The notes under the pieces: model-generated | Seen by the model: only the letters and a program-made list of their open reading frames with translations | What the model was told of the DNA's origin: nothing | The model's database searches: none | Program-made: the position numbers and the translations under genes | Source of the DNA: Vulcanisaeta thermophila | GTDB lineage: Archaea; Thermoproteota; Thermoprotei; Thermoproteales; Thermocladiaceae | Assembly (NCBI RefSeq): GCF_001748385.1 | Contig: NZ_BCLI01000001.1 | Coordinates: 186,001 to 250,000 of the forward strand | Direction: 5' to 3' | Length of the DNA stretch: 64,000 nt | In this document: piece after piece, positions 1 through 64,000 of the stretch | Layout: each line of letters begins with the position of its first letter | Numbering within the stretch: position 1 is the stretch's first letter

Positions 1-2
1 AT

Positions 3-143
3 GTTCATTCCCCCGTGGAGTTACTAAATGTTAATGATGCCGTGAATGCGGCTTTACTCCTGGCCAGGGCCCTTGAGAGGGCTGATGATAAGTTGATTAG
101 CGAGTTGAGGGAGAAGAGTATTAAGGTTAAGGTCCCCTCATGA
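3..143 (+). CDS. C-terminal fragment of an M42-family aminopeptidase
   Basis: The window opens inside a plus-strand reading frame that runs from base 3 to a TGA at 141-143, giving 46 residues. The fragment begins VHSPVELLNVNDAVNAALLL, which is the typical end of M42 (deblocking/glutamyl) aminopeptidases. There an HSPVE motif supplies a late metal ligand and is followed by a helix. The catalytic core lies upstream, outside the window. The last 17 bases overlap tail to tail with the phosphohexomutase on the other strand. The family call rests on the HSPVE motif and following helix only. Confidence 0.6.
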   Translation, partial: VHSPVELLNVNDAVNAALLLARALERADDKLISELREKSIKVKVPS

Positions 144-1548
144 GGCCCCTTACTATGCTCACCGCACTATCTATTAAATAATTAACCCTGTCTTTACTTA
201 AGGCTTCACTGTATATCCTCAACTTGGGCTCTGTTCCGCTACCCCTCATGAGTATCCAGGAGTTGTCGTTAAACACCACCTTCACGCCGTCTATGGTTAT
301 CACCCTAGGCGAGGGTCCTAACCTGCTCAATTCCTTAATGAGTATTTCCCTGTTATTGTTCACGAATGCCTTGGAGTTCTTCATGTCCAGGTCCACCCTG
401 CGGAAGTAGGCATACCCGTAGTTCTCCCTGGTCTCCCTTATCAATTGCGTTAGGTCTCCATTTTCCGATGCCATGGCAATTATTAGTGATGCCGTGTATA
501 TGCCGTCCTTATCGGGTATGTGCCATGAGTAGACAAGCCCACCGCTCTCCTCACCGCCCATGTCCGCGCTCCCGCTCAATATTTCCCTGGCCACGTACTT
601 AACACCCACGGGCACCTCTATTATCTTAAAGCCGTACCTGGATGCTATGACGTCCAGTATGTGTGTTGTGGATACCGTCCTAACAACACCCCTCTTAATA
701 ATGCCTATCCCTGCCAGTTTACTCACCACAATGGGTAGTATGTCATTGGCACTTAGGTAGCCGTACTTTGTATCAACAAGGGCTATCCTATCTGAGTCGC
801 CGTCGTGTGATATGCCCACCTCGTATTTACCACTCACAACCTCATTTATTAATTCGGGTATGTTCTGCGGCTCTGGGTTTGGGTCTCTACCTCCGAAGCT
901 TGGGTCGTAGTTGTTGTGGATTTCCGTGACCTCCATCCCCATTTTACTAAGTATTTGGCTTGTGTACCCAATGGAGGTTGCGTGTATTGGGTCTATCAGT
1001 ACCTTGAACCTCCTCCTGGGCTTGAACATGCCCGTTACGTTACTGAGCACGTAGTCTATGTACTCAGGCGCTGGGTCTATGGTAATGCTACGCCCAGCCT
1101 TTACGTTAGAGACCGCCCTGAGTATGTCGCTCATTTCCTGAGAGTACAACCTCTCTATCTCGTTTGTGTCCTCCTCCTGGGCTGGCGCACCCACTGAGCT
1201 TATCACCTTAAAGCCATTGAATATGGGTGGGTTATGGCTTGCGGTTATTTGGATCATTAGGTCAAAGCCGTGGCTTCTACCGTACCAGGCAACCACGGGT
1301 GTTGGTGTGGGTTTGTTCACCATGACCACGTCAAGGCCGTGGTTCAGGGCCACACTCACAACCACCTCCGCGAACTCCCTGGACTTCCTCCTCGCGTCAA
1401 AGCCCACTAGCAATTTCCTAAGTCCATACCTCCTGGACCAGTACCTAATGGTGGACTCGGCAACCACGGCAACGAGGAATTCCGTGAAGTCCTCATCAAT
1501 GACCCCCCTGACACCGTCCGTTCCAAAGTGGAAGTGAATTTCCTGCAT
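127..1548 (-). CDS. Phosphomannomutase/phosphoglucomutase family (alpha-D-phosphohexomutase)
   Basis: A 473-residue alpha-D-phosphohexomutase, the usual full length for the family. FGTDGVRG is near residue 8. The phosphoserine loop ITASHNP has its catalytic Ser at about residue 104. The Mg-binding loop DGDSDR is near 250, the sugar-specificity loop GGEESGG near 335, and the phosphate-binding RGSGTEPKLRIY near 440. These enzymes interconvert hexose 6- and 1-phosphates in the cytoplasm and so feed nucleotide-sugar synthesis. Substrate (mannose, glucose or glucosamine phosphate) cannot be decided from these motifs. A glycosyltransferase lies directly upstream on the same strand after a 38-base gap, consistent with a shared role in glycan synthesis. 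Confidence 0.9.
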   Translation of the reverse strand: MQEIHFHFGTDGVRGVIDEDFTEFLVAVVAESTIRYWSRRYGLRKLLVGFDARRKSREFAEVVVSVALNHGLDVVMVNKPTPTPVVAWYGRSHGFDLMIQITASHNPPIFNGFKVISSVGAPAQEEDTNEIERLYSQEMSDILRAVSNVKAGRSITIDPAPEYIDYVLSNVTGMFKPRRRFKVLIDPIHATSIGYTSQILSKMGMEVTEIHNNYDPSFGGRDPNPEPQNIPELINEVVSGKYEVGISHDGDSDRIALVDTKYGYLSANDILPIVVSKLAGIGIIKRGVVRTVSTTHILDVIASRYGFKIIEVPVGVKYVAREILSGSADMGGEESGGLVYSWHIPDKDGIYTASLIIAMASENGDLTQLIRETRENYGYAYFRRVDLDMKNSKAFVNNNREILIKELSRLGPSPRVITIDGVKVVFNDNSWILMRGSGTEPKLRIYSEALSKDRVNYLIDSAVSIVRGLMRGP

Positions 1549-1586
1549 TATCCATTATCACTCAATGGTGCCTTATTACTTTTACC

Positions 1587-2660
1587 TCATTGCTGAACCT
1601 CATTTACTACGGAGAGCCACTCCTCCATTACCCTTTTAGTATCGTACTCCATGGCTCTATCCCTGGCATTCCTCCTCATGACCTCTGGGTATCCCTCCTC
1701 CCATAACTTAATGGCTAACCTCACGAACTCATGGTCATCATTAACCAACCACCCAGATTCCCCGTTGACCACGGTCTCGCTGGGTCCCTGCTTGTTATAA
1801 GTGAGCACTGGGGTTCCGCATGCCATGGATTCCACGGGTATGTAGCCAAAGGGTTCGTGGGTGAAGGGGAAGGCTGTGAATTTGGCATTTGCGTAGAGAC
1901 TTATTAATTCATCATCAGTTACCCTGCCCAGGTACTCAATATTACCATGCCTCAGGAACCACCTTGGCATCCACGGTGTTTTTGAGCCGAAGGCCTTGAT
2001 CTTAATGCCACTGTCCGCTAATGCCCTTATCACTTGGAACTTGGTCTCCTTACCTACGTACGTCAGTACGTAGTCGTTATCTGGGTTATCCACGGGCTTG
2101 AACCTCCTAGTGTCCACTGGTGGGTTTATTATTCCATGGACCCTGGCACCCCTTGATTCCACCATTGATGCGGTGAACCTGGAGTTTGCTATCACCATTA
2201 CCGAGTTCATTAACGCCCTGTGGTAAGTATTATCTACCTTATTCATCACGGGCCTTAAGAGTGAGTATGGTATTTTGTAGCGCAATGGCGCCGTTGCGGC
2301 TATGTCCCTTAGTAGGTCGCTTACGTAGCCCTGTGCGTAGAATATTGTGGATGCTATGGGTAGTTCAAAGGATAGGTTTATTGTGACGCAATCATCAGCA
2401 TCAAAGTTTACACTCTTCATTGAGTTAATGAACCATAATGCCAGATGCCCCGATTGTCCTCTAAATGGTATCATCATCCCTAGGTCATTTATGGTGAAGC
2501 CGCTTTGTTTCAATTTGCCTAAGGCTTCATCACTCACGTACGGTGCGGTTACGGAGACCCTGTACCCCCTCTCCATTAATGCCCTACCTAGTTCATGGGC
2601 TACTCTGATGGGTCCCATTACGTCGTCAATGCCGTCGGTGATTAATATAATGCATTTCAT
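1587..2660 (-). CDS. GT4-family glycosyltransferase
   Basis: A 357-residue retaining glycosyltransferase with a GT-B fold. The N-terminal Rossmann domain begins with ITDGIDDVMGPIRVAHELGR, a glycine-containing acceptor loop. The C-terminal nucleotide-sugar domain carries INPPVDTRRFKP near residue 180 and the E-x7-E region EPFGYIPVESMACGTPVL near 270, both typical of GT4. It probably transfers a sugar from a nucleotide donor during polysaccharide or glycolipid synthesis at the cytoplasmic face. The phosphohexomutase gene follows on the same strand. Donor and acceptor are not deducible. There are no membrane segments. Confidence 0.85.
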   Translation of the reverse strand: MKCIILITDGIDDVMGPIRVAHELGRALMERGYRVSVTAPYVSDEALGKLKQSGFTINDLGMMIPFRGQSGHLALWFINSMKSVNFDADDCVTINLSFELPIASTIFYAQGYVSDLLRDIAATAPLRYKIPYSLLRPVMNKVDNTYHRALMNSVMVIANSRFTASMVESRGARVHGIINPPVDTRRFKPVDNPDNDYVLTYVGKETKFQVIRALADSGIKIKAFGSKTPWMPRWFLRHGNIEYLGRVTDDELISLYANAKFTAFPFTHEPFGYIPVESMACGTPVLTYNKQGPSETVVNGESGWLVNDDHEFVRLAIKLWEEGYPEVMRRNARDRAMEYDTKRVMEEWLSVVNEVQQ

Positions 2661-2695
2661 TATTATTGATTATCAATCCATTTTTACTAAATTAA

Positions 2696-3217
2696 TTAAA
2701 GGTTTGCTCCATTATCCATGTATAGCCTCGCCAGGTTTAGGTATGCCATGTAATTCCTCCTAATGTACTCGAGATCCTCCTGCGTAGCCTGCCTAACGAC
2801 CTTCGCGGGCACCCCAACCACCACACTACCCGGCGGTACCTTGGTGCCCTGGGTGACCACGGAGCCCGCACCCACTATGCTACCCCTACCAATCACCGCG
2901 CCGTTTAGTATTATGGCCCCCATCCCCACTATGACCTCATCCTCCACGGTGGCACCGTGCACAATGGCCCTATGCCCTATGGTGACTCCCCTGCCAATCC
3001 TCACTGGGTAGCCCGCGTCTGTGTGTATTACCACGCCGTCCTGTACGTTGGAGTTCTCGCCAACCTCCACGGAGTCCTCATCACCCCTTATCACGGCGTA
3101 GGGCCATATGCTCACGTTATCGCCTATGGTGACGTCGCCGATTACGTAGGCCGTGCTTGCAATGAAGACGTTCTTACCAATCCTGGGCGTTTTATTGCCC
3201 AGCCTTACTATCGGCAC
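2696..3217 (-). CDS. Gamma-carbonic-anhydrase-like left-handed beta-helix protein
   Basis: About 173 residues built from hexapeptide repeats forming a left-handed beta helix (for example VTIGDNVSIWPYAVIRGD, VTIGHRAIVHGA, GMGAIILNGA), followed by a C-terminal helix. His residues at GDEDSVEVGENSNVQDGVV-IHTD and HRAIVHG match the trimeric zinc/iron-binding positions of archaeal gamma-class carbonic anhydrase homologues. A longer frame starts at 3259, but the GTG at 3217 gives the family-typical MPIVRLGNKTP start and lies about 26 bases from the TTATAA at 3241. Catalytic activity is not certain, since many homologues are inactive or have other roles. Confidence 0.75.
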   Translation of the reverse strand: MPIVRLGNKTPRIGKNVFIASTAYVIGDVTIGDNVSIWPYAVIRGDEDSVEVGENSNVQDGVVIHTDAGYPVRIGRGVTIGHRAIVHGATVEDEVIVGMGAIILNGAVIGRGSIVGAGSVVTQGTKVPPGSVVVGVPAKVVRQATQEDLEYIRRNYMAYLNLARLYMDNGANL

Positions 3218-3238
3218 ATTGCCAGTGGGTGGGTTAAG

Positions 3239-3247
3239 TTTTATAAG
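3239..3247. promoter_or_regulatory. Palindromic TATA box serving two divergent genes
   Basis: TTATAA at 3241-3246 is self-complementary. It lies 26 bases from the GTG at 3217 (minus strand) and 22-25 bases from ATG 3265/GTG 3268 (plus strand), so one box can place a leaderless start on each side. It is the clearest of several such boxes in this window. Confidence 0.55.
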
Positions 3248-3264
3248 TATTGCGTGCACATTTA

Positions 3265-4092
3265 ATGGTGTCCACGCATTCTGTCGAGCAGTTCTTCGAG
3301 GTTAAGATTAAGTCAGTGCCTAGGGATGTAAGGAATACATTAATACTTGCGTGTCCCGAGCCCAGCCTGGCCTCGGTAATAACGATTGAGTACTTGGTGG
3401 AGACCTTGAAGATGGAGGAGTTGGGCTATCTGAAGCTTAAGAGCGAGATTCCCGTGGTTACTGTCATAAATGGGGCTGCGAAGCTCCCCTACAGGCTCTT
3501 CTATAGTAAGGATCACGCGGCCGTGGTGGTTAGGCAGCATGTGCCAATACCACCCACCATGTATAGGATATTTATTAATAGGATTTTGGACTGGGCTGAG
3601 GAGAATAACATAAACAGGGTGGTGTGTTTAACGGCAACGCCCGTGCTCAGTGATAAGGAGTTGGACAATGTGTACTTCGTTTCGGAGGAGGGCTTCGTGA
3701 ATGACTACGCAAGTTTGGGCTTCGTACCCCTTAAGGAGGCTACGATAACGGGTGTGGAGGCTGTGTTCCTGGATGCTGTTCTTTCCCGCAACATAAACGG
3801 TGTCCTAATAATGGCTGAGTCCAAGGTCTTGACCGCGATAAATAGGCTTGTGGAGAGTGGTAAGTTAACGAGTCATAGGGATGTGTTAGCGATACTAAAC
3901 CAGACCGTGGGGCAACTGGGCCCCGATGTAACCGCAGCCCTTAAGTTGGTTAGGGCTGTGAGTAAGATCATAGGTGTGGACATACCCACGGACAACCTTG
4001 CCGAGCACGCTAAGAAGTACGCATTCCTCCTTGAGAAGAACCTGGAGGAGTTCATGAAACCCTCTAAAACTGAGGTACCAGTCATCTACTAA
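3265..4092 (+). CDS. PAC2-family protein (proteasome assembly chaperone 2-like)
   Basis: About 275 residues matching the archaeal PAC2 family, related to the eukaryotic proteasome assembly chaperone PAC2. The region NTLILACPEPSLASVITIEY is the usual N-terminal nucleoside-phosphorylase-like fold. GVEAVFLDAVLSRNINGVLI in the middle and the helical tail end a family-length protein. A TTG at 3250 could extend it by five residues, but ATG 3265 lies at the leaderless distance from the TATA box at 3241. The molecular role in archaea is not established. An assembly or chaperone role is inferred from the family name only. Confidence 0.75.
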   Translation: MVSTHSVEQFFEVKIKSVPRDVRNTLILACPEPSLASVITIEYLVETLKMEELGYLKLKSEIPVVTVINGAAKLPYRLFYSKDHAAVVVRQHVPIPPTMYRIFINRILDWAEENNINRVVCLTATPVLSDKELDNVYFVSEEGFVNDYASLGFVPLKEATITGVEAVFLDAVLSRNINGVLIMAESKVLTAINRLVESGKLTSHRDVLAILNQTVGQLGPDVTAALKLVRAVSKIIGVDIPTDNLAEHAKKYAFLLEKNLEEFMKPSKTEVPVIY

Positions 4093-4133
4093 TAATGAAG
4101 GGATTCCCCGTGCTTTTTAATGTGGTGTAGAAA

Positions 4134-4925
4134 TTAAAATACACACCTCACGAGACCGCCATCTATCAGTATCATGGCCCCGTTTATGTACGATGCCTTG
4201 TCACTGGCTAGAAAGGCCGCCAAGTAACCTATCTCCTCGGGTTTGCCGTACCTACCCACGGGCACGTCCCTGCTCCACTCCCTTATTATCTCATCCACGG
4301 ACTTACCACTCCTCCTTGCCTGGTCCTGGGCCAGCTGCATGGTTCTGTCAGTGAGTATGTGTCCCTGCATTATCCCATTTGCCGTTATTCCCTTGGGCCC
4401 GTACTCAATGGCTAGGCTCTTAACAAGCCCCGCCAGGCTCAGCCTCACGGTGTTCGAGAGCACCAGGTTTGGTATTGGTTGCCTAAGGGTTAGTGATGTT
4501 ATGTAGATGAGCCTGCCCCAGCCCCTCTTCACCATGGTGTCAACAACCCCCTTGGTGAGCCACACGGCGCTGAGTAGTAATAGCCTCGTTGCGTAGTCCC
4601 AATCCTCATCGCTAAGCTCTGCGAATGTCCCCGGCTTTGGGGGCCCCGTGTTATAAACCAGCACGTCCACAGTCCCGAAGGTCCTTAGGGTCTCGTTTAC
4701 CAGGTTTATCACGTCGCCCTTGACCGTTAAGTCAGCCCTCACGGCCAGTACCTCAGCGCCTGTTTCCTTAACAATCTCATCCCTAGCCCTCGCCAACTCC
4801 TCAGTGTTCCTGGCGCTTATCACAACCCTCGCGCCCTCCTGGGCGAAGACCCTCGCAACCCCAAACCCAATGCCCTTACTGGATGCCGTGACCAGGACCA
4901 CCTTACCCTTCAAACCCAAATCCAT
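4134..4925 (-). CDS. Short-chain dehydrogenase/reductase family, catalytic Tyr missing
   Basis: About 263 residues with an SDR Rossmann fold. The cofactor loop reads TASSKGIGFGVA near residue 15 and the NNAG-type motif is YNTGPP near 90. The expected YxxxK active site is replaced: after the strand ITS at about 145 the sequence runs LSNTVRLSLAGLVKSLAIEYG, where Tyr and Lys would sit but are Leu/Ser and Arg. The C-terminus AMILIDGG is typical. It may be a divergent reductase or a non-catalytic binding protein; this variant recurs among FabG-like homologues. ATG 4925 is about 26 bases from a TATA-like CATTTAAG on the minus strand. Confidence 0.8.
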   Translation of the reverse strand: MDLGLKGKVVLVTASSKGIGFGVARVFAQEGARVVISARNTEELARARDEIVKETGAEVLAVRADLTVKGDVINLVNETLRTFGTVDVLVYNTGPPKPGTFAELSDEDWDYATRLLLLSAVWLTKGVVDTMVKRGWGRLIYITSLTLRQPIPNLVLSNTVRLSLAGLVKSLAIEYGPKGITANGIMQGHILTDRTMQLAQDQARRSGKSVDEIIREWSRDVPVGRYGKPEEIGYLAAFLASDKASYINGAMILIDGGLVRCVF

Positions 4926-5021
4926 CAATTAGCCCTTGGATCTGCACTTAAATGTTTAATGCCCATACGGCTGGTCTTAATGCTAAGATTTTTAATGCCA
5001 TTAGAAACCCCTTGGTTTTGA

Positions 5022-6008
5022 ATGGGGCTTTCTGAGATTAACCTAAAGGACTTAAGTAGGTATGAGGATTTGATAAGTAGGATTACGGAGTATGGGGCAT
5101 CAGTTAGGGAGTCCGTATTTAATGCATTGCCTGATGAGTTAATGACGGCTTTCGAGAGGGTCAGGGAGATCTACATGCAGGGGGTTCTGAGGGGCAAGGG
5201 TAGGGTTGATAGTGCATCAATAATTAATGAGTACCTAAATGTGCCGAGGATCGAGGAGTTACTGAGGTACCTCCTACTAACCACGGTACTATTCACCGGG
5301 TTTCGGAGGCTCATGAACGAGAAGGTGTACGGCGTGTTATTGAGGAATTACCAGGACATAAAGCCACTGCTCACGGACCCCAGTTACAAGGTGATAGGCG
5401 ATTTAAGCGCGAGGCTTGTTCATGACTATGGGGGCTCCGAGGATGATGTTCAGGAGGTTTACAATGCACTGCATGGTTTTGTCTATGGGATTAGGAAGTT
5501 AACGGGGGCTTACAAAACAACCCTCGTTAAGTGGTTGCCCAGGTTCACCGATGTTGGAGAGCTCGAGGAATCCCTACAGATATTCTACCCTCCCAGGGCC
5601 AATGAGAGGCGTAGGAGGGCCATTAGGACATTCATACGCTGGGTCTCCCACGAGAGTAACCTACCCGTGGCCCTAGGGTTAATACTACGCGGTAGGTACA
5701 GGAGTTACATGCCCATTGTGGATATTTACAGCTCCATGGTAACCATAAGGAGTGGGGCCTTCCTAGCCCTGGGCAGTGAGAGGGTTGGTAAACTGCTTCA
5801 TAAAATACTCACCAACAGGGAGAGGGCTGTGGTGAGGATTGACGAGGTCAAGGGCATAGTGAGGTCCACAGCCAGGTTGAGCAGCGATCCTATACTATTC
5901 GAGAGGGGCGCCTTCAGGATAGGGCATGATTACTGCGTAAAGCTAAAATGCGACGAGTGCCCATTGAATAGGTACTGCATGAAGATAACGTGGGTGGTTA
6001 TGAAATGA
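5022..6008 (+). CDS. Uncharacterised protein with C-terminal Cys cluster, possibly HhH-GPD-like
   Basis: A 328-residue, mostly helical protein. The C-terminus carries C-x4-C-x2-C-x5-C (YCVKLKCDECPLNRYC), close in spacing to the [4Fe-4S] loop that ends endonuclease III-type DNA glycosylases. Around residues 200-250, RAIRTFIRWVSHES followed by MPIVDIY resembles the helix-hairpin-helix core and conserved Asp region of DUF2400-like HhH-GPD proteins. A glycosylase or AP-lyase role is inference. The cluster and overall shape are seen directly, but no clear catalytic Lys/Asp pair is assigned. The downstream 86-residue gene overlaps its stop by ATGA, so the two are probably co-translated. TTTTTAAT lies 27 bases before the ATG. 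Confidence 0.55.
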   Translation: MGLSEINLKDLSRYEDLISRITEYGASVRESVFNALPDELMTAFERVREIYMQGVLRGKGRVDSASIINEYLNVPRIEELLRYLLLTTVLFTGFRRLMNEKVYGVLLRNYQDIKPLLTDPSYKVIGDLSARLVHDYGGSEDDVQEVYNALHGFVYGIRKLTGAYKTTLVKWLPRFTDVGELEESLQIFYPPRANERRRRAIRTFIRWVSHESNLPVALGLILRGRYRSYMPIVDIYSSMVTIRSGAFLALGSERVGKLLHKILTNRERAVVRIDEVKGIVRSTARLSSDPILFERGAFRIGHDYCVKLKCDECPLNRYCMKITWVVMK

Positions 6009-6265
6009 CCCTAAGCAATGAGTTAAGGAGGACCATTGAGGAGTTAGTGATGAGGAGGCTCAATGAGGTTAAGGAGAGGGTTGAGACCCTGGGCTTCGTG
6101 AACTCCATAATCGAGGAACTGGGTAAGATGCAGGTAAGGCTTAGTGAGGATGAGGAGGCCGAGGCCAGGGCATACGTGGTTGATGTGCTCTGGTCACTGA
6201 GTAAGAGGGGCGTGGTCTCCATGGATGACGACCTACTGCACTTCACGGTCAGGGCTAGATCTTAA
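6005..6265 (+). CDS. Small helical protein of unknown function
   Basis: An 86-residue acidic, helical protein. It starts at ATG 6005, which overlaps the stop codon of the upstream Cys-cluster gene as ATGA; a GTG at 5990 is possible but less likely. There are no recognisable motifs, membrane segments or cysteines. The C-terminal part (YVVDVLWSLSKRGVVSMDDD) could be a small winged-helix-like unit, but this is not certain. The tight coupling suggests it works with the upstream protein, perhaps as a partner subunit. Confidence 0.6.
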   Translation: MTLSNELRRTIEELVMRRLNEVKERVETLGFVNSIIEELGKMQVRLSEDEEAEARAYVVDVLWSLSKRGVVSMDDDLLHFTVRARS

Positions 6266-6327
6266 CCAATACACATTAATTAATGCACCACTAAATCAAT
6301 AGCGCCCCCGTGCGTGCCCAGTCACCC

Positions 6328-6353
6328 ACCCACCCGGCCAGGGCCGGGTGGGT
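6328..6353. repeat. GC-rich perfect inverted repeat between convergent genes
   Basis: ACCCACCCGGCC (6328-6339), a two-base loop AG, then its exact complement GGCCGGGTGGGT (6342-6353). It sits between the stop codons of the plus-strand gene ending at 6265 and the minus-strand phosphoesterase, whose stop it touches. It could end transcription from either side, although archaeal terminators are usually U-rich. Confidence 0.7.
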
Positions 6354-6928
6354 CATAACGTCATCAAGTTCACATTGACCTCATTACCTACGCTTATCAA
6401 TGCGTAGTGGCCCTCGTAGAGGGGCCCTGGATTCACAACAATAGTATCGCCCACTTTATCCACTCCCCTGGCCTCGTGCACATGACCACATAGTACCAAC
6501 ACGGGCCTCACCTCATGGATTAGCCTAAGTACATCCCTACTTCCAATATGCCTACCATCAAACGCCACATCAACCCTGGTGTTGTATGGTGGGTAATGGC
6601 TCAGTAGTACCAGGGGTCCATTCACGCTCCTCAGCTCATCCCTGTAATTAATGGGTGGTGGGTAACCCATTATGTAGATACTACCCACTCTCACAATCCT
6701 ACCCTCGATTAGGTAATCACGTAATTCACGCCTAAGCCCTGGGTGATCCATATTCCCCAGGACCATGAAGGTGGGCCGCCCCAGAGTGGCTAGTTTCATA
6801 ACGGGTTCGCTGCTCTCCACGTCACCGCTGATCACCACAGCATCGATTTCGCGCCCCCTCAATTCCCTGAGTAGTCTCTCCACGTGGGTTACGGACCCGT
6901 GTATATCGGATACGTGTAGTATATTCAT
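6353..6928 (-). CDS. Metallophosphoesterase (YfcE/MJ0936-like)
   Basis: A 191-residue calcineurin-like phosphoesterase with all metal-binding blocks: DIHG near residue 8, GDVES near 36, GNMD near 58 (replacing GNHD), SHYPPY near 111, and GHVHEARG near 148, followed by VNPGPL. This matches small archaeal phosphodiesterases of the YfcE type, which hydrolyse phosphodiesters using two metal ions. The physiological substrate is not deducible. It is soluble, monocistronic and divergent from rpoD. Confidence 0.85.
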   Translation of the reverse strand: MNILHVSDIHGSVTHVERLLRELRGREIDAVVISGDVESSEPVMKLATLGRPTFMVLGNMDHPGLRRELRDYLIEGRIVRVGSIYIMGYPPPINYRDELRSVNGPLVLLSHYPPYNTRVDVAFDGRHIGSRDVLRLIHEVRPVLVLCGHVHEARGVDKVGDTIVVNPGPLYEGHYALISVGNEVNVNLMTL

Positions 6929-7011
6929 GGTAACTACACCTTAATTGCCACTGGGTTAATAAGCATAGCATGAGGAAACCTTTATTTATTCACCCCTAGT
7001 AACCCCCTTTC

Positions 7012-7896
7012 GTGGTTTCCGTAAAGGTTCTGGAGAGAGATGACATGAGGCTTAAGGTTGTCATTGATGGGGTAACGCCGCCGTTGGTCAATTCACTACG
7101 TAGGGTATTAATATCGGACGTACCTGTGCTGGCCATTGATGAGGTTATAATACTTGAGAATACCTCCGTGCTTTATGACGAGGTCCTTGCACATAGGCTC
7201 TCCATGATACCCATAAAGACGGACCTAAGCAGGTTCCCCAAGATTGAGGAGTGCGAGCAGGAGCTTGTGGATCCAAGCCTATGCCAGGTTAGGTTTGAGC
7301 TTAATGTGGAGGCTAAGGAGCCCATGACAGTATACAGCAAGGATTTAAAATCCGATGACCCGGATGTGAGGCCTGTTTATGAGGACATACCAATTGTTAA
7401 GCTGGCACCTGGGCAGAGGGTGGTCCTAGAGGCGTACGCGAGGCTTGGTAGGGCCAGCAACCATGCCAAGTGGCAGGCGGGGCTGGCCGCTTATTATTAC
7501 TACCCAAGGGTTACCGTTAACGGTAAGGCGGACCCCAGGTGCCTGGTGTGTAAGGAGATATGCGGCGATGCCCTGGACATAACGAGCGATGGTTCAATAG
7601 TGATTAAGGACATGCTCAAGTGCACCTTCAATAGGTGGAAGACCTGCGAGCAAGCCTGCTCGGCAATAAGGGTGGATTGGGATGAGAATAAGTACGTGTT
7701 CTGGGTGGAGAGTTTCGGCAACATGCCTGTGGATTCCATGGTTAGGGAGGCCTTTAGAATCCTCAAGGGTAAGTTCCAGGAATTCCTTGATGAGCTAAAC
7801 CTGGAGATTACAAGGGCGGCAGGTGGGGCTCCACAACCACAGGCCAGTGAGGAGTTCACCGAGGGGTTTGGTGGTGAGTCAGGTCTTGAGGAGTGA
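7012..7896 (+). CDS. rpoD: DNA-directed RNA polymerase subunit D (Rpo3)
   Basis: A 294-residue subunit D, the archaeal counterpart of eukaryotic RPB3/bacterial alpha. With subunit L it nucleates polymerase assembly. VNSLRRVLISDVPVLAIDEV near residue 25 is the conserved dimerisation helix. A ferredoxin-like insert (CLVCKEIC, then CTFNRWKTCEQAC, about residues 177-222) supplies cysteines for Fe-S cluster binding, as in many archaeal D subunits. The C-terminal tail is acidic. The GTG start is leaderless, about 26 bases after TTTATTTATT. It leads the classic rpoD-rpl18e-rpl13-rps9 cluster. Confidence 0.97.
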   Translation: MVSVKVLERDDMRLKVVIDGVTPPLVNSLRRVLISDVPVLAIDEVIILENTSVLYDEVLAHRLSMIPIKTDLSRFPKIEECEQELVDPSLCQVRFELNVEAKEPMTVYSKDLKSDDPDVRPVYEDIPIVKLAPGQRVVLEAYARLGRASNHAKWQAGLAAYYYYPRVTVNGKADPRCLVCKEICGDALDITSDGSIVIKDMLKCTFNRWKTCEQACSAIRVDWDENKYVFWVESFGNMPVDSMVREAFRILKGKFQEFLDELNLEITRAAGGAPQPQASEEFTEGFGGESGLEE

Positions 7897-7943
7897 CCTG
7901 CGGGGGAAAAGTATAAATTTACTTGGGGAATTACGGAGTCGCA

Positions 7944-8309
7944 ATGCCCAACCCCACAGGACCCACTAATAGGGAGCTTCGCCTATTGATTAGATTCCTT
8001 AGGCGGGCTGCCAATGAGTATAAAGCACCCATTTGGGACTACGTGGCCGAGCTCCTGGAGAGACCCACCAGGAGGAGGGTTGAGGTTAATGTGGGTAGGA
8101 TAAATAGGCTTGTTAATGATGGCGACACGGTGGTGGTGCCAGGCAAGGTGCTGGGTTACGGCGTGCTTAATAAGAAGGTGACCATAGCCGCTTGGTCATT
8201 CTCCAGGGGCGCCATGGAGGCCATAAGGAGGGCTGGTGCCGAGGCAATAACAATACCTGAGCTTGTTAGGAGGAATAACAGGGGTAGTGGTGTTAAGGTA
8301 ATAATATGA
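7944..8309 (+). CDS. rpl18e: Ribosomal protein eL18 (L18e)
   Basis: About 121 residues of large-subunit protein L18e. LLRFLRRAAN-type N-terminus, RRRVEVNVGRINRLVNDGDT, VVVPGKVLGYGVLNKKVTIAAWSFS and the C-terminal ITIPELVRRN are diagnostic. A TTG at 7923 extends the frame, but ATG 7944 lies about 28 bases after the TATA-like GTATAAATTT (7911), fitting a leaderless start. It is second in the rpoD cluster and may have its own promoter there. Confidence 0.95.
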   Translation: MPNPTGPTNRELRLLIRFLRRAANEYKAPIWDYVAELLERPTRRRVEVNVGRINRLVNDGDTVVVPGKVLGYGVLNKKVTIAAWSFSRGAMEAIRRAGAEAITIPELVRRNNRGSGVKVII

Positions 8310-8319
8310 GGTGGTTGTG

Positions 8320-8874
8320 ATGGGCGGTGTGATAGAGGTTGAGAAAAACCCACCAAACCTCAATGAAATAGTTGTGGACGCCACAAACCACGTGGTTGGT
8401 AGATTGGCGTCTGTGGTTGCTAAGTGGGCCCTAGAGGGTAGGAGGGTTATTATTGTGAATGCGGAGAAGGCCGTGATAACCGGGGACTTTAACATGGTCC
8501 TTAATTGGTATAAGAAGAGGATTAGTGAGTGGTTAACCCACTACAACCCCGAGAAGGTAGGCCCTAAGATACCCAGGAAGCCCGATAGGATTCTAAGGCG
8601 TGTGATAAGGGGCATGCTGCCCAGGAAGGAGTTCAGGGGTAGGGCGGCTTACAGGAGGGTTAGGGTCTTCATGGGCGTTCCTCCGCAGTACCTGAATGTG
8701 GATAAGGTGGTTATAAAGGGTGCCCTACTTAAGGCTAGGCCGGGCATTAAGTACGTGACCCTTGAGGAATTATGGGCCCACATAGAGCCCAGGCAGTACG
8801 AGTTATGGGTTAAGGCACGTGAGGCTTGGGAGGCACACCTTAAAAAGGCGCAGAGTAGTGGTGGTGGTGCATGA
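8320..8874 (+). CDS. rpl13: Ribosomal protein uL13 (L13)
   Basis: About 184 residues of large-subunit protein L13. VDATNHVVGRLASVVAKWAL near residue 20 and the block VRGMLPRKEFRGRAAYRRVRV near 100 are signature regions. The GTG at 8311 gives a slightly longer version. ATG 8320 is preferred because GAGGTG at 8309-8314 provides a Shine-Dalgarno site six bases before it. The stop overlaps the rps9 start as ATGA, so translation is coupled. Confidence 0.95.
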   Translation: MGGVIEVEKNPPNLNEIVVDATNHVVGRLASVVAKWALEGRRVIIVNAEKAVITGDFNMVLNWYKKRISEWLTHYNPEKVGPKIPRKPDRILRRVIRGMLPRKEFRGRAAYRRVRVFMGVPPQYLNVDKVVIKGALLKARPGIKYVTLEELWAHIEPRQYELWVKAREAWEAHLKKAQSSGGGA

Positions 8875-9332
8875 GTGAGGGTCAGTTGCCAAGGAGTGTC
8901 CCTGGAGTCACGGCACAGGAGGTGTCGGGGGCTAAGGTCGTGATCGCCGTGGGTAAGAAGAAGACTGCCATTGCCAAGGCAGTCATTAGGCCGGGTATTG
9001 GCAGGGTTAGGGTCAATGGCGTACCCATTGAGATATGGCCCATTGAGATGGCCAGGATGAGGATGATGGAACCACTACTACTGGCGGGTAAGGAGTTAAC
9101 GTCTAAGGTGGACATAGACGTAACCGTAAGGGGAGGAGGATTCATGGGGCAGGCAACAGCTGTTAGAATGGCCATAGCCAGGGGCTTAGTGGAGTACTTC
9201 GGCAATAACCAACTCCTGGAACTCTACCTAACATATGATCCATCCATGATAAAGGGCGACCCAAGGAGGACGGAGCCCAAGAAGCCGGGGCTTAAGCACG
9301 CGAGGAGTAAGAGGCAGAAGGCGTATAGGTGA
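8871..9332 (+). CDS. rps9: Ribosomal protein uS9 (S9)
   Basis: A 153-residue small-subunit protein S9. It has an N-terminal extension, then VVIAVGKKKTAIAKAVIRPG, and the highly basic C-terminus KKPGLKHARSKRQKAYR that reaches toward the P-site tRNA in the ribosome. It starts inside the rpl13 stop (ATGA). In most archaea rpoN follows directly; here a transporter pair lies between rps9 and rpoN. Confidence 0.97.
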   Translation: MSEGQLPRSVPGVTAQEVSGAKVVIAVGKKKTAIAKAVIRPGIGRVRVNGVPIEIWPIEMARMRMMEPLLLAGKELTSKVDIDVTVRGGGFMGQATAVRMAIARGLVEYFGNNQLLELYLTYDPSMIKGDPRRTEPKKPGLKHARSKRQKAYR

Positions 9333-9532
9333 CTTTTCGGAATTGAAAATAATTAGGAATAGTCAGGATGAATAGGTCATTATTATGTATGGTCTACTCA
9401 TCACGATGTAAATATCACATGGGTTCCATATTTTATGTATTTTATACAAAATTATCTTTTATTAAGTAATAATATTCAGATGCTTTACAATTAAGGGTGA
9501 TGTTTTAAAATCTATTGAAGATCATAGCCCGT
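9333..9532 (+). promoter_or_regulatory. AT-rich intergenic region with promoter of the DUF3311/symporter pair
   Basis: Two hundred AT-rich bases without a gene. CTTTACA at 9483-9489 and TTTTAAAATC at 9503-9512 lie just before the start at 9533, and the TATA centre is about 26 bases from it. The same pair of elements precedes the acyl-CoA synthetase gene at 21757-21785. A minus-strand GTGATGA near 9400 was considered as a guide-RNA box and not accepted. Confidence 0.6.
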
Positions 9533-9757
9533 ATGACGGTGGAAACTGTTAAGGGGGTTGCAACGTGGCGTAAGGTTGTGGCTGCGGTGCTCTTCATAAT
9601 ACCCTGGATTGTTTACCTGCTACTACCCACGTACAACACGGTAAGTCCAGAGTTGGGTGGTGTTCCGTTCTTTTATTGGTATCAAACCCTTTGGCTCTTC
9701 ATAACCGCTATACTCTATGTAATAGCGGTGTTACTGCTGTACCCAAGTAGGGGGTGA
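9533..9757 (+). CDS. DUF3311 small membrane protein, symporter partner
   Basis: About 74 residues with two membrane helices (residues about 16-34 and 52-70) separated by LPTYNTVSPELGGVPFFYWY, a typical DUF3311 loop. DUF3311 proteins usually accompany sodium:solute symporters of the monocarboxylate/acetate type and may help their assembly; the exact role is not known. ATG 9533 lies 26 bases after the TTTTAAAA box; a TTG at 9515 would add six residues. The stop overlaps the symporter start as TGATG. Confidence 0.8.
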   Translation: MTVETVKGVATWRKVVAAVLFIIPWIVYLLLPTYNTVSPELGGVPFFYWYQTLWLFITAILYVIAVLLLYPSRG

Positions 9758-11304
9758 TGCTCATGGCGCCCATAGTCACACCCCTAGATTGGGGAGTATT
9801 CCTTGCGCTGTTCGTATTCTTCACATTCCTGGGTTTCTACGGAGCCAGGTGGAGGCGTGGGGACCTGAGCCAGCTCAGTGAGTGGGCCTTGGCTGGTAGG
9901 AGGCTTGGCGTTGCCCTGGCATGGTTCCTGGTGGGTGCTGACGTTTACACAGCTTACACATTCATAGCAGTCCCATCAGGCGTGTTCGCCACGGGCGCCC
10001 TATACTTCTATGCGGTACCTTATGTAGCTACCACGTTCGGTGTTGCTGCGGTAACGATGCCAGCCCTTTGGCGCTGGTCCAGGAAGCGTGGTTACATAAC
10101 CGCCGCCGATTTCGTGCAGGACCGCTTTAATAGTAAGTTGCTTGCTGCCTTCGTGGCCATTACCGGCATTATTGCGGAGTTCCCATACATAGCGTTACAA
10201 ATCGTGGGTCTTCAGGCGGTGCTCACGGTAATGCTCCTGGGCATAGTCAAGAGTATAAAGTTGGTTAGTGATTTGGCCCTCACCATATCCTTCATAGTGC
10301 TTGCGGCCTTCACATACACAAGCGGTTTGCGTGGTGCCACATTGACAGCAGTGCTTAAGGACGTGATAATATTCGCATCGATAATAGCCATACTCGTGGC
10401 CGCGCCCCTGGTAATCCCAGGAGCCTTCTCCACGGCATTTAAGGAGGCAACCCTAGTGGCGAGTGGTGGTGATCCCCCATTGGCCAGCGGCGTTTCTACA
10501 CTGAAAGCACCCTTCTTTGCCGCATACACAACACTCTGGGTTGGCTCCACGCTCGCCCTTTACCTATACCCACACTCAATAAATGGCTCCCTAAGTGCGG
10601 AAAGCGATAAAAGGCTTACGTTAAGCCTTGGGTTATTGCCGATTTATGGTATTGGATTGGCCCTGTTGGCATTATATGGAATTCTAATTTATGGAGATGC
10701 CGCGGCAATGAAGATATTAAGCCTGTTCCCAGCGAGTGCCAGGGGTTCCCTCGTGATACCAACATTGGCGGTTACCGTCTTACCACCGGGCCTTGCGGGG
10801 CTTGCACTGCTGGGTGTGTTCATAGGTGGTTTGGTGCCCGCTGCGATAATGGCCATGGCCCAGGCAAACCTACTTGTTAGGAATATAATTAAGCCCCTGA
10901 GACCCAGCATAACGCCCCAGGGCGAGACTAGGATTGCCAAGTGGGCCTCTGTGTTTTTCAAGTTCCTGGCGCTGGGCTTTGTTTTCATAGTACCGGCCAC
11001 ATACGCCATTTGGCTTCAGTTGCTGGGTGGCATAATCATTACCCAAACCCTGCCCGCGGTGTTCCTGGGCCTTGTTACGGATAGGTTTGATAAGTATTCG
11101 TTAATGGTTGGTTGGGCTGTGGGCCTGGGGCTGGGTGTTTACCTCTTCATAGCGGCTCACGAGTCCCCACTATACCCAATACTTGGTCACCCCATTTACA
11201 TAGCCGTGATAGCCCTCGCCATCAACCTACTCATTGTCTTAGTGGGTACAGGCATAGCAATGGCAGTTAGGCGCACGGCTCAGGCCAAGGTCAGCGTTAA
11301 GTGA
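9757..11304 (+). CDS. Sodium:solute symporter family permease
   Basis: About 515 residues with some thirteen hydrophobic segments, a size and pattern typical of the SSS family. LSEWALAGRRLG near residue 35 and WFLVGADVYTAYTFIAVPSG near 50 match the conserved first helices of monocarboxylate/pantothenate-type members. It probably imports an organic acid with Na+ or H+. The preceding DUF3311 gene is its usual partner, and the shared upstream element with the acyl-CoA synthetase suggests a short-chain carboxylate substrate. ATG 9757 overlaps the DUF3311 stop; ATG 9763 with GGGGTG upstream is an alternative. Confidence 0.85.
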   Translation: MLMAPIVTPLDWGVFLALFVFFTFLGFYGARWRRGDLSQLSEWALAGRRLGVALAWFLVGADVYTAYTFIAVPSGVFATGALYFYAVPYVATTFGVAAVTMPALWRWSRKRGYITAADFVQDRFNSKLLAAFVAITGIIAEFPYIALQIVGLQAVLTVMLLGIVKSIKLVSDLALTISFIVLAAFTYTSGLRGATLTAVLKDVIIFASIIAILVAAPLVIPGAFSTAFKEATLVASGGDPPLASGVSTLKAPFFAAYTTLWVGSTLALYLYPHSINGSLSAESDKRLTLSLGLLPIYGIGLALLALYGILIYGDAAAMKILSLFPASARGSLVIPTLAVTVLPPGLAGLALLGVFIGGLVPAAIMAMAQANLLVRNIIKPLRPSITPQGETRIAKWASVFFKFLALGFVFIVPATYAIWLQLLGGIIITQTLPAVFLGLVTDRFDKYSLMVGWAVGLGLGVYLFIAAHESPLYPILGHPIYIAVIALAINLLIVLVGTGIAMAVRRTAQAKVSVK

Positions 11305-11416
11305 GTTTCTAATTCCCATTCTTAAATAATTCTCACCAAATCTTTTCTCTAAACCTTATCCGTGGTCTTCACGGTGCATTAGGTATTTTAACCCCTTCAT
11401 AACCGCAGTGATTATT

Positions 11417-11623
11417 ATGATAACGCCCATTAGATGCTGGACTTGCGGAAGACCCCTTGGGCACTTATGGGAACCCTTTAAGCAGAGGGTTCTCAATGGT
11501 GAGAATCCTGAGAAGGTTCTTAATGATTTAGGTGTGACGCGTTATTGCTGTAGGAGGACATTGCTTGGTCATATTGAGTTAATAAATCAGGTGCTTGAGT
11601 ATTCAAGGATTGAAACTGAGTAG
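11417..11623 (+). CDS. rpoN: DNA-directed RNA polymerase subunit N (Rpo10)
   Basis: About 68 residues of the zinc-bundle subunit N (RPB10 homologue). The N-terminal [13 protein letters not shown] holds the first CxxC and [11 protein letters not shown] the second Cys pair. The conserved motif between them is intact. The listed start is ATG 11417, 25 bases after GGTATTTTAACC; a GTG at 11408 is possible. It is separated from rps9 by the transporter pair, which is unusual. Confidence 0.95.
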
Positions 11624-11708
11624 GCAGGGCTATAGTACTTATGTAGTACTTCTAATACTCTCACTGGGTGTTAAGGCTTAAATATGAGTCTTTACGGTGT
11701 GCAAAGTA

Positions 11709-11954
11709 ATGGAGCAGCCCCAGCAGCCCATGAGGACGCTGCAGAAGTTCGTTGGTAAGCATGTAATAATTAAGTTGAAGAACAACAAAACACTACGTGG
11801 TGTTCTTGTAAACTATGATGACTGTATGAATGTAATATTGGACGATGGTGAGGAACTAGATGTTAAGGGTGAGAATGTGGTGGTTAAGTACGGTAAATTG
11901 CTAGTTAGGGGGACCCAAATACTTTATATAACCTCTGAGGAGGCCCTGGGGTGA
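11709..11954 (+). CDS. Sm-like (Lsm) RNA-binding protein
   Basis: About 81 residues forming an Sm fold. Sm1 is FVGKHVIIKLKNNKTLRGVL with YDDCMNVILDD, and Sm2 is LLVRGTQILYI. Archaeal Lsm rings bind U-rich RNA as heptamers. A GTG at 11697 is an alternative start, but ATG 11709 fits the TATA-like CTTAAATATG about 27 bases upstream. Its stop overlaps the mat start as TGATG, so the two genes are co-translated. Confidence 0.92.
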   Translation: MEQPQQPMRTLQKFVGKHVIIKLKNNKTLRGVLVNYDDCMNVILDDGEELDVKGENVVVKYGKLLVRGTQILYITSEEALG

Positions 11955-13189
11955 TGACCATGCCCAGGAACGTAACCGTTAACATAATAGATAGAAAGCC
12001 CGTGACCGAGTTAAATGTGGAGCTTGTGGAGAGGAAGGGTCTTGGTCACCCTGACTACATAGCCGATGCATCAGCGGAGGCTGTGAGTAGGGCCTTGTCC
12101 AACTACTACCTTGAGAGGTACGGCGTGATACTTCACCATAATGTGGATAAGGTCCTAGTGGTTGGTGGGCAGGCAAACCCAAGGTTTGGTGGTGGTGATG
12201 TGCTTCAGCCTATATACATTATAGTTGCTGGTAGGGTCACCACGGAGGTCAAAACAGCCACTGGTGTGGAGAAGATACCCGTGGGTCCCCTGATAATATC
12301 ATCAATAAAGGAATGGATCAAGAACAACTTCAGGTTCCTTGATCCGGATAGGCATGTGGTTATTGATTACAGGATTGGCATGGGCTCCACAGACCTAGTG
12401 GGTGTTTATGAGCTTGGCGTTAAGGCTGCGAAGGTACCCCTGGCCAACGACACCTCAATAGGTGTGGGCTTTGCCCCACTAACTGAAACTGAAAGGCTGG
12501 TACTTGAGACTGAGAGGATGCTTAACTCCAGGGAGTTTAAGGCAAAACTACCAGAGGTGGGTGAGGATGTTAAGGTGATGGCGTTGAGGATCGGCAAGAA
12601 TGTTAAGTTAACAGTAGCCTCGGCAATGATATCATCACTAATAAAGGATAAGGATCACTATCTAAACGTTAAGGATGAGGTTAAGAACAAAATACTGGAT
12701 TTAGCCACCAAGGTTAGCCCCGACCTCTCTGTCGATGTGACGGTTAATGCTGCCGATAAGCCTGAGCATGGGATATTTTACCTAACTGTAACGGGGACCT
12801 CAGCAGAGCATGGGGATGACGGAGCCACTGGGCGTGGTAATAGGGCTAATGGCTTGATAACGCCCATGAGGCCCATGACCATGGAGGCCACCGCAGGTAA
12901 GAACCCGGTGTCCCACATTGGGAAAATATATAATGTACTTGCCAATAAGATTGCTGAGAGGATTTACAGTGAGGTTAAGGGACTGAGGGAGGTCTATGTA
13001 TACCTCCTCAGCCAAATAGGTAAGCCCATTGATGAACCACTTGTGGCTAATGTAGACTTACTAACAGAACCTGGTATCAACCTAACTGGGGAAATGAAGA
13101 GTGAGGTTGAGGGCATTGTTAATGAGGAACTTGAGCGCATCGTCACAATAACTGATCTTGTAATTAAGAATAGAGTAACCTTATTCTAA
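11954..13189 (+). CDS. mat: S-adenosylmethionine synthetase, archaeal type
   Basis: About 411 residues of the archaeal methionine adenosyltransferase, which makes AdoMet from methionine and ATP. Diagnostic blocks include [20 protein letters not shown] near residue 25, [20 protein letters not shown] near 62, and [20 protein letters not shown] near 290. It supplies methyl donors for enzymes encoded nearby such as the SUMT, TrmO and AdoMet decarboxylase-like proteins. It starts within the Lsm stop codon; ATG 11960 is an alternative start. It ends tail to tail with the DUF460 gene, overlapping by four bases. Confidence 0.95.
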
Positions 13190-15129
13190 GTGGTGCGATT
13201 CAAATTCCTATACTCATTTATTAACCTCCTTAAGTAATCCTCATCAACCTCCCTCAACAACTCTCCCTCTAACTTACTAATCAAGCTATCAATCATACCC
13301 TTCCTCACGAATATCTCATCGTCATTGCCCATCACCATCCTTATGGGTATAGCCCTTAATCCCCTCTTCCATAATGGCTTTACCGCGTTCTTATCAACAT
13401 TATCGCCCAAAACTAATACTGTGTTAATCCCCCTTCTGATTAACTCGTCGATCCCCACGTTCAATATCTCATTTAATGTTAGTGCGGGGATTATGTTGGG
13501 CAGCTTGGCTATTTTATTGAGGTTCATGTTCTCCGAGAGCCTTATTACCAGGTAATTATCACCATTTACATAATCATAAATGCCCCTCCTCATATTATCT
13601 ATTGATTCCATGTAACTCCTCACCTTAAGTTTATACTTCTCCAACTCACTCTCTAGGATGTTTAGGCGAGCCTCCAGGGACCTAATTAATTGATCCCTCC
13701 TTGCCTCTACGTCGTAATTATTGATCAATTCCTCCAACTTATTCTTAGCCTCTAGGTATAGCTTATTCAGCCTATCCACCTCACCCTGTAGCGTGCTTAT
13801 TATCCTCTCATATTCCTCACGAACATCCCTACACTCACAGTTGCCCTTCTCCGTGGTTACTACCTTGACCTCGACGGGTTGGTTTATGGAAACCCTCTTA
13901 CTAACCTCGTCAATAGCCTGTTTCACAGATAATCCCTTAATAACTAACGCCTTCACCTCATCAATGGACTCCCTAATAACCCTTTGAACCTCCTCCTCAA
14001 CCTTATCCAGCTTGGGCTTTATCTTAGTGAAGGCCTTGTAAGCGGCTGCTAGGGCGTCCCTCATGTGCGGGTCCTTTACATTGACCCCCTGCTCCCTGGA
14101 TAATTCAAGGGCTATTTTGCTCTTTTCAGCGATGCTTAAATCCCTCTCTGGATAGTAGAGTGCTGCGCCCACCATGGCTGCTAGTTTCTTAGCGTATTCG
14201 GAGGGTTTGACGGTGTCCACGGCTATTAGGACTGGTGTTCCGTATTGGTAAATGATTCTCAGGGCGTGCCTCCTACTTAGGTTCTTACCACTATGTAGGC
14301 TTAGTACGTTCCCCTCAAGATCCATTATCGCCAGCCCCGTTACTATCCCAGGATCCACACCAACAATTAAGTGCCTACCCTTGGTTTGCTTTAACCCCTC
14401 AATTTCATAATCCTCATCAAGCCCCACATACCTTATTGAGTCCGATGGCACGGATTCTATGGTTAACTTAACATCCATACTCCTCCTAGGCTTTATTAAC
14501 GACCTAACCCTGGACTTATCGGCATATGCTATGAAGACCACGGACCTAATACCCTCACTGTCCGTGCGGAATACATCATAATCAATGTTATTCTTCTCCA
14601 GCACCTCCTTAACCTCCTTAGCCAGGTACTTGATTCTATGCATTACATTGCGCATGTACCTATTCCTACTCATACCACCTGGTGTTGTTGATACCGAGGC
14701 CTTTATCACAATCCTAGTCTCTGGCTCGTACACGCGTACCAGGGAGCCGATGCCCATGGCACATAGCCTAGCCGCAACCTCGGCCGTAGTGTCGGGGTCC
14801 AGTTTGGTAATGTTCAGCCCCAGGTAATTCCTCGCCAGGTACTCCATGGTCTCCTCCCTATCAGGTTTCACCCTGGTTACCTGTACTATGCTCACGGTGA
14901 ATGGAAGCTTACCAATACCCTTAATAACCGATGGGGCTAACTCAAGGAGTTCACTGATACTATCTATCGCCAATGCCCTGGGCCTCACCCTCTTAATCAA
15001 CTTAATCAAATCACTGGGCTCCACAACACCCTTATCCACAACCTCACCATTACTCAGCACCGCGTATGAGAACCTCCTACCGTTAATGTCAATGCCTATT
15101 ATCGGCCCCGCACTTAATTCACTAAGCAT
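13186..15129 (-). CDS. DUF460 protein with RNase H/RuvC-like domain
   Basis: A 647-residue archaeal DUF460 (COG2433) protein. Two RNase H-fold-like segments are visible: IIGIDINGRRFSYAVL near residue 12 and IVGVDPGIVTGLAIMD near 255, the latter with the DPG motif seen in RuvC-type folds. PHMRDALAAAYKAF near 365 is a conserved acidic/helical motif. A coiled coil of about 60 residues (about 440-500) and a C-terminal alpha/beta domain follow. A nuclease or RNA-processing role is commonly predicted but not proven. It is widespread in archaea and stands alone here. Confidence 0.85.
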   Translation of the reverse strand: MLSELSAGPIIGIDINGRRFSYAVLSNGEVVDKGVVEPSDLIKLIKRVRPRALAIDSISELLELAPSVIKGIGKLPFTVSIVQVTRVKPDREETMEYLARNYLGLNITKLDPDTTAEVAARLCAMGIGSLVRVYEPETRIVIKASVSTTPGGMSRNRYMRNVMHRIKYLAKEVKEVLEKNNIDYDVFRTDSEGIRSVVFIAYADKSRVRSLIKPRRSMDVKLTIESVPSDSIRYVGLDEDYEIEGLKQTKGRHLIVGVDPGIVTGLAIMDLEGNVLSLHSGKNLSRRHALRIIYQYGTPVLIAVDTVKPSEYAKKLAAMVGAALYYPERDLSIAEKSKIALELSREQGVNVKDPHMRDALAAAYKAFTKIKPKLDKVEEEVQRVIRESIDEVKALVIKGLSVKQAIDEVSKRVSINQPVEVKVVTTEKGNCECRDVREEYERIISTLQGEVDRLNKLYLEAKNKLEELINNYDVEARRDQLIRSLEARLNILESELEKYKLKVRSYMESIDNMRRGIYDYVNGDNYLVIRLSENMNLNKIAKLPNIIPALTLNEILNVGIDELIRRGINTVLVLGDNVDKNAVKPLWKRGLRAIPIRMVMGNDDEIFVRKGMIDSLISKLEGELLREVDEDYLRRLINEYRNLNRTT

Positions 15130-15181
15130 TTAACATAACTTCGCATGGGCCTTATAATACTTATCTCTCAGCCCATCGTCC

Positions 15182-16189
15182 CTAAAACTCATCCTCATAA
15201 TCAGTACCCATCAACTCCTCAATACCCTTAACACCCAGTAATTCCTCAAGGGCCTCCTCAAGGCCCTCCTCCTTAACCTCAACGCCCTCGGTAACGTAAT
15301 TAACCACTTCATTTACATCCAAGTCCACGTGGAACCTCTTCACAAAAAACCTAACAATGTTCATAATATCCCTCGAGAGGATTTCGAGGGCTCCAGGGGA
15401 ATTCCTAGGCACCCACTGGGGCCAGTCTATGATGTATGGTTCACCATCATCAAGGCTTATTAAGATGTTGAATTCACTTAGGTCCCCATGTACTATGCCA
15501 ACATCCCTATATGCCTTCCTTACATCCTCAATTATTGACCATAGGGTCTCCTCGGGATTCTCCAGGTCATTTACCTCGGATAGTTGAATGCCATTTATGT
15601 ACTTCATAACCACAGTATGCCTATTAACCGCTATGGGCATCGGGACCCTAAGTCCATTGTTGTGGGCCAGCACCAACGCTTTATACTCAGCATGTGCCGA
15701 GAGCCTCGATTCATAGAGCCAGGTAATATGTCTCCTATTACCAACCCAGTTCCTGAACCTCCTTATTTGCCTAAAGCTGGTCCTACCGAGCCTGTGAAAC
15801 TTAAGAACTAACTTACCCCCACCCTCACTATCACCTGCGTATACGTCGGATTCCTTACCCACACCGATGGGTGTGGGACTCACCTTGGTGATGATACCTC
15901 TCTTAGCCAGCGTATGCAATGCCAGTACGTCGTAACCGTTGAATGTGAGTCTATACCCTGTGTAATTGCCCTTACTCCTAATTATTAGGTTTAGTGCATT
16001 CAGTTTCTTTAGGGATTTAGAAACTAACTCCTCAGACCTCTTACTCCAATCAACAATCACCTCCAGGGGCACGTACTCAAACCTCCTATGACCAACCTCA
16101 ACAAGCCTAAGTATCCTAAGGTCCAGCGAATCCAACGCGTCATAAGCATCCACGATGGATTTAATACTCAATATATCACCATTAACCAC
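15182..16189 (-). CDS. rio2: RIO2 serine kinase/ATPase
   Basis: A 335-residue RIO2 protein with an N-terminal winged helix (residues about 15-90) and a RIO kinase domain. The flexible ATP loop reads IGVGKESDVYAGD near 107. The catalytic loop VHGDLSEFNILI is near 235 and the metal loop IIDWPQ near 258, both intact. RIO2 acts as an ATPase in late small-subunit ribosome maturation. The C-terminal tail is acidic, as is usual. The start used is GTG 16189; TTG 16171 would better fit the TATA box at about 16204. Confidence 0.93.
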   Translation of the reverse strand: MVNGDILSIKSIVDAYDALDSLDLRILRLVEVGHRRFEYVPLEVIVDWSKRSEELVSKSLKKLNALNLIIRSKGNYTGYRLTFNGYDVLALHTLAKRGIITKVSPTPIGVGKESDVYAGDSEGGGKLVLKFHRLGRTSFRQIRRFRNWVGNRRHITWLYESRLSAHAEYKALVLAHNNGLRVPMPIAVNRHTVVMKYINGIQLSEVNDLENPEETLWSIIEDVRKAYRDVGIVHGDLSEFNILISLDDGEPYIIDWPQWVPRNSPGALEILSRDIMNIVRFFVKRFHVDLDVNEVVNYVTEGVEVKEEGLEEALEELLGVKGIEELMGTDYEDEF

Positions 16190-16260
16190 AACCCAGGGAT
16201 TTATTTAAACCAATGCCCGTAGACAAAAAGCATATAAATCACCAAGAGAGAGGGGGCCCT

Positions 16261-17559
16261 GTGAATAGCCAATTAACGATTAGGCAAAGTTTAATGGCCT
16301 CATTATCCACAATGCTGGTTTGGGGCTTTGAATACTACGATATAATACTCTTCACATCATTATCCTCAATCCTAGAGAGGCTCTTCTTCCCCTCAGTAAA
16401 TCCGCTAGTCAGCGCCGTGGAGACCTGGGGGGCCTTTGCATCCACGTACTTCGTAAGGCCGCTGGGCGCCTTGGTATTTGGTTATGTGGGTGATGTGATG
16501 GGTAGGAGGTTGGCCACGGTGCTTGACGCTGCATTGGTGGGGTTGGCAACGTTAATAATAGGCTTATTACCCACCTACTACACCGTGGGCCTAGCCGCAC
16601 CAATAATGCTCTACTCACTGAGGCTCCTCCAGGGTATTGGGTTGGGTGGTGAAGCTGGTGGTGGTGCCACATGGGCTTTAGAATTAACGCCAGAGAGGAT
16701 TAAGCCCTTCATAAACGGCATCATGTATAGTGGGCTTTCGTGGGCTGTCTTCTTAACATCGTATGTAGCATTAACAGCAAAATCCTACTTCGGTGCAGAG
16801 TTCACTAGCGTTGGTTGGAGGATCCTATTCATCACAGGCGCCATACCCGCACTAATAGCCTTAATAATTAGGTTATTTGGTTCCGAATCCCCAGAGTGGG
16901 TTAATACCGTTAGGAGTGGTCGCATCACTAAGGTGCCCATAGCCGTGGTATTCTCCAGGTACGTAATACCCCTCATGGCATTGATACTCATTAACCTTGG
17001 CCTAACGATTTACTACTACGGTGGTTCCGGGTACTGGGCCTATGTGATGCCTAGGATAGTCGCCGTTAAATTATCCATACCCCAGGGCAAGGCCCTATCC
17101 TGGGCCCTAGTCCTGGGTGTATATGGTGGTATAGGGGCCGTTATTGGTGAAGTACTGAGCGGCTTTTTGATAAGGGCTGTGGGTATTAGGTACTCCTTCA
17201 TAATACCCGCCTCGTTATTACTCATTCTAAGTCCCTTAATAGTTTACCTGGCCTTCACCATGAATCCGCTGTCCATCTATGCGAGTTTAATAATGGGCAT
17301 ACTCTTCGGACTAACGGCGGCGCCCCAAACCCTCTACTTTACATCAATATTCCCTCCCGAGGTTAGGTGGACCGCCGTGGCCTTTGGCTGGAACTTAAAC
17401 GCAGCGATAGGTCCGTTGAGCACCCTAGCCCTGATATTCCTCCTTGAATCCTCACCGGCAACTCCCTGGCCCCTGGCGTTGTATGGCTCGGTGGTTATGG
17501 TAATGGGCGCATTACTCGTGGTCCTGGGCGCCCTTATCAGGGTACGCATGTATCAGTAA
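16261..17559 (+). CDS. MFS transporter, metabolite:H+ symporter type
   Basis: About 432 residues with 12 predicted membrane helices. It has the MFS loop 2-3 motif GYVGDVMGRRLATVLDA, preceded by FVRPLGALVFG, and RLLQGIGLGGEAGGG in helix 4, matching the metabolite:H+ symporter (sugar/organic acid) subfamily. LVWGFEYYDIILF in helix 1 carries the usual acidic residue. The GTG at 16261 is chosen because CATATAAATC ends about 25 bases before it; an ATG at 16213 would add 16 polar residues upstream of the TATA box. Substrate is unknown. Confidence 0.82.
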   Translation: MNSQLTIRQSLMASLSTMLVWGFEYYDIILFTSLSSILERLFFPSVNPLVSAVETWGAFASTYFVRPLGALVFGYVGDVMGRRLATVLDAALVGLATLIIGLLPTYYTVGLAAPIMLYSLRLLQGIGLGGEAGGGATWALELTPERIKPFINGIMYSGLSWAVFLTSYVALTAKSYFGAEFTSVGWRILFITGAIPALIALIIRLFGSESPEWVNTVRSGRITKVPIAVVFSRYVIPLMALILINLGLTIYYYGGSGYWAYVMPRIVAVKLSIPQGKALSWALVLGVYGGIGAVIGEVLSGFLIRAVGIRYSFIIPASLLLILSPLIVYLAFTMNPLSIYASLIMGILFGLTAAPQTLYFTSIFPPEVRWTAVAFGWNLNAAIGPLSTLALIFLLESSPATPWPLALYGSVVMVMGALLVVLGALIRVRMYQ

Positions 17560-17561
17560 TA

Positions 17562-18029
17562 CTACTCAATGAAGACAGTCCCACCGGTGTACTTGCTGGT
17601 TCTTAAAGCCGAGACCCTCCTGGCAAGCTTTATGGCAGCCTCCACAGCGCGCCTCGCGTACTCCTCAATCCTCTCCATGGCCTGCATCCTATTGGCCCCA
17701 GGCCCTATTATGCCCAGGGTCACGGGTTTCCCGTAATCCACGGATAGGTCCATCAATTTACGGGCTGTTTGGTTAGCCACTAACTCATCATGCTTGGTCT
17801 CGCCCTGTATCACAGCTCCTATCGTGGCCACGGCATCCACATCCTCCTTAACCAGCAACTCCTTAACCGCCAGAGGCATGTCGTAAGTCCCCGGGACCTT
17901 GACCACATAGGTAACCTCGGCACCCAGGAACTTGGCGTGGTCCAGTGCCTTCTGGAGCATCATGTATGTTATGTCGTAGTTGAACTCCGCAACCACAATG
18001 GCAAGCCTAACCCTGGTCGTCGAGCTCAT
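17562..18029 (-). CDS. ribH: 6,7-dimethyl-8-ribityllumazine synthase
   Basis: About 155 residues of lumazine synthase, the penultimate step of riboflavin synthesis. AEFNYDIT near residue 15 binds the pyrimidine substrate, PGTYDMPLA near 50 and [12 protein letters not shown] near 75 carry the catalytic and phosphate-binding residues. The ATG at 18029 fits a TATA-like ACTTAAATAA about 26 bases upstream; a TTG at 18041 is in frame. It stands alone; the RibL-like gene lies at 49 kb. Confidence 0.92.
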
Positions 18030-18099
18030 CAACCAGACCAATTATGGGGCTTATTTAAGTAATTCCCGCCACGGAAAAGCATTTATTAATTTACCTTAA

Positions 18100-19440
18100 A
18101 TGAGTATTAATACTGAGGTAATGGAATCCTTCGCCAGGCTCTGGGTCTGGAGGTACATCAGGGATAAACTACCCTGGTATTATGAAGTATCCACCAACAG
18201 GAAACCCGCAAAGTACTTAATAGCGGCTAGGGTACCCGTTGATGAGAAATTCAGGGAGTTGAGTGAGGGGGATTTATGGAGGGAATTCGACAACGCCCTG
18301 GGGGAGTTCCTAAGTCTATGGGGCAGGGTTAGGAATAATGAGGTGGATATTAGGTCTATCCCAAGGGCAACCCCATCACTACTGGACCTCGTGGTGGAGA
18401 TTACCAGGAGGATGATAAGGCACTGCGAGTTCTGTGAGTGGAGGTGCCGTGTTGATAGGACGGGCGGTAGGAGACTTGGCGTGTGTATGCTCGACACAAC
18501 CAGTAGGGTGGCCACGTACTTCCACCACATGGGTGAGGAGCTACCCCTAAGGGGTACCATGGGCTCAGGAACAATATTCTTCACAAGCTGCAACATGAGG
18601 TGCGCCTTCTGCCAAAACGCGGACATAAGCAGGGATAGGCTTAACGGTGTGCCCATGACACCGAGGCAGCTGGCCTCCGTGGCAATAATGCTCAGGCTTG
18701 AGGGCGTTCACAACATTAACTGGGTTGGTGGTGAACCCACACCCCACCTCCACAATATTGCGGAGGCCATAAACCTAATGGCCAGGGAGGGCATTAAGGT
18801 ACTTGATGATTTAACCGATGAGGAGTACGAGGGAATCCTCATGGTTAAGTCGGACCCATTCATGTACAGGTTTAGTCGTGACTGGGCATTCTACGGTGGC
18901 GAGGTCAACGTGCCAATGCTGTGGAACAGCAACATGTACATGACAGAGAGCACCATGAAGCTACTTAGGGTATTAATGGACATATGGCTCCCTGATTTCA
19001 AGTACGGAAATGACAAGTGCGCATTTAGAATCTCGAGAACGCCCAGGTACTTTGAGGTTGTGTCGAGGAACCACAAACTCATTTATGAATGGGGTGAGGA
19101 CGTAATAATAAGGCACCTGGTGATGCCAGGGCATGTGGAGGACGACACAAAGCCCGTGCTCGAGTGGATCGCAAAGAACATGCCAGGGGTCCTCGTGAAC
19201 ATAATGGATCAGTACAGGCCCGAGAATGAGACGGACCCACACTCAAGGAATTACAACCCTGAGTTCAGGGAATTAACCAGGAGGCCCAGTAGGGAGGAGT
19301 TAATGGAGGTTTATAGGTACGCCAGGAGCCTCGGGCTTAACTTCGAAATCATAAGTTTCGAGAAGAAGATGGACATTGCGTACCTGGGTGATGAGGACTC
19401 ACTTATGGATAGGATTAAGGACAATGGTAATGCTTATTAA
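18100..19440 (+). CDS. Radical SAM protein, PflA-like (archaeal)
   Basis: A 446-residue radical SAM enzyme. The cluster-binding CxxxCxxC is CNMRCAFCQN at about residue 165, after a Cys-rich segment CEFCEWRC at about 109 and VCMLD at about 129. NWVGGEPTPH is the GGE motif that binds AdoMet. The layout matches archaeal proteins annotated as pyruvate-formate-lyase-activating-enzyme-like. The substrate protein or molecule is not known. The upstream Cys-rich segment could bind an additional metal centre. Confidence 0.85.
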   Translation: MSINTEVMESFARLWVWRYIRDKLPWYYEVSTNRKPAKYLIAARVPVDEKFRELSEGDLWREFDNALGEFLSLWGRVRNNEVDIRSIPRATPSLLDLVVEITRRMIRHCEFCEWRCRVDRTGGRRLGVCMLDTTSRVATYFHHMGEELPLRGTMGSGTIFFTSCNMRCAFCQNADISRDRLNGVPMTPRQLASVAIMLRLEGVHNINWVGGEPTPHLHNIAEAINLMAREGIKVLDDLTDEEYEGILMVKSDPFMYRFSRDWAFYGGEVNVPMLWNSNMYMTESTMKLLRVLMDIWLPDFKYGNDKCAFRISRTPRYFEVVSRNHKLIYEWGEDVIIRHLVMPGHVEDDTKPVLEWIAKNMPGVLVNIMDQYRPENETDPHSRNYNPEFRELTRRPSREELMEVYRYARSLGLNFEIISFEKKMDIAYLGDEDSLMDRIKDNGNAY

Positions 19441-19464
19441 GTTTCAAACCAAGCCTTTGGGCTG

Positions 19465-19746
19465 ATGAATAGGGATAAGGCTGTGGGCATTGGTCTACTG
19501 GTGATATCAATAGTGATAATACTAGCCTACATATACCTAACATTCCTCACACCATACAGCCTAATGGTGCTTAAGATCACCGACACACTAATAATAATCG
19601 TGGTCTTCGGAATCCTGGCCTGGATTGGGTATACACTGGCCACAACACCACCACCCAAGCCCATTGAGGAGATTGAGAAGGAGATTGAGGAGGAGCTTAA
19701 GAAGCTTGAGGAGGAGTCAAAGCAGGAGCAGCAAAGGGCTCAGTAA
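19465..19746 (+). CDS. Small two-helix membrane protein with acidic coiled-coil tail
   Basis: A 93-residue protein with two membrane helices (about 7-30 and 38-60), a short proline-rich hinge (TTPPPKPIEE) and a highly charged Glu/Lys tail predicted as a cytoplasmic coiled coil. No known family is recognised. It follows the radical SAM gene by 24 bases on the same strand and precedes the coiled-coil gene at 19784 by 37 bases. Confidence 0.65.
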   Translation: MNRDKAVGIGLLVISIVIILAYIYLTFLTPYSLMVLKITDTLIIIVVFGILAWIGYTLATTPPPKPIEEIEKEIEEELKKLEEESKQEQQRAQ

Positions 19747-19783
19747 AAGGCTTATTAAACCATATTGAGGTTAATCAATGTGA

Positions 19784-20377
19784 ATGGTTGACATAGCCAC
19801 GGTGCTTAGCATAATTGGGAGCGTGGCCACTGTGGTGGGGCCACTAACGGCATTGCTATGGGATAGGCTAAATAGGCTTGAGGATAGGCTTAACGACAGA
19901 TTAGATAGGCTTGAGAGTAGGGTTAACAATATCGAGGGTGAGCTTAGGGAGATAAGGGTCGACATTAATAATTTATCACGCTCCATGCTAAGCTTTAGCA
20001 ATGCCCTAATAGATGTATTGGCTATTAAGAACGTGATATCACAATCAGAGGTGGCGGTGTTGAGGGGCTACCTATCCCTAATACCCATGGCCAGAACTAA
20101 GTACTATACAAAGGAGGATGAGGAGAAGCTGAGGTACCTAATCACGGTGAAGCCCTACGAGGATTATACCTGGGATGATATTAGAACGTTGAGGGAGATT
20201 GCAGATCACATGATTAAGGAGTACCGTGAGACGGGTAGGGAGGAATTAATAGACTACGCATATAAGCTCCTCTTCTTCACGTGGGTTGCCGAGGGCCATT
20301 TATTGGCGGGCATAATAGGGCCGAATAGGAAGAGGCAGGGCCAGGAAAGCCCTGGGCAGCCCTGTCAGGGTCGGTGA
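19784..20377 (+). CDS. Membrane-anchored coiled-coil protein with helical C-terminal domain
   Basis: A 197-residue protein in three parts: an N-terminal hydrophobic helix (about 5-25), a heptad coiled coil (LNRLEDRLNDRLDRLESRV and onward, about 28-75), and a helical domain (about 78-180) with SFSNALIDVLAIKNVISQSE. The same architecture, with similar helical-domain sequence, appears in the frameshifted gene at 46145-46725. The extreme C-terminus is Gly/Gln/Pro-rich and may be run-on. Function is unknown. It converges with the PD-(D/E)XK-like gene, with a gap of two bases. Confidence 0.65.
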   Translation: MVDIATVLSIIGSVATVVGPLTALLWDRLNRLEDRLNDRLDRLESRVNNIEGELREIRVDINNLSRSMLSFSNALIDVLAIKNVISQSEVAVLRGYLSLIPMARTKYYTKEDEEKLRYLITVKPYEDYTWDDIRTLREIADHMIKEYRETGREELIDYAYKLLFFTWVAEGHLLAGIIGPNRKRQGQESPGQPCQGR

Positions 20378-20379
20378 GC

Positions 20380-21120
20380 CTATAATCGTGGTTGATTCCT
20401 CTCCCTACCAGACTCAAGAAGCCACACACCCAGGTTGTTAGCCTCCTCTAGGGCCCCAGGCACCGCCCTTAGGCAGTAAACCACCACAATGACCCTGCCG
20501 GGGAATTTATCGGGTAGGGACTTCACGGCCTCCTCAACCCTCTTAACAACCCTCCTAATGGCTGCAGGCCCCGCCCTAGTCCTGGCCTCACCAACAATGG
20601 TGAGTTGCCCATTACTCCCATAAATATCGAATTCATACTTAGTATTCAAATGCGTGGGCCTGGTCTCAATGGCAATGCCCCTCTGCCTAAGGTAGTACTG
20701 AACAACCTCATTAGCCTCCTCCTCAATGGACAGGGTCATCCTCTCCAGCATCCTCCTAATACCCACAACCTCCCTCCAAATCCTCGCCTGCCCCTCCCTA
20801 AGCGCCTCCTGACCCTCCTTGAGGGCCTTGATCTCTTGCCATACTCTGTTAATTTCTTGCCATATTTTCTGATTTTCCTCCTTAATGCTCCTTATCTCCT
20901 TCCATATCTCATTTTGATTCTCAGCTAACTTCTGTATTATGTCGAGGGTCCTATTTAGTATTTCCATGGTTTTCAGCTGGTTCTTGGCTAATTCATTGAC
21001 TGTATTTATGAGCTCCCTTATTGATGATTGTATGTCCATAATACCCAGTAGCCCCATTACGGCTAGCCTGAAGGTCTCATCCTCCTTAAGCAGCTTCAGT
21101 AATTCATCCCTAATGGACAC
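20380..21120 (-). CDS. Coiled-coil protein with PD-(D/E)XK-like C-terminal domain (DUF3782-type)
   Basis: A 246-residue protein. The first 130 residues are a long coiled coil with repeats such as NQKIWQEINRVWQEIKALKEG. The C-terminal part (about 140-240) contains TKYEFDIYGSNGQLTIVGEA, a D-x-n-GEAR arrangement that resembles the PD-(D/E)XK nuclease core, with Arg in place of Lys. DUF3782-like proteins are numerous in Thermoproteales. A nuclease activity is possible but unproven. It starts at ATG 21120. Confidence 0.7.
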   Translation of the reverse strand: MSIRDELLKLLKEDETFRLAVMGLLGIMDIQSSIRELINTVNELAKNQLKTMEILNRTLDIIQKLAENQNEIWKEIRSIKEENQKIWQEINRVWQEIKALKEGQEALREGQARIWREVVGIRRMLERMTLSIEEEANEVVQYYLRQRGIAIETRPTHLNTKYEFDIYGSNGQLTIVGEARTRAGPAAIRRVVKRVEEAVKSLPDKFPGRVIVVVYCLRAVPGALEEANNLGVWLLESGRERNQPRL

Positions 21121-21258
21121 TATGGGAATAACAAGTACCTGACTTATAAAACTTTAATATGACATCGATCACGTTATCGCTTCGGTTAATTTAACTGCAT
21201 AACCTGCGTTCCCTAACGTTGAAATAAAATTTAAAAAATGCAAATAGAACCCACAGCG

Positions 21259-21567
21259 ATGAGGAAGACTTCAGCCCTAAGCAGGGCTTTGGTACTAACG
21301 GTAATAGCGCTGAGCCTACTGGCAACAACAATCCACGCACAGGTATCCTCAGCAGAGGCCCAGGTACTCTCCGCCAGGTACCTAGCGGCTGGGATAGGCT
21401 TTGGCCTCGCAGCCCTGGGTGCTGGCATTGGTATTGGCATTGCGGGTGCTGCCTCAATAAGCGCATTGATAGAGAGGAGGGACTTATTTGCATTGTACCT
21501 AATGTTCGTGGCGCTGGCAGAGGCAATAGCGATATACGGCTTCGTAATATTCTTCATACTATACTAA
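21259..21567 (+). CDS. atpK: A-type ATP synthase subunit K (proteolipid c)
   Basis: About 102 residues. An N-terminal signal-like helix (MRKTSALSRALVLTVIALSL, ending near TTIHAQ) is followed by one two-helix hairpin: AAGIGFGLAALGAGIGIGIA and LMFVALAEAIAIYGFVIFF. The Glu in LAEAIA is the ion-binding carboxylate of the membrane rotor ring. A cleaved signal peptide is known in some archaeal proteolipids. ATG 21259 fits AATTTAAAAAA about 26 bases upstream; ATG 21238 is inside that promoter. No other ATP synthase genes are in the window. Confidence 0.9.
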   Translation: MRKTSALSRALVLTVIALSLLATTIHAQVSSAEAQVLSARYLAAGIGFGLAALGAGIGIGIAGAASISALIERRDLFALYLMFVALAEAIAIYGFVIFFILY

Positions 21568-21804
21568 GCAGTGGTTATTGCGAATCTAACTAATAAAAAA
21601 ATTAAAAATAATTACTGCATAATATTAATATAATGATTATGCAAAGGATGAAATTAAAATGTTGAATAAATAATCAGGATGGTAGGTTGTGATTCAAGTA
21701 ATGCTGGGCTCGTAACCATTTTATGTTTGTTAAATAATTTTTATAAATTATAATTACTTTACACCTGAGGTAATGCTTTAAAATCCTATCATAAATAATA
21801 ATCT
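21568..21804 (+). promoter_or_regulatory. AT-rich intergenic region with acyl-CoA synthetase promoter
   Basis: About 237 bases without a gene. CTTTACA at 21757-21763 and CTTTAAAATC at 21776-21785 repeat the elements found before the symporter pair. The TATA centre is 25 bases from ATG 21805. Further upstream an inverted repeat TGCATAAT (21616-21623)/ATTATGCA (21636-21643) follows atpK; it is AT-rich, so its meaning is uncertain. Confidence 0.6.
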
Positions 21805-23697
21805 ATGCCTCTATCTCGAAAGTTCTATTCCCTAGATAGGATTAGGAGGATGGCTATGGAGGCCGCAGAGAATCCTGCTAGGTTCTGGGCTGATAAGGCT
21901 GAGTACCTCACCTGGTTTGAGAGGCCTAAGTCCGTACTTGAGGGTAAGGCGCCCGATGTTTATTGGTTCCGTGGTGGTTACCTAAACATTAGTTATAATG
22001 CCATTGATAGGCACCTACCGGGTAAGGGTAACAGGGTGGCCTTTTACTGGGAGAATGAGCGGGGTGATAGTAAGGTCATTAGTTACTGGGACCTGTACAG
22101 GGAGGTTAATAGGGCCGCCTACGTACTTAGGGAATTGGGCGTTAAGAGGGGCGACACGGTGTCCATGATGATGCCCAACACGCCGGAGGCTGTTTACTTT
22201 GGTCTTGCTGTCCATAGGTTGGGTGCAACCCTGGTGATTCACTACGCTGGGCTTTCCGAGGAGGTCCTTGCCTCTAGGCTCCAGGACTGTGGCTCCAGGG
22301 TATTCATAGTGGCTTCCAAGGGGTTTAGGGCTGGTGATGAGGTTAGAATGAAGGACCTCGTGGATAGGACCCTGGAGAGGTACCAGACACCCGTGGAGAA
22401 GGTCCTGGTGGTCTCTAGGGGATTCTCAGACTTCAACCTCAAGCAGGGTAGGGACTTGGTTTATGAAGACATTGCACCCAAGGGTAAGGTTTACGTGGAG
22501 CCAGTCCCCGTGGAGGCCAATGAACCCGCGACAATTTACTACACATCAGGAACCACGGGTAGGCCTAAGGGGTTGGTGCAGACGAATGGTGGTTACGTGA
22601 TTGGGCTTAATTGGACCTTCAGGGCCTTGTTTAATCCCAGGGATGATGATGTTTGGTGGACCATTAGCGAGCTTGGGTGGCCCGTGTGGCCCATGGCCAA
22701 CCTATACACAATACCCGTGATGGGCCTGACCGGGTTGCTGTTTGAGGGCTTCGTGGGGTATAGGAGGGACTTGTTCAGTAGGATTATTGAGAAGTACCAC
22801 GTATCGTTAATTTGGAGTAGCACCACTACGCTCTACACGATAAGGAGTATTGGCGAGGAGGCTGTGAGGTCGGGGGACACGTCATCGCTTAGGATAATAT
22901 TAAACACGGGCGAGACCCTGAACCCTGGGGTGGCTGAGTGGTACCTTCAGGAGCTGCCTAACACAATAATTGCCGATGCTTACTGGATGACGGAGCACCT
23001 AATACCAATAGCCGCAACACCATATGGGCTTGGTGAGATACCCTTCAAGCCGGGCTCTGCGGGTATTCAATTCCCAGGGTCCAGGTGGCTCGTGGTTGAT
23101 GATGACGGTAACCCAGTGAAGCCGGGCCAGAGGGGCTACATAGTAATAGCCATACCAAACCCAGCAATGGCTAAGATGTGGAATGACCCCAATAATGAGA
23201 GATTGATAAAGACATACTGGTCCAGATTCCCAGGTTACTTCTACACGGGCGATTACGGCTTTTATGATGAGGATGGCTACCTATACGTGCTCGGCAGGGC
23301 CGATGACATATTAACAGTCAGTGGTGAGAGGTACGGCACCATGGACATAGAGGGTGTCCTGGCCAGGCATAAGGCAGTTGCGGAGGCCGCGGTGGTGGGT
23401 TCACCGGCTAAGGAGGGTGGTGAGAGGGTGCTCGCATTCGTGGTGCTTAAGAGTGGGGAGACACCCTCAGAGGCCCTTATTAATGATATTAAGGAGTTCG
23501 CTAGGACATCCGGTGTTAGGGTTGACGATGTGATAATAGTAAGGAGGCTGCCAAAGACCAAGTCCGGAAAGATAATGAGGAGACTATTAAGGGCCCTGGT
23601 TAGGAACGAACCCTATGGTGACATATCCACACTGGATGATGTGAGGACACTGGACGACATAAAGGCGGCGCTTAAGGAGAGGGGGTACCTAAGCTGA
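21805..23697 (+). CDS. Acetyl/short-chain acyl-CoA synthetase (AMP-forming)
   Basis: A 630-residue ANL-family ligase of acetyl-CoA synthetase type that activates a carboxylate with ATP and CoA. An N-terminal ACAS cap (LTWFERPKSVLEGKAPD), the P-loop TIYYTSGTTGRPKG near 245, FYTGDYGFYDEDGYLYVLGR near 480 and the C-terminal PKTKSGKIMRR with the catalytic Lys are intact. The usual TWWQTETG acyl-pocket motif reads AYWMTEHLI, so the substrate may not be acetate; propionate or another short acid is possible. Its promoter resembles that of the symporter pair. The next gene, 12 bases downstream, is a degraded relative. Confidence 0.88.
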   Translation: MPLSRKFYSLDRIRRMAMEAAENPARFWADKAEYLTWFERPKSVLEGKAPDVYWFRGGYLNISYNAIDRHLPGKGNRVAFYWENERGDSKVISYWDLYREVNRAAYVLRELGVKRGDTVSMMMPNTPEAVYFGLAVHRLGATLVIHYAGLSEEVLASRLQDCGSRVFIVASKGFRAGDEVRMKDLVDRTLERYQTPVEKVLVVSRGFSDFNLKQGRDLVYEDIAPKGKVYVEPVPVEANEPATIYYTSGTTGRPKGLVQTNGGYVIGLNWTFRALFNPRDDDVWWTISELGWPVWPMANLYTIPVMGLTGLLFEGFVGYRRDLFSRIIEKYHVSLIWSSTTTLYTIRSIGEEAVRSGDTSSLRIILNTGETLNPGVAEWYLQELPNTIIADAYWMTEHLIPIAATPYGLGEIPFKPGSAGIQFPGSRWLVVDDDGNPVKPGQRGYIVIAIPNPAMAKMWNDPNNERLIKTYWSRFPGYFYTGDYGFYDEDGYLYVLGRADDILTVSGERYGTMDIEGVLARHKAVAEAAVVGSPAKEGGERVLAFVVLKSGETPSEALINDIKEFARTSGVRVDDVIIVRRLPKTKSGKIMRRLLRALVRNEPYGDISTLDDVRTLDDIKAALKERGYLS

Positions 23698-23709
23698 GGT
23701 GATGGTTTT

Positions 23710-25200
23710 ATGGCGACCAGGCTAAAATACCCCTTCGACAACCCAGTGGAGGCGTTGAGGGAGTACCGTGCATCTAGCCCTAACAGGGTATTCCTGGTTG
23801 ATGATGAGGGGCGTTCATTAACCTACGGGGATCTGTACGAGGAGTCCGCCAGATTGGCCAGTGCCATGCAGGGCCTGGGCGTAGGTAAGGGTGATAGGGT
23901 TGGTGTGGTTATGAGTAATGGTGTTGAGCTCGTTAATATACTATTCGCCACGTGGACCCTGGGCGCAACAGCGGTGGTGATAGACCCATTAACAATCTCT
24001 GAGGACCTGGACTATCAACTAAGTGACGCATCGCCCAAGGTGGTCTTTGTGGATCCCCAGGTTATGGAGAGGGAGAGGGGCGTACTCTCGAGGTTCAACA
24101 CCGTAGTCACCGGTTCATGCGCTAACTGCCTAACGTACAGTGACTTACTCAATAGGGGCTCGGTGGGTGGTTTGAAGACCGAGTACGTGAACCCCAGAGA
24201 TGATGTGGGGCTCATTTATTACTACGCAGGAATAGCCAGCAGGACTGAGCAGGTTTGGCATACATTCTACGGCTTATTCACAGGGCCCTACGCATTTGGT
24301 GAGGCTTTAAACCTAGGTGAGGATGATGTTGTCATCGTAACCGCACAACTGGCCCACATACTGGGCCTGACGGAGTTCCTGGCGGCATTCCTGAGGGGGT
24401 CCAGGGTGGTCCTTGTGAGGCATTTTGACGTTAAGCTGGTCCCCAGCCTAGTTAGTAAGTACGGTGTCACGGTCTTTGCAGGTGTCCCGTTGATGTTTGA
24501 TCAATTACTAAATAACAATGAGTTGGACCCCAAGACCCTCTCCACACTGCGCATAGCGTTATCGGCGGCTGCACCATTACCCCCACAGACACAACTGGGC
24601 TTTTACCAAAGGTTTGGTGTACCCCTTGTTCAGTTTTATGGATTGACTGAAGCCTTCGTATTAACCCTACAACCACTTAGTTATAGGGAGGTTACGGGTA
24701 CCGTGGGCTCCCCAATACCTGATGTGGAGGTTAAGATAGTGGACCCCAGGAACCCAGGGAGGGAATTAGGCGTTGGTGAGGTTGGTGAGCTGATGGTCAA
24801 GGCGCCCTGGGTCATGAAGGGGTACTCAGACCCTGAGGACACGAGGAGGGCCTTTTACAATGGTTGGTTATTAACTGGGGATTTAATGGTTATGGATGAG
24901 AGGGGCCTGCTGTACTTTAGGGGTGTTAAGAAGAGGATGATTAAGTACAAAGGCTACCCCATATTCCCAAGGGATCTCGAGGTAATACTAATGAAGCACC
25001 CAGCGGTTAAGGAGGTTTACGTGACCGGGGAGCAGGCTGAGAATCCGAGTATAGGGCAGATACCGGTGGCTTACGTGGTTCTTAAGGAGGAGTACAGGGG
25101 TAAGGTGAGCGAGGGAGAGCTCATGGACTTCGTAAACTCCAGGGTGGCCTTTTATAAGAAGCTTAGGAAGGTTTACTTCGTGGATAAATTACCAACATAA
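23710..25200 (+). CDS. Acyl-CoA ligase-like ANL protein lacking P-loop and catalytic Lys
   Basis: A 496-residue ANL-superfamily protein with recognisable core motifs: QFYGLTEA near 320, LLTGDLMVMDERGLLYFRG near 390-408 and KRMIKYKGYPIFPRDLE near 415. The ATP-binding P-loop, expected as TSGTTGxPKG, is instead IYYYAGIASRTEQ near 160. The protein ends at VDKLPT, just where KTxSGK with the catalytic Lys should follow. It may be a regulatory or binding paralogue, or a decaying gene. It is co-transcribed with the intact synthetase. Confidence 0.85.
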   Translation: MATRLKYPFDNPVEALREYRASSPNRVFLVDDEGRSLTYGDLYEESARLASAMQGLGVGKGDRVGVVMSNGVELVNILFATWTLGATAVVIDPLTISEDLDYQLSDASPKVVFVDPQVMERERGVLSRFNTVVTGSCANCLTYSDLLNRGSVGGLKTEYVNPRDDVGLIYYYAGIASRTEQVWHTFYGLFTGPYAFGEALNLGEDDVVIVTAQLAHILGLTEFLAAFLRGSRVVLVRHFDVKLVPSLVSKYGVTVFAGVPLMFDQLLNNNELDPKTLSTLRIALSAAAPLPPQTQLGFYQRFGVPLVQFYGLTEAFVLTLQPLSYREVTGTVGSPIPDVEVKIVDPRNPGRELGVGEVGELMVKAPWVMKGYSDPEDTRRAFYNGWLLTGDLMVMDERGLLYFRGVKKRMIKYKGYPIFPRDLEVILMKHPAVKEVYVTGEQAENPSIGQIPVAYVVLKEEYRGKVSEGELMDFVNSRVAFYKKLRKVYFVDKLPT

Positions 25201-25233
25201 CCCAGAACCATTTAAACATTCCTCAGTAACCCA

Positions 25234-25974
25234 TCACTTCAACTGAACACCCATACTCTCAAGGACGCTCTTAAGCATATTCCTAACCTCATTAACATCC
25301 ACAGGCACTATGTTACCCCTGGATGTTGTGAAATAGAACCAATTCAATGAATGGGCAATACCCCTCATCCTCTTGATCCTCATTCTACGGATTGGTATCC
25401 CCAGGTTTGCCATATTCTCATCAAACTCCATCTCAATAACACCATCGAACACATACTCAAGATTACTCATTAAATTACTCACATCCTCAGTGGTTGTGTG
25501 GGCTACAGTTAATGTTAATAAGCCGTATCTCCTCGAGAGGGCCTTCAACTGTTTCAGCAATATTAATAATGCCCTGGGTTCAACATTCACTATTAAGTCG
25601 TTCAGGGAGTCTACCACTAACACCTTTATACTCCTCCCCTGAACCGCATTATTGATTTTACCAATGAATTGGGAGGGCTCTAGGTCCGTGATGTAATCGA
25701 CTATGTTGGGGTTCTTGACCCTATACCTATCGCTTAGGTTGAAGCCATCTATTATAAAGACATTGTTGGTTCCCAGGTCCTCCATAATGGCCGCTGGGTC
25801 ATCATCAAATGCCACGTAGAGTACCGAGTCGCCCCTCTGGATGGCGCTCTTAGCTATTATCTTTACCAGGAGTGTCTTGCCCATGCCAATATCCCCGTTA
25901 ATCAATACCAGGTATCCATAGGGTAATCCCGTGGGTAGTATTTCATTGAGTACTTCGCATTTTAGGAACTCCAT
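25234..25974 (-). CDS. RadA/KaiC-like ATPase
   Basis: A 246-residue single KaiC/RecA-like domain. Walker A is INGDIGMGKTLLVK near residue 28 and Walker B VLVVDSLNDL near 120. The family's GxxYGYLVLI lead-in and RMRGIAHSLNWFYF near the C-terminus support a KaiC-type archaeal ATPase. Such stand-alone domains are common in Crenarchaeota, with roles in signalling or DNA processes that are mostly unassigned. It shares strand and direction with the phosphohexuloisomerase gene upstream. Confidence 0.82.
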   Translation of the reverse strand: MEFLKCEVLNEILPTGLPYGYLVLINGDIGMGKTLLVKIIAKSAIQRGDSVLYVAFDDDPAAIMEDLGTNNVFIIDGFNLSDRYRVKNPNIVDYITDLEPSQFIGKINNAVQGRSIKVLVVDSLNDLIVNVEPRALLILLKQLKALSRRYGLLTLTVAHTTTEDVSNLMSNLEYVFDGVIEMEFDENMANLGIPIRRMRIKRMRGIAHSLNWFYFTTSRGNIVPVDVNEVRNMLKSVLESMGVQLK

Positions 25975-26044
25975 GATTAATAATGGGTTAAAGTCAGTAA
26001 TAAGTATTACCTCTAATTATGATTATGTTTGAGGTTATGTGTGG

Positions 26045-26659
26045 TTAGGGCACCTCTATATTTGCATGTCTCTGCCTAAGTTCGCTCTCAGTCTTGTTAA
26101 GCCTGTGCATCAACTCGGCTATTACGGAGTCTAGGAGGACCATAGTCGTGTCCTCAAATAATGTGCCCAGCGGTGCTAGTGGTTCGTGAAGCCCCAGTAT
26201 CTGCCTCGCGAAGTAATCATCCATGCGGGCCACCTTGGTCCTACCAGGTACCTGAACAACGAGATCCGCGTACTTAGCCAGTGGCGAGTCCCTGTAACTG
26301 GTTATTGCCACAACCTTAGCATTCATCTTCTTAGCGGCCTCGGCAGCCGTGACCACCATGCTCGTGGTTCCACTACCCGAAATCGCCACTAATAAGTCTC
26401 CCACTGTTACGCTGGGCGTTATGGTTTCTCCGAGAACATACGATTTGAATCCCAGGTGCATGAGCCTCATGGCAAAGGCCCTGCCCACAAGCCCAGACCT
26501 ACCCACGCCAACGACCAGGACCTTCTTATCGGATCTATATGCATTCACAAGCTCATTAATAAAGAGGCCCACCTCCTCAAGGCTAATGACATTCAGAGCA
26601 TTCAGGATATAGTTGCTTATTTCCAGGTACGCACTTTTGAAGTATTTTAGGTTCTCCAC
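26045..26659 (-). CDS. hxlB: 6-phospho-3-hexuloisomerase-like SIS-domain protein
   Basis: A 204-residue SIS-fold sugar-phosphate isomerase. [20 protein letters not shown] near 47, [21 protein letters not shown] near 77 and the helical C-terminus match archaeal phosphohexuloisomerases. These convert 3-hexulose-6-phosphate to fructose-6-phosphate in the reverse ribulose-monophosphate route that provides ribulose 5-phosphate. No hexulose-phosphate synthase gene lies in the window, so the pathway assignment relies on family resemblance. Confidence 0.85.
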
Positions 26660-26836
26660 AGGTTAACTGGTGGAATGCAATATTTTAATAAATTATGCCC
26701 CAGGGGCATCACGGTATTATTTAATCAATTAATGGAAGAATCCGGTACTCCATGTGTATATACGTTAAGTTACGAGGGGGATATGCTTATATATGGGGTT
26801 TCCACGCTACTTAAAAAACGACCTCTATTGGGGAAA

Positions 26837-27268
26837 ATGATCACCCCAACCATACCCAGGTATGGGGAGGAGAGGGATAAAAACGACGCACTGGTGTATG
26901 GTATCCACGTATATGGCAACCTATACGACTGCGACCCACAGTTACTTAAGGATGAACTCTACCTAACGAGGATAGCCAAGGAGGCTGCGGAGATGGCTGG
27001 GGCTTACGTAGTATCCACATTTTATTACAAGTTTGGCATAAATGGTGGGGTGTCCGTGGTTGTGATAGTGGCTGAGAGCCACATATCAATACACACATGG
27101 CCAGAGCACCGGTACGCGACGGTAGACGTCTACACCTGCGGCTCCCATACAAAACCAACCACCGCCTTCGAGTACATTGCTAAAAGTCTAGGTGCCAAGA
27201 GGGTTGATGTTTTCATATCAGATAGGTCATTATACGGTAACCCACAGGGTGATGGTGTGAAAAGTTGA
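26837..27268 (+). CDS. speH: Pyruvoyl-dependent S-adenosylmethionine or arginine decarboxylase proenzyme
   Basis: About 143 residues. AESHISIHTWPEHRYATVDVYTCG contains the ESHISIH self-cleavage site where the Ser becomes the pyruvoyl group, and the active-site Cys follows. The enzyme makes decarboxylated AdoMet or agmatine for polyamines. In Crenarchaeota the two activities come from near-identical folds, so the substrate cannot be decided here. The frame extends upstream to 26675, but ATG 26837 gives family length and lies about 22-26 bases after CTTAAAAAA. The gene diverges from hxlB. Confidence 0.8.
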   Translation: MITPTIPRYGEERDKNDALVYGIHVYGNLYDCDPQLLKDELYLTRIAKEAAEMAGAYVVSTFYYKFGINGGVSVVVIVAESHISIHTWPEHRYATVDVYTCGSHTKPTTAFEYIAKSLGAKRVDVFISDRSLYGNPQGDGVKS

Positions 27269-27319
27269 CTAAGCGCATACTTATATTCTCCCTTAAAAAT
27301 ACTCCTTGTTTTTCCATTT

Positions 27320-29161
27320 CTAGATTAATTCCCTCGTCACGTAGGTGCTCACCAACTTATACGGTACACTTCTACCCTGCACCAAAACCAGCGCCTTGAA
27401 GGGCCCCGTGGTTAGCCATACCAAATCATCACTCGTAATGCCACTTATTGTGGATGCAACATGCGAGGAGAATTGGGCATTGCCGCTGAGTATTATTAAC
27501 GTGCCCATATTCTCCATAATACCAGCCGTTAATGCGTTAAATGGTGGCTGTGCAAGAATGAACATGCTCACACCAAATTTCCTGATCTCCCTAACAATAT
27601 CCTCGAGGGGGTTTGCAACCCCGAGTGCGCTTAATTCCTCAGACATGCCCAGCACGTGGTGTGCCTCATCAATTATTACCAGGTACCTCAGTTGGCAGGG
27701 TGGTTGCTTGCACTCCATCTTTGCCCTGATTAGTAATGTGGAGAGTATTAGGGTTGTTATGAACCTAACAACCTCCTTACTATGAACATTACTTAAATCC
27801 ACCACATAATCGCCATTAAGTAAATCAGCTACGCTCATTAATTCACCATCTCTGTAATACTCAATTAGGGGTGATAATACATTGTAAAGGTTGTAATACG
27901 CCTCCCTAAGTATTAAATCGCCCGATGATATTGAGTTAAGAACCTTAATCAGATCATTGACACTACGCACGTTATTCGTCAGGGCCATCTTAATCAATGC
28001 ACCCTCAGTACCCAATGCAAGGAGTGGGTTCATGAAGGATACCGCGGTTATCAGGGACCAGGAATCCATGTGCGCCGGTTTTAAACGACCCATGTCTATG
28101 GACTTAATATTTAGGATGCGTTTCAACCTGGTGGTGTGCCCGTGCGGGTCTATTATTATTACGTGGATTCTATCGCCGAGGGTGGTCTTTACCTGCTTAA
28201 CGATGCTCATTGCCAGTGTGGTCTTACCGGAGCCTGTGGGGCCTAGGATGGCCACGTGGGGGCTTATGTTTGTTGGGTTCCAATAGACGTAGTTTCCCTC
28301 TAAGTCCTTACCTATTATTGCAAGCCCACGTTCATTATTGGTTAGCGGCATTAGGTGAGGGGTTAGGACAACCAGGTCCAATTCCAGTGAGGGTATTCCC
28401 GAACCTCCGTGGAGCAGGTCCATTATTGAGTACGTGGTGTAGAGTTTTCCCCACTTCATGAATCCCTCAATCTTCGCAGTACTTAGTATTGTTGCGGAGT
28501 AGATTTCCTCGCCCATGTTCATGCGCTTCAGGGTGTTCTCAATCCTCTTATAACCAATGAAGTACTTAATGTGCTTGAGCAGTAGGAATCTACCGTAGTC
28601 CCTAGTGGCCCTGGTCTCAAATACGTTCCTAAGTTCATTATCGGGCCTCAGCATGACCAATACATTAACGTTCTCCAGCCCCCTCCTCATAACCCTATAG
28701 TTTGATTGTATGAGTTCCGTGGTGACTAGGTTAGTGAGCGTGGGGTCGCCCTTGGCCCTGTAGGTGTAATCCATGGATACTAGGTATTTATTGCGGGGCC
28801 AATCCATTAATGCGTACACCAGGGCTGTCAATAGTAATGCGCCTAGTATGATTGCCCTAGCCATGATCATCAGCATTACTAGTAATGCCACAAAAGCCAT
28901 GTTAATGCTCAACCCCCTCCTCCTAATCCTCAGCCTCAGGTGTTTAGCCAGCTCAAACCCATCAATCCCCCTTAACGAAAGCCCCAACTTACTGGCTTCC
29001 TTAATCACATCATCACCCCCATCCCTGGTTACGATTATGTACCTGCCCTGATCAATCACTAGTATGGATTTGCTCATGGATAGTAGTCGTAGGAAGGATC
29101 TACCTCTGATAATGGTCTCCTGAAATTGCGAGTCGGGGCTTAATTGCGTGTTCTCTATCAT
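27320..29161 (-). CDS. HerA/VirB4-like ATPase with N-terminal membrane segment
   Basis: A 613-residue ATPase. A hydrophobic stretch (about 86-118) is probably a membrane hairpin, followed by a soluble domain and a HerA/FtsK-type motor. Walker A is ILGPTGSGKTT at 305-315; Walker B is LVIIDEAHHVLG near 490. FILAQPPFNA supplies the sensor Gln. This arrangement resembles CedB/TedB of the crenarchaeal DNA-import systems, which are VirB4 relatives, but a herA-type housekeeping or conjugation role is possible. It is last of a three-gene minus-strand set. Confidence 0.75.
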   Translation of the reverse strand: MIENTQLSPDSQFQETIIRGRSFLRLLSMSKSILVIDQGRYIIVTRDGGDDVIKEASKLGLSLRGIDGFELAKHLRLRIRRRGLSINMAFVALLVMLMIMARAIILGALLLTALVYALMDWPRNKYLVSMDYTYRAKGDPTLTNLVTTELIQSNYRVMRRGLENVNVLVMLRPDNELRNVFETRATRDYGRFLLLKHIKYFIGYKRIENTLKRMNMGEEIYSATILSTAKIEGFMKWGKLYTTYSIMDLLHGGSGIPSLELDLVVLTPHLMPLTNNERGLAIIGKDLEGNYVYWNPTNISPHVAILGPTGSGKTTLAMSIVKQVKTTLGDRIHVIIIDPHGHTTRLKRILNIKSIDMGRLKPAHMDSWSLITAVSFMNPLLALGTEGALIKMALTNNVRSVNDLIKVLNSISSGDLILREAYYNLYNVLSPLIEYYRDGELMSVADLLNGDYVVDLSNVHSKEVVRFITTLILSTLLIRAKMECKQPPCQLRYLVIIDEAHHVLGMSEELSALGVANPLEDIVREIRKFGVSMFILAQPPFNALTAGIMENMGTLIILSGNAQFSSHVASTISGITSDDLVWLTTGPFKALVLVQGRSVPYKLVSTYVTRELI

Positions 29162-29183
29162 GAAGCCCCTGAGCTTATGATTA

Positions 29184-29390
29184 TTAATCTCGATACCCCC
29201 CCAGGCCTATGGAGGCCTTGCTCACGGCCTCGCCATCGTTTATGAATATCCTCAACGACCTGAGGTTCCTTATGAAGTCGTTTATTAGGATTAGTGGTAC
29301 CACGGTGTTCACTATGACTAGGTATGCTGTGTGGTTCCAAAGGAAGGTTGCTATGGAGATTGCCACTGCCATGAGTAGCTTAGTGTTCAC
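29184..29390 (-). CDS. Small two-helix membrane protein between two HerA/VirB4-like ATPases
   Basis: A 68-residue protein with two hydrophobic helices (about 5-19 and 23-40) and a charged C-terminal third (DFIRNLRSLRIFINDGEA). Its start overlaps the upstream ATPase's end by 11 bases and its stop lies 22 bases before the next ATPase start, so it is part of the operon. Its size and place just before a VirB4-like ATPase recall VirB3 of type IV secretion systems. No sequence similarity was tested, so the analogy is positional only. Confidence 0.6.
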   Translation of the reverse strand: MNTKLLMAVAISIATFLWNHTAYLVIVNTVVPLILINDFIRNLRSLRIFINDGEAVSKASIGLGGYRD

Positions 29391-31131
29391 TCATCATCAC
29401 CCTGCTCAGTATCTTCATGTAATTAACATCTCTAACCGCCGCCATCTCTATGAGCTCCCTGGGTGTATACCCCTCCCTCAATCCCTCATCAATGACGTGG
29501 GGAATTATTATTGGGTTGGCAGCCCTGCCATAGTACCTGGCCAACTCCCTGATCTTATCCTCATCACCCACCTCAAGCATCTTCCTGATTAATTTCCTTG
29601 TGAATTCATGAACAGTGGGGGGTAGCGGTGTGGTCATGCTCATGTCTATGTATGCCCTGACCGTGAATGACCTATTATGGTAGTAAAACTCGAGCACGTC
29701 AAGGTTCAGTAGGTTCTCTGGTTCCTTATTAACCAGTCTACTCGCCTCAATGGCTGAGGAACCGCTTAACCTAAATACTGCGTATTGTGGGGCCACGTCC
29801 AGTACGTTTCGCTTAATATCCAATGGGTTTTGGGTTATGAGTATTAGCACGGTCCCGCTATGCCTACCCTCCCTGAGTATCTGCTCTACTATGGTTTCGC
29901 CAACGACACCCCTATTCACTATCCTGTGCGCCTCATCAATAACTATCAATGCGTTGTTTAGTAATTCCCTGTGTATTTCGAGGAATGATTGTATGAAGAG
30001 TATGGATGCTGTTTGTGATATTTCAAAGAGTGGTGACATGTTTATAACGAGGAACCTGGACCTGAGGGCTTGACCGCTTAACCTACTACCCATTAGGGCT
30101 GAGAATAGGAGCTTCCTAATCCTCCTCTTAACGGCCATTATCGCATTGAGGTAGTCAATACGCTTGTACAGTTCACTCATTAGGTCCAGGTTTCTTAGTA
30201 GGTCAAGTAGTGTGGCTTCATTGTTCAATCCCTCAAGGGCCTTCTCAAGGACCTCGAGCTGTATGAATGTTAAATTACCCGTCTCCTCACCGTACATGTA
30301 GGCCACGGCCTGCACGGCGCTGGCTATGACCTCACTAGCCCTATGGCTTGGCAGGATTAGTGGGTTTACGCTAATGTCAATGCCGGGTATTGCCACGTAA
30401 CCCTTACCAATGGCCATCACGGAGTACTCCCCAGTCATGTCGAAGACAAGGACCCTGTTGAATAATCCACGGTTTAATGCGTGGTTTATTAGGATCTTTG
30501 CCAGGGTTGATTTGCCCGAGCCCGTTGACCCAAGGATTATTAGGTGTGTGTTTAGGTCTATGTCTATTGGGTAGAATAGCGTCGAGACCATACCCCCTGG
30601 GGCAGGCGCCCTTGGTAACTCACTACCCAGCACACCCACTAGACCTGCATCATTAAGTTCATCCTCGCAATTAAGGAATTCATCGATATTAAGCCCTGAG
30701 CCACGTGTGTACATTGTGTATTTAATTTCGTTACCCCGTCTGCACAGGGTCACTGCATTGATGGGTTTACCACGTGTATTGATCCCCAACGTATTGATGC
30801 TGACCCTGGTGTACATCCTTACTGAGTTCTCCACCACCTGCCTAGTAACATCACTGGGTAATGGTTCCAGGTATTTGCTGAATGACCTTATTAATCTACT
30901 AAGCCTCGCCTCATAAAATCTCTTTAGGATTACACGTCCCACAGTGTGTATTAGTACGAGGCCTACCTCATCATTTATAATGGTGGCCCTCAAGCCATTG
31001 CCTATGGACTCGATTATGCCCAGGGCATTAATGTTATCTACCACCCTGAAGCCCACCATTAACTTACCATTAATCTCCAGGTAACTCGACCTCGAGTGAG
31101 ACATCCACCTCCACCCAACCTTCATAGTCAT
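29380..31131 (-). CDS. HerA-like ATPase (DUF87)
   Basis: A 583-residue hexameric-type motor ATPase without clear membrane helices. The first 180 residues are a beta-rich domain. Walker A is ILGSTGSGKSTLAK (Gly 201 onward), Walker B ALIVIDEAHRIV near 390, followed by LILITQNP with the sensor Gln. HerA proteins work with the NurA nuclease in end resection, but no nurA is present; association with DNA transfer is an alternative. The true start is unclear: ATGs at 31104 and 31059 are in frame, and a leaderless small frame overlaps the beginning. Confidence 0.8.
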   Translation of the reverse strand: MTMKVGWRWMSHSRSSYLEINGKLMVGFRVVDNINALGIIESIGNGLRATIINDEVGLVLIHTVGRVILKRFYEARLSRLIRSFSKYLEPLPSDVTRQVVENSVRMYTRVSINTLGINTRGKPINAVTLCRRGNEIKYTMYTRGSGLNIDEFLNCEDELNDAGLVGVLGSELPRAPAPGGMVSTLFYPIDIDLNTHLIILGSTGSGKSTLAKILINHALNRGLFNRVLVFDMTGEYSVMAIGKGYVAIPGIDISVNPLILPSHRASEVIASAVQAVAYMYGEETGNLTFIQLEVLEKALEGLNNEATLLDLLRNLDLMSELYKRIDYLNAIMAVKRRIRKLLFSALMGSRLSGQALRSRFLVINMSPLFEISQTASILFIQSFLEIHRELLNNALIVIDEAHRIVNRGVVGETIVEQILREGRHSGTVLILITQNPLDIKRNVLDVAPQYAVFRLSGSSAIEASRLVNKEPENLLNLDVLEFYYHNRSFTVRAYIDMSMTTPLPPTVHEFTRKLIRKMLEVGDEDKIRELARYYGRAANPIIIPHVIDEGLREGYTPRELIEMAAVRDVNYMKILSRVMMSEH

Positions 31132-31216
31132 TGGTCATTGGATAACTGTGGATGCCCTGCATGCTCATAACTGGCCTCTTCCTGGTGAGCCAGGGGAGTA
31201 GCTTGGCTATCTTCAT
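31070..31216 (-). CDS. Putative overlapping small ORF upstream of the HerA-like ATPase
   Basis: A 48-residue frame beginning MKIAKLLPWLTRKRPVMSMQ and ending in an acidic beta-like stretch (WVEVDVSLEVELPGD). Its ATG at 31216 lies about 25 bases after a minus-strand TACTTAAG, the usual leaderless spacing, whereas the ATPase start at 31131 would have an 85-base leader. It overlaps the ATPase frame by up to 62 bases. It could be a real small protein, a leader peptide, or the ATPase's N-terminus joined by a frameshift. Confidence 0.4.
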   Translation of the reverse strand: MKIAKLLPWLTRKRPVMSMQGIHSYPMTNDYEGWVEVDVSLEVELPGD

Positions 31217-31297
31217 AGAGTTTGTGACGGTTTGTGGGACTTAAGTATTGATTCTCGAGGAATCCCCGCTGCACCGGGTTTGGTGTTTCCAGGATTA

Positions 31298-31828
31298 TTA
31301 CCTAATGACCATGTTCCTCCTCAACTTGAGGAGGCACCTGGGGCAGAAGCCTGGTCCCTTTGTGTCTGTGTCGTGCACGGTATTGCTAAAGTGCATGACA
31401 CAGGTTGGGTCTAGGCAGTGATCCAGTCCAAAGGTGTGCCCCAACTCGTGTAGTATTTCCTTAAGTACCCTACTGTGGAATAAACTCACGTCATTGGTCA
31501 CTAACCTCTGTGTGAAGATGATTGCCAATTTACCGTTCATCCTGGCCACCCCGAATACGAAGTTCATACCCTCAACGTACCCATCACCATCAATCACAAG
31601 CACAATCCTATCATAATCGCCGTAGTCCCTAACCCTGGGCTCCAGGTAATCAAGTAACTCATCAGCCTTCACCTGCCCCCTACGTGGATCCCTAAACTGG
31701 GACTTGAGCCCCTCGAAATCCGTCTTCCTAACCTCAACCTGCGGTACACCATCAAGGTACTTACTCACAAGGCCCGTGATCTCAGGGGGTAGGTCAATCT
31801 CCGTTAGTATGAGTATCCTAAGCACCAC
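31298..31828 (-). CDS. amzA: Archaemetzincin metallopeptidase
   Basis: A 176-residue archaemetzincin. HELGHTFGLDH near residue 122 is the zinc-binding HExxHxxGxxH, immediately followed by CLDPTCVMHFSN with the Met-turn. A second zinc site is formed by the CxxxxC pair and the late CPRC (near 165). These peptidases are soluble, and their natural substrates are unknown. GTG 31828 lies 27 bases after the minus-strand TATA-like GTTTAATA. A candidate C/D box RNA ends just upstream. Confidence 0.93.
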   Translation of the reverse strand: MVLRILILTEIDLPPEITGLVSKYLDGVPQVEVRKTDFEGLKSQFRDPRRGQVKADELLDYLEPRVRDYGDYDRIVLVIDGDGYVEGMNFVFGVARMNGKLAIIFTQRLVTNDVSLFHSRVLKEILHELGHTFGLDHCLDPTCVMHFSNTVHDTDTKGPGFCPRCLLKLRRNMVIR

Positions 31829-31863
31829 GCCTGGTGCCTGCTCTGCGAGGTATTAAACATTAC

Positions 31864-31928
31864 CATTATTCAGGATGGGCGCAAGTTCCTCATTGAATCA
31901 GTCACGCTCGTGCATCATCACCAATAAT
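31864..31928 (-). ncRNA. Candidate C/D box guide RNA
   Basis: On the minus strand the order is C box GTGATGA (31915-31921), a 13-nt guide (31902-31914), D' CTGA (31898-31901), a 4-nt spacer, C' ATGAGGA (31887-31893, one mismatch to RTGATGA), a 13-nt guide (31874-31886) and D CTGA (31870-31873). ATTAT/ATAAT flanks can form a terminal stem. The TATA-like TTTTTAAA (31946-31953) predicts transcription start near 31923. It probably guides 2'-O-methylation by fibrillarin; targets not determined. Confidence 0.72.
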
Positions 31929-31945
31929 TAATGCAGGACCCTGGG

Positions 31946-31953
31946 TTTAAAAA
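31946..31953. promoter_or_regulatory. TATA-like box between two divergent RNA candidates
   Basis: TTTAAAAA, centred near 31949.5. Counting 26 bases each way places starts near 31923 on the minus strand (5' end of the C/D RNA) and near 31976 on the plus strand (5' end of the structured RNA). No coding sequence begins at either position. Confidence 0.5.
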
Positions 31954-31975
31954 TCAATACCCACCGTATCATCAC

Positions 31976-32047
31976 AATGCCGTAACTACAAAGCGCCACC
32001 AGGATGGTCTAACCCCACCTGGGGGCGATTAGGGTTACCGTGGGCAT
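31976..32047 (+). ncRNA. Candidate structured intergenic RNA of unknown class
   Basis: Starting at the predicted start, ATGCC (31977-31981) and GTAAC (31982-31986) pair with GTTAC (32034-32038) and GGCAT (32043-32047), leaving a four-base bulge. Inside, CGCCACCAGG (31994-32003) pairs with CCTGGGGGCG (32018-32027) with one A-G mismatch around a 14-base loop. The unpaired TACAAA/ATTAGG internal loop recalls an H/ACA pocket, but no ACA box or K-turn is evident. It could equally act on the other strand as a terminator after cobA. Confidence 0.4.
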
Positions 32048-32072
32048 TAGCCATTGCTGATTCAATCCCACC

Positions 32073-32822
32073 TCATGGTTGTTTACTGAGCAGTTTTAGG
32101 GCCTTAACCGCCTCACTAACCACCTTACCAACCACTATAACTGATGGGTTCTCTGCAGTGACCGCTCCCTGTGCCAGCTCCCCGAGGTTTGTTATTGTTA
32201 GTTTTGGGTTCTCCATGTATGCCCTGGTCACTATGGCCACTGGGGTCTCCCTGTCTAGCCCTCCATCTATTAATTCCGAGGCTATCTCCCTAATTCGAGA
32301 TGCCCCCATGAGTATTACTATCGTGTCCACGGCGTTGGCAAGCCTCCTGAAGTCCACGAACCTCCTCCCCTTCCTGGGGTCCTCGGTCCCCGTGACTATG
32401 GCCACGGAGCTAGCCACCCCACGGAGTACGGGCGGTATTAGGAATGCCTCGGGCGCGGCTATGGCTGATGTAACCCCTGGTATGACCTCGCAGGGAATTC
32501 CCTCACTAAGCACTGCGAGGCACTCCTCAAAGCCCCTACCAAAGAGGAATGGGTCTCCACCGTGTAGCCTAACCACCCTCTTCCCCTCCCTAGCCCTCTC
32601 TATCATCAGCCTTATTATTTCCTCCTCCTCCATGGTGTGCCTCCCTGGCTCCTTACCCGCAAATACAAGCTCAGCGCCATTCCTGGCGTGGCTTAGTATG
32701 TTCATGGGTATTAACCTATCGTAAATTATGACGTCGCTCTCCTCAATAGCCCTTAAGCATTTAATGGTGACCAAGTTCTCATCCCCTGGTCCTGTCCCTG
32801 CTATTACCACGCTACCTACCAT
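32073..32822 (-). CDS. cobA: Uroporphyrinogen-III C-methyltransferase
   Basis: A 249-residue SUMT that methylates uroporphyrinogen III at C-2 and C-7 to precorrin-2, the branch to siroheme and cobalamin. VVIAGTGPGDENLVTIKCLR near residue 5, YDRLIP near 35 and the GGDPFLFGRG glycine loop near 93 bind AdoMet and substrate. VVGKVV ends it. hemD, cbiB and a chelatase-like gene elsewhere in the window belong to the same pathway. A CTTATTAAG box near 32849 lies about 27 bases from the ATG. Confidence 0.95.
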   Translation of the reverse strand: MVGSVVIAGTGPGDENLVTIKCLRAIEESDVIIYDRLIPMNILSHARNGAELVFAGKEPGRHTMEEEEIIRLMIERAREGKRVVRLHGGDPFLFGRGFEECLAVLSEGIPCEVIPGVTSAIAAPEAFLIPPVLRGVASSVAIVTGTEDPRKGRRFVDFRRLANAVDTIVILMGASRIREIASELIDGGLDRETPVAIVTRAYMENPKLTITNLGELAQGAVTAENPSVIVVGKVVSEAVKALKLLSKQP

Positions 32823-32877
32823 TTCACATTATGACCAGGCCTAGGCTTATTAAGGCAATTATTATATATTATATGTG

Positions 32878-33003
32878 ATGGGCGACCTCATACTAATACA
32901 CATAAGGCATGTGCTACTAAGAAAACTCCACGAAAAAGACTCAGTAGTCTCTTGCGTAACGGGAATCTTTGGCCTCGCAATCCACGTCCTCAGTAAGCAA
33001 TAA
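32878..33003 (+). CDS. Possible small ORF of 41 residues
   Basis: ATG 32878 (or GTG 32875) opens a 41-residue frame, MGDLILIHIRHVLLRKLHEK onward, ending at TAA 33001-33003. It diverges from cobA; the palindrome-like CTTATTAAG near 32849 is about 26 bases from GTG 32875. No motif is recognised, and composition is compatible with either a small protein or chance. Confidence 0.25.
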   Translation: MGDLILIHIRHVLLRKLHEKDSVVSCVTGIFGLAIHVLSKQ

Positions 33004-33042
33004 AATAAAGGTCCTCATGTTGCCTGTGTAGCTTCTCTAGGG

Positions 33043-33240
33043 TTAGCTGGTTAGGTCCTCTATCGTCCATGGGTCGTTTTTCTCCAGTGCTATGTGACTT
33101 TCCATTCTACTTGTTCTTGTTTTGGTTTTAGGGGTACTGCCTCATTTAGAGTCTCCTGGCCCTACGAACTGGCGTGGGTTTTAAGCTCACGTCCCTAGGC
33201 CGCCATACCCAATCCTCTACCCTACAAGAAAGGACCTGTG
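33043..33240 (-). pseudogene. Decayed coding remnant, possibly transposase (TnpB-like) tail
   Basis: The minus strand here has no long frame but contains short protein-like pieces separated by stops, such as NPRQFVGPGDSK and, in the same frame after a stop, STPKTKTRTSRMESHIALEK up to TAA at 33045. The pattern resembles the C-terminal tail of an IS605-type OrfB, but this is a weak impression with no domain motif. It could be unrelated decayed sequence. Confidence 0.25.
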
Positions 33241-33298
33241 TGGTATGGGCTAGGGGTTCTCTCGGTGATTCCCATCTGTCTCTGCCCTGCTTTGCTTA

Positions 33299-34048
33299 TT
33301 AGGTTACTGACCATCCACCATCAATTATTATTAATGCCCCAGTTATGTAGCTTGCCTCATCCGATGCCAAGTAGGCTACTGCAGAAGCTATATCTTCAGG
33401 TGTACCTAGCCTACCCATTGGTATTATATTAATCATCATTTTAACTTGTTCCTCAGAACCAGCTGCTGCAGCACCCGGCGTACTTATGGCTCCTGGCGCT
33501 ATTGCATTAACAGTTATACCGTAGCGGGCTAGCTCTAATGCTAATGCCCTAGTGAAACCAACTATGCCTGCCTTTGATGCACTGTAGTGAGTGAGGCCCG
33601 CGAAGCCCATTACTGCACCAGCTAGTGAGGCAATATTGATTATTCTACCACTCTTCTGCTTAACCATGTAAGGCACCACTGCCCTAGTGACGTTGAAGAC
33701 GCCGTTTAAGTTAACGTTAATTACCTTGTACCAGTCCTCAAATGTCATTTCTAGGAATGGTTTAAATGGATAGATTCCGGCGTTATTAACTAGGATGTCA
33801 ATGTGCCCATACTTATTGAAAACGGTCTTAGCAACCTCCTCAGCCATTTTCCCATCGGTGACGTCCAGTCTTAATGCCATTCCCTCTCCACCTATTTTCT
33901 TAATCTCCTCAGCGGTCTCATTCTCCTTACCCGTAATGTCAGTGGCAACTACTATAGCCCCCTCCTTAGCTAACCTTAAGGCTATTGCCTTACCTATCCC
34001 CTGTCCTGCGCCTGTAACTATAGCTACCTTATTATTTAAACGTGTCAT
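33299..34048 (-). CDS. Short-chain dehydrogenase/reductase (FabG-like)
   Basis: A 249-residue classical SDR with all motifs: TGAGQGIG near residue 12, NNAG near 88, and the catalytic Ser and YSASK near 141 and 155, then PGAISTPGA. It would reduce a keto or oxidise a hydroxyl group with NAD(P)H; a beta-ketoacyl reductase-like role is typical, but the substrate is open. It is visibly more AT-rich than flanking genes and lies in a small accessory islet, so recent acquisition is possible. ATG 34048 follows GTTTAAAAAG by about 27 bases. Confidence 0.88.
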   Translation of the reverse strand: MTRLNNKVAIVTGAGQGIGKAIALRLAKEGAIVVATDITGKENETAEEIKKIGGEGMALRLDVTDGKMAEEVAKTVFNKYGHIDILVNNAGIYPFKPFLEMTFEDWYKVINVNLNGVFNVTRAVVPYMVKQKSGRIINIASLAGAVMGFAGLTHYSASKAGIVGFTRALALELARYGITVNAIAPGAISTPGAAAAGSEEQVKMMINIIPMGRLGTPEDIASAVAYLASDEASYITGALIIIDGGWSVT

Positions 34049-34100
34049 ATGTCAACTGATAATTAATGCTTTTTAAACTTTACCTCTAAATAAGGTACCG

Positions 34101-34126
34101 CGTCATCCTCTGTCGTCATCCTCTGT
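34101..34126. repeat. Tandem duplication of a 13-base unit
   Basis: CGTCATCCTCTGT occurs twice, exactly and head to tail, at 34101-34113 and 34114-34126. There are only two copies, and flanking sequence is AT-rich. It lies about 26 bases downstream of the TTTAAA box used by the SDR in the opposite direction. Confidence 0.8.
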
Positions 34127-34150
34127 GTATGTATATTTTATAAATAACTT

Positions 34151-34359
34151 ATGGAACTTAATTACCTAAGAAGTCTAAGTATATTTCATGAGATGATAGG
34201 TGACATGGAAATAGACCCGGTGTGGTAATGCATGGTGTTGTTAATGAACCAATAGTATTACTGATGAGGCTAGGGGTATTCCTAAGTAGGTTAATGGATC
34301 ATGCCAAGTTAATTGGCCACGCTAGACCAGGTAATATACGCTTCAGTAAGGCACCTTAA
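34151..34359 (+). other. Two overlapping short frames, possible decayed or small genes
   Basis: A 25-residue frame at 34151-34228 overlaps as TAATG with a 43-residue frame at 34228-34359 (MHGVVNEPIVLLMRLGVFLS onward). After a frame change a further protein-like stretch (LNYEVLGLGNAVVLGIYCR) runs to a stop at about 34407. A frameshifted gene or two small genes are both possible. No family is recognised. Confidence 0.25.
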
Positions 34360-34545
34360 TTATGAGGTACTCGGTCTCGGTAATGCGGTGGTGTTAGGCA
34401 TTTACTGCAGGTGATATATTAAAGCTGGTGTGTGAGACCTGTGGAGTACATGGTCAAGCACCTACCCAAGGTCTGGATCAGGGACTCCTGGTTTTGTCTG
34501 TGGTATACAGGGGCATATTTATTAAAGCAGTTTATCATGATAGCC

Positions 34546-34971
34546 GTGTCTGAGGAGACATGCCTAATTACTAGGTTCATGTTCTCGGCGGCGCACAGGG
34601 TTAGGTTTAGTCCTGTCTATGGTAATCTCCATGGGCATAATTACGACGTGACAATAAAAGTGTGCGTGGAGGGTAGGAGGGACCTAGTCCTTGATATAGA
34701 CGTGCTAAGGTCTAGGCTGCAGCCCGTGATAAGCTCCATGGAGGGTAAGTACCTCAAGGCCCCTGGTGAGGCGGCTCAGGGGTTAGCCCAGGGCGAGTTT
34801 GTGGAGGTTCCCTGCTTTAGTAATGGCGTCACATCAGAATGCCTTGCCTGGTACCTCCTGGACAGGGCCCTGGGCATTGTGGAGAGTGTGGGCGTGAAGC
34901 CCCTGGGCGTTTACGTGACTGTTTGTGATTCACCCATTAACTGCTTCGAGGCCAGACTCAAATCCTCCTGA
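34546..34971 (+). CDS. 6-pyruvoyl-tetrahydropterin synthase/QueD-family protein
   Basis: About 141 residues of PTPS fold. FMFSAAHRVRF and NLHGHNYDV supply the three zinc-binding His, and VLDIDVLRSRLQPVI is the usual strand-helix. The Cys expected four residues before HGH in the classic enzyme is Tyr (VYGNLHGH), so it may not be a canonical QueD or PTPS; some archaeal variants act differently in pterin or deazapurine synthesis. GTG 34546 and ATG 34537 both follow the ATTTATTAAA box; a longer frame from 34432 seems unlikely. It overlaps the VWA gene's end. Confidence 0.8.
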   Translation: MSEETCLITRFMFSAAHRVRFSPVYGNLHGHNYDVTIKVCVEGRRDLVLDIDVLRSRLQPVISSMEGKYLKAPGEAAQGLAQGEFVEVPCFSNGVTSECLAWYLLDRALGIVESVGVKPLGVYVTVCDSPINCFEARLKSS

Positions 34972-36283
34972 TAGTGTTGGCGAGGCTCTCGCTTGTTAAT
35001 TCACTTATGCTAATGGTCTCCAGTTGGTCCCTGATCACTGGGTTATCACCACCCACTAATATGGCCTTCACGGATCTAAACACGGAACGCGCCTTACTGA
35101 GTACCTCGGGGTCTACGTTATCATCCTCCCCATCGGTTATGATGACCAACTTATAATCCTTAAGCGACCTCTTCTCCGTAGCGTCCTGTATCGCCGCCCT
35201 CACCGCGTTAGTTATGTCCGTGCCCCCCAGGGGTATTAGTGAGAGTAGTACCTTAATTATGCCCTTCTTATCAGTCAATGCTGGGTATACCTGCTGGTCG
35301 AAGAACCTAACCACCAATTCGCCGCCCTTCATGGCCAGTATTATGGCGAGTGCCGTGGCCCAGGTTATCTTACTAACCGCGCCCACCTCGAATATGTTAG
35401 TGTTTACTGCGTAGAACATGGACCCACTCTTATCAATGAGCATGTACAGCCTGGGCTTCCTCTGCGCCTTCCTCTCCTTAACCAGTACGTCGCCAATGGC
35501 CAGTTTGTATGCGAAGAGTGGTTTTGCGAATTTCATGAGCATCCTCTCGCTGGGTATCATGTCCTTGAGCTCCGAGGCCCTGGTCATCCTCTTAACACCA
35601 CCTATTGTGCCCGCCCTCTCTGTGTCCACATCCTCTGTTACATCCACCGTGTACTGGGTATCCACTATGAGCTTGATTAGGGAGTTTAGCATGGATATTA
35701 ACCTAAGCCTGTACGGGTCTATGTCTGTGCTGAGTAGTATATCTGCTATCTCGTGGCCCACGGACTCCCCGAACAACGCCTTAACCTTATTCACCGTCTC
35801 ACTAACCCTCTTCATACTCCCTATGTAGAAGTTTATTAGGGACCTAATCTCCCGCTCAAGGGCCATCCTACTCTCCCTGGCCGACTTGTCATCCTGGGAC
35901 ATGGAGCTCTCGACCATCTGCCTAAAGGCCTCATTCCTCTCCATCTTACTCATTATGCTGTTGTATATCTTCAGTAGTTTCAATGCCATTACCCTGGATA
36001 GCTTACCATTTAGCCTAGTTACCCTGGAGACCTCGTTATATGCATCACTCCTTATGTACGTGGACACCACGAACCTCCAAACCCTGTCCTGAATATCCTC
36101 ATCCTGCCCCGCCGCCTTCATTATTGGCTGTCTATAGTGCACGTAGAAGGAGTCCGCGAGGATCTCGCTCTTCATTTTCTCCACGTAGGTTACGGAGTGC
36201 TTACGGGCCTCTATTAGTATCTCTCTAACCCTAAACCTAGTCAATGGTTCCTCATAATCAACATTAGCCAGAACCCCAGGCAC
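34958..36283 (-). CDS. VWA domain-containing protein (CoxE-like)
   Basis: A 441-residue protein with a helical N-terminal 250 residues and a C-terminal von Willebrand A domain. The MIDAS motif is LIDKSGSM near 280 (DxSxS), with the Thr in GGTDITNA near 350 and ITDGEDD near 385. CoxE-like proteins usually act with MoxR-type AAA ATPases in metalloenzyme or complex maturation, but no such ATPase is adjacent. GTG 36283 fits GCTTTATAAATTA about 26 bases upstream. Confidence 0.82.
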   Translation of the reverse strand: MPGVLANVDYEEPLTRFRVREILIEARKHSVTYVEKMKSEILADSFYVHYRQPIMKAAGQDEDIQDRVWRFVVSTYIRSDAYNEVSRVTRLNGKLSRVMALKLLKIYNSIMSKMERNEAFRQMVESSMSQDDKSARESRMALEREIRSLINFYIGSMKRVSETVNKVKALFGESVGHEIADILLSTDIDPYRLRLISMLNSLIKLIVDTQYTVDVTEDVDTERAGTIGGVKRMTRASELKDMIPSERMLMKFAKPLFAYKLAIGDVLVKERKAQRKPRLYMLIDKSGSMFYAVNTNIFEVGAVSKITWATALAIILAMKGGELVVRFFDQQVYPALTDKKGIIKVLLSLIPLGGTDITNAVRAAIQDATEKRSLKDYKLVIITDGEDDNVDPEVLSKARSVFRSVKAILVGGDNPVIRDQLETISISELTSESLANTIRRI

Positions 36284-36336
36284 TGGTTAATGGCTTCATT
36301 ACCTAATTTATAAAGCTTCCTTAAGTGGGGATTTAA

Positions 36337-37398
36337 CTAGATATTTAGTACGTCCATTACCAAGTGCTCCAGCAACCCCCTGGTGGTTCCGAAGCCCTCA
36401 TAACCCATGTCCAGCAGGAGCAGGGGTGTATTGCCCGTTAGCAGTAATGCGTAGACCATGAAGGCCCAGTTGAGGCTTCCAACGCCGTGGACCACAAACT
36501 GCATGCCCAAAATCCTACCGCCCCTGTACAGGACCTTAGCCATTAAGTCCCTACCTCCCCACCTGTAGGATACCCTGGACGAGGACAAGTCCCTATAAAC
36601 CCCACCTAACTCACGCCCACTGAGCCCCATGGCCACGTAGGACCACTCCAGGCCAAGCCCCACCTCAAGCCTTGGCACCTTCAAATCACCAATGAGTCCC
36701 AGGTCCCTAAGGGCCATTAACTTACCCCTGACCAGCAACTCATAATCCCTGGTGACCAGGTACTCCACACCACTGAGAGAATCCACTGATTTGAAGCCCC
36801 TACCCAGGCGCTCCACGGTGCCGTGTACAATGGGTACCCTGATCTTATACTCAAGGTTCAGGGTCCCCTCGTAATCCGCCACGTGCCTAATGGGCAGTGC
36901 CCTCACCATTTCGTGATCCAGCGGGGCCCTATCCAGGTCCACATTAACGCTATACTTCAATTCACTCAATAGCAATGCCATGTTCAGTGCAAGCCCTGGA
37001 TCACCACTAACGATCCTAACCCCCTTCCCAACACTCACGGCGTTGTTAATCGCCCCTTTTAAATCCCTAAGCTCTACTTCGCTGCCCACGATAACCCTAT
37101 CAAAGTGGTAGCGCCTATCGTTAATGACAACGTCACCATTATCAGAAACCTCAACGTCCCCTAGGTCGGCCTTTATTAACCTAATGCCCATGATGTCAAC
37201 GAGGTACTTAATGCTGAATAACTTAATTACCTGGTCACTTAAAACACCCAGCACCGCATGTGGCTTTAGATCCAGTAGTTCAACGTGATCCCCCTGGTGG
37301 TTTGTGATTATGGTGATTTCCTGATCATGCCTAGCCATTATGTATGCGTAAATGGCAGTCCCCGGGTTTAAACCCACGATTGCGATCCTACGGCGCAC
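36337..37398 (-). CDS. Degenerate FAD/NAD(P)-dependent oxidoreductase-like protein
   Basis: A 353-residue protein whose N-terminus (IAIVGLNPGTAIYAYIM) looks like a pyridine-nucleotide-disulfide oxidoreductase Rossmann strand, but the GxGxxG loop is replaced by GLNPGT. No second nucleotide-binding motif and no redox Cys are found. The C-terminal 100 residues (KVLYRGGRILGMQFVVHGVG onward) resemble the dimerisation domain of such enzymes. It could be a binding protein derived from an oxidoreductase. It diverges from the amidohydrolase gene. Confidence 0.55.
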   Translation of the reverse strand: MRRRIAIVGLNPGTAIYAYIMARHDQEITIITNHQGDHVELLDLKPHAVLGVLSDQVIKLFSIKYLVDIMGIRLIKADLGDVEVSDNGDVVINDRRYHFDRVIVGSEVELRDLKGAINNAVSVGKGVRIVSGDPGLALNMALLLSELKYSVNVDLDRAPLDHEMVRALPIRHVADYEGTLNLEYKIRVPIVHGTVERLGRGFKSVDSLSGVEYLVTRDYELLVRGKLMALRDLGLIGDLKVPRLEVGLGLEWSYVAMGLSGRELGGVYRDLSSSRVSYRWGGRDLMAKVLYRGGRILGMQFVVHGVGSLNWAFMVYALLLTGNTPLLLLDMGYEGFGTTRGLLEHLVMDVLNI

Positions 37399-37448
37399 AT
37401 GATTATCGGTGGTAAAGGGTAATAAGTGTGACTTGGAGTTCCCCTCGA

Positions 37449-38624
37449 ATGCGTAGGGTTAGTTACAGGGCCAGGTACGTGCTCATGGGCATGGAGTTGG
37501 AACCCCTGGAGGGCGCCTTCGTGGATGTGGGTGAGGACGGTGTAGTAACGGGCGTGGGCAGGGCGCCTGGGAGCGTCAATACTGTGGATCTTGGGAACAC
37601 GGTACTAATGCCCCAGTTAGTGAATGCCCATGTCCACGTACTTGATTACCCCCTCCTGGGGCTCTACGGTAAGTACTACATAGATGACCTTGTGGGCGCA
37701 CCATACGGTATTAAGTACCACTTCCTAAGGAGGGCTAGGGAGGAGGACCTGACCACGGGGCTTAGGTCAGTCTTTAGGAGGGTTAGGAGGTACGGCGTTG
37801 GCTGCCTCCTATCAATTATTGAGTATGGCTTCAGGTACGCAGAATTAGTAGTCAAGGAAGCCCAATCCGAGGGGCTATGTATTACGCCCTTTGCTGAGCC
37901 AAGTACCTTCAGGGTTTATGTTCACGAGGGTGAGGAGGATGATGTTGATGAGGGGTTTGAGAGGGAGGTTAGGGACTTCGTTGAGAGGGGGTTTAATGTG
38001 TCGTTGATATCACCGCTCAATTACACAAAGGCTGAGTTAAAACTGGCCGCCAAGCTAACCAGCGCCCATGGGCTTTGGGTGATGACTCATGTATCGGAGA
38101 CCGAGGACACGTACGCGGATAATGACATGGGTAGGGCTGGGGAGACCCTAAATCCGGCGAACACGGTAATGGTGCACCTAACTCAGTTAGGTGATGAGGA
38201 CATACTTAAGCTGGCACCATCACCCATAGTTACCTGTCCCAGGTCCAATGTGGAGTTGGTGGGTAAGTTGCCGAGGATTAGCACCATGGTTAAGAGGGGG
38301 TTTAGGTTGATGGTGGGTACCGATAACGTGGCCCTCGTGGAGCCCAACCCATGGGATGAGATCAAGACCCTAAGGGAGCTCCTGAGGTATGGTGGTTACG
38401 CCATTGATGACCGGGAGCTCCTTAAAATGGTGACCACAAACCCAGCACGGTGGGGTTTTGGTTACAGGATTGATTATGGTGAGGTTATGAAGGCCGTGGT
38501 GGTGGGGGTGGGCTATGACTCGGTGAACACCGACAACCTAATTCACTACCTAGTTAGTAGGGTGACGCCTGTGGACGTGGTGGGCCTTGTGGATGGCTCC
38601 TCCCTTATAAAATTCAATCCCTGA
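37449..38624 (+). CDS. Metal-dependent amidohydrolase (TRZ/ATZ or cytosine deaminase-like)
   Basis: About 391 residues of amidohydrolase superfamily. The metal-binding NAHVHVLD is near residue 57, HVSE near 212, VHL near 238 and the catalytic Asp is in VGTDNVAL near 293, followed by NPWDEIKTL. Deaminases of nucleobases, adenosine analogues or triazines share this layout; the substrate is not clear. An in-frame ATG at 37428 exists, but 37449 fits the GGTAATAAG box about 27 bases upstream. Confidence 0.82.
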   Translation: MRRVSYRARYVLMGMELEPLEGAFVDVGEDGVVTGVGRAPGSVNTVDLGNTVLMPQLVNAHVHVLDYPLLGLYGKYYIDDLVGAPYGIKYHFLRRAREEDLTTGLRSVFRRVRRYGVGCLLSIIEYGFRYAELVVKEAQSEGLCITPFAEPSTFRVYVHEGEEDDVDEGFEREVRDFVERGFNVSLISPLNYTKAELKLAAKLTSAHGLWVMTHVSETEDTYADNDMGRAGETLNPANTVMVHLTQLGDEDILKLAPSPIVTCPRSNVELVGKLPRISTMVKRGFRLMVGTDNVALVEPNPWDEIKTLRELLRYGGYAIDDRELLKMVTTNPARWGFGYRIDYGEVMKAVVVGVGYDSVNTDNLIHYLVSRVTPVDVVGLVDGSSLIKFNP

Positions 38625-38625
38625 C

Positions 38626-40368
38626 CTAAACCCTAACCTTAATGGGCCCCCTCACCAACCGCCTAGTGCCCATTGTTAATAGGCTAATCTGCACTTCACC
38701 ATCAGTGAGTACCTGTACATCCTCCTGGGAATTCGACGGAATCCTCAGTGGGTACTCGGTACCCACGCCCTGCGACTCAATACTCACAATCAACGAGGCC
38801 TCCCTACGCCAGTTATTGGCAACCCTAATAATGAGCCTACCATCACCCCGCATCAATGAGAGGGTTATGGAGTTGAGGGCATTGTTTACATAATCCATTA
38901 TTGAATGCGCCCAAAGCCCCACATGGACTGGGTTCGTGAATTCCGCCCAGTAGAAATCACTGTCAAGGGCCATGGCCATCATCATCCTCAACTCCTCATC
39001 GGCACCAAACACCTCCTCATAAACCCTCCACCCCTCAATTATCTGCCTGGCCATGGACCAAAGCCTAGACTGCACATCTTCCCTCTCACTGACCCACTTC
39101 GATGGTGATCCAAGCCATGATGTGGTGGGTATCTCCTTAACCTCCTCCGTGGCCTCGTTTATGATACTGGAGGGTTTAACAACCCTTATGAAGCCATCCT
39201 CCTGGGCCTTAGCCAGGTACTGCATTATCCTCTCAAGGAGGAGCGCGGCGTATGGGTTTGGGGTTGGTAGTATCATCCAGTTCTCCCCATCCAGGGCCAC
39301 GGTGACCACGCCACCCTTAGCGTACTCACGCCTTGAAAGTACCTCTATGATGAATCTACGGGCATTAACATCGCTCTCCACGGCGTTGGAGGCCTTATTT
39401 AATTGAAAGCTCAGCATATCACTTAATGCCGTGTCCCTGAATAGTATTGTTAGGCATCCATGTTTATAGGGCCTGTATATTGAGGATCTATCCTTAATAC
39501 TCTCGCCCAGGTGGTAAACAGCGTCAAGCACCGTGTACCTAAGCCCCGCATTACATATAATATCCACAAGCTCCTTGTCAAAGTACATCTCGGGCAACCA
39601 AATACCCACGGGCTCAACGCCCAAAGCCTCCTTACTGATCCTCAATCCCTCATTAAGTTCCCACTTAATTAATTCGCTCAGTCCATACTCCTTGATTAGG
39701 TACCCAGAGATTGGGTGTGCTATGAAGCTTGTTAGCACCTCAATGGTGCCATCACGAGCCAGCCTGGCATAGCCATCAATGGCCTCCCTTACTAGGTTGG
39801 TCCTCGGGTCCCAGGGACCCACGAACTCCACGGCCTCACCACCCTCAATGAAGACGCCCTTACTAATCACCTCCAACCATTGATAAAGCATGCTGGGGCT
39901 TAGGTTGTAGGTGAAGGAAACCCTATACTTACTAAGGAGCCTCACGTGCAGTAGGTAGGGACCCACATCATAGATTGGTTGGAATTCAGGGAACCACGTG
40001 TGGTGGAATGCCCAAGCGGCGTGGTAATGCCCATTGGGTAGTTTATAAATGGGTTGGTGATTATGGAACACCACGGCCAGCCTAACGGGCTCATTTGGCT
40101 CCTTTAGAACAAGCACGGGAACCCCAACCTCAAAGCCGCAGCACTTAGCCGTAACCTCATAAAGCCCGGGCTCGCCTAGCCTCACGGCTTCAGTAACCAC
40201 AGCCCCAGGGGGTAATGCCTCAATGGTTTTCCTAACAACCCCCGTGGAATCCCTCATAACGCTTATCGTCACGACCTCAGTACTCGTTAACCCCTTAACC
40301 TCAACCTCTATACTCACCTCCTCGTTAACTCCATACACGGCCTTATCCGTCGTAATCCTCAATGACAT
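38626..40368 (-). CDS. Glycoside hydrolase family 57 alpha-glucan enzyme
   Basis: About 580 residues. An N-terminal beta-sandwich (about 1-105) precedes the GH57 domain: VFHNHQPIYKL near 120, YNLSPSMLYQWLE near 175, GIWLPEMYFD near 270 with the catalytic nucleophile Glu, and VALDGENWM near 365 with the acid/base Asp. It acts on alpha-1,4 or 1,6-glucans (amylase or pullulanase type). No signal peptide is seen, so it probably acts inside the cell on stored glucan. The ATG at 40368 is 26 bases after GTTAAAAAGC. Confidence 0.88.
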   Translation of the reverse strand: MSLRITTDKAVYGVNEEVSIEVEVKGLTSTEVVTISVMRDSTGVVRKTIEALPPGAVVTEAVRLGEPGLYEVTAKCCGFEVGVPVLVLKEPNEPVRLAVVFHNHQPIYKLPNGHYHAAWAFHHTWFPEFQPIYDVGPYLLHVRLLSKYRVSFTYNLSPSMLYQWLEVISKGVFIEGGEAVEFVGPWDPRTNLVREAIDGYARLARDGTIEVLTSFIAHPISGYLIKEYGLSELIKWELNEGLRISKEALGVEPVGIWLPEMYFDKELVDIICNAGLRYTVLDAVYHLGESIKDRSSIYRPYKHGCLTILFRDTALSDMLSFQLNKASNAVESDVNARRFIIEVLSRREYAKGGVVTVALDGENWMILPTPNPYAALLLERIMQYLAKAQEDGFIRVVKPSSIINEATEEVKEIPTTSWLGSPSKWVSEREDVQSRLWSMARQIIEGWRVYEEVFGADEELRMMMAMALDSDFYWAEFTNPVHVGLWAHSIMDYVNNALNSITLSLMRGDGRLIIRVANNWRREASLIVSIESQGVGTEYPLRIPSNSQEDVQVLTDGEVQISLLTMGTRRLVRGPIKVRV

Positions 40369-40451
40369 TACTAACGTGATTGGGGGCTCGCTTTTTAACA
40401 TTAAGTGGTGAGGAAAACATTTTAAGCCACATCATGGTATAATTAACCCCT

Positions 40452-40691
40452 GTGGAGATACCCCACGAAACCAGGATTAGGAGCATAATGCAGATACTGC
40501 ATTCCCTCTCTGCCATTGATAGGTCACGGGCTGTCAGGGTGAGTGACATAGCGAGGCTTGCGGGTATGAGGGTTGAGGATGTGGTTGATGCCGTTAATAA
40601 GCTCAGGGTGCTCGGCTACGTTAATGTCGAGGGGGACTACGTCCACCTAACACAATCTGCAATAATTAAATTAAGTAGTATATACTGTTAA
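40452..40691 (+). CDS. Small winged-helix DNA-binding protein
   Basis: A 79-residue winged helix-turn-helix: helices about 8-20 and 30-42 (VSDIARLAGMRVEDVVDAVN), a recognition helix, then the wing LGYVNVEGDYVHLTQ. It could regulate the neighbouring glucan genes, being divergent from GH57 and four bases from the glycosyltransferase-like gene, but this is inference. GTG 40452 is leaderless by its TATTTTAAG-type box 27 bases upstream. Confidence 0.75.
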   Translation: MEIPHETRIRSIMQILHSLSAIDRSRAVRVSDIARLAGMRVEDVVDAVNKLRVLGYVNVEGDYVHLTQSAIIKLSSIYC

Positions 40692-40695
40692 TACC

Positions 40696-41274
40696 GTGGA
40701 TAAGGTACTCCACATCTCACTGGAGTATCCGCCCCACAGGGTAATTGGGCCCCTGGCGTACACCATCAGGGATTTGGTGACTCAATTGTCGAGGTATTAC
40801 GAAATTTACCTGATACACCCAGCCGATTTCGATGGTGATTACATGGATGGTGACGTGAGGGTTCACGCAGTGAGTGATAGGTGGTTCAGCGATGTGCTAG
40901 TGTATGCGCATTACCTGGTTAGTGAGGTTTCATCTAAGGCCCCCTACATAGTGCCCAGGGACGTGGTCCTCATACACGCCCATGATTGGATACCCGCAAT
41001 GGTGGGTAGGGTAATTGCTAAGAGGCTTCGTAAGCCGCTCATTGTTAGTGTTTACACTACGGAGCCCATGAGGTCAGGGGGTTCACTAAGCCTATTGAGC
41101 CTCTCCATCACCGATTGGGAGAGGTACGTCCTGTCAGAGGCCGATCACGTGATAGCCCACAGCAGATTCGCCCTTGAATCCCTGAGCAGGGACTATGGCA
41201 TAAAGGCCTCCCTCTTCAATGACTTAAGCACCATACTGAGCATTTACAGGGACGTCATTAAACCAAGGGCATAG
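40696..41274 (+). CDS. Glycosyltransferase N-terminal domain only (GT4/GT5-like)
   Basis: A 192-residue protein that matches only the N-terminal Rossmann half of a glycogen/starch-synthase type enzyme: LHISLEYPPHRVIGPLAYTI (acceptor loop), LIHAHDWIPAMVGRVIAKR near 95, and SEADHVIAHSRFALESL near 152. The C-terminal donor-binding domain is absent and the protein ends cleanly, so it is either a truncated paralogue or one subunit of a split enzyme. It lies next to GH57, supporting an alpha-glucan link. Its stop touches a candidate C/D RNA on the other strand. Confidence 0.72.
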   Translation: MDKVLHISLEYPPHRVIGPLAYTIRDLVTQLSRYYEIYLIHPADFDGDYMDGDVRVHAVSDRWFSDVLVYAHYLVSEVSSKAPYIVPRDVVLIHAHDWIPAMVGRVIAKRLRKPLIVSVYTTEPMRSGGSLSLLSLSITDWERYVLSEADHVIAHSRFALESLSRDYGIKASLFNDLSTILSIYRDVIKPRA

Positions 41275-41329
41275 TCAGCCACCAACACGGTCATCAATGG
41301 TGGTCAGTCCGTCGTCAGATCATCACACG
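41270..41329 (-). ncRNA. Candidate C/D box guide RNA with full box set
   Basis: Minus strand: C box GTGATGA (41320-41326), a 12-nt guide (41308-41319), D' CTGA (41304-41307), a 6-nt spacer, C' TTGATGA (41291-41297), a 12-nt guide (41279-41290), D CTGA (41275-41278). All spacings are those of archaeal sRNAs. Transcription would start near 41329 from the same TATA (41351-41360) that serves the sirtuin. Predicted methylation is at the fifth nucleotide: C in 5'-CCACCAACACGG and U in 5'-UCCGUCGUCAGA. Real targets were not searched. Confidence 0.82.
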
Positions 41330-41350
41330 GGGAAATAAATAAACCACCAA

Positions 41351-41360
41351 CTTAAAAACA
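41351..41360. promoter_or_regulatory. TATA box shared by sirtuin gene and C/D RNA candidate
   Basis: CTTAAAAACA, centred near 41355, is 26 bases from the ATG of the sirtuin gene at 41381 and 26 bases, in the other direction, from 41329, just before the C box of the minus-strand RNA. Confidence 0.5.
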
Positions 41361-41380
41361 TATAACCGCGGTGAATCATA

Positions 41381-42157
41381 ATGCAGTCACAACCCTGTGA
41401 TTTAAATGAGGTGAGGAGGGCGGCCGAGATACTGGTTAACGCGAAACACGCCATAGCCTTCACGGGCGCCGGCATCTCCACAGAATCAGGGATACCGGAC
41501 TTCCGTGGGCCCCAGGGTCTGTGGAGGCAGTACAGCCCAGAAATAGCTACCACGGAGTACTTCCACTCACACCCCAAGGAATTTTGGGCCTTTTACAGGG
41601 TTAGACTCTCATCAATATTCATCGCAAAGCCCAACAGGGCCCACCTGGCACTGGCGGAGCTCGAGGGCATGGGCATTATTAAGGCAGTGATCACGCAGAA
41701 TGTTGATGGGCTACACCAGGCCGCTGGCTCCAAGAATGTGATTGAGCTCCACGGGACCATGAAGAGGGCTAGGTGCATTGTGTGTGGTCGTGAATACCCA
41801 ATGGACATCGTAATTAGGAAGATAGACTCGGGACAATTACCACCGCTCTGCGATGACTGTGGTGGCATACTAAAGCCTGACGTTGTGCTGTTCGGGGAGC
41901 CCGTGAAGGACTTCGACAAGGCCCAGGAACTGGCCATGAGGAGTGACGCCGTGTTAGTCATAGGCTCCTCACTAACGGTCTACCCAGCCGCCTACATACC
42001 AATCTTTGTTAAGGAGATGGGTGGTAAGGTGATTATCATAAACATGGAGCCCACGGAACTTGACTACCTAGCCGATGTGGTGATTAGGTGCAGGGCCGGC
42101 GATGCCATGACCGCACTACTAAGCATGGTTAAGGAGTTACTAAACCGCGGTGGTTGA
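41381..42157 (+). CDS. cobB: Sir2-family NAD-dependent protein deacetylase
   Basis: A 258-residue sirtuin. AFTGAGISTESGIPDFRGP near residue 27 binds NAD, QNVDGLH near 107 and HGTM near 122 carry the catalytic His, and two CxxC pairs (CIVC, CDDC) bind zinc. Archaeal sirtuins remove acyl groups from Alba and other proteins, using NAD. The gene is monocistronic. Confidence 0.95.
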   Translation: MQSQPCDLNEVRRAAEILVNAKHAIAFTGAGISTESGIPDFRGPQGLWRQYSPEIATTEYFHSHPKEFWAFYRVRLSSIFIAKPNRAHLALAELEGMGIIKAVITQNVDGLHQAAGSKNVIELHGTMKRARCIVCGREYPMDIVIRKIDSGQLPPLCDDCGGILKPDVVLFGEPVKDFDKAQELAMRSDAVLVIGSSLTVYPAAYIPIFVKEMGGKVIIINMEPTELDYLADVVIRCRAGDAMTALLSMVKELLNRGG

Positions 42158-42164
42158 AGGCCCC

Positions 42165-43349
42165 CTACTCACTTGGTATGATCATGCTCCACACACCATC
42201 CCTAATTAAATCACTCAAATCATCCGTGAAGTGCTCCTCCAGCGCATTATTCAAAGCGTCCAGGTCATAACGATTAAACTTAAGTCCCAGGTAAGCCATG
42301 GATTCCGCAACATCCAGTGGCCTCCTCATGGATTCACTAATCACATACCTAAGGTAATTCCTCCTACGCATCACATAATCCCCATCACCCCCAATACCCC
42401 CAACACCCCTTAACGCCTGCTCAACCTCCTTCCTAACCTCATCAATGTCCCTGGGATCCACGGCCTGGATCACAACCTGGAAGAACATAATGCCATTCAA
42501 GTACTCCCTATCCAGGTCCACGGCGTATGATAGGCCCTTGTCCCTAAGTCTCGAGATTAAGTATGAGCTTAGGCCTGTGGTTAAGTGGAACTCAAGTAGT
42601 GAGGATTTAATGAGGCCCATGTAATCATTACCCGCGATGTCCACGTACCATGAGTATGAGAGGTATGCTGAGTCAATGCTTCGTTTAATAACAATGGGCC
42701 CCCCATTACCCATGGTGAATCCCAGCTTGGCGCGGACTCTCCCATACCACTTGCCGAAGTACTTATTCAATTCCTCCTCACTTATATCCACAGGCCCCAC
42801 AATGGCCATCACCATATTATCGGGTGTGTAGTAACGATTGAGGTACTCCTCAATGTCATCCCTCGTTATGGACTTCACGGTATCGACATACCCAATGACT
42901 GGGTCCCCATAATCACCCTCACCGAATAATGCCCTAGGCCCCAGGTCGTATATTAGGGTCCCTGGATCATCATTCCTCATCTTCAATTCAGACAGGACAA
43001 CCCTAAGCTCCTTGTTTAAATCATCATCGTTGATCCCCCTCCTACTGAACATATCACTGATTATCCTTAGGATCCCCCTAACATTCCCTGGTATCACCTC
43101 GAAGAGGTACATCGTGAGGGTCCTTTGTGTATAGGCATCGCTCATTCCACCAAGTCCCTCAATAACCAAGTCTATGTTTGGGTATGCCCTGTAAATCACG
43201 TGCTCAATAATATGGCTCAAGCCCCTCTTGTCACGCTCCTCGTATGCCGAACCCGCGTTTACTGCGATGGCTATGCCCACGGTGGATAATGACCTCACTT
43301 CATTAATGATTATCCTAAGCCCATTATCCAACTGTACCAGTTTTACCAT
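42165..43349 (-). CDS. M16-family zinc peptidase
   Basis: A 394-residue inverted-zincin peptidase of the pitrilysin family. HIIEHVIYR near residue 47 is HxxEH, and ELRVVLSELKM near 122 provides the downstream Glu. A second, non-catalytic domain follows, with YTPDNMVMAIVGPVDI near 172 being typical of M16. It is a compact single-chain form of about 390 residues, as in Pyrobaculum-like archaea. Substrates are unknown. Confidence 0.85.
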   Translation of the reverse strand: MVKLVQLDNGLRIIINEVRSLSTVGIAIAVNAGSAYEERDKRGLSHIIEHVIYRAYPNIDLVIEGLGGMSDAYTQRTLTMYLFEVIPGNVRGILRIISDMFSRRGINDDDLNKELRVVLSELKMRNDDPGTLIYDLGPRALFGEGDYGDPVIGYVDTVKSITRDDIEEYLNRYYTPDNMVMAIVGPVDISEEELNKYFGKWYGRVRAKLGFTMGNGGPIVIKRSIDSAYLSYSWYVDIAGNDYMGLIKSSLLEFHLTTGLSSYLISRLRDKGLSYAVDLDREYLNGIMFFQVVIQAVDPRDIDEVRKEVEQALRGVGGIGGDGDYVMRRRNYLRYVISESMRRPLDVAESMAYLGLKFNRYDLDALNNALEEHFTDDLSDLIRDGVWSMIIPSE

Positions 43350-43385
43350 GACTTTGAGTGCGTGGTTTTGGCGGTATTTAAAGTA

Positions 43386-43730
43386 TTAACAGACCCTCTT
43401 ACCCACCTGTTCGTCCTGTGGTTTGTCTATGGTCACTATGGTTGGGTTCTTCTCATCACACGTGGCCAGTATCATGCCCTGGCTCTCATAGCCGAAGATC
43501 TTCCTTGGTTCCAGGTTGGTCACCACAACAACGTACTTATTAATTAGGTCCTCAGGCTTGTAGAACTCCGCGAGCCCAGTCACTATCTGCCTCCTCTCAC
43601 TCCCAATGTCTATTATTAACCTAAGGAGTTTTCTACTACCCTCAATCCTCTCGGCATGTATCACCTTACCCACCCTGAGCTCCACCTTGTCAAACTCCGC
43701 CCTTGTTATTGTGCCTGTGGACACACTCAA
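43386..43730 (-). CDS. tRNA-binding domain protein (MetG C-terminal/EMAP-like)
   Basis: A 114-residue OB-fold protein: FDKVELRVGKVIHAERIEGS, then RQIVTGLAEFY and NLEPRKIFGYESQGMILA are diagnostic of the tRNA-binding domain found at the C-terminus of methionyl-tRNA synthetases and in EMAP II. In archaea it is often a separate gene acting with MetRS as a beta subunit. It lies downstream of, and in the same direction as, no clear partner here. Confidence 0.9.
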   Translation of the reverse strand: MSVSTGTITRAEFDKVELRVGKVIHAERIEGSRKLLRLIIDIGSERRQIVTGLAEFYKPEDLINKYVVVVTNLEPRKIFGYESQGMILATCDEKNPTIVTIDKPQDEQVGKRVC

Positions 43731-43809
43731 TTATTACCTGGGGACATATTAAAGTGTTTCCGTGATGACTCGGTGAAATGCTTAATAAGACCTGCTCAGT
43801 GTATTATCT

Positions 43810-44328
43810 GTGGTTAAGAGGTACCCATTGAGTAATAAGGAGATTAAGGAGTTGAGCAATGCACTCGGTGGGTTGGGGAGCATTGTTAGGGGTGCGGATA
43901 AGGTGGAGATTTACGAGTTGAATGAAACCACCACCCTGTACATAGTTGATGGAAAGCCCGCAATTGCCAGGCTGCTTGTTAAGTGGGATTCCTCACAGGG
44001 TGAGTACGTAATACCACTACTAACCTATGTGTACACAAACCCGGGGCAAATACCCAATTACCCAGCGGTGGTGGTTGATGATGGTGCAGTGCCCCACATA
44101 GTCAATGGCGCGGATGTCATGAGGCCCGGCATTAAAGAGGTCAGCGGCAGCTTTGGGGCTGGTGACCTTGTAGCTATTAAGGATCTCAAGGGTAGGGTGA
44201 TAGCCTTCGGGGTCTCCCTGGTATCCTCGGGTGAGTTAACGGGCATTAGTAGGGGTAAGGTCATTAAGGTGATACACCACATTGGGGATAAGCTCTGGAA
44301 CCTGGCCAGGGAGTTGGAGAGAAAGTGA
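43810..44328 (+). CDS. PUA-domain RNA-binding protein (Tma20/MCT-1-like)
   Basis: A 172-residue protein with an N-terminal pre-PUA domain (about 1-85) and a PUA domain (about 90-165): VVVDDGAVPHIVNGADVMRP and GDLVAIKDLKGRVIAFGVSL. Related to archaeal/eukaryal Tma20 and MCT-1 proteins that bind ribosomes or RNA. GTG 43810 follows CTTAATAAG by about 26 bases. Its stop abuts the stop of the convergent kinase-like gene. Confidence 0.85.
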   Translation: MVKRYPLSNKEIKELSNALGGLGSIVRGADKVEIYELNETTTLYIVDGKPAIARLLVKWDSSQGEYVIPLLTYVYTNPGQIPNYPAVVVDDGAVPHIVNGADVMRPGIKEVSGSFGAGDLVAIKDLKGRVIAFGVSLVSSGELTGISRGKVIKVIHHIGDKLWNLARELERK

Positions 44329-45063
44329 TCATGAGAGGTTGAGCAGGCTCATTAGCCTAAGCATCAAGTCCCAGGTGGGGTTGCGCTTATACTCATGAAG
44401 CAAGCCCTTAATGACCCCCACGTCCACGTGAACACCAAGCTTCTCCCTAATCAATCCCTGCTCCTGGCCAGGGCGTAGCAGCAGGGCATTAATCGCCTGG
44501 GGTACATTAACACCCCTCTTGAATGTGGCGCTCTCGAAATCTATTATGTAAACCTTACCATTGGGGCCCACGAGCACGTGCTCCCCAAGCCTGGACAGCT
44601 CATTGTGCGCCACACCAATGACGTCAAGCCTATGGCACTGGGTAAGTAATTCCCTGGCCACGCTCCTGACCTCACCCACGTCGTGGGTCCTCACGTAATC
44701 CCCAAGTTCAACACCGTTAACCAGCTCCATGACTATAACGTTCCTGGAGAAGTTCATGAGCATGGGCCCCACATCAACGGAGTTCGCAAGCCTCATCATG
44801 TAGCCCTCCCTGAGCAAGTCATCCCTTGACGCGTCGAACCTCCTAATCTTGCATGCGTAGTAATCGCTGGAGTATTCCAGGCGGCATTTAAAGACGAAGC
44901 CATTCTGCCCCTTACCCAGCAATCTAATGCTCATGAACTCCAGGGGTCCCTCGTTGAGTATTTCGGTAACGCCCAGCATTATTAATTCCCTGGTGATGGT
45001 CTCCACGTAAGTGCCTGGGCAGTTAACCCTGGCGCATAGTCGCCTTAGCACCTCGTAATCCAC
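44329..45063 (-). CDS. Atypical protein kinase-like protein (RIO/Bud32-related)
   Basis: A 244-residue protein. The glycine loop LLGKGQNGFVFKC near 48, the Lys of YYACKIRRF near 70 and hinge VIVMELVNGVELG near 115 follow the small eukaryotic-like kinase pattern. The catalytic loop, normally HGDLxxxN, is HNELSRLGEHV near 157, so the base Asp is replaced by Glu; DFESAT replaces DFG. It may be a weak or alternative kinase or ATPase. GTG 45063 fits ATAATAAA centred near 45088. Confidence 0.72.
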   Translation of the reverse strand: MDYEVLRRLCARVNCPGTYVETITRELIMLGVTEILNEGPLEFMSIRLLGKGQNGFVFKCRLEYSSDYYACKIRRFDASRDDLLREGYMMRLANSVDVGPMLMNFSRNVIVMELVNGVELGDYVRTHDVGEVRSVARELLTQCHRLDVIGVAHNELSRLGEHVLVGPNGKVYIIDFESATFKRGVNVPQAINALLLRPGQEQGLIREKLGVHVDVGVIKGLLHEYKRNPTWDLMLRLMSLLNLS

Positions 45064-45082
45064 GGGTTAACGTGGTGTTAAA

Positions 45083-45092
45083 GGATAATAAA
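45083..45092. promoter_or_regulatory. TATA-like box shared by kinase-like gene and plus-strand RNA
   Basis: GGATAATAAA, with the ATAATAAA core centred near 45088, is 26 bases from GTG 45063 (minus) and 26 bases from about 45114 (plus), where the inverted-repeat RNA begins. The next plus-strand gene starts only at 45179, leaving a 65-base untranslated stretch, unusual in this genome. Confidence 0.45.
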
Positions 45093-45110
45093 CCCAAACC
45101 CCGCCTCTTC

Positions 45111-45173
45111 CCCTGTGGGGAGAACACAGGCCTCTGAGTACTGATGAGAACCTGGGTCCCGACACCCACAGGG
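45111..45173 (+). ncRNA. Candidate K-loop RNA with long terminal stem
   Basis: CCCTGTGGG (45111-45119) pairs perfectly with CCCACAGGG (45165-45173). Inside, CAGG (45127-45130)/CCTG (45151-45154) form a second short stem. CTGA (45134-45137), GTA and CTGATGA (45141-45147) form a D'/C' (K-loop) motif suited to L7Ae. Terminal C and D boxes are poor (GTGGGGA, CCGA), so it may be an H/ACA-like or other L7Ae-binding RNA rather than a standard C/D guide, or a structured leader of the downstream gene. Confidence 0.4.
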
Positions 45174-45178
45174 CCTCG

Positions 45179-45898
45179 GTGACGCATAAACTGGGGGTGC
45201 GCTTGGTGGTGGCTTTACCAAGGGTTGAGAGGGCCATGGAATTACTAAGCCACTTACTACCTGGGCTGGCACTTAGGTTTAGGGATGTTGGGATACCAGT
45301 ACCCAGGGAGTTGTGCGTGGAGTCCCTGGGCAGGGGAACCCCAGGGGTGATTAGGGAGCTTGAGCGAATAAGCACCACCATGGCCAGGCTATGGGGCTGG
45401 GTACCCACATTCATGAGGGCACTCCTCAATTTAGACCCATCAATAAACATAAACTGTTACCTGGACATTGAGGGTGTCAGGGCTTCGGTAAACACCGCCA
45501 TGGAGTTAGCGAGGCTTGTGCTGAGGACTAAGTTGGGTGGTTACGTGAGCGACAGTGAGTGGTTATCCGCAATCACCACTAGGCGTGGGAAGGGGATCAT
45601 TGACAACGCTGTGGTTGTTGTGGATGATTACGTAACGTACAGGGAATTAACCTCGAAATTCACAGTGGATGTAATGGCCCTTGGGCCCCTGGTACCAACA
45701 CCCGTGGATTTGCTTTACCTGGTGAGGGTGGGTGAGTTACCAAGGGGTCGCATGGGCATTGTGATTAATTACCTAGTTAAGTACCTTGGGGATTACGTGG
45801 TTTACTCACGGGACTTAACCGAGGCATACGGTAAACTAGTAAGTGATTTGGGTTACATGGGATTAATTAGGGAGTTAGGCCTTAGGGTTGTTGTTTAA
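45179..45898 (+). CDS. Uncharacterised protein, 239 residues
   Basis: A soluble alpha/beta protein with no recognised domain. Conserved-looking stretches include VALPRVERAMELLSHLLPGL near the start, GKGIIDNAVVVVDDYVTYRE near 140-160 and VDVMALGPLVPTPVDLLYLV near 167-186. There are no membrane helices, signal peptide or Cys cluster. GTG 45179 is the listed start; no in-frame start lies closer to the promoter. It ends 17 bases inside the opposite ferredoxin gene. Confidence 0.6.
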   Translation: MTHKLGVRLVVALPRVERAMELLSHLLPGLALRFRDVGIPVPRELCVESLGRGTPGVIRELERISTTMARLWGWVPTFMRALLNLDPSININCYLDIEGVRASVNTAMELARLVLRTKLGGYVSDSEWLSAITTRRGKGIIDNAVVVVDDYVTYRELTSKFTVDVMALGPLVPTPVDLLYLVRVGELPRGRMGIVINYLVKYLGDYVVYSRDLTEAYGKLVSDLGYMGLIRELGLRVVV

Positions 45899-46085
45899 CC
45901 ACCACCCTGATCGCATTGTATGGGCAGTTCTCCTGGCAGGAGAAGCAGCCTGAGCATAACTCATCATTCAGCACCACGGCCCTGCCCCTCAACGTGCCCG
46001 TGAGAACCCCCTTGGGGCACACCGTCCAGCAGATACCACAACCCACGCAGTTGTCCAGGACCTCAACCCTCAACCTAACGGCCAC
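45882..46085 (-). CDS. Two-[4Fe-4S] ferredoxin-like protein
   Basis: A 67-residue protein with two cluster motifs: CVGCGICWTVCPKG near residue 13 and CSGCFSCQENCPYNAI near 44, both CxxCxxC...CP. It is a bacterial-type 8Fe-8S ferredoxin, or small subunit of an oxidoreductase. It stands alone, so its electron partner is unknown. The start is ATG 46085. Confidence 0.9.
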   Translation of the reverse strand: MAVRLRVEVLDNCVGCGICWTVCPKGVLTGTLRGRAVVLNDELCSGCFSCQENCPYNAIRVVVKQQP

Positions 46086-46144
46086 ACTTAACTCGGTGAT
46101 GGCTGGGTATTTAAGGCTCCCTCCGGAAACCAGGGGTTAAGTAC

Positions 46145-46725
46145 TTACTTACCCTCCCTAGCCCGCCTCTCCCTCTCAATCCTCTCATGGATCTTGTAGG
46201 CCCTCGCTATGACCGCCACCTGGAATATCTTAAGCGCGACCTCGGAATTATCCTCAAGGAACCAGCGCTTGGCTATCTCCTCAACCCTCTCAAGCTCCTC
46301 GATGGTTATGTCATCAAGGTTCTTTGAGAACACGGACTTAATGAAGTCAAGCTCCTCCCTACTAATGGGGTTAGCCTTGACCATACCGGCTATCCTGGTG
46401 ACCTCGTGGATTAGGAAATCCACCTCATCCCTACTGAATAATCCCTTGATACCCATGAACTCCAGGATGAGCAACTGGGTGTTGATTAGGGCTATGGAGA
46501 CATTATTAGCCAACCTATCCAGCCTATTCTCAATCTCCCTGAACCTACTATCTACCTCTCCAAATCTACTACTTATTTCATTAGTTATCTCCTTGAATTT
46601 ATTGTCTATCTCCCTGAACCTAAATCTATCTCCGTGAACTTCCTACCAAGCCAGTAGGCAAGGGTTGTTATGGAGGCGACGACGGTAATCACCGTCACAA
46701 ACAAACTAATCAGTAACTCATCCAT
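46145..46725 (-). pseudogene. Frameshifted membrane-anchored coiled-coil protein
   Basis: Two frames make one protein. From ATG 46725 a membrane helix and KFTEID run to a stop at 46606-46608. The next frame continues with RFREIDNKFKEITNEIS and heptads to ANNVSIALINTQLL and the helical C-terminus ending at 46145. A single missing base near GATTTAGG (about 46620-46630) explains it. The 122-residue frame from 46513 is the intact remainder. Architecture and helical-domain sequence match the protein at 19784-20377. A sequencing error or recent mutation are both possible. Confidence 0.6.
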
Positions 46726-46874
46726 CACAGCCTCAACACCTTATTTTCACAACACCTAATAAACCTTCTACCAAACCCCCATGCCCACCCAAGTAATCAC
46801 ATGCCGTGTTAAGCCCTGGTTATTATCTAGGCATGTTGTTCGTGGCTTTGGATTATTTTTGTCTTTTTGTTTCG

Positions 46875-46890
46875 TGGCAAAATTTTGCCA
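46875..46890. repeat. 16-bp perfect palindrome upstream of proS promoter
   Basis: TGGCAAAATTTTGCCA (46875-46890) reads the same on both strands with no loop. It lies about 20 bases upstream of the TATA-like TTAAAT at 46910-46915 of proS, where a dimeric regulator could bind. Confidence 0.65.
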
Positions 46891-46937
46891 TGGTTCGGTC
46901 CCCGCACCCTTAAATGGAGATCTTGCTACGTGCCATG

Positions 46938-48467
46938 TTCCCTCCCCAGGGCTTAATGCTTAAATTACCCTCTTCATTGCGTGGTTTGGTGTCCTTTATT
47001 GCCAGGTTGCAGCTTGTTAAGCAGGGTGAGCCTAGGCCCAGGGAGAGGTGGAGGGACTTCATAAATTGGTTTAATTGGGTTATTATGGAGACGGAGCTTT
47101 ATGATTATAGGTACCCCGTTAAGGGTGCCTATGTCTGGAGGCCCTATGGTGTGAGGCTTAGGAGGATTGTGGAGGGTTTCATTAGGCAGGTTCATGATGA
47201 GACTGGTCACCAGGAGGTTTTGTTCCCCGTCTTCATACCCTATGAGTTCCTGGCCAAGGAGAGTGAGCACATCAGGGGTTTTGAGCAGGAGGTGTTCTGG
47301 GTTAGTAAGGGTGGTTCCGGTGAGGAGAGGCTTGTCCTCAGGCCCACGAGCGAGACCGCCATGATGCCCATGTTCCAGCTATGGATTAAGGACCACACGG
47401 ACCTACCCTTCAAGGTTTACCAAATAGTGAGTGTGTTTAGGGCTGAGACCAAGGCCACTAGGCCCATGATAAGGCTTAGGGAGATATCCATGTTCAAGGA
47501 GGCCCACACGGCGCATGCGGATAGGGAGGATGCTGAGAGGCAGGTTAGGGAGGCTGTGGAGATTTACAAGAGGATTTTCGACTTCATGGGCGTTCCGTAC
47601 TTAATAAGCAGGAGGCCTGATTGGGATAAGTTCGCGGGTGCCGTTTACACCATAGCCTTCGACACCGTGATGCCCGATGGGAAGACCATGCAGATAGGGA
47701 CTGTTCACTACCTGGGCACCAACTTCTCAAGGGTCTTCGAGGTGAAGTACCTAACGCCCAAGGGCACCTGGGAGTATGTACACACCACCAGTTACGGGAT
47801 TTCTGAGAGGTCCATAGCGGCCATGATAGCGGTTCACGGTGATGATAAGGGCCTAGTCCTACCGCCAAACGTGGCCCCAATACAGGTGGTCATTGTGCCC
47901 ATAATGTACAAGGGGACTGAGGAGGCTGTGCTTAGGGAGGCTAGGGCTGTGAGTGAGGAATTAATGGGCGCGGGTGTTAGGGTTAAGGTTGATGATAGAA
48001 CCGATAAGACGCCCGGTTGGAAGTATAATTACTGGGAGATGATGGGTGTACCCCTGAGGATAGAGATTGGGCCCAGGGATGTCGAGAATAAGCAAGTGAT
48101 CCTCGCTAGGAGGGATACCATGGAGAAGTACGCGGCGCCCCGCGAGGGAATTGCGGACATGGTCAAGGAGGTCCTCAATGACATTAATAACAAACTTAGG
48201 GAGGCGGCTTGGGAGTTCATGAGGTCCATGGTGAGGAAAGCCACGGACCTAAAGACAGCCACCGAGTTAATAAGTAAGGGTGGCGTGGTCATGGTCCCCT
48301 GGAGTGGCGATAATGAGTGTGGATTAAAGATACAGCAACTACTCAATGCGGACGCTCTCGGGGTGCCCGTGGATGAGGATCCATCGAGGGAGATTGGCGG
48401 TTTAAGGGATTTGGCGTGCACGGATAAGCAGGCCAATTACTGGCTCAGGATGGCCCAGAGGTATTGA
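46938..48467 (+). CDS. proS: Prolyl-tRNA synthetase, archaeal type
   Basis: About 509 residues. [19 protein letters not shown] near 70 and [19 protein letters not shown] near 140 are class II motif 2-type segments, followed by [20 protein letters not shown], the motif that binds ATP. An anticodon-binding domain and a zinc-like C-terminal domain follow, as in archaeal ProRS. ATG 46938 lies 25 bases after CCTTAAATGG; an upstream frame from 46914 is inside the promoter. It attaches proline to its tRNA. Confidence 0.95.
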
Positions 48468-48508
48468 TGCAAAACCTTTTTAATTACCTCAATTAGGTAC
48501 TGAAATTA

Positions 48509-49252
48509 ATGAGGACAGCAATACTGGGTGTGGTGGCTGTGGTCATAATAGCCGCAGCGGCGCTGGGCGCCTTATTCCTATACTCAAACAATTACGAGAC
48601 GGCACTCGCCAACGCCAAGAGGACTATTCATGAAAACCTCACGGCAACGTACAACGTAGTAATCACAATACAGGGACAGGGGCCCCTCAATACACCGCCA
48701 GTAACCGGTGAGTTAACGATATCACACATGCCGGACTTCCAGGCCCTCGTGGTAAATGGCACGTTGACCCTACAATCCGCATTAATACCCATGGGCTTCT
48801 CAGTACCCATTAGGATGGCCATGTGGAGGTACAACAACGAGTGGTGCTTCTCCCTGGGCTCCATAAAGATTGGCAATATAATAAATATTGGGGGCACCAC
48901 GATACAGTGCACACCCTACACAAATATCACCAGGGACTTTGTGGTGATCCTGAATGAGAGTAAGTACGTGGGTGAAAGCACCTGGAATGGTGAAAAAACC
49001 TACTGCTTCCAATCCACAATCACAACGAGCAGTCCAGGGCTCTTCCACACGTCATACGTCATTAATGTGACAAGCCTATGCCTCTTGGGTAATGGCGTAC
49101 CCAGTAACATCCTCGTGGTGATTTACCCAGTGGGCGGTGCGGGATTCACTGGAGAGTATGGGGTTGTGTTGAACGCCACATTGGTTAGTTACAGCTTTAC
49201 ATTCAATCAGGCTGAGTTTATGAAGATCACCGGTGGGTTGCTACCCGGTTGA
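48509..49252 (+). CDS. Membrane-anchored extracytoplasmic protein, four Cys
   Basis: A 247-residue protein with one N-terminal membrane helix (TAILGVVAVVIIAAAALGAL) followed by a beta-rich outer domain. Four Cys (near 114, 132, 171 and 194) may make disulfides. NxS/T sites (NLTA, NGTL, NITR, NESK, NVTS, NATL) suggest glycosylation. No family is recognised. ATG 48509 follows CTTTTTAATTAC by about 27 bases. It is monocistronic after proS. Confidence 0.65.
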   Translation: MRTAILGVVAVVIIAAAALGALFLYSNNYETALANAKRTIHENLTATYNVVITIQGQGPLNTPPVTGELTISHMPDFQALVVNGTLTLQSALIPMGFSVPIRMAMWRYNNEWCFSLGSIKIGNIINIGGTTIQCTPYTNITRDFVVILNESKYVGESTWNGEKTYCFQSTITTSSPGLFHTSYVINVTSLCLLGNGVPSNILVVIYPVGGAGFTGEYGVVLNATLVSYSFTFNQAEFMKITGGLLPG

Positions 49253-49954
49253 TTGCTTGTTGGAGTACCTACTTGCTATGGCATTTAGTATCTTCGTGGT
49301 GCTACAGAGTGGGCAGTCCACGTAGTCCCTAAACCTCAGAACCTGAACATTACCCAACTCCCTCCTCATTAACTCACCCCTTAACTTATCCTCATCAAAT
49401 GGTTGATTGGGACCCAGTAGGATTATGTCGGGCCTCTCCTCCTCAACAACCCTGAACATATCATCCTCATAACCAAGCCTGGCCCTGTGCACATACGCAA
49501 TACTACTCAAAACCTCAAGCCTCTGGTTCTCGGGTATTATGGTGTCCCTACCCTTGATCCTCCTAACCGTGGAATCCCTGGCCACCACGGCCACAACCCT
49601 ACCAAGCTCCCAAGCAGCCCTTAGGTATGTTATATGCCCAGGGTGCAGTATCTCGAAAGTCCCAGCCACAAAAACCTTTGTACTTGCCCTCCTCACCAGG
49701 TCGTTCACACTCCCCCATTGGAATTTAACCATGCCCAGGATCCTCAGGGCGTCGAGCAGGCCCTCGGCGTATGCTATTGTTGAGAGTGCCGTGAAAACAT
49801 CACCCTTACTGAGGTAGTACATTGAGTCCTTGAGGTAAGCCCTTGCGATCTCAATAACCTCGTTCTTAACTCCCTCCTTGTCCAGTTGTTCTAGGGCCTT
49901 GGCAACATTTCTTATGTAAGCATCAACCCTAACCTCTGGGCTTGTGAATTCCAT
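49241..49954 (-). CDS. ribL: Cytidylyltransferase-like FAD synthetase with DUF357 domain
   Basis: About 237 residues. The N-terminal 90 residues are DUF357-like (VRVDAYIRNVAKALEQLDKE). The C-terminal nucleotidyltransferase has VFVAGTFEILHPGHITYLR with the HxGH motif and, later, LLGPNQPFDEDKL. It resembles archaeal RibL, which adenylates FMN. The fusion of DUF357 to this domain occurs in archaea; its role is not known. ATG 49954 is 26 bases after a GGCTTATTAATT box. Confidence 0.78.
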   Translation of the reverse strand: MEFTSPEVRVDAYIRNVAKALEQLDKEGVKNEVIEIARAYLKDSMYYLSKGDVFTALSTIAYAEGLLDALRILGMVKFQWGSVNDLVRRASTKVFVAGTFEILHPGHITYLRAAWELGRVVAVVARDSTVRRIKGRDTIIPENQRLEVLSSIAYVHRARLGYEDDMFRVVEEERPDIILLGPNQPFDEDKLRGELMRRELGNVQVLRFRDYVDCPLCSTTKILNAIASRYSNKQSTG

Positions 49955-50051
49955 ACCTACGTGGTAACCACGGTTTGGAGGAATTAATAAGCCTTTACCT
50001 GTCCATGCTGAGTTATTATTTTTAATTTTTAAATGGGCAATACCCACCGCA

Positions 50052-50561
50052 TCACTCGCGTATTATCTCGAGGGATATGAATGTCTTCGTGTCGTCAATG
50101 CCCTCCATCATGCTTAGTACCCTCAGTATGTCATTGACATTAACCTCCCTGGTTATTACCACTAAATCATAATCCCCGGAAACCCTGTAGGCCTTCTCAA
50201 CGGGCAACTCCTTAACCTTCTCGTAAACAATAGCCCTATACTTGGGCTGAACCTTAACGAGTATTATGGCCTCATTGGAGCTCAGCCTAAGCACCCTAAG
50301 CGCCTTCTCGGTGACATCCACAAACTCACGCCCAGTCCTTATTAAACCAAAGTCCTTGAGCTTCTTGAGGTGAACACTCAGGGCTTGCCTAGTCATACCC
50401 AACTCCCTGGCCAACTCATCCTGGTCCGCGTACACTGTATAGACCTTGAGTGGAACGGCCTTCCTAAGCAGGTACTGAAGAACCTGCAGTTGCCTTTCAG
50501 TGAGTTGCCTCTCTATCTCCGTGGGTGTGGCACTCCCACTTTGCATACTCAGAGAACTCAT
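50052..50561 (-). CDS. Lrp/AsnC-type transcriptional regulator
   Basis: A 169-residue regulator. The HTH region LTERQLQVLQYLLRKA ... DQDELARELGMTRQALSVHL (about 18-75) is followed by a C-terminal RAM-like ligand/oligomer domain (about 95-165, AIILVKVQPKYRAIVYEKV and YDLVVITREVNVNDILRVLS). Lrp-type proteins sense amino acids. The neighbouring gene is RibL-like; the target is unknown. Confidence 0.85.
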   Translation of the reverse strand: MSSLSMQSGSATPTEIERQLTERQLQVLQYLLRKAVPLKVYTVYADQDELARELGMTRQALSVHLKKLKDFGLIRTGREFVDVTEKALRVLRLSSNEAIILVKVQPKYRAIVYEKVKELPVEKAYRVSGDYDLVVITREVNVNDILRVLSMMEGIDDTKTFISLEIIRE

Positions 50562-50727
50562 ACTAAACTACCGAATACAAGCTATCTAACTCTGGTATAA
50601 AAATGTTATTTCTAAATAATAGGATGAGCCGGATCGTATTTTCCCCGTAGAGGTGCAATCACATTAATTATATAGAATGTATATTAATTAATAGTTAGAG
50701 CCAGGGCTAATTGCGAGCTTTAAGGTC
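50562..50727. promoter_or_regulatory. Intergenic region upstream of the Lrp-type gene
   Basis: About 165 bases without a supported gene. A TATA-like GGTATAAAAATG near 50599 faces the Lrp gene on the minus strand and could also give a plus-strand transcript. No clear ncRNA boxes or repeats were found. Confidence 0.35.
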
Positions 50728-51696
50728 TTAAATCCCTGTGATTAGATGCTGTGGGATTAATAGATATTCAGCAAATATTATGAGGGTCAATACGGCAAGT
50801 AGGACCCCCACGGAGGCATCAAACAATTTCAGGGCTTTCTCAAGGGTATTTATACCCAACGCTTCATCACCACCCCTAATCACGTACCTGCCAGGCTTCT
50901 CGAGGGTGATCCCAAGGGCCCCTGCGAAGGATGCCATGGGCCAGCCAGAATTAATGCTGGGCACGGAGCGAGCCCCCCTCAGGGCTGTCCTAAATGCGTT
51001 TCTCCAGTTTAGTCCCGAGAGCCAGGATGCGATGGTTATTATGACTGTGGAGAGCCTGGCCGGTATGTAATTGAGTATTGTGTCCACGGTGGCGGAGAAC
51101 CAACCAACCTCCTCATAGGGCCATCCCCTGTAACCCACCATGGAATCCATGGTATTGGCCAACCTCTGTAGTAGGGCGCCTGGGAGTCCGAAAAGCGCAT
51201 AATAAAGTAGTGGTGATGCGACACCGTCTACGAATGACTCCGCGGTGCTCTCAATAACCGCCGAGATCAAGTGCTCCTCATTGAGCCTCCAAACATCCCT
51301 TCTCACAATTTCCTGTGTCAATGCCCTAGCCCTTACCAGGTCATTCTCCCTAAGCGCCCTTATTATACCCTTGACATAATTCCTCATTAGCCCTATGGAG
51401 TAGGTTAGCTTAAGCACGTAGGAGGAGGCTAAAACCCCCAGGACCACATTTATAATCATCAACTCACGGGGTACCAGGTAATACACAGTAAGCACAGGCG
51501 TGACGGATACGAACCACAGGAACACACCGTAAAGCCTACCCCTGGGCTTGAACAGCCTCCGTGCCAGGGTTCCCGTAAGAACCACTGGGTGTATCCTGAG
51601 TAAGGGCCCGCGGGGTTCCCCAAGGATTAAATCCATGGGTACTGACAGCAAAAGAGTTGCTATGGGAATTAAGGCATAGTCATAGTTCATACTCAC
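50728..51696 (-). CDS. cbiB: Adenosylcobinamide-phosphate synthase
   Basis: A 322-residue CbiB/CobD-type integral membrane protein that attaches aminopropanol phosphate to adenosylcobyrate. MDLILGEPRGPLLRIHPVVL near 22, SVGLMRNYVKGI-like region, and NTMDSMVGYRGWPYEEVGWF near 185 are diagnostic. Several membrane helices are spread through it. It overlaps the chelatase-like gene by one base, so the pair is one operon. Confidence 0.92.
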   Translation of the reverse strand: MSMNYDYALIPIATLLLSVPMDLILGEPRGPLLRIHPVVLTGTLARRLFKPRGRLYGVFLWFVSVTPVLTVYYLVPRELMIINVVLGVLASSYVLKLTYSIGLMRNYVKGIIRALRENDLVRARALTQEIVRRDVWRLNEEHLISAVIESTAESFVDGVASPLLYYALFGLPGALLQRLANTMDSMVGYRGWPYEEVGWFSATVDTILNYIPARLSTVIITIASWLSGLNWRNAFRTALRGARSVPSINSGWPMASFAGALGITLEKPGRYVIRGGDEALGINTLEKALKLFDASVGVLLAVLTLIIFAEYLLIPQHLITGI

Positions 51697-52271
51697 TACG
51701 CACCATGCCTCCTAACGTTACTCAGGACCCAGGGTAGTGACCTCCTAAAGTAGTCAATGAATGATTCAAGCTCCAGCAGGGGCCTCTCAACCACAGTGCC
51801 TGGGCATAACTCATTAACTACCCTCTCCACTTCCCTGTAAATCAAGCCCCTAGTTAGGACTACAGGTATAACCCTTGCGAAGCACCTCCCCCTCAATACA
51901 TCACCGACCCTGGGTTCCATCTTGAGAAATGCCACATCCCCTATGTTTAATCCACTGACCTCGTTTAGGAACCTGGGTTCGTTGTTGCCATGGAATACGT
52001 AGAGGCCGGGGCCAAGTGATAGTAGGAATTCCCTAAACCCCGGCCACTCAATTATTGGTGGCACTGCGTAACCCACGTTCTTAACGGTTCTTAGGTAGTC
52101 CTCTCCATACCCTATGAATATGGGTATGTAGACGTCACCCACAACCTCATTGAATAATGGGTGTGAGTATGAATTGAATGCATACTTTAGGTTTAGGGTT
52201 TCGGAGAATCTCCTAATACTCTCGATGTACTCCTCATCCTCAGAGCCATGGAATACGAGTACCACATCCAT
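51696..52271 (-). CDS. Chelatase-like protein (CbiX-type), divergent
   Basis: A 191-residue protein starting VVLVFHGSEDEEYIESIRRF, matching the first strand and His of CbiX/sirohydrochlorin chelatases, with a second half (VIPVVLTRGLIYREVERVVN) that recalls a duplicated chelatase fold. It may insert metal into a corrin precursor. The adjacent cbiB supports that. Weak conservation means the role is inferred. Confidence 0.55.
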   Translation of the reverse strand: MDVVLVFHGSEDEEYIESIRRFSETLNLKYAFNSYSHPLFNEVVGDVYIPIFIGYGEDYLRTVKNVGYAVPPIIEWPGFREFLLSLGPGLYVFHGNNEPRFLNEVSGLNIGDVAFLKMEPRVGDVLRGRCFARVIPVVLTRGLIYREVERVVNELCPGTVVERPLLELESFIDYFRRSLPWVLSNVRRHGA

Positions 52272-52321
52272 ACGTCAGTGGTGGTAAGGAATAAATCCCC
52301 TTTTAATATTTTCATCGCCAC

Positions 52322-53086
52322 GTGAGGAGGATTGGGTTTATTACGTTGTTGATTTACTACTCCAGCATCTTAGTAATCATTGCATTGTTGGTGTTGATGA
52401 CGGCATTCATGCCCGTTGAATTGGGGCTTTATGTTGATGTTCTATTCCTAATACCATACCTATACATAATTATGAGATTCAGGAGGAGCCTTAATGTGGG
52501 TGCCCTGTACATACTAACTATTTCATTAATAATCCTGATGAGCCTGGCCTCGGTATTCATAATAAGGCCTGAGGCCTACCTGTACGGAGCCCTCACAATA
52601 ATGAGGACCAACCCATTAAGGGGTATTACCTACATGGTCCTGTACCTACTCCTGTCCTTACTCCCTGATAGTGCTGTGGATTTCGTGGGCACCCTACCAA
52701 TATTCCTACTCTTAACCGCAATAGCACTCCTGGAGGTTAGGCTTAGGGAGTACCTGTTATCCTCCGTGGTCTCGGGTATAGTGGGTGTTGGGTTATCAGC
52801 CCTGATATTATCCCTGATCTACGGTGAGGTGGTGGTGACTTACGGACTTTCCGCACCAACCATGGGGTTAATGGGTTACCTACTCATCCACTCACTGAGG
52901 GGCATCATCAGGGGTGGTAATAGGCCTATTCACTTCATCAACTTCCTCATAGTCCTATACACCATTTACAAATCCCTATTATTACTAACGCCAATACCAC
53001 CAGTCCTGGTGATTAACGGGTTGGCAATAAACACGGTGGGGCACTTCATCAGCTTCCTCATGGGCTTCCTCATGGCGCTTCGATGA
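52322..53086 (+). CDS. Rhomboid-like membrane protein
   Basis: A 254-residue, six- or seven-helix membrane protein. VTYGLSAPTMGLMGYLLIH holds the Ser of the rhomboid GxSG motif, here GLSA, and NTVGHFISFLMGFLMAL has the His in the expected final helix. Rhomboids cleave peptide bonds inside the membrane. The altered GxSG motif leaves activity uncertain. It overlaps the next membrane protein gene as ATGA. Confidence 0.62.
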   Translation: MRRIGFITLLIYYSSILVIIALLVLMTAFMPVELGLYVDVLFLIPYLYIIMRFRRSLNVGALYILTISLIILMSLASVFIIRPEAYLYGALTIMRTNPLRGITYMVLYLLLSLLPDSAVDFVGTLPIFLLLTAIALLEVRLREYLLSSVVSGIVGVGLSALILSLIYGEVVVTYGLSAPTMGLMGYLLIHSLRGIIRGGNRPIHFINFLIVLYTIYKSLLLLTPIPPVLVINGLAINTVGHFISFLMGFLMALR

Positions 53087-53508
53087 TAACGCTTAATTAC
53101 CCCGCATCACCCCTAACCCAAATGCCTGGGGCTGGCTTCAAGGCGTGGGTCGTGCTCGCCATCATTGCGGTGATACTTTACATAGTGAATGCCTCAATCT
53201 TAATATACTTCCAATACCTCTACTTCCAAAACCCCAGTTACGTTGAGGGTTTATTCTACGGTTTACCCTATATGGAGGGGTTGGGTCAATTGCTTAGCCT
53301 GGGTTACATGGGCCTGCTTGGTATTGTGGGGTTAATATTAACGTTGGTCATGGCCTACGTGGTGACAATGCCAATGGTTAACCCCAGATCCACAGGAACT
53401 GCGCGCATTACTGTGGTAATCCTGGTGATACTGCTGCTCTTCATGGGTAATGTCGGGCTGGTACTGGGTTTAATATTAATGGTGGCGTCAGCGGTCCTCA
53501 TGAGGTGA
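53083..53508 (+). CDS. Small multi-helix membrane protein
   Basis: A 141-residue protein with about three membrane helices (approximately 20-44, 65-90 and 105-135). It is translationally coupled to the rhomboid-like gene by a four-base ATGA overlap. No family is recognised; it may be a partner or substrate of that protein. Confidence 0.6.
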   Translation: MITLNYPASPLTQMPGAGFKAWVVLAIIAVILYIVNASILIYFQYLYFQNPSYVEGLFYGLPYMEGLGQLLSLGYMGLLGIVGLILTLVMAYVVTMPMVNPRSTGTARITVVILVILLLFMGNVGLVLGLILMVASAVLMR

Positions 53509-53545
53509 TGCTAACGCTCAGGGGTTCATGGGTCAGTGATGCACC

Positions 53546-54259
53546 ATGTTGGTGTTGATACTCAGGGCTGAGGGTAAGATTAAGCCATTAACCACCATCC
53601 CCAGGGGCATGGATATTATACAACTGCCAGTGCTGAGGGTTTCGGTAAACCAGAGCGCCGTTGAGGATTTCCTAGGCAAGTCGTTTAATTACGTGGTCAT
53701 CATGAGCACCACGGCATTAAGGGCCATGGTGAGCACGGTGGGTGTTCAGGCAGTGGTTGATGCCCTGAGGAGGTCGAAGATAATTGGTGTAGGACCCGTA
53801 ACCTGTGGGGAGGTTAGGAGTTATGGATTAGACTGCAAAAACCCCAGTAGGTACTCCACGGCCGGCATTATTGATTACATGAGGGGTATGAGAAGGGGCT
53901 CGGTAGCCCTCCTAAGATCCCTAAGGGGTAGTTATGAGCTGGCCAGTGGGCTCGGGGCCCTCGGGTTCAGCGTGACCAACTATGGCGTATACGACGTGAC
54001 CCCAGACCCGGTCAATGCTGGGCTTGCCTGTGAGTTGGTAGATGCCGTGGATGTTGTGGTTTTCATGAGCCCCATGACATACGAATCCATCAGAGGATGC
54101 GCAGGGAAGTTGACGGGCAAGGTTTTGGTGGCCCTTGGCGAGACCACAGCCAGTAGGCTCGCCAGCGATGGCCTTAAGGCGGTAATGCCGAGCAGGTACG
54201 TTCTTGGGGGCGTCCTGGAATTACTGGTTAACCTGGGGGGCCATGGTGGCAGTGAGTAG
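53546..54259 (+). CDS. hemD: Uroporphyrinogen-III synthase
   Basis: A 237-residue two-domain HemD. N-terminal VLILRAEGKIKPLTTI, VVIMSTTALRAMVSTVG near 50, IIGVGPVTCGEVRSYGLDC near 76, and C-terminal VVFMSPMTYESIRGCAGK and VLVALGETTASRLASDGL near 180 fit the family. It cyclises hydroxymethylbilane and flips ring D, giving the substrate for the CobA methyltransferase encoded at 32 kb. Confidence 0.9.
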   Translation: MLVLILRAEGKIKPLTTIPRGMDIIQLPVLRVSVNQSAVEDFLGKSFNYVVIMSTTALRAMVSTVGVQAVVDALRRSKIIGVGPVTCGEVRSYGLDCKNPSRYSTAGIIDYMRGMRRGSVALLRSLRGSYELASGLGALGFSVTNYGVYDVTPDPVNAGLACELVDAVDVVVFMSPMTYESIRGCAGKLTGKVLVALGETTASRLASDGLKAVMPSRYVLGGVLELLVNLGGHGGSE

Positions 54260-54328
54260 TTTATTTACATTGTCCAGCGCCTTAATGCTTATAAATAGGT
54301 TGCTGCGTGGGGTATATAGGGTGGTTTT

Positions 54329-55150
54329 ATTGCCAGGTACGCAATAATAGGCATGGGTAAAATAGGCACTGCAATAGCCAAGAGCCTGATAAAGAGTGGT
54401 GTTGACCCCAGCGAAGTGGTGGGTTCGGTTAAAAGGGTCGAGAGTATAGAGAGGGTTCGTAGGGAGGTTCCGGGGGTACTCGTGACCAATAATAACGAGG
54501 CCATTGTTAGGGATGCGGACGTAATAATACTCTCGGTGAAGCCTTACCAAGTAAGTGATGTGTTGCCACCCCTTAGGGATGTTATAAGGCCTGATCAATT
54601 ACTAATATCGGTGGTTGCAGGGGTCTCCACAAGGGCCTTGGAGAGCATGGTTAATGCCAGGGTGGTCAGGGCGATGCCCAACATAGGCATAACCATAGAA
54701 CGCGGGGTCACGGCGGTGGCGCCAGGCTCCAGGTCCACCAATGAGGATGTTAAGGCTGCCTGCGGCATATTCAGCACCATGGGTAGGTGCTTGGTGGTTG
54801 AGGAGAGGTACATGGACGCAATAACCGCAATAACGGGTTCCGGGCCCGCCTTCATAGCTATGATAGCCGAGGCCCTGTGGGAATCAGGGCTTTTGTTGGG
54901 TATACCCACGGACGTGGCGTGGGAACTATCCCTGGGCGCCCTGGAGACCTCGGTGGAGCTCCTCAGGTTTAAGAGGCCCTGGGATATCATTGAGGAGGTA
55001 ACGACACCGGGCGGTGTGACCATAAGGGGCCTTAAGGTTGCCGAGACCAAGGGCCTCAGGGGCTTGATAATGGAGATGATAGAGGAAACGAGTAGGAGGG
55101 GTCAGGAAATAAGTAGGGAGATTAATAGGAGGCTGGGTATCACTGACTAG
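54329..55150 (+). CDS. proC: Pyrroline-5-carboxylate reductase, start uncertain
   Basis: About 273 residues. The NADP loop IIGMGKIGTAIAKSL begins before the first ATG (54353), so translation must start further upstream. TGSGPAFIAMIAEALWESGL near 165 and VTTPGGVTIRGLKVAE near 230 are catalytic regions. No canonical start is in frame between the stop at 54317-54319 and 54353; ATT at 54329 or a frameshifted GTG at 54321 are options. TTATAAAT lies about 28 bases before GTG 54321. It makes proline. Confidence 0.88.
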   Translation: MARYAIIGMGKIGTAIAKSLIKSGVDPSEVVGSVKRVESIERVRREVPGVLVTNNNEAIVRDADVIILSVKPYQVSDVLPPLRDVIRPDQLLISVVAGVSTRALESMVNARVVRAMPNIGITIERGVTAVAPGSRSTNEDVKAACGIFSTMGRCLVVEERYMDAITAITGSGPAFIAMIAEALWESGLLLGIPTDVAWELSLGALETSVELLRFKRPWDIIEEVTTPGGVTIRGLKVAETKGLRGLIMEMIEETSRRGQEISREINRRLGITD

Positions 55151-55230
55151 TGGGGGTTGAGCCCTCCTTAAAAATCAAAGGGTGTAGTGAGGGGCATAAT
55201 ATTTAACTACGCCTTTGTCTTCGTTAAGGC

Positions 55231-56391
55231 GTGGGTAAGGGTACCAAGGCCGTCCGCGGTGGTGTTAGGCATGTTGATGAGAAGGTGGGCCCCGTGGTGG
55301 AGCCCATTTACCAATCATCCCTATTCATGTACAGGGACCCCGAGGTTAAGGAGGTACCCCACACAATACCCCTCAAGTACTCCAGGGAGGACAACCCCAC
55401 GGTGTACGCAGTGGAGACGAAGATGGCGGAGCTTGAGGGCGGCGCCGCGGCTTTAGGATTCTCCAGTGGCATGGCTGCGATAACCACCGTGTTAATAGCC
55501 CTGGGAAAGCCAGGCTCCAGGATTGTGATGCCCCTGGACGTTTATGGATCCACACTGGTCTTCATGGAAATGTTCAGTAAGTATGGTATTAACATAACCA
55601 TAACAGACCCAGGCACTGAATCGGTAATTAAGGCTTTGGATAAGGGTGCGGATTTCGTCTTTGTGGAGTCCGTCTCGAACCCTCTCCTGAGGGTTTATGA
55701 CATACCATCAATAGTGAGGGCGGCCAAGGACGTGGGCGCCGTGGTCATTGTGGATAATACCCTGGCCACGCCCATTGGGATGACACCGCTGGAGCACGGT
55801 ACTGACATCGTCATTCACAGCGCCACGAAGTACCTCAGTGGTCATAATGATGCCGTGGCCGGCTTCATGGTTGGTGGCGATGTTAACTTGGTGAATACTG
55901 TGTGGGATTGGAGGAGGGTTCTTGGGACTATAATGGAGCCGCAAACCGCGTTCTTAGTGGATAGGGGATTGAAGACGCTCCACGTGAGGATGAAGGCCCA
56001 TGAGGAGAATGCGCGAGCCGTGGCCGAGTTCCTAAGTGAGCACCCGAAGGTCAAACGCGTCTACTACCCATGCCTACCCAATCACGAGACTTACGAGGTA
56101 GCCCGCAAACTACTTAGGAATTGCGGTGGTATTGTTAGTTTCGAGGTCAAGGGCTCCATGGAGGACGCCATGAGGGTTTACAGAAGTGTTAAGTTGATAA
56201 TACCCAGCGTTAGCTTTGGCGGTGTTGAAAGCATAATCACGCACCCAGGCACAACGACGCATAGGCACTGGACCCCCGACATGAAGGCAAGGGCTGGGAT
56301 AAGGGACAACCTACTAAGGCTTAGTGTGGGCCTTGAGGATGTCGAGGACGTGATAGAAGACCTGGATAGGGCATTGAGGAGTGTACCGTAA
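55231..56391 (+). CDS. Cystathionine gamma-synthase/lyase family PLP enzyme
   Basis: A 386-residue fold-type I PLP enzyme of the transsulfuration family. GFSSGMAAITTVLIALGKPG near 85, VIVDNTLATPIG near 167 and HSATKYLSGHNDAVAGFMV near 193 with the PLP Lys. THPGTTTHRHW near 340 is typical. It may be cystathionine gamma-synthase, lyase or methionine gamma-lyase; homologues with the same motifs vary. GTG 55231 fits ATATTTAAC 28 bases upstream. Confidence 0.88.
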   Translation: MGKGTKAVRGGVRHVDEKVGPVVEPIYQSSLFMYRDPEVKEVPHTIPLKYSREDNPTVYAVETKMAELEGGAAALGFSSGMAAITTVLIALGKPGSRIVMPLDVYGSTLVFMEMFSKYGINITITDPGTESVIKALDKGADFVFVESVSNPLLRVYDIPSIVRAAKDVGAVVIVDNTLATPIGMTPLEHGTDIVIHSATKYLSGHNDAVAGFMVGGDVNLVNTVWDWRRVLGTIMEPQTAFLVDRGLKTLHVRMKAHEENARAVAEFLSEHPKVKRVYYPCLPNHETYEVARKLLRNCGGIVSFEVKGSMEDAMRVYRSVKLIIPSVSFGGVESIITHPGTTTHRHWTPDMKARAGIRDNLLRLSVGLEDVEDVIEDLDRALRSVP

Positions 56392-56428
56392 CCCGTAAAC
56401 TTAAAACCAAGCGCATCAAGAACCTTTA

Positions 56429-57322
56429 ATGGTGCTTCAAAAATTAACGGAGAATGTATACCTAATACCCGGAAGGACCAATGTGGGTATAGTGAGGGTG
56501 GATAACGAGTACCTAATAATCGACACGGGCATTGATGATGACCATGGACGCAAAATCTTAAACACAATGAAGGATACAAACCTCAGGATAAGGGCTGTGA
56601 TCAATACTCACCACCACGCGGACCACATTGGTGGTAATGCAATAATACATAGGAGGACCAACGCGCCAATTTATGTTAGTGATGAGGATAGGGCTTTCGT
56701 GGAAATACCACTACTCGAGCCCCTCTACCTCTACGGTGCATTCCCACCTAAGGCTTTAAGGAATAAGTTCCTGGAGGCTCAGGGCGTGCCCACTAAATCA
56801 TTGGAGGAATTAGTAAGGGAGCTGAACCTAAGCGTGGTGAGGCTCCCGGGGCATACCCTGGGCATGATTGGTATAATGCATGAGGGCGTTCTCTTCACGG
56901 CGGATGCGTTTTTCCCTCATGAGGTCCTCATTAAATACGGTATTCCGTATCACCTAGACGTTAGGTCAGCGTTGAAATCCCTGGGCAACCTCATTAACAT
57001 GGTTGGCAATGCCAAGTACGTGGTGCCCGCACACGGTAGTGTTCTTAGTCCTCAGGATGCCATTAATTCCATAAATGAGAACGTGGCATTGATAAATAGA
57101 ATTAAGGACTCAATATTGGGTCATGTGGGTGGCGGTGAAGTTTCGCTGGATGACCTCGTGTCAATGCTCCTCAGGGAATTTAGCGGGGGCGTGGATAACC
57201 TGGGCAATTACCTACTCAACAGGTCCACAATCCTATCCTACATAACCTGGCTCTCTGATGATGGTTACCTGGAGCCATTAGTTAGGGATGGTAGGGTGCT
57301 CATACGTGGACTGCGTAGTTAA
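56429..57322 (+). CDS. Metallo-beta-lactamase-fold hydrolase
   Basis: A 297-residue MBL-fold enzyme. NTHHHADHIGGNAI near 61 supplies the HxHxDH metal site, RLPGHTLGMIGIMHEG near 145 and VVPAHGSVLSPQDAI near 200 the other ligands. The C-terminal 80 residues are a helical winged-helix-like tail, as in some lactamase-like thiolesterases. The substrate is unknown. ATG 56429 follows ACTTAAAACC by about 25 bases. Confidence 0.85.
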   Translation: MVLQKLTENVYLIPGRTNVGIVRVDNEYLIIDTGIDDDHGRKILNTMKDTNLRIRAVINTHHHADHIGGNAIIHRRTNAPIYVSDEDRAFVEIPLLEPLYLYGAFPPKALRNKFLEAQGVPTKSLEELVRELNLSVVRLPGHTLGMIGIMHEGVLFTADAFFPHEVLIKYGIPYHLDVRSALKSLGNLINMVGNAKYVVPAHGSVLSPQDAINSINENVALINRIKDSILGHVGGGEVSLDDLVSMLLREFSGGVDNLGNYLLNRSTILSYITWLSDDGYLEPLVRDGRVLIRGLRS

Positions 57323-57398
57323 AATAACTAAATACAGCCAGACCATAAAACATCAACTGGATGAAGCCTTTATTTAAAAACGCAGGGGATCGCTGTCG

Positions 57399-58568
57399 AT
57401 GGCCAGGGAGGTCGTGATAATAGGCGGTGGTATCTCAGGACTTACGGTGGCTAGGAATCTAAAGAGCCAGGCTGGGGATTTGGTCAACATAACCGTGGTA
57501 ACCAAGGACTACCACTACATAGGCGGACCCACAAGACCACTGCTATTGACTAATGAGGAGAGTTATGACAGGATAATAAGGGGTTATGATGAGTTGGGTA
57601 AAGAGGGCATTAATGTGGTGGTGGGTCACGCATACAGTATAGACACGGCCAATAGGAGGGTTTACATCAACGAGACGGTGATGGGGAATAAAACACTCAT
57701 TATTAATTATGATTACCTGGTCCTGGCCACGGGCGTGGTTTATGACGGCTCATCCATAAACGGTTATGACAAGTACTGGTTCAGGAACGCCAATGTTTAT
57801 GACCCAGGCAGAGTCAATGTGTTGAAGAGTAGGATTTGGAGTGCTGAGGGTGGTAATATCATTGTCTACGCACCGAAGGCGCCCTATCGATGCGCCCCTG
57901 CACCAACGGAGACAGCCCTGCTGATCCACACGGTCCTGAGGCATAGGGGCATTAGGGATAGGTTTAGGATAATACACATTGATGCCAACGAAAGCACTCA
58001 ACCACCGGTAATCGCGGATGTGGTTAAGGAGTTGTACGCGAAGGCTGGTATTGAGCTTGTGACTAAGCAGGAAATTATTGAGGTAACTGATAGGGAGGTC
58101 ATAACAAGGAGTGGTGAGAAGTACCCATACGATATCCTGGCCATGCTAGAGCCCAACCGAGCCCCCTCCTTCATAATAAACGCGGGCTTGGGTAATCCGT
58201 GGGTTGAGGTGAGGGCCCCCAATAACCTAAGGACTGCGAAGTTCGACGACGTCTTCGCCGTTGGTGATATAGCCAAGCTCCCCTACCCGAAGAATCAGGA
58301 GATTGCCTTTGAAAGTGCCCTGTACGCTGTGAATAACATCCTTGAGGATTTGGGCCTGGATAAGAGGGTTAGTGTTCAGTATGGTTTCCTGGGGTGGGCG
58401 TACGTGGGTAATGTAATGGGTGAGTTGAGCACGTTGAGTGTTCAGTTTGGTTTCGACTATACACAGCAGCCTCCAAAGCCCATGAAGGACCCGGAGCCCA
58501 GGAGGGATTATACATTACAAAAGGATCGTTGGATGCAGACGTACCTAACGAGGCTCTTTGGTTATTAA
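57399..58568 (+). CDS. FAD-dependent oxidoreductase (sulfide:quinone oxidoreductase-like)
   Basis: A 389-residue flavoprotein. The N-terminal FAD loop VVIIGGGISGLTVARNL, YDYLVLATGVVYD near 107, PYRCAPAPTETALL near 166 with a conserved Cys and DVFAVGDIAKLPYPK near 280. The pattern matches sulfide:quinone or flavocytochrome-c sulfide dehydrogenase relatives. It may pass electrons from sulfide to quinone; only one of the redox Cys residues is evident, so the activity is inferred. Confidence 0.82.
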   Translation: MAREVVIIGGGISGLTVARNLKSQAGDLVNITVVTKDYHYIGGPTRPLLLTNEESYDRIIRGYDELGKEGINVVVGHAYSIDTANRRVYINETVMGNKTLIINYDYLVLATGVVYDGSSINGYDKYWFRNANVYDPGRVNVLKSRIWSAEGGNIIVYAPKAPYRCAPAPTETALLIHTVLRHRGIRDRFRIIHIDANESTQPPVIADVVKELYAKAGIELVTKQEIIEVTDREVITRSGEKYPYDILAMLEPNRAPSFIINAGLGNPWVEVRAPNNLRTAKFDDVFAVGDIAKLPYPKNQEIAFESALYAVNNILEDLGLDKRVSVQYGFLGWAYVGNVMGELSTLSVQFGFDYTQQPPKPMKDPEPRRDYTLQKDRWMQTYLTRLFGY

Positions 58569-59092
58569 TGGCAGTACCTAGCCCTGAATTCATTAAATTT
58601 ATCGCCGTTCAACACCATTAGGTAGGCATCCTCACCATCACTGTAGTAACCCCTCAACACGCCCTCCTCAATGAACCCCAACCCCCTGTATAGGGTTATT
58701 GCGGGTGTGTTTGAGACCCTAACCTCGAGTATTACGTGGTCAACCCCATCACTCACCATGGAGCATATGGACCTTATCATTAAGGCCTTCCCAATGCCCC
58801 TCCTTCGAAACTCACTGAGAACTCCCACGGATATTACATGGCCCCTGGACATGCCCTCAATGCACGATATTATGTAACCCACGGGCTCACCATCAACGTA
58901 GGCGATGAATGAGTACTTGGTGCATGACCTGCAGAGCCAGGTTATGAAGCCTAGGGTGTACTGCTCACTGGGCCTAAATATTGCCTTCTCGAGATTTATC
59001 ACGGTTTTAAGATCATCATCTGGACTGCACATCCTCAGGGACACGCCCATCTCAATTACCGCATTATTAGCGCCATTGATGTTTAAAGGCAT
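58565..59092 (-). CDS. GNAT acetyltransferase (RimI-like)
   Basis: About 175 residues. SVGVLSEFRRRGIGKALMIR contains the acetyl-CoA motif R/QxxGxG/A, and VILEVRVSNTPAITLYRGLG is the conserved late strand-helix; GFIEEGVLRGYYSDGEDAYL ends the core. It resembles archaeal RimI/Ard1 N-terminal acetyltransferases. The start used, ATG 59092, lies just over 26 bases from TTATTAAT (59119-59126). Longer frames reach into the divergent gene. Confidence 0.85.
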   Translation of the reverse strand: MPLNINGANNAVIEMGVSLRMCSPDDDLKTVINLEKAIFRPSEQYTLGFITWLCRSCTKYSFIAYVDGEPVGYIISCIEGMSRGHVISVGVLSEFRRRGIGKALMIRSICSMVSDGVDHVILEVRVSNTPAITLYRGLGFIEEGVLRGYYSDGEDAYLMVLNGDKFNEFRARYCH

Positions 59093-59118
59093 AACCACCG
59101 AGGCCCACGGGTAAGGGC

Positions 59119-59126
59119 TTATTAAT
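59119..59126. promoter_or_regulatory. TATA-like box between divergent GNAT and phosphoesterase genes
   Basis: TTATTAAT, centred near 59122, is about 25 bases from ATG 59147 on the plus strand and 30 bases from ATG 59092 on the minus strand, so it may serve both. Confidence 0.4.
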
Positions 59127-59146
59127 CCGACCATGGTGCCTAGGTG

Positions 59147-59902
59147 ATGGTTAAATTGCTGGTAACGGCTGATATACACTCACCAAAGTACCTGGCCAGG
59201 TTTAGGGAGTCCATAAAGGGGTTAGGAACATTTGACGGGGTCCTGATAGCTGGGGATTTAATGAGCGAGGGTAGTATTGAGGGGCTCAAGCTCCTCATAA
59301 ATGAGATCAGGAGGTTAAGTAGTACGGTGATTGCCGTACCAGGCAATGAGGACTATGACGATGTACTACCCAGGGCAAGGGACCTTGACGTTATTAGGTG
59401 GCTTGATGATGAGGTTGTGAGGGTGGATTTTGGGGGCGTGGTCATTAGGATCATAGGCACCAGGGGATCCCTGGAAAAACCCACCACCTGGCAAAGCAAG
59501 CACATACCTGGAATTACGGACATTTACAGGCGCAGGGTTTCCTGGCTACGCTCCCAATTAATGAGTCACGAGAGAACCATACTACTCACCCACTACGCAC
59601 CCACCTTCAAGACACTGGAGGGTGAGGATCCGAGGGTATGGCCCATGATGGGCGTTAGGGATTTGGAGAGCGTTATTTTTGAGCACGGCGTCATAGCGCT
59701 TCACGGGCACGCTCACGAATCAACGGTTAGGTGCGTAAGGTCGGGCTCCTCGTACATAATAAACGCGGCCTTCCCCAACCTATGGAGGCCCATAATAATG
59801 GAATTGAGTGGTGATGGTGTGGTTTCCGTAAACCTCGAGTGTAGGGAGGTTATGTATGGGCGTGGGAGTGGTAAGTCAATACTCGACTTCCTCGGTGGTT
59901 AA
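59147..59902 (+). CDS. Metallophosphoesterase
   Basis: About 251 residues. LLVTADIHSPKY near 5, IAGDLMSEG near 35, PGNEDYDD near 65 (GNHD variant), LTHYAPT near 150 and HGHAHES near 190 are the metal-binding blocks of calcineurin-like phosphoesterases. It is soluble; substrate unknown. It is a different branch from the smaller phosphoesterase at 6.3 kb. Confidence 0.83.
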   Translation: MVKLLVTADIHSPKYLARFRESIKGLGTFDGVLIAGDLMSEGSIEGLKLLINEIRRLSSTVIAVPGNEDYDDVLPRARDLDVIRWLDDEVVRVDFGGVVIRIIGTRGSLEKPTTWQSKHIPGITDIYRRRVSWLRSQLMSHERTILLTHYAPTFKTLEGEDPRVWPMMGVRDLESVIFEHGVIALHGHAHESTVRCVRSGSSYIINAAFPNLWRPIIMELSGDGVVSVNLECREVMYGRGSGKSILDFLGG

Positions 59903-59933
59903 AGCATAAATTTAAAGCATTGGCTTGGCCTCC

Positions 59934-61760
59934 ATGGTTAGGCGCCTTAACGCGCCCTGGATGGCCACGTTGGTGGCTGTGGTGACTTACTCGGTGGTTA
60001 TGTCGTGGTACACAACCCTGAAGTACCTCACATTCCACACACACGCCGCTGACCTGGGCATCTTTGCACAAGCCATTGCCTCAGCGTTGTTTCACCATAG
60101 GTTTTTCTACGAAACCATTGACATAGCCATAATACCGAGGCCAGGGCCCCTTGGTTATAGCTTCTTCGATGTGCACTTCTCACCAACACTCCTCATAACA
60201 CTGCCCCTCTATGCCCTGTACCCAAGCCCCCTGACCTTACTCGTGTTTCAGTCGGTCATGGTGGCCCTGGGTGCACTGCCCATTTACTGGTTCGGTAGGT
60301 ACCTGGGCAGGGAGTGGTTGGGTGTGTTACTGGCTGTTCTCTACCTGATGAATCCCCTTGTTCAGGGGGCCAATAGCTTTGATTTCCACATGGAGACTTT
60401 GTTCATGCCACTAACCCTATACATGCTATACTTCCTCTTCACAAGGAGGTGGAGGCTTTACTACCCATTCCTAATCCTAAGCCTTGGCACCATAGAGTTC
60501 GCCCCATTACCCCTATTCCTAATGGGCCTATCCTACACAGCGATGAACCACAGGAGGAGGGATTTGATTATGCATGGCTTCATAACCATGATCACCTCCC
60601 TGGCATTCCTGGCCCTGGCCCTTGAGGTTAAGCACCTGCTTAATCCCATGGGTCCAACAACAGCATCGCCACTGGCTGGGCTGCCCCCTCAATACTCATC
60701 ATCATTTGACTTATCAATCCTAGCGGCCATCATTAAGAACCCATTGTTAGTGGTTAGGCTTTACTCGTCCTATGGCACTTACAAGCTCCTTTACTTCCTG
60801 GAACTCTACTCACCCTTTGCATTCCTCCCCTTCCTAGACCCCCTAATCCTACCCTCGCTCGCATGGCCCCTGGTCTCCTTCCTAACCACAAACACCATAT
60901 ACTTCAGCCCCTACTTCCAGTACAGCTCCTTCTCAATACCATTCATAGTCTTCGCAACCCTCATGGCCACCTCAAGGCTCCCGGGCAGCGTTATTAAGAG
61001 GGTCTCAGCCCTGCTGTTCATATCCACGTTGGTGGTGTTCCTCGGCGTGAGCCCCCTGATACACTTCACCTACACGTTCACGAAGAGCGATGAGGAGGTC
61101 TGGAATGCCCTAAGGCTCATTCCCATGAACGAGACAGTACTGGTGCAGAACAACCTATTCCCAATCTTCTCAAACAATGTAAACGCATACACCCAGTGGT
61201 ACCCGGGGCTTAAGCCCATGTACATAGTGGCGCAGCCCAGTAGTTTCTGGTTTACCTGGTACGGAACCCCGTATAATGAGTACGTGAACCTTGCCCTGGG
61301 CGAGGGTTACGGTATCTACATGGAGTTGGGCAATGATTTGCTCGTGTTGAAACTTAACTACACAGGGAAGCCCGTACTATGCCGACCAATCACGTTGGTT
61401 CTTGGTCCCGATAACGTCACCCTGATAAATGGGGTCTTGATCAACAACTCCATAGCCCACACCTACACGGAGCCCCCCGGTGAGTGGTTCACGGCCACGG
61501 TTTACCTACCACCAGGCAATTACACAGTAACTATTAACTACACGTGGTCAGGACCCACGTATCTAAGGGGCACCGGTACCGCACTGGCCCTTCTCAATAT
61601 CAATGGCAAGTCCCTACCACTGCCCACTGGGGCCGATGAGGCGAGCCTCATGATTAGCATGCCCGTTTATGGTGAATTAACCATAACTGCATACGCTAAC
61701 TACGTCATTAACACCACGGTGTACCTACACTCAATAACCATAAGTGGGCCCTTATGCTAA
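59934..61760 (+). CDS. DUF2079 membrane protein, possible GT-C glycosyltransferase
   Basis: About 608 residues with some ten membrane helices in the first 400 residues and an outer C-terminal domain. HTHAADLGIFAQAIASALF near 35 and FDVHFSPTLLITLPLYALYP near 80 are the DUF2079 signatures. These proteins resemble GT-C transferases that use lipid-linked sugars. NxT/S sites in the C-terminus suggest it faces outward. ATG 59934 follows TAAATTTAAAG by about 23 bases. Confidence 0.78.
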   Translation: MVRRLNAPWMATLVAVVTYSVVMSWYTTLKYLTFHTHAADLGIFAQAIASALFHHRFFYETIDIAIIPRPGPLGYSFFDVHFSPTLLITLPLYALYPSPLTLLVFQSVMVALGALPIYWFGRYLGREWLGVLLAVLYLMNPLVQGANSFDFHMETLFMPLTLYMLYFLFTRRWRLYYPFLILSLGTIEFAPLPLFLMGLSYTAMNHRRRDLIMHGFITMITSLAFLALALEVKHLLNPMGPTTASPLAGLPPQYSSSFDLSILAAIIKNPLLVVRLYSSYGTYKLLYFLELYSPFAFLPFLDPLILPSLAWPLVSFLTTNTIYFSPYFQYSSFSIPFIVFATLMATSRLPGSVIKRVSALLFISTLVVFLGVSPLIHFTYTFTKSDEEVWNALRLIPMNETVLVQNNLFPIFSNNVNAYTQWYPGLKPMYIVAQPSSFWFTWYGTPYNEYVNLALGEGYGIYMELGNDLLVLKLNYTGKPVLCRPITLVLGPDNVTLINGVLINNSIAHTYTEPPGEWFTATVYLPPGNYTVTINYTWSGPTYLRGTGTALALLNINGKSLPLPTGADEASLMISMPVYGELTITAYANYVINTTVYLHSITISGPLC

Positions 61761-62083
61761 GCCCTGTAGGGCCTAATTTCGATTATTTCCACCACATCGC
61801 CAGGCTTTATCCCATACGCATCCCTAACATCCTTTGGTATTGTGAACTGCCTACTATCAGTGTGCCTAGTCCTCAGAAGCTTAACCCCATTGATTGTTAT
61901 CCTGGCACCATTAAATGCCAATGTAATGTTGGCGTACCTAATGTTTGTTATACCCAAAGCCCTAACCAGACTAGCGGGTACTAAAACCTGGTTATTAATG
62001 TAAACCTTCACCTTGTATGGTAAACTCACAATCCTAAGCCCAGGGGCACCACGACTTCTCCTGCGGATTTCCTGAGTGTTCAT
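61757..62083 (-). CDS. AbrB/SpoVT-type swapped-hairpin DNA-binding protein
   Basis: A protein of about 108 residues that contains two AbrB-like beta hairpins: YINNQVLVPASLVRALGI near 30 and QFTIPKDVRDAYGIKPGDVV near 78 (the classic SpoVT/AbrB motif). It probably binds DNA as a dimer or acts as an antitoxin-like regulator. ATG 62083 is used because the TTTAAAAAT box at 62107-62115 is about 28 bases upstream; ATG 62101 gives six more residues. Confidence 0.78.
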   Translation of the reverse strand: MNTQEIRRRSRGAPGLRIVSLPYKVKVYINNQVLVPASLVRALGITNIRYANITLAFNGARITINGVKLLRTRHTDSRQFTIPKDVRDAYGIKPGDVVEIIEIRPYRA

Positions 62084-62106
62084 TTGATTTTCTTCCCACA
62101 ATTATA

Positions 62107-62115
62107 CTTTAAAAA
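62107..62115. promoter_or_regulatory. TATA-like box shared by divergent AbrB-like and trmO genes
   Basis: TTTAAAAAT, centred near 62111, lies 28-29 bases from ATG 62083 (minus) and about 30 from ATG 62141 (plus); a second AT-rich TTATTAAAAAG is nearer the plus-strand ATG. Confidence 0.4.
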
Positions 62116-62140
62116 TATAGTGTTTATTAAAAAGAGAACC

Positions 62141-62641
62141 ATGAGCCTCTCACTTAAACCCATAGGGATTGTGGAGAGGGGGTTTCCAAGGTATGATGAT
62201 CCCGAAAGATCCATGTACAGGACTAGGTATGAGTTCATTGGTATTGTTAGGATTTATGACGAGTTCATGGAGGGGCTCACTGGGCTTGAGGAGTATTCGC
62301 ATGTAATACTCATTTACTGGATGCATGATGTTAAGGAACGAACCCTCAGGGTGAGGCTTAGGGGTTATGACAAGGAGGTTGGTATATTCGCAACTCGATA
62401 CCCACCCAGGCCCAACCCAATAGGTGTCTCCGTTCTCGAGCTAGTGAAGCTTGATCCACCCAGGCTTTGGCTTAGGGGCCTCGATGCCTGGACAGGGACT
62501 CCCGTCATAGACCTGAAGCCCTATGACTACTATGATATAGTTAAGAGGCCACGGGTGCCCAGGGAGTTTGAGGAGGAGTGGTTTAGGAGTTACGTTGAGA
62601 AGGGCTATGGTGAGTTGGTGCCTTGGTTAGGCCCCTGTTGA
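62141..62641 (+). CDS. trmO: TrmO-family tRNA N6-threonylcarbamoyladenosine methyltransferase
   Basis: About 166 residues of the TrmO/UPF0066 beta-barrel family. LKPIGIVERG, LTGLEEYSHVILIYWMHDV near 60 and IFATRYPPRPNPIGVSVLEL near 95 are diagnostic; VIDLKPYDYYD follows. The bacterial enzyme methylates t6A37 in tRNA using AdoMet. The archaeal role is inferred. ATG 62141 is preferred over an upstream frame beginning 62084, which is inside the divergent promoter. Confidence 0.9.
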   Translation: MSLSLKPIGIVERGFPRYDDPERSMYRTRYEFIGIVRIYDEFMEGLTGLEEYSHVILIYWMHDVKERTLRVRLRGYDKEVGIFATRYPPRPNPIGVSVLELVKLDPPRLWLRGLDAWTGTPVIDLKPYDYYDIVKRPRVPREFEEEWFRSYVEKGYGELVPWLGPC

Positions 62642-62697
62642 TCGGTGCATATGTAATTTGGTTTATAAATTAGACAGTTTTGATATCGGTCAAAAAT

Positions 62698-63933
62698 ATG
62701 TGGAGTAGGGACATAATGCTACTCCTGGGCTCAAGGGCCCTGAGGAGCATTGCTGGGGGTGCCCTGGGGGTTATAACGGGCCTCTACCTTTATTACTACC
62801 TACACCTATCACTCCTGGAGGTGGGTGTTTTCTTCGGTGTGGGTGCCTTCACGGTACCGGTCCTGTCCCTGGTTTTTGGTAAGCTTGGTGATAAGTTTAG
62901 GCGTAAACCCACCTTGATCCTGGCATCCTCATTCCTACCCGCGGCCACGCTGATACTCCTCACAACCAGGTACTACCCACTACTCCTGCTGGCGGCGGCC
63001 CTGGGTGGGTTTGGCACCGCGGGTGCTTTGGCAAGTGGCAGTGTGGGTGCTATAGTGGCCCCTATACAGACGGCATTACTTGCGGATAAGACCGAGGACA
63101 TGGATAGGACCACAGTGTACTCAATATTCAACCTAGTCTCTGGGCTTGGATCGGCAGGAGGCGCATTACTTGCTTACCTTAGTTACATTGATTCCTTTGT
63201 AATCTCATTAATACTGTCACTATTAGCATTACTACTCATAGTGCCCATAAGGGACGAGTACAAGCCTCAACGAACACGCACCGCAAGGCCCAATGGGGGT
63301 TCTGAGCAGAGCGTTGGGACACAGCATGAACGTGGGGGTTACAGGGCGGATCTTATTTACATAAGGCGCTTCGCAGTGGTGGGGGCCCTGAATGGGACCG
63401 CACAGGGCTTGGTGACCCCATTCCTATCCATAATATTTAGGGAGACCCTTCATGTGAGTAATGGCGTCGTGGGCAGCATATTCTTCATTGGTGGTGTGGC
63501 CGCGGCCCTCGCATCCTTAATGGTTCCATGGTTATCAAGGGCCCTTGGCCTTAGGAACGCAATTATAGTGCCCAGGGCCATTTCAACCGCGGCCTTAATA
63601 ATGATACCCTTCGTCAGGGTGGTTGTGCCCGCGGTCATTACGTACATGGTCTATGTAATGTTTAGGGTGGCCTCACTACCGCCGCAGCAGGTTCTCATGA
63701 TGGAGTTGGTAAGTAGGAGGAGTAGATCAACCGTTAGTGGTGTTAATCAAGCCGCTAGGTTATTACCCTCGGCTGTGGCCACGACATTTACGGGCTTCAT
63801 ACTGAATTTCTTACCTATGGCCATACCCTTTGAGGTTGCCACGGTGATGAACATAATAAACATGACACTTTACGGTAGGTTCTTCCCCAACCCAAAACCC
63901 AGGGTTGGTGGCGCCGTCATTGTTGGTGATTGA
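62698..63933 (+). CDS. MFS transporter
   Basis: About 411 residues with 11-12 membrane helices. VFGKLGDKFRRKPTLILAS is the MFS loop 2-3 motif. A longer cytoplasmic loop (about 205-230, RTARPNGGSEQSV) separates the two halves. Relatives include multidrug and sugar exporters; the substrate is not known. ATG 62698 or TTG 62680 may start it; TTTATAAAT ends at 62668. Confidence 0.78.
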   Translation: MWSRDIMLLLGSRALRSIAGGALGVITGLYLYYYLHLSLLEVGVFFGVGAFTVPVLSLVFGKLGDKFRRKPTLILASSFLPAATLILLTTRYYPLLLLAAALGGFGTAGALASGSVGAIVAPIQTALLADKTEDMDRTTVYSIFNLVSGLGSAGGALLAYLSYIDSFVISLILSLLALLLIVPIRDEYKPQRTRTARPNGGSEQSVGTQHERGGYRADLIYIRRFAVVGALNGTAQGLVTPFLSIIFRETLHVSNGVVGSIFFIGGVAAALASLMVPWLSRALGLRNAIIVPRAISTAALIMIPFVRVVVPAVITYMVYVMFRVASLPPQQVLMMELVSRRSRSTVSGVNQAARLLPSAVATTFTGFILNFLPMAIPFEVATVMNIINMTLYGRFFPNPKPRVGGAVIVGD

Positions 63934-64000
63934 GTGGGTATTTTAAATGCTTAATTAATATGGGTCCTTCGTAGTCATAATCCCGATAATGTATAGCAGG
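63934..64000 (+). promoter_or_regulatory. Intergenic end of window with a TATA-like box
   Basis: TATTTTAAATGC centred near 63945 could promote a gene starting near 63971 or just beyond the window. ATG 63991 is the next start seen. Nothing else is recognised. Confidence 0.3.

What the first reader, a model, noticed from the sequence alone, without database searches (positions are those of the whole stretch)
27320..31216. ATPase, small two-helix protein, membrane-linked ATPase: a VirB3-VirB4-like order
Two HerA/VirB4-type motors flank a 68-residue two-helix membrane protein with overlapping or near-adjacent ends. The 613-residue ATPase has an N-terminal membrane segment, like CedB/TedB of crenarchaeal DNA import. 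A small two-helix protein just before it parallels VirB3-VirB4 in type IV secretion. The polytopic CedA/TedA partner is not in the window, so a complete system cannot be shown. This may be a variant of the import machinery or an undescribed pair of DNA motors.
Basis: partly seen in the sequence, partly recalled or inferred. Interest (0 to 1): 0.75.

Follow-up and report, generated by a model that had tools for sequence, protein, structure and literature searches.

The report
Duplicated archaeal DNA-transfer motor pair
In a hot-spring archaeon, two neighbouring ATP-driven DNA motors look like a second, separately located copy of the motors that power DNA exchange between cells; the small "in-between protein" is only the front end of one motor, cut off by a one-base frame change.

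Summary
The two ATPases and the 68-codon ORF are in the sequence, but the ORF is not a separate protein. In five sister Vulcanisaeta genomes, three of them single-contig, the same residues are the first ~65 amino acids of one 694-707-aa ATPase. In the window the two frames meet inside a G7 run (29196-29202), the only G/C run of 7 or more in 64 kb; every other gene compared is in one frame. The "VirB3-VirB4 gene order" is therefore a frameshift, most likely an assembly error or a very recent mutation. What remains is real. The membrane ATPase is a CedB/TedB-type (VirB4-like) motor. Its upstream partner groups with the HerA-like ATPase of Ted loci, not with housekeeping HerA. The pair is syntenic across Vulcanisaeta and was not found full-length in other genera. 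The genome also has what looks like a complete Ted system about 430 kb away (TedA-like channel, TedC pilin, TedB, HerA-like ATPase, ParA), so this pair is a second, unlinked motor set. Best explanation: a paralogous Ted-type DNA-translocation motor pair. Transport direction and channel partner are unknown.

The parts
29380..31131 (-). HerA-like ATPase (P0003, 583 aa; orthologues begin at its Met10, window 31104). Unassigned N-terminal ~185 aa, then ATPase core and C-terminal part; no membrane segment. Closest to the HerA-like ATPase of Ted loci.
30508..30531 (-). Walker A of the HerA-like ATPase (GSTGSGKS, residues 201-208)
29926..29946 (-). Walker B of the HerA-like ATPase (IVIDEAH, residues 396-402)
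29184..29390 (-). 68-codon ORF (P0002): N-terminal membrane part of the TedB-like ATPase, in a different frame from the rest in this assembly; overlaps the upstream ATPase gene by 11 nt, as the intact gene does in relatives
29196..29202 (.). C7 (+)/G7 (-) run where the two frames meet; the only G/C run of 7 or more in the window
27320..29161 (-). TedB-like (CedB/TedB-type, VirB4-like) ATPase (P0001, 613 aa as an ORF; its frame stays open upstream to about 29206; intact orthologues 694-707 aa)
28802..28906 (-). second membrane segment or hairpin of the TedB-like ATPase (residues about 86-120)
28220..28243 (-). Walker A of the TedB-like ATPase (GPTGSGKT, residues 307-314)
27659..27679 (-). Walker B of the TedB-like ATPase (VIIDEAH, residues 495-501)

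Best explanation
The locus is a two-gene operon: a soluble HerA-like ATPase, then a ~695-aa membrane-anchored CedB/TedB-type (VirB4-like) ATPase whose first ~65 residues appear as a separate small protein only because of a one-base frame change at a G7 run. The pair is a second, diverged copy of the motor part of the Thermoproteales DNA-exchange (Ted) machine, kept in the core chromosome of Vulcanisaeta away from the Ted locus. Shown: the frame break and its absence in sister species, the conserved order and synteny, kinship of the membrane ATPase to CedB/TedB-type motors and of its partner to Ted-locus HerA-like ATPases, intact nucleotide-binding motifs, and a Ted-like locus with channel and pilin elsewhere in the genome. 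Inferred: the membrane ATPase forms a ring anchored by its two membrane segments under a VirB6/TedA-like channel, and the soluble ATPase works in tandem with it, feeding or pulling DNA, as an alternative or additional motor set for DNA exchange.
For: Frame break: frames -3 and -1 meet at 29196-29202; other compared genes in one frame; no other G/C run of 7 or more in ~83 kb of other G000 DNA or ~90 kb of relatives; the run is not conserved in orthologues; coding-type substitutions on both sides. Kinship: the membrane-ATPase profile aligns with TedB over 481 columns including the pre-ATPase domain and second membrane region (probability 99.9, E 7e-33); its best hits outside the family are TedBs; tree places it with TedB 91/90 and AU rejects grouping with HerA, p 0.011. 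The HerA-like ATPase aligns with the Ted-locus HerA-like ATPase over 250 columns (99.5, E 1e-22), groups with those proteins and two others 96/96, and AU rejects grouping with HerA, p 0.007. The same order, HerA-like ATPase overlapping TedB, occurs in the Ted locus of G011 (L053). Complete Ted-like locus in the genome. All four genus genomes at least 90% complete hold both TedB and this pair.
Against: TedB is only mildly preferred over CedB as nearest relative (AU p 0.312 for the alternative). The first ~130 residues of the membrane ATPase have no detectable sequence similarity to the N-termini of TedB or CedB. The partner's ~185-aa N-terminal domain is absent from Ted-locus HerA-like proteins and matches nothing. 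No channel or pilin gene is linked to the pair, and function is untested. The pair evolves fast (41-49% identity against roughly 64-84% for most neighbours) and is degraded in one draft genome (G002).
Confidence: 0.7

Rival explanations
1. The 68-aa protein is a real stand-alone VirB3-like subunit and the locus is a true VirB3-VirB4 gene arrangement, produced by gene fission in this lineage.
For: The ORF has a plausible GTG start overlapping the upstream gene, two hydrophobic helices, is conserved in sequence, and VirB3 genes are typically small, two-helix and adjacent to virB4 (PMC12857230).
Against: The residues are part of one ORF in five sister species. The downstream ATG is not a conserved start and homologous sequence continues upstream of it. 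The break lies exactly in the longest G/C run of the window. No match to VirB3 or solved chains.
Confidence: 0.06
2. The frame change is real in the organism: an early inactivating mutation, or a site of transcriptional slippage or programmed frameshifting at G7 that yields both a short and a full-length product.
For: A long homopolymer is a plausible slippage site; the pair is degraded in one other draft genome (G002: deletion of about 500 codons and several frame breaks); nothing else in the locus is broken.
Against: The run is absent from all orthologues, so no conserved recoding site. Single-base errors in long homopolymers are the commonest long-read artefact (general knowledge). The remaining 613 codons and the partner gene are intact.
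Confidence: 0.25
3. The two ATPases are ordinary DNA-repair HerA helicases or antiphage HerA-type motors, unrelated to DNA transfer.
For: HerA-family and antiphage models (mad8, HerA) match both ATPase cores.
Against: Own HerA-type proteins at C1:452, 618 and 687 kb score 56-192 bits against the thermoprotean HerA model versus 36-40 for this pair. AU tests reject grouping either protein with HerA. The neighbours are core metabolic genes (polyamine, SIS-domain, archaemetzincin and methyltransferase genes by motif, Pfam and NCBIfam), not nucleases or defence genes.
Confidence: 0.1

Closest known systems
TedB (VirB4-like ATPase of the Thermoproteales Ted DNA-exchange system; PMC9905601)
   Same: Length (~690 aa), N-terminal membrane segment plus a second one before the ATPase, homologous pre-ATPase domain and ATPase core
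   Different: Only 18-23% identical; separate clade at 100/100; not linked to tedC or tedA; N-terminal ~130 residues not alignable
HerA-like ATPase gene of Ted loci (PMC9905601, Fig. 1g)
   Same: ATPase core, grouping 96/96 with the window's soluble ATPase; in one Ted locus (G011) it also overlaps tedB in the same order
   Different: The window protein has an extra ~185-aa N-terminal domain and a longer C-terminal part; 21-25% identity
CedB and CedD (paired VirB4-like import ATPases of Sulfolobales; PMC11868833)
   Same: Two FtsK/HerA/VirB4-superfamily motors used together, CedB with an N-terminal membrane hairpin; CedD and CedB are top NCBIfam matches of the membrane ATPase
   Different: Scores 65-75 bits against cut-offs of 600-700; no detectable N-terminal homology; the window partner has no membrane segment
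VirB3-VirB4 fusions of bacterial T4SS (CagE, Campylobacter; PMC4643968)
   Same: Two-helix membrane segment at the N-terminus of a VirB4-like ATPase

Membership tests
VirB3 | separate small gene next to virB4 | tested here: not met
   One ORF with the ATPase in five sister species; frame break at a G7 run in the window
VirB3 | two transmembrane helices | tested here: inconclusive
   Hydropathy gives one strong segment (22-40) with a weaker one before it in the window copy, two in some orthologues
VirB3 | sequence match to VirB3 profiles or solved VirB3 chains | tested here: not met
   No VirB3 match in Pfam, NCBIfam or PDB at permissive limits
VirB3 | VirB3 fold and contact with VirB4 N-terminal domain | not testable with these tools
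TedB | VirB4-like ATPase core with Walker A/B | tested here: met
TedB | homologous pre-ATPase domain with membrane segment | tested here: met
   481-column profile alignment to TedB, E 7e-33; region 134-380 aligns without the core
TedB | falls inside the TedB clade | tested here: not met
   Sister group of TedB (91/90), not inside it; a CedB-sister position is not rejected
TedB | located with tedC/tedA | tested here: not met
   Ted-like genes lie about 430 kb away; flanks of the pair are metabolic genes
CedB / CedD equivalogs (NCBIfam) | score over the curated cut-off | tested here: not met
   74.9 vs 600 (CedD), 65.3 vs 700 (CedB)
Housekeeping HerA (NurA partner) | groups with HerA | tested here: not met
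   AU p 0.011 and 0.007 against; other HerA-type genes in the genome
Complete Ted system at this locus | pilin, channel and ATPase together | tested here: not met
   Only the motor pair here; pilin and channel at C1:661-664 kb
Mobile element / conjugative plasmid | relatives on plasmids or viral contigs | tested here: not met
   No match in either collection

The most novel reading that the evidence does not exclude
Vulcanisaeta runs its DNA-exchange channel with two alternative motor pairs (for example one for import and one for export), and the N-terminal membrane hairpin shared in position by CedB, TedB and this ATPase is the archaeal counterpart of VirB3, fused to the motor, which is why a VirB3 gene was reported absent in archaea.
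Probability: 0.15. Interest if true: 0.7.

Novelty: new variant of a known kind. Interest (0 to 1): 0.4.

Why it matters
It removes an apparent archaeal VirB3-VirB4 gene order that would otherwise mislead annotation. It also shows that one archaeal genus keeps a second, unlinked pair of Ted-type DNA motors beside what looks like a complete Ted system. That both motor types recur together in two places hints that the HerA-like ATPase is a working part of the machine rather than a repair gene that happens to be nearby. This can be tested genetically and structurally.

Tried and rejected
Separate VirB3-like protein: rejected by fused orthologues and the frame break. Housekeeping HerA: rejected. 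Mobile element: no plasmid or viral relatives. Antiphage system: mad8/HerA models match, but through the ATPase core shared by the superfamily, and no defence genes were seen in the flanks by name or Pfam. Loss of the gene in G001: rejected, the fragment ends at a contig edge. Homology of the N-terminal hairpin with TedB or CedB, and of the partner's N-terminal domain with CedB or CedD-like proteins: not detected. The large Ted-locus membrane protein as TedA: not supported. The AU test of the two window ATPases as one clade did not finish.

Full report
OBSERVATION. The window is C1:186001-250000 of a 2.02-Mb, 99.8% complete genome G000. Its genus-level relatives include records named Vulcanisaeta. 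The last fits independently, because its Ted-type genes lie where Pcal_0765/0766 should be.

THE SMALL PROTEIN IS A FRAGMENT. The 68 residues are conserved in nine relatives at the same place (37-46% identity). In G010, G006, G008, G004 and G011 they are the first residues of one 694-707-aa ATPase ORF. The window's ATPase frame, read upstream of its annotated ATG, continues as GGIEINNHKLRGF, homologous to LSGIEIDGKRVIGL and the like in relatives, while the ATG itself is not conserved. tblastn with the intact orthologues shows residues 1-65 in frame -3 and 65-end in frame -1, meeting at 29196-29202. That is a C7/G7 run, the only G/C run of 7 or more in 64 kb; none occurs in about 83 kb of other DNA read from this genome or about 90 kb of relatives, and it is not conserved at this site. 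All other window genes that could be compared with relatives are in one frame. Three JCM draft genomes have frame breaks in these genes at different places, so they do not support an ancient split. An assembly error is most likely; a recent real mutation cannot be excluded without reads.

WHAT THE MEMBRANE ATPASE IS. It matches DUF87/HerA, with NCBIfam CedD (75 bits) and CedB (65 bits) on top, far below their cut-offs. The orthologue profile aligns with TedB over 481 columns (probability 99.9, E 7e-33), including a pre-ATPase region that aligns without the core (97.3, E 2e-11); no such match exists with the CedB N-terminal region. In a 45-sequence tree it is sister to TedB (91/90), then CedB; AU rejects HerA (p 0.011) but not CedB (p 0.31). 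It is best called a CedB/TedB-type motor, probably nearest TedB. Its best hits outside the family are TedBs, including one next to tedC.

WHAT THE PARTNER IS. The 583-aa protein has a ~185-aa N-terminal domain without matches, then a HerA-type ATPase. Its closest relatives are the HerA-like ATPases of Ted loci (99.5, E 1e-22; clade 96/96 with two further proteins). AU rejects grouping with HerA (p 0.007). In the G011 Ted locus the HerA-like gene overlaps tedB in the same order as here.

DISTRIBUTION AND CONTEXT. Full-length copies of both genes occur only in the genus among the 45 genomes of the order searched. A scan of 84,980 species genomes found confirmed relatives only in Vulcanisaeta, apart from short P-loop matches in two bacteria. 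Neighbouring genes are syntenic core genes. No plasmid or viral relatives were found. The pair diverges faster (41-49% identity) than most neighbours (roughly 64-84%). In draft G002 the membrane ATPase lacks about 500 residues and its partner is broken.

THE MISSING PARTNERS ARE IN THE GENOME. On the same contig, about 430 kb away, lie TedB (C1:647.9-650.0 kb; profile E 0), a HerA-like ATPase (655.8-657.1 kb), a TedA-like protein (661.2-662.0 kb; its family aligns with Pyrobaculum TedA at 94%, E 1e-7, and sits beside TedC in two Vulcanisaeta), a TedC pilin (663.7-664.2 kb; E 2e-6; family alignment 95.7%) and a ParA-like ATPase. All four genus genomes at least 90% complete have both TedB and this pair.

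MECHANISM. Shown: a two-gene motor pair whose reading frames overlap (so translation is probably coupled), with intact nucleotide-binding motifs. Inferred: by analogy with TedB, CedB/CedD and VirB4 (PMC9905601, PMC11868833, PMC12857230), the membrane ATPase sits as a ring under a VirB6/TedA-like channel, and the soluble ATPase hands DNA to it or takes it up. Because the genome keeps another such pair with its own channel genes, this pair is probably an additional motor set for DNA exchange; direction and partner are unknown.

VIRB3. VirB3-VirB4 fusions are known in bacteria (PMC4643968), and VirB3 was reported absent in archaea (PMC11868833).

Noticed in passing
L049:9950-15316 (G000:C1 ~650-655 kb), L051:6926-11260, L052:7274-11569, L172:3348-6092: Large protein (914-1788 aa) with a multi-helix N-terminal membrane part, no Pfam match, conserved in Ted loci of Vulcanisaeta and a sister genus (next to tedC there; profile match 99.7%, E 4e-25); not recognisably TedA.
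   Followed up: partly
L113:6711-7685 and 6128-6739 (G000:C1 ~662-664 kb): A RadA/Rad51-like recombinase gene (Pfam Rad51) and a small protein with a SWIM-like Cys/His motif lie between the TedA-like gene and tedC.
   Followed up: no
L039 (G002:C7:45000-64000): The pair is degraded in this draft genome: the TedB-like gene lacks about 500 codons and the partner has several frame breaks.
   Followed up: partly
L088, L089, L090 (JCM draft genomes): Frame breaks in these two genes at differing sites, with other split genes in the same loci; looks like draft sequencing errors.
   Followed up: partly
window 25234-25974 (-): KaiC-domain ATPase three genes downstream of the pair; role unknown.
   Followed up: no
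L168:7333-9555 (G026:C3): A 740-aa membrane-linked ATPase, present twice with equal scores in this genome, is the best match of the HerA-like partner outside the genus.
   Followed up: no

What the first reader, a model, noticed from the sequence alone, without database searches (positions are those of the whole stretch)
31864..31928. C/D box guide RNA between cobA and amzA
A C box (GTGATGA), 13-nt guide, CTGA, 4-nt spacer, C' box with one mismatch, 13-nt guide and CTGA follow one another on the minus strand, with a possible ATTAT/ATAAT terminal stem. TTTTTAAA lies 26 bases upstream of the 5' end. Nothing codes here.
Basis: partly seen in the sequence, partly recalled or inferred. Interest (0 to 1): 0.75.

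Follow-up and report, generated by a model that had tools for sequence, protein, structure and literature searches.

The report
Archaeal guide RNA for ribosome methylation
This is a small RNA gene of a heat-loving archaeon that most likely directs methyl groups to two neighbouring spots in the large ribosomal RNA; it is a real, apparently unlisted member of a well-known class of RNAs.

Summary
The minus strand at 31921-31870 carries a complete archaeal C/D box sRNA in the gap between cobA and amzA; 0 of 200 shuffled windows gave such an arrangement at the same stringency. It is conserved: 14 of 25 genomes of the family hold a clear homologue (E<=1e-11), 10 of 12 in its own genus (Vulcanisaeta, by named records) and 4 of 5 in a second genus. 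In all ten own-genus genomes it lies between cobA and amzA. A TATA-like box upstream is conserved in 12 of 14 members. The D' guide makes 10 Watson-Crick pairs (N+5 site G2536, E. coli C2395) and the D guide 9 pairs with one G-U (N+5 site G2505), 31 nt apart: a classical double guide. These sites rank first in 16S+23S for 14 of 14 D' guides and 12 of 14 D guides of the family. Fibrillarin and Nop5 genes are present side by side. One species (G018) keeps the locus but has lost boxes C and C'. No Rfam family matches. Expression and methylation remain unshown. New member of a known kind; modest interest.

The parts
31946..31953 (-). TATA-like box TTTTTAAA, probable promoter of the sRNA
   Evidence: a TTTAA/TTAAA-type hexamer starting 28-35 nt before the C box in 12 of 14 family members, 0 of 14 in a control stretch further upstream
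31865..31928 (-). Predicted mature C/D box sRNA with its 5-bp terminal stem (ATTAT 31928-31924 / ATAAT 31869-31865); stem not conserved
   Evidence: homologues
31915..31921 (-). C box GTGATGA
   Evidence: TGATGA in 14 of 14 members
31902..31914 (-). D' guide TGCACGAGCGTGA; pairs with 23S 2534-2543 (10 Watson-Crick pairs), predicted 2'-O-methyl site G2536
31898..31901 (-). D' box CTGA (CGGA in most relatives of the genus)
31887..31893 (-). C' box ATGAGGA
31874..31886 (-). D guide ACTTGCGCCCATC; pairs with 23S 2504-2512 (9 pairs, one G-U), predicted 2'-O-methyl site G2505
31870..31873 (-). D box CTGA
   Evidence: CTGA in 14 of 14
32073..32822 (-). cobA (uroporphyrinogen-III C-methyltransferase), upstream neighbour; context only
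31298..31828 (-). amzA (archaemetzincin, peptidase M54), downstream neighbour; context only

Best explanation
The feature is an archaeal C/D box sRNA of the double-guide type, probably with its own promoter. The transcript would fold so that boxes C/D make a k-turn and boxes C'/D' a k-loop, bind L7Ae, Nop5 and fibrillarin, and pair its two guides with 23S rRNA. The D' guide would direct 2'-O-methylation of G2536 (E. coli C2395) and the D guide of G2505 (about E. coli 2364), by the N+5 rule, during ribosome assembly. Shown here: box anatomy, conservation, synteny, promoter-like box, complementarity, presence of fibrillarin and Nop5 genes. Inferred: transcription, RNP assembly, and the methylation itself.
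For: Anatomy absent from 200 shuffles at the strict setting. Homologues at E<=1e-11 in 14 of 25 family genomes with both guides recognisable. Flanked by cobA and amzA in all 10 own-genus genomes that have it. Promoter-like box in 12 of 14. Both guides match 23S 31 nt apart with a Watson-Crick pair at N+5; shuffled guides did as well in 12 of 3000 trials. The two 23S sites rank first in own 16S+23S for 14 of 14 D' guides and 12 of 14 D guides, including second-genus D guides (such as ATCTGCGCCCTTT) that differ from the own guide yet pair better with the same site. The target stretches are the same in the six genus-mates' 23S that were aligned. Fibrillarin PF01269 (338.5 bits) and Nop5 PF01798 (236.2 bits) lie next to each other in the genome. 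Four of the eight sub-threshold Rfam hits in the 801-base stretch are to archaeal C/D sRNAs lying on this element: sR4, sR5, sR7, sR1.
Against: No expression or methylation data. The own D guide match alone is not significant (a run of 9 or more in 1453 of 3000 shuffles); the own D' match alone is marginal (10 or more in 185 of 3000). With mismatches allowed, one tRNA locus (L048) scored slightly above the 23S site for the D guide, 25 against 24, and several sites tied at 24. In G023 the D guide has drifted and ranks 98th at the site. The terminal stem is not conserved. The guide nucleotide two before D', G in 13 of 14 members plus own, that is 14 of 14, faces A2533 and does not pair. The second genus's 23S stretch was found in none of its 5 assemblies, so its guides were tested only against the own 23S. 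L7Ae was not searched.
Confidence: 0.93

Rival explanations
1. C/D box sRNA whose main role is chaperoning: the two guides hold the two 23S stretches open during folding, with methylation secondary or absent.
For: The targets are 31 nt apart and both lie in helix-forming strands of the local fold; double guides as chaperones are proposed in PMC4644070 (abstract) and PMC7994747 (abstract).
Against: A Watson-Crick pair sits at N+5 for both own guides, as expected for productive methylation. Nothing here separates the two roles.
Confidence: 0.2
2. Leader element of the amzA mRNA: a k-turn bound by L7Ae that regulates amzA.
For: Located just upstream of amzA in 10 of 10 own-genus genomes; L7Ae-mediated translational regulation in archaea is suggested in PMC5539422 (title and start of abstract seen).
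Against: Both guides are conserved, which a k-turn leader would not need; the second genus keeps the sRNA without cobA or amzA in the held flanks; a promoter-like box of its own is conserved.
Confidence: 0.04
3. Chance arrangement of box-like words.
For: GTGATGA and CTGA are short words; loosened criteria do occur by chance in 3 of 200 shuffles.
Against: 0 of 200 shuffles at the strict setting; homologues in 14 of 25 family genomes.
Confidence: 0.01
4. Orphan or tRNA-directed guide rather than an rRNA guide.
For: With mismatches allowed, tRNA locus L048 scores 25 against 24 for the 23S site with the D guide; for the D' guide the antisense strand of a tRNA locus (L072) ties with 23S at 27.
Against: The L072 match is on the strand opposite to the tRNA; the L048 match has a mismatch inside the pairing run. 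The 23S sites are 31 nt apart and hold for nearly all family variants.
Confidence: 0.05

Closest known systems
Archaeal C/D box sRNAs, double-guide type (Sulfolobus, Pyrobaculum, Thermoproteus and others; PMC4644070, PMC7994747)
   Same: RTGATGA and CTGA boxes, two guides, short D'-C' spacer, two targets within 100 nt of one rRNA, N+5 site.
   Different: 13-nt guides (the review gives 10-12 nt); this guide pair was not found by the family model at E below 0.0189 in the 20 genomes of other families of the order.
Rfam sR4, sR5, sR7, sR1 (archaeal C/D sRNAs)
   Same: Same box order; they align across the whole element at E 2-4.4.
   Different: Scores of 11-13.9 bits against gathering scores of 37-50; guides differ; not members.
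Eukaryotic C/D box snoRNAs
   Same: Same boxes and chemistry (PMC7994747, section 3).
   Different: The archaeal form is compact, with C' and D' boxes better kept (PMC7994747, section 8).

Membership tests
Archaeal C/D box sRNA | C box RTGATGA and D box CTGA at the two ends, about 50-70 nt | tested here: met
   D box CTGA and TGATGA in 14 of 14
Archaeal C/D box sRNA | Internal D' and C' boxes with a short spacer | tested here: met
   CTGA, TTCA, ATGAGGA; D' is CTGA or CGGA in 13 of 14 members, AGAA in G024
Archaeal C/D box sRNA | Guides complementary to a stable RNA with a Watson-Crick pair at N+5 | tested here: met
   10 and 9 pairs in 23S, 31 nt apart; family-wide ranks
Archaeal C/D box sRNA | Evolutionary conservation as a unit | tested here: met
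   14 of 25 family genomes at E<=1e-11
Archaeal C/D box sRNA | Terminal stem at the C/D k-turn | tested here: inconclusive
   5-bp ATTAT/ATAAT in own; 6 pairs (with G-U) in one relative; 3 or fewer in 12 of 14
Archaeal C/D box sRNA | Methylation proteins in the genome | tested here: met
   Fibrillarin and Nop5; L7Ae not searched
Archaeal C/D box sRNA | Expressed small RNA bound by L7Ae, Nop5, fibrillarin | not testable with these tools
   Needs RNA-seq or pull-down
Archaeal C/D box sRNA | 2'-O-methyl at the predicted nucleotides | not testable with these tools
   Needs RiboMeth-seq or primer extension
Rfam sR1, sR4, sR5, sR7 | Score above the family's gathering cut-off | tested here: not met

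The most novel reading that the evidence does not exclude
A double-guide sRNA family shared by Vulcanisaeta and a sister genus places two ribose methyls in a hairpin and the neighbouring helix of 23S, next to the nucleotide equivalent to E. coli C2394 (E site, recalled), outside the domain V hotspots named for archaea (helices 90-93). It is being lost in one Vulcanisaeta species and is not found where the 23S target hairpin has changed, so guide and target can be watched turning over together.
Probability: 0.35. Interest if true: 0.4.

Novelty: new member of a known kind. Interest (0 to 1): 0.25.

Why it matters
It adds a guide family, with both targets, in a genus for which two literature searches made here listed no C/D sRNA paper by title. 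It also gives a small clean case of guide loss (G018) and of guide-target turnover between sister genera. It does not change the understanding of the class.

Tried and rejected
Rfam at gathering threshold over the whole window gave 0 matches; a permissive search of 801 bases gave 8 sub-threshold hits, four of them archaeal C/D sRNAs on this element. ARAGORN found no tRNA in the window. A plasmid search with the locus gave no match. tRNA targets: all 46 tRNA loci of the genome, both strands and unspliced, were scanned and the ten best sites per guide listed; no tRNA locus was in both lists with pairing over the N+5 region that I judged as good as the 23S pair. A first 23S alignment was wrong because four loci from the minus strand had not been turned; one search replaces it.

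A pattern for homologues in 14 genomes of other genera or with weak hits gave 13 places; three are this sRNA (G014, G023, G010); the other ten were viewed and lack the following boxes. Of 11 records in the named search, L111, an Elusimicrobia MAG, was not examined and was left out of the alignment. Weak model hits in four genomes of genus g2 (L144, L145, L148, L155) are C/D-like RNAs with other guides, not this family. Model hits L143, L151, L153 and L156 were not viewed. A scan of viral contigs with amzA found one distant relative and led nowhere.

Full report
Observation. The minus strand of the window reads, from 31928 to 31865, ATTAT-TG-GTGATGA-TGCACGAGCGTGA-CTGA-TTCA-ATGAGGA-ACTTGCGCCCATC-CTGA-ATAAT. 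Every element of the finding is there at the stated place. The gap lies between cobA (32073-32822) and amzA (31298-31828), both on the minus strand, identified by NCBIfam and Pfam; no ORF of 60 aa or more covers the element. A scan for exact C, D' and D boxes and a C' with at most one mismatch finds two places in the 64-kb window, this one and another at 41326-41275, and none in 200 dinucleotide shuffles.

Conservation. A 72-base search of the 25 genomes of the family gave clear matches in the same genus and one other. A sequence-only model built from 14 members, searched in 45 genomes of the order, gave E<=1e-11 in 14: 10 of 12 in the own genus g1, 4 of 5 in g3, 0 of 5 in g2, 0 of 3 in g4, and 0 of 20 in other families. 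Those 14 are the genomes whose sequences made the model, so their scores hold by construction; the information is that no further genome matched strongly. The independent evidence of homology is the DNA search, with the own sequence alone as query. Of 11 named records with the D' guide and its boxes, six are labelled Vulcanisaeta, four are Thermoproteota or Thermoproteales MAGs, and one is an Elusimicrobia MAG that I did not examine. In all 10 own-genus genomes with the sRNA, cobA and amzA matches flank it; in the g3 loci neither gene appears in the held flanks, and three g3 loci share another neighbourhood. A TATA-like hexamer starts 28-35 nt before the C box in 12 of 14 members, with 0 of 14 in a control stretch.

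Targets. The genome's single 16S and 23S genes were located. In 23S, the D' guide pairs with 2534-2543 by ten Watson-Crick pairs and the D guide with 2504-2512 by nine pairs, one of them G-U; the N+5 nucleotides are G2536 and G2505. G2536 aligns with E. coli C2395; G2505 falls near E. coli 2364, beside an indel, so that number is approximate. With shuffled guides, a D' run of 10 or more occurs in 185 of 3000, a D run of 9 or more in 1453 of 3000, and a pair as good within 100 nt in 12 of 3000. Single matches are therefore weak and the pair is the evidence. A stronger test is the family: scored against the own 16S and 23S, the D' site ranks first (ties counted as first) for 14 of 14 members and the D site for 12 of 14; the exceptions are G023's drifted guide (rank 98) and g3 L108 (rank 2). 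The members are related, so these are not 14 independent tests. The g3 D guides differ from the own guide at several positions but pair over a longer run with the same site. They were tested against the own 23S, since no g3 assembly showed the 23S stretch. When tRNAs are included and mismatches allowed, one tRNA locus scores 25 against 24 for the D site.

Turnover. G018, a single-contig genome with the same 23S target, keeps an sRNA remnant between cobA and amzA with its D guide still matching, but box C has become unrecognisable (AATGTA in its place), box C' is altered and the D' guide has a substitution. Several separate changes make a sequencing slip unlikely. In g2 and g4 genomes with a 23S stretch (G001, G002, G012) the D-guide target hairpin has changed and the sRNA is not found. 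That is a correlation over few lineages.

Mechanism. From established work on C/D sRNPs (PMC7994747: sections 3 and 8, and part 1 of section 4, read; PMC4644070: abstract, parts 1 and 2 of section 4, and section 16, read), the RNA would bind L7Ae, Nop5 and fibrillarin and have the nucleotide opposite the fifth guide position before each D box methylated. PMC4644070 asks for nine consecutive Watson-Crick pairs, relaxed somewhat for double guides with targets within 100 nt; the D' match passes, and the D match, with one G-U, passes under the relaxed rule. Fibrillarin and Nop5 genes are present and adjacent. The local fold puts the D target in the 3' strand of a hairpin and the D' target at the start of the next helix, so pairing must precede or compete with local folding; a chaperone role is possible and untested. 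The E-site role of E. coli C2394 is recalled.

Literature. Searches for Vulcanisaeta with sRNA, box and methylation and with snoRNA listed no paper on Vulcanisaeta C/D sRNAs by title; searches covered Pyrobaculum guides and archaeal ribosome structures. The Pyrobaculum family catalogue (Lui et al. 2018) is known to me only through the review, and supplementary target tables could not be opened, so I cannot say whether these 23S positions are listed for other archaea. The review names helices 90-93 as the domain V hotspots.

Verdict. A real archaeal C/D box double-guide sRNA, apparently unlisted as a family, ordinary in kind.

Noticed in passing
window 41326-41275, minus strand: A second C/D box sRNA (GTGATGA...CTGA...TGATGA...CTGA) in an intergenic gap. 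Its guides have 10-nt runs with N+5 at own 16S 1022 and 1329, and it is found in 11 of 12 own-genus genomes and 0 of 13 others of the family.
   Followed up: partly
L141 (G018): Decayed copy of the sRNA in its usual place: boxes C and C' lost while the D guide still fits 23S.
   Followed up: partly
L144, L145, L148, L155: Another C/D-like sRNA in four loci of genus g2 genomes, guides around GAGCCCTCGTGG and TATTCACGTACCGG; targets not sought.
   Followed up: no
L028 (G019), L152 (G023): A further C/D-like RNA beginning GTGATGATGCTCGAGAGG, apparently shared by two genomes of the genus.
   Followed up: no

What the first reader, a model, noticed from the sequence alone, without database searches (positions are those of the whole stretch)
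41270..41329. Canonical C/D box guide RNA opposite the end of a glycosyltransferase-like gene
All four boxes are present with 12-nt guides (GTGATGA, CTGA, TTGATGA, CTGA), and the expected start at 41329 is set by the same TATA that serves the sirtuin gene. This exactly fits the archaeal C/D sRNA plan and lies outside any coding frame, apart from four or five bases overlapping the end of the upstream gene. Predicted modified sites are the fifth nucleotides of 5'-CCACCAACACGG and 5'-UCCGUCGUCAGA.
Basis: partly seen in the sequence, partly recalled or inferred. Interest (0 to 1): 0.85.

Follow-up and report, generated by a model that had tools for sequence, protein, structure and literature searches.

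The report
Archaeal C/D box rRNA methylation guide
A short gene in a Vulcanisaeta archaeon encodes an ordinary type of small guide RNA that very probably directs methylation of two sites in the 16S ribosomal RNA; it is real and conserved across the genus, but of a well-known kind.

Summary
On the minus strand, 41326..41275 reads C box GTGATGA, 12-nt guide, D' CTGA, 6-nt spacer, C' TTGATGA, 12-nt guide, D CTGA. This strict layout occurs once in the window and never in 200 shuffles. The element is conserved in 10 of 11 other genomes of the genus (Vulcanisaeta), between the same two genes. Identity is 81-87% inside the RNA and 44-57% in the flanks; an AT-rich, TATA-like stretch lies about 26-34 nt upstream of the C box.

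Both guides match the genome's own 16S rRNA. The D' guide forms 10 Watson-Crick pairs and predicts Um at U1022 (E. coli U1062, helix 34). The D guide forms 9 Watson-Crick and 2 G:U pairs and predicts Cm at C1329 (about E. coli 1362, helix 43). Relatives' guides strengthen both assignments, up to 12 of 12 pairs. Fibrillarin, Nop5 and L7Ae-family genes are present. It is a new member of a known kind, of low surprise. A second conserved C/D sRNA lies at 31921..31870 (-).

The parts
41275..41326 (-). C/D box sRNA, C box to D box (mature RNA probably extends a few nt on either side)
41320..41326 (-). C box GTGATGA
   Evidence: sequence
41308..41319 (-). D' guide TCTGACGACGGA; 10 WC pairs with 16S 1019-1028; predicted 2'-O-methyl at U1022 (E. 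coli U1062)
41304..41307 (-). D' box CTGA
41298..41303 (-). D'-C' spacer CCACCA (2-6 nt across the genus)
41291..41297 (-). C' box TTGATGA
41279..41290 (-). D guide CCGTGTTGGTGG; 11 pairs (2 G:U) with 16S 1325-1335; predicted 2'-O-methyl at C1329 (about E. coli 1362)
41275..41278 (-). D box CTGA
41351..41358 (.). AT-rich TATA-like element (TTTTTAAG on the minus strand), about 26-32 nt upstream of the C box; could also serve the sirtuin gene on the + strand
   Evidence: A+T 0.82-1.00 at -33..-26 across 11 copies
40696..41274 (+). Neighbour: glycosyltransferase family-4-like protein, convergent with the sRNA
   Evidence: Pfam PF13439 E=5.7e-14
41381..42157 (+). Neighbour: Sir2-family protein (sirtuin), divergent from the sRNA
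   Evidence: Pfam PF02146 E=1.9e-51

Best explanation
A dual-guide C/D box sRNA transcribed from its own TATA-type promoter on the minus strand. It would fold into a C/D k-turn and a C'/D' k-loop, bind L7Ae, Nop5 and fibrillarin, and pair with 16S rRNA. Through the D' guide it would direct 2'-O-methylation of U1022 (E. coli U1062, helix 34). Through the D guide it would direct 2'-O-methylation of C1329 (about E. coli 1362, helix 43 loop). Shown here: sequence anatomy, conservation, synteny, complementarity to the genome's own rRNA, and presence of the protein genes. Inferred: transcription, RNP assembly and methylation.
For: All four boxes and 12-nt guides are present; the strict pattern gives 0 hits in 200 shuffled windows. 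Homologous copies exist in 10 of 11 other genus genomes (the one miss is 54% complete), and only the sRNA stretch is matched. Identity is 81-87% in the sRNA against 44-57% in the 60-nt flanks. All nine contexts examined lie between the glycosyltransferase-like and sirtuin genes. The D' guide core CTGACGACGG is invariant and pairs 10/10 with 16S 1019-1028; end bases in G004, G008, G009 and G010 each add a pair to the same 16S site. D guides of nine of the ten relatives form 11 or 12 pairs with 16S 1325-1336, 12/12 WC in G002 and G003; the targets are unchanged in the six 16S genes checked. AT-rich TATA-like stretch at -34 to -26. Fibrillarin, Nop and L7Ae-family genes are present. The U1062-equivalent site is also matched by D guides of differently built sRNA-like elements in other genera of the order.
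Against: No transcript or methylation data were available. In this species alone the D-guide match is not significant: 27% of shuffles of that guide score as well; support comes from relatives. No Rfam family passes its gathering score; the best is sR5 with 17.2 bits against 40. Thermodynamic folding of the isolated RNA is no better than shuffles (z = -0.57), which is expected for an RNA whose k-turns form with protein.
Confidence: 0.96

Rival explanations
1. A C/D box sRNA in which only the D' guide directs methylation; the D guide pairs with helix 43 mainly as an RNA chaperone or is inefficient in this species.
For: In the window the D guide has an internal G:U and a terminal G:U. In G004 a one-base deletion shifts the register to A1330 with 9 WC pairs. 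Chaperone roles have been proposed for dual guides (Dennis et al. 2015, PMC4644070).
Against: The other nine relatives keep 11-12 pairs to the same site with the register preserved.
Confidence: 0.15
2. The D' guide mainly targets 23S position 2231 instead of the 16S site.
For: 23S 2227-2238 gives 11 pairs including 3 G:U.
Against: Base changes at the guide ends in four relatives add pairs to the 16S site; G004's terminal C and the first-position G of three relatives would not pair with the 23S site.
Confidence: 0.04
3. A cis-antisense regulator of the glycosyltransferase-like gene, or a chance run of boxes in the 3' region of that gene.
For: It lies convergent to the gene end, and in some relatives overlaps it further.
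Against: Conservation is confined to boxes and guides, not the gene end, and both guides match 16S. Overlap with a 3' gene end is common for archaeal C/D sRNAs (Breuer et al. 2021, PMC7994747).
Confidence: 0.02

Closest known systems
Archaeal dual-guide C/D box sRNAs of Thermoproteales (e.g. Pyrobaculum calidifontis, Thermoproteus tenax; Dennis et al. 2015, PMC4644070)
   Same: Same box order and consensus, guide length of 10-12 nt, rRNA targets, frequent overlap with neighbouring gene ends.
   Different: This pairing of guides (16S helix 34 plus helix 43) was not found in the parts of that paper's main text that were read; its supplementary target tables could not be read.
Rfam sR5 (RF01304), archaeal C/D sRNA
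   Same: Aligns end to end through the boxes (17.2 bits, E=0.051).
   Different: Far below the gathering score of 40; guides differ.
sRNA-like elements in genus g5 of the same order with guide xCTGACGACGGx next to the D box (loci L034-L043)
   Same: Same predicted 16S target, U1022-equivalent.
   Different: The shared guide is at D, not D'; the other guide (ATAACTAGAC..) and the flanking sequence differ, so these are probably not orthologous genes.

Membership tests
Archaeal C/D box sRNA | C/C' boxes RUGAUGA and D/D' boxes CUGA in order C-D'-C'-D | tested here: met
   GTGATGA, CTGA, TTGATGA, CTGA; 0 of 200 shuffles. The C' box has U instead of R at position 1, a position that varies in relatives.
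Archaeal C/D box sRNA | Guides of about 10-12 nt directly upstream of D' and D | tested here: met
   Both 12 nt
Archaeal C/D box sRNA | Guide complementarity to rRNA or tRNA of the organism, with a pair at the fifth nt upstream of D/D' | tested here: met
   16S 1018-1029 and 1325-1336; the fifth position is WC paired at both
Archaeal C/D box sRNA | Evolutionary conservation of boxes and guides | tested here: met
   11 genomes
Archaeal C/D box sRNA | Genome encodes L7Ae, Nop5 and fibrillarin | tested here: met
   PF01269, PF01798 and PF01248 over cut-off; which of the three PF01248 proteins is L7Ae itself was not resolved
Archaeal C/D box sRNA | Expressed as a ~50-70 nt RNA bound by the C/D RNP | not testable with these tools
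   No RNA data held
Archaeal C/D box sRNA | Directs 2'-O-methylation of the predicted nucleotides | not testable with these tools
   Needs RiboMeth-seq or mass spectrometry
Rfam sR5 (RF01304) | Score at or above the gathering threshold of 40 bits | tested here: not met
   17.2 bits

The most novel reading that the evidence does not exclude
A genus-specific dual guide whose two 16S targets (helix 34 at E. coli U1062 and helix 43 loop near 1362), about 300 nt apart in sequence and both in the 30S head, are bound together by one sRNP, so that it chaperones folding of the 3' major domain as well as methylating it.
Probability: 0.12. Interest if true: 0.4.

Novelty: new member of a known kind. Interest (0 to 1): 0.2.

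Why it matters
It adds a well supported guide RNA, not covered by Rfam, to Vulcanisaeta. It names two testable 16S methylation sites, one next to the helix 34 spectinomycin-binding nucleotides. It gives a clean case in which one target site appears to be kept across an order while the guide sits in differently built sRNAs, and in which one relative (G004) has a one-base deletion that should move the methylated nucleotide by one.

Tried and rejected
Rfam at gathering threshold: no hit in the window. Phage records: no match. A DNA search pattern with more than two variable gaps was not accepted, so a script was used instead. A 23S target for the D' guide was considered and ranked below 16S. Cis-antisense regulation was considered and rejected, because conservation follows the boxes and guides rather than the gene end. 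The Paractinoplanes hit lies outside archaea and was set aside as a likely chance match without further study. No paper on Vulcanisaeta C/D sRNAs was found. The Pyrobaculum family paper cited in reviews (Lui et al. 2018) did not appear in the library.

Full report
What is there. On the minus strand from 41326 to 41275 the window reads GTGATGA-TCTGACGACGGA-CTGA-CCACCA-TTGATGA-CCGTGTTGGTGG-CTGA. This is the complete C-D'-C'-D plan of an archaeal C/D box sRNA with two 12-nt guides. A strict regular expression for that plan hits the window once and none of 200 dinucleotide-preserving shuffles. The gene upstream on the + strand ends at 41274, one base before the D box.

Conservation. A search of 41 genomes with 161 bases around the element matched 10 of the 11 other genomes of the genus. 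In each case only the stretch from just before the C box to about the D box was matched. The one genome without a match is 54% complete. Named records place the genus as Vulcanisaeta. Boxes and guide cores are invariant or nearly so. Identity to the window copy is 81-87% within the sRNA, against 44-57% for each 60-nt flank. In all nine contexts examined the sRNA lies between homologues of the same glycosyltransferase-family-4-like gene (PF13439) and the same Sir2-family gene (PF02146). In some relatives it overlaps the 3' end of the former, an arrangement reported as common for archaeal C/D sRNAs (PMC7994747).

Promoter. Across the 11 copies A+T is 0.82-1.00 at positions -33 to -26 before the C box, and seven of the copies hold a TTTAWAT-like octamer matching at 7 or 8 of 8 positions that starts at -30 to -34. 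This fits an own TATA-type promoter. In seven of the eight relatives measured the distance is 92-102 nt, and in one 65 nt as called from its first start codon, so sharing is not a general feature.

Targets. The genome's own 16S and 23S genes were retrieved. The D' guide forms 10 uninterrupted Watson-Crick pairs with 16S 1019-1028 (GCCGUCGUCAGC, 1018-1029). By the fifth-nucleotide rule (PMC7994747) the modified base is U1022, which aligns with E. coli U1062. The D guide forms 11 pairs, two of them G:U, with 16S 1325-1335 (UCACCAACGCGC, 1325-1336), predicting C1329, aligned with about E. coli 1362. That these lie in helix 34 and in the helix 43 loop, and that C1063/G1064 belong to the spectinomycin site, is from general knowledge.

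Significance of the targets. Taken alone, the D' match is moderately significant (2% of shuffled guides do as well) and the D match is not (27%). The relatives decide the matter. D guides of nine of the ten relatives form 11 or 12 pairs with the same 16S stretch, all Watson-Crick over 12 positions in G002 and G003. End-base changes of the D' guide in G004, G008, G009 and G010 each add a pair to the same 16S site. The 16S targets are unchanged in all six genomes checked. In G004 one base is missing before the D box, which should move the methylated base to the neighbouring A1330.

Machinery. The genome encodes fibrillarin, a Nop-domain protein next to it, and three proteins over the L7Ae-family cut-off.

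Wider picture. A guide with the same xCTGACGACGGx core is found in other genera of the order, placed next to the D box with an unrelated partner guide. The helix 34 site thus seems to be a shared methylation target reached by different sRNAs, in line with the guide diversification described in PMC4644070 and the review PMC7994747.

Verdict. The finding is real and rightly interpreted. It is one ordinary member of a large, well-known class: 52 to 128 such genes were counted in the crenarchaea surveyed in PMC4644070. Interest is therefore low.

Second sRNA. The same scan with looser boxes found a further C/D sRNA in the window at 31921..31870, minus strand, intergenic. It is conserved in 9 genus relatives, with C, C' and D boxes and guide cores kept and a degenerate D' box in relatives. 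The best matches of its guides lie about 30 nt apart in 23S, at 2532-2544 and 2501-2513.

Noticed in passing
31870..31921 (-): A second C/D box sRNA, GTGATGA-TGCACGAGCGTGA-CTGA-TTCA-ATGAGGA-ACTTGCGCCCATC-CTGA, intergenic and conserved in 9 genus relatives; best rRNA matches at 23S 2532-2544 (10 WC) and 2501-2513 (D' box degenerate in relatives).
   Followed up: partly
L009 (G004), sRNA at 1501-1556: A one-base loss before the D box should shift the D-guide methylation site from 16S C1329 to A1330 in this relative.
   Followed up: partly
L034-L043 and L016, L019: C/D-like elements in other genera of the order carry the same 16S helix 34 guide at the D box with a different partner guide; the partner guides tested had no good match to this genome's rRNA.
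   Followed up: partly
L015, L017, L018 and others: C/D-like elements with guide CCTCACGACGAT beside a second guide GGGTATCAAAC; resembles a guide to the 23S A-loop region (E. coli U2552), not tested.
   Followed up: no
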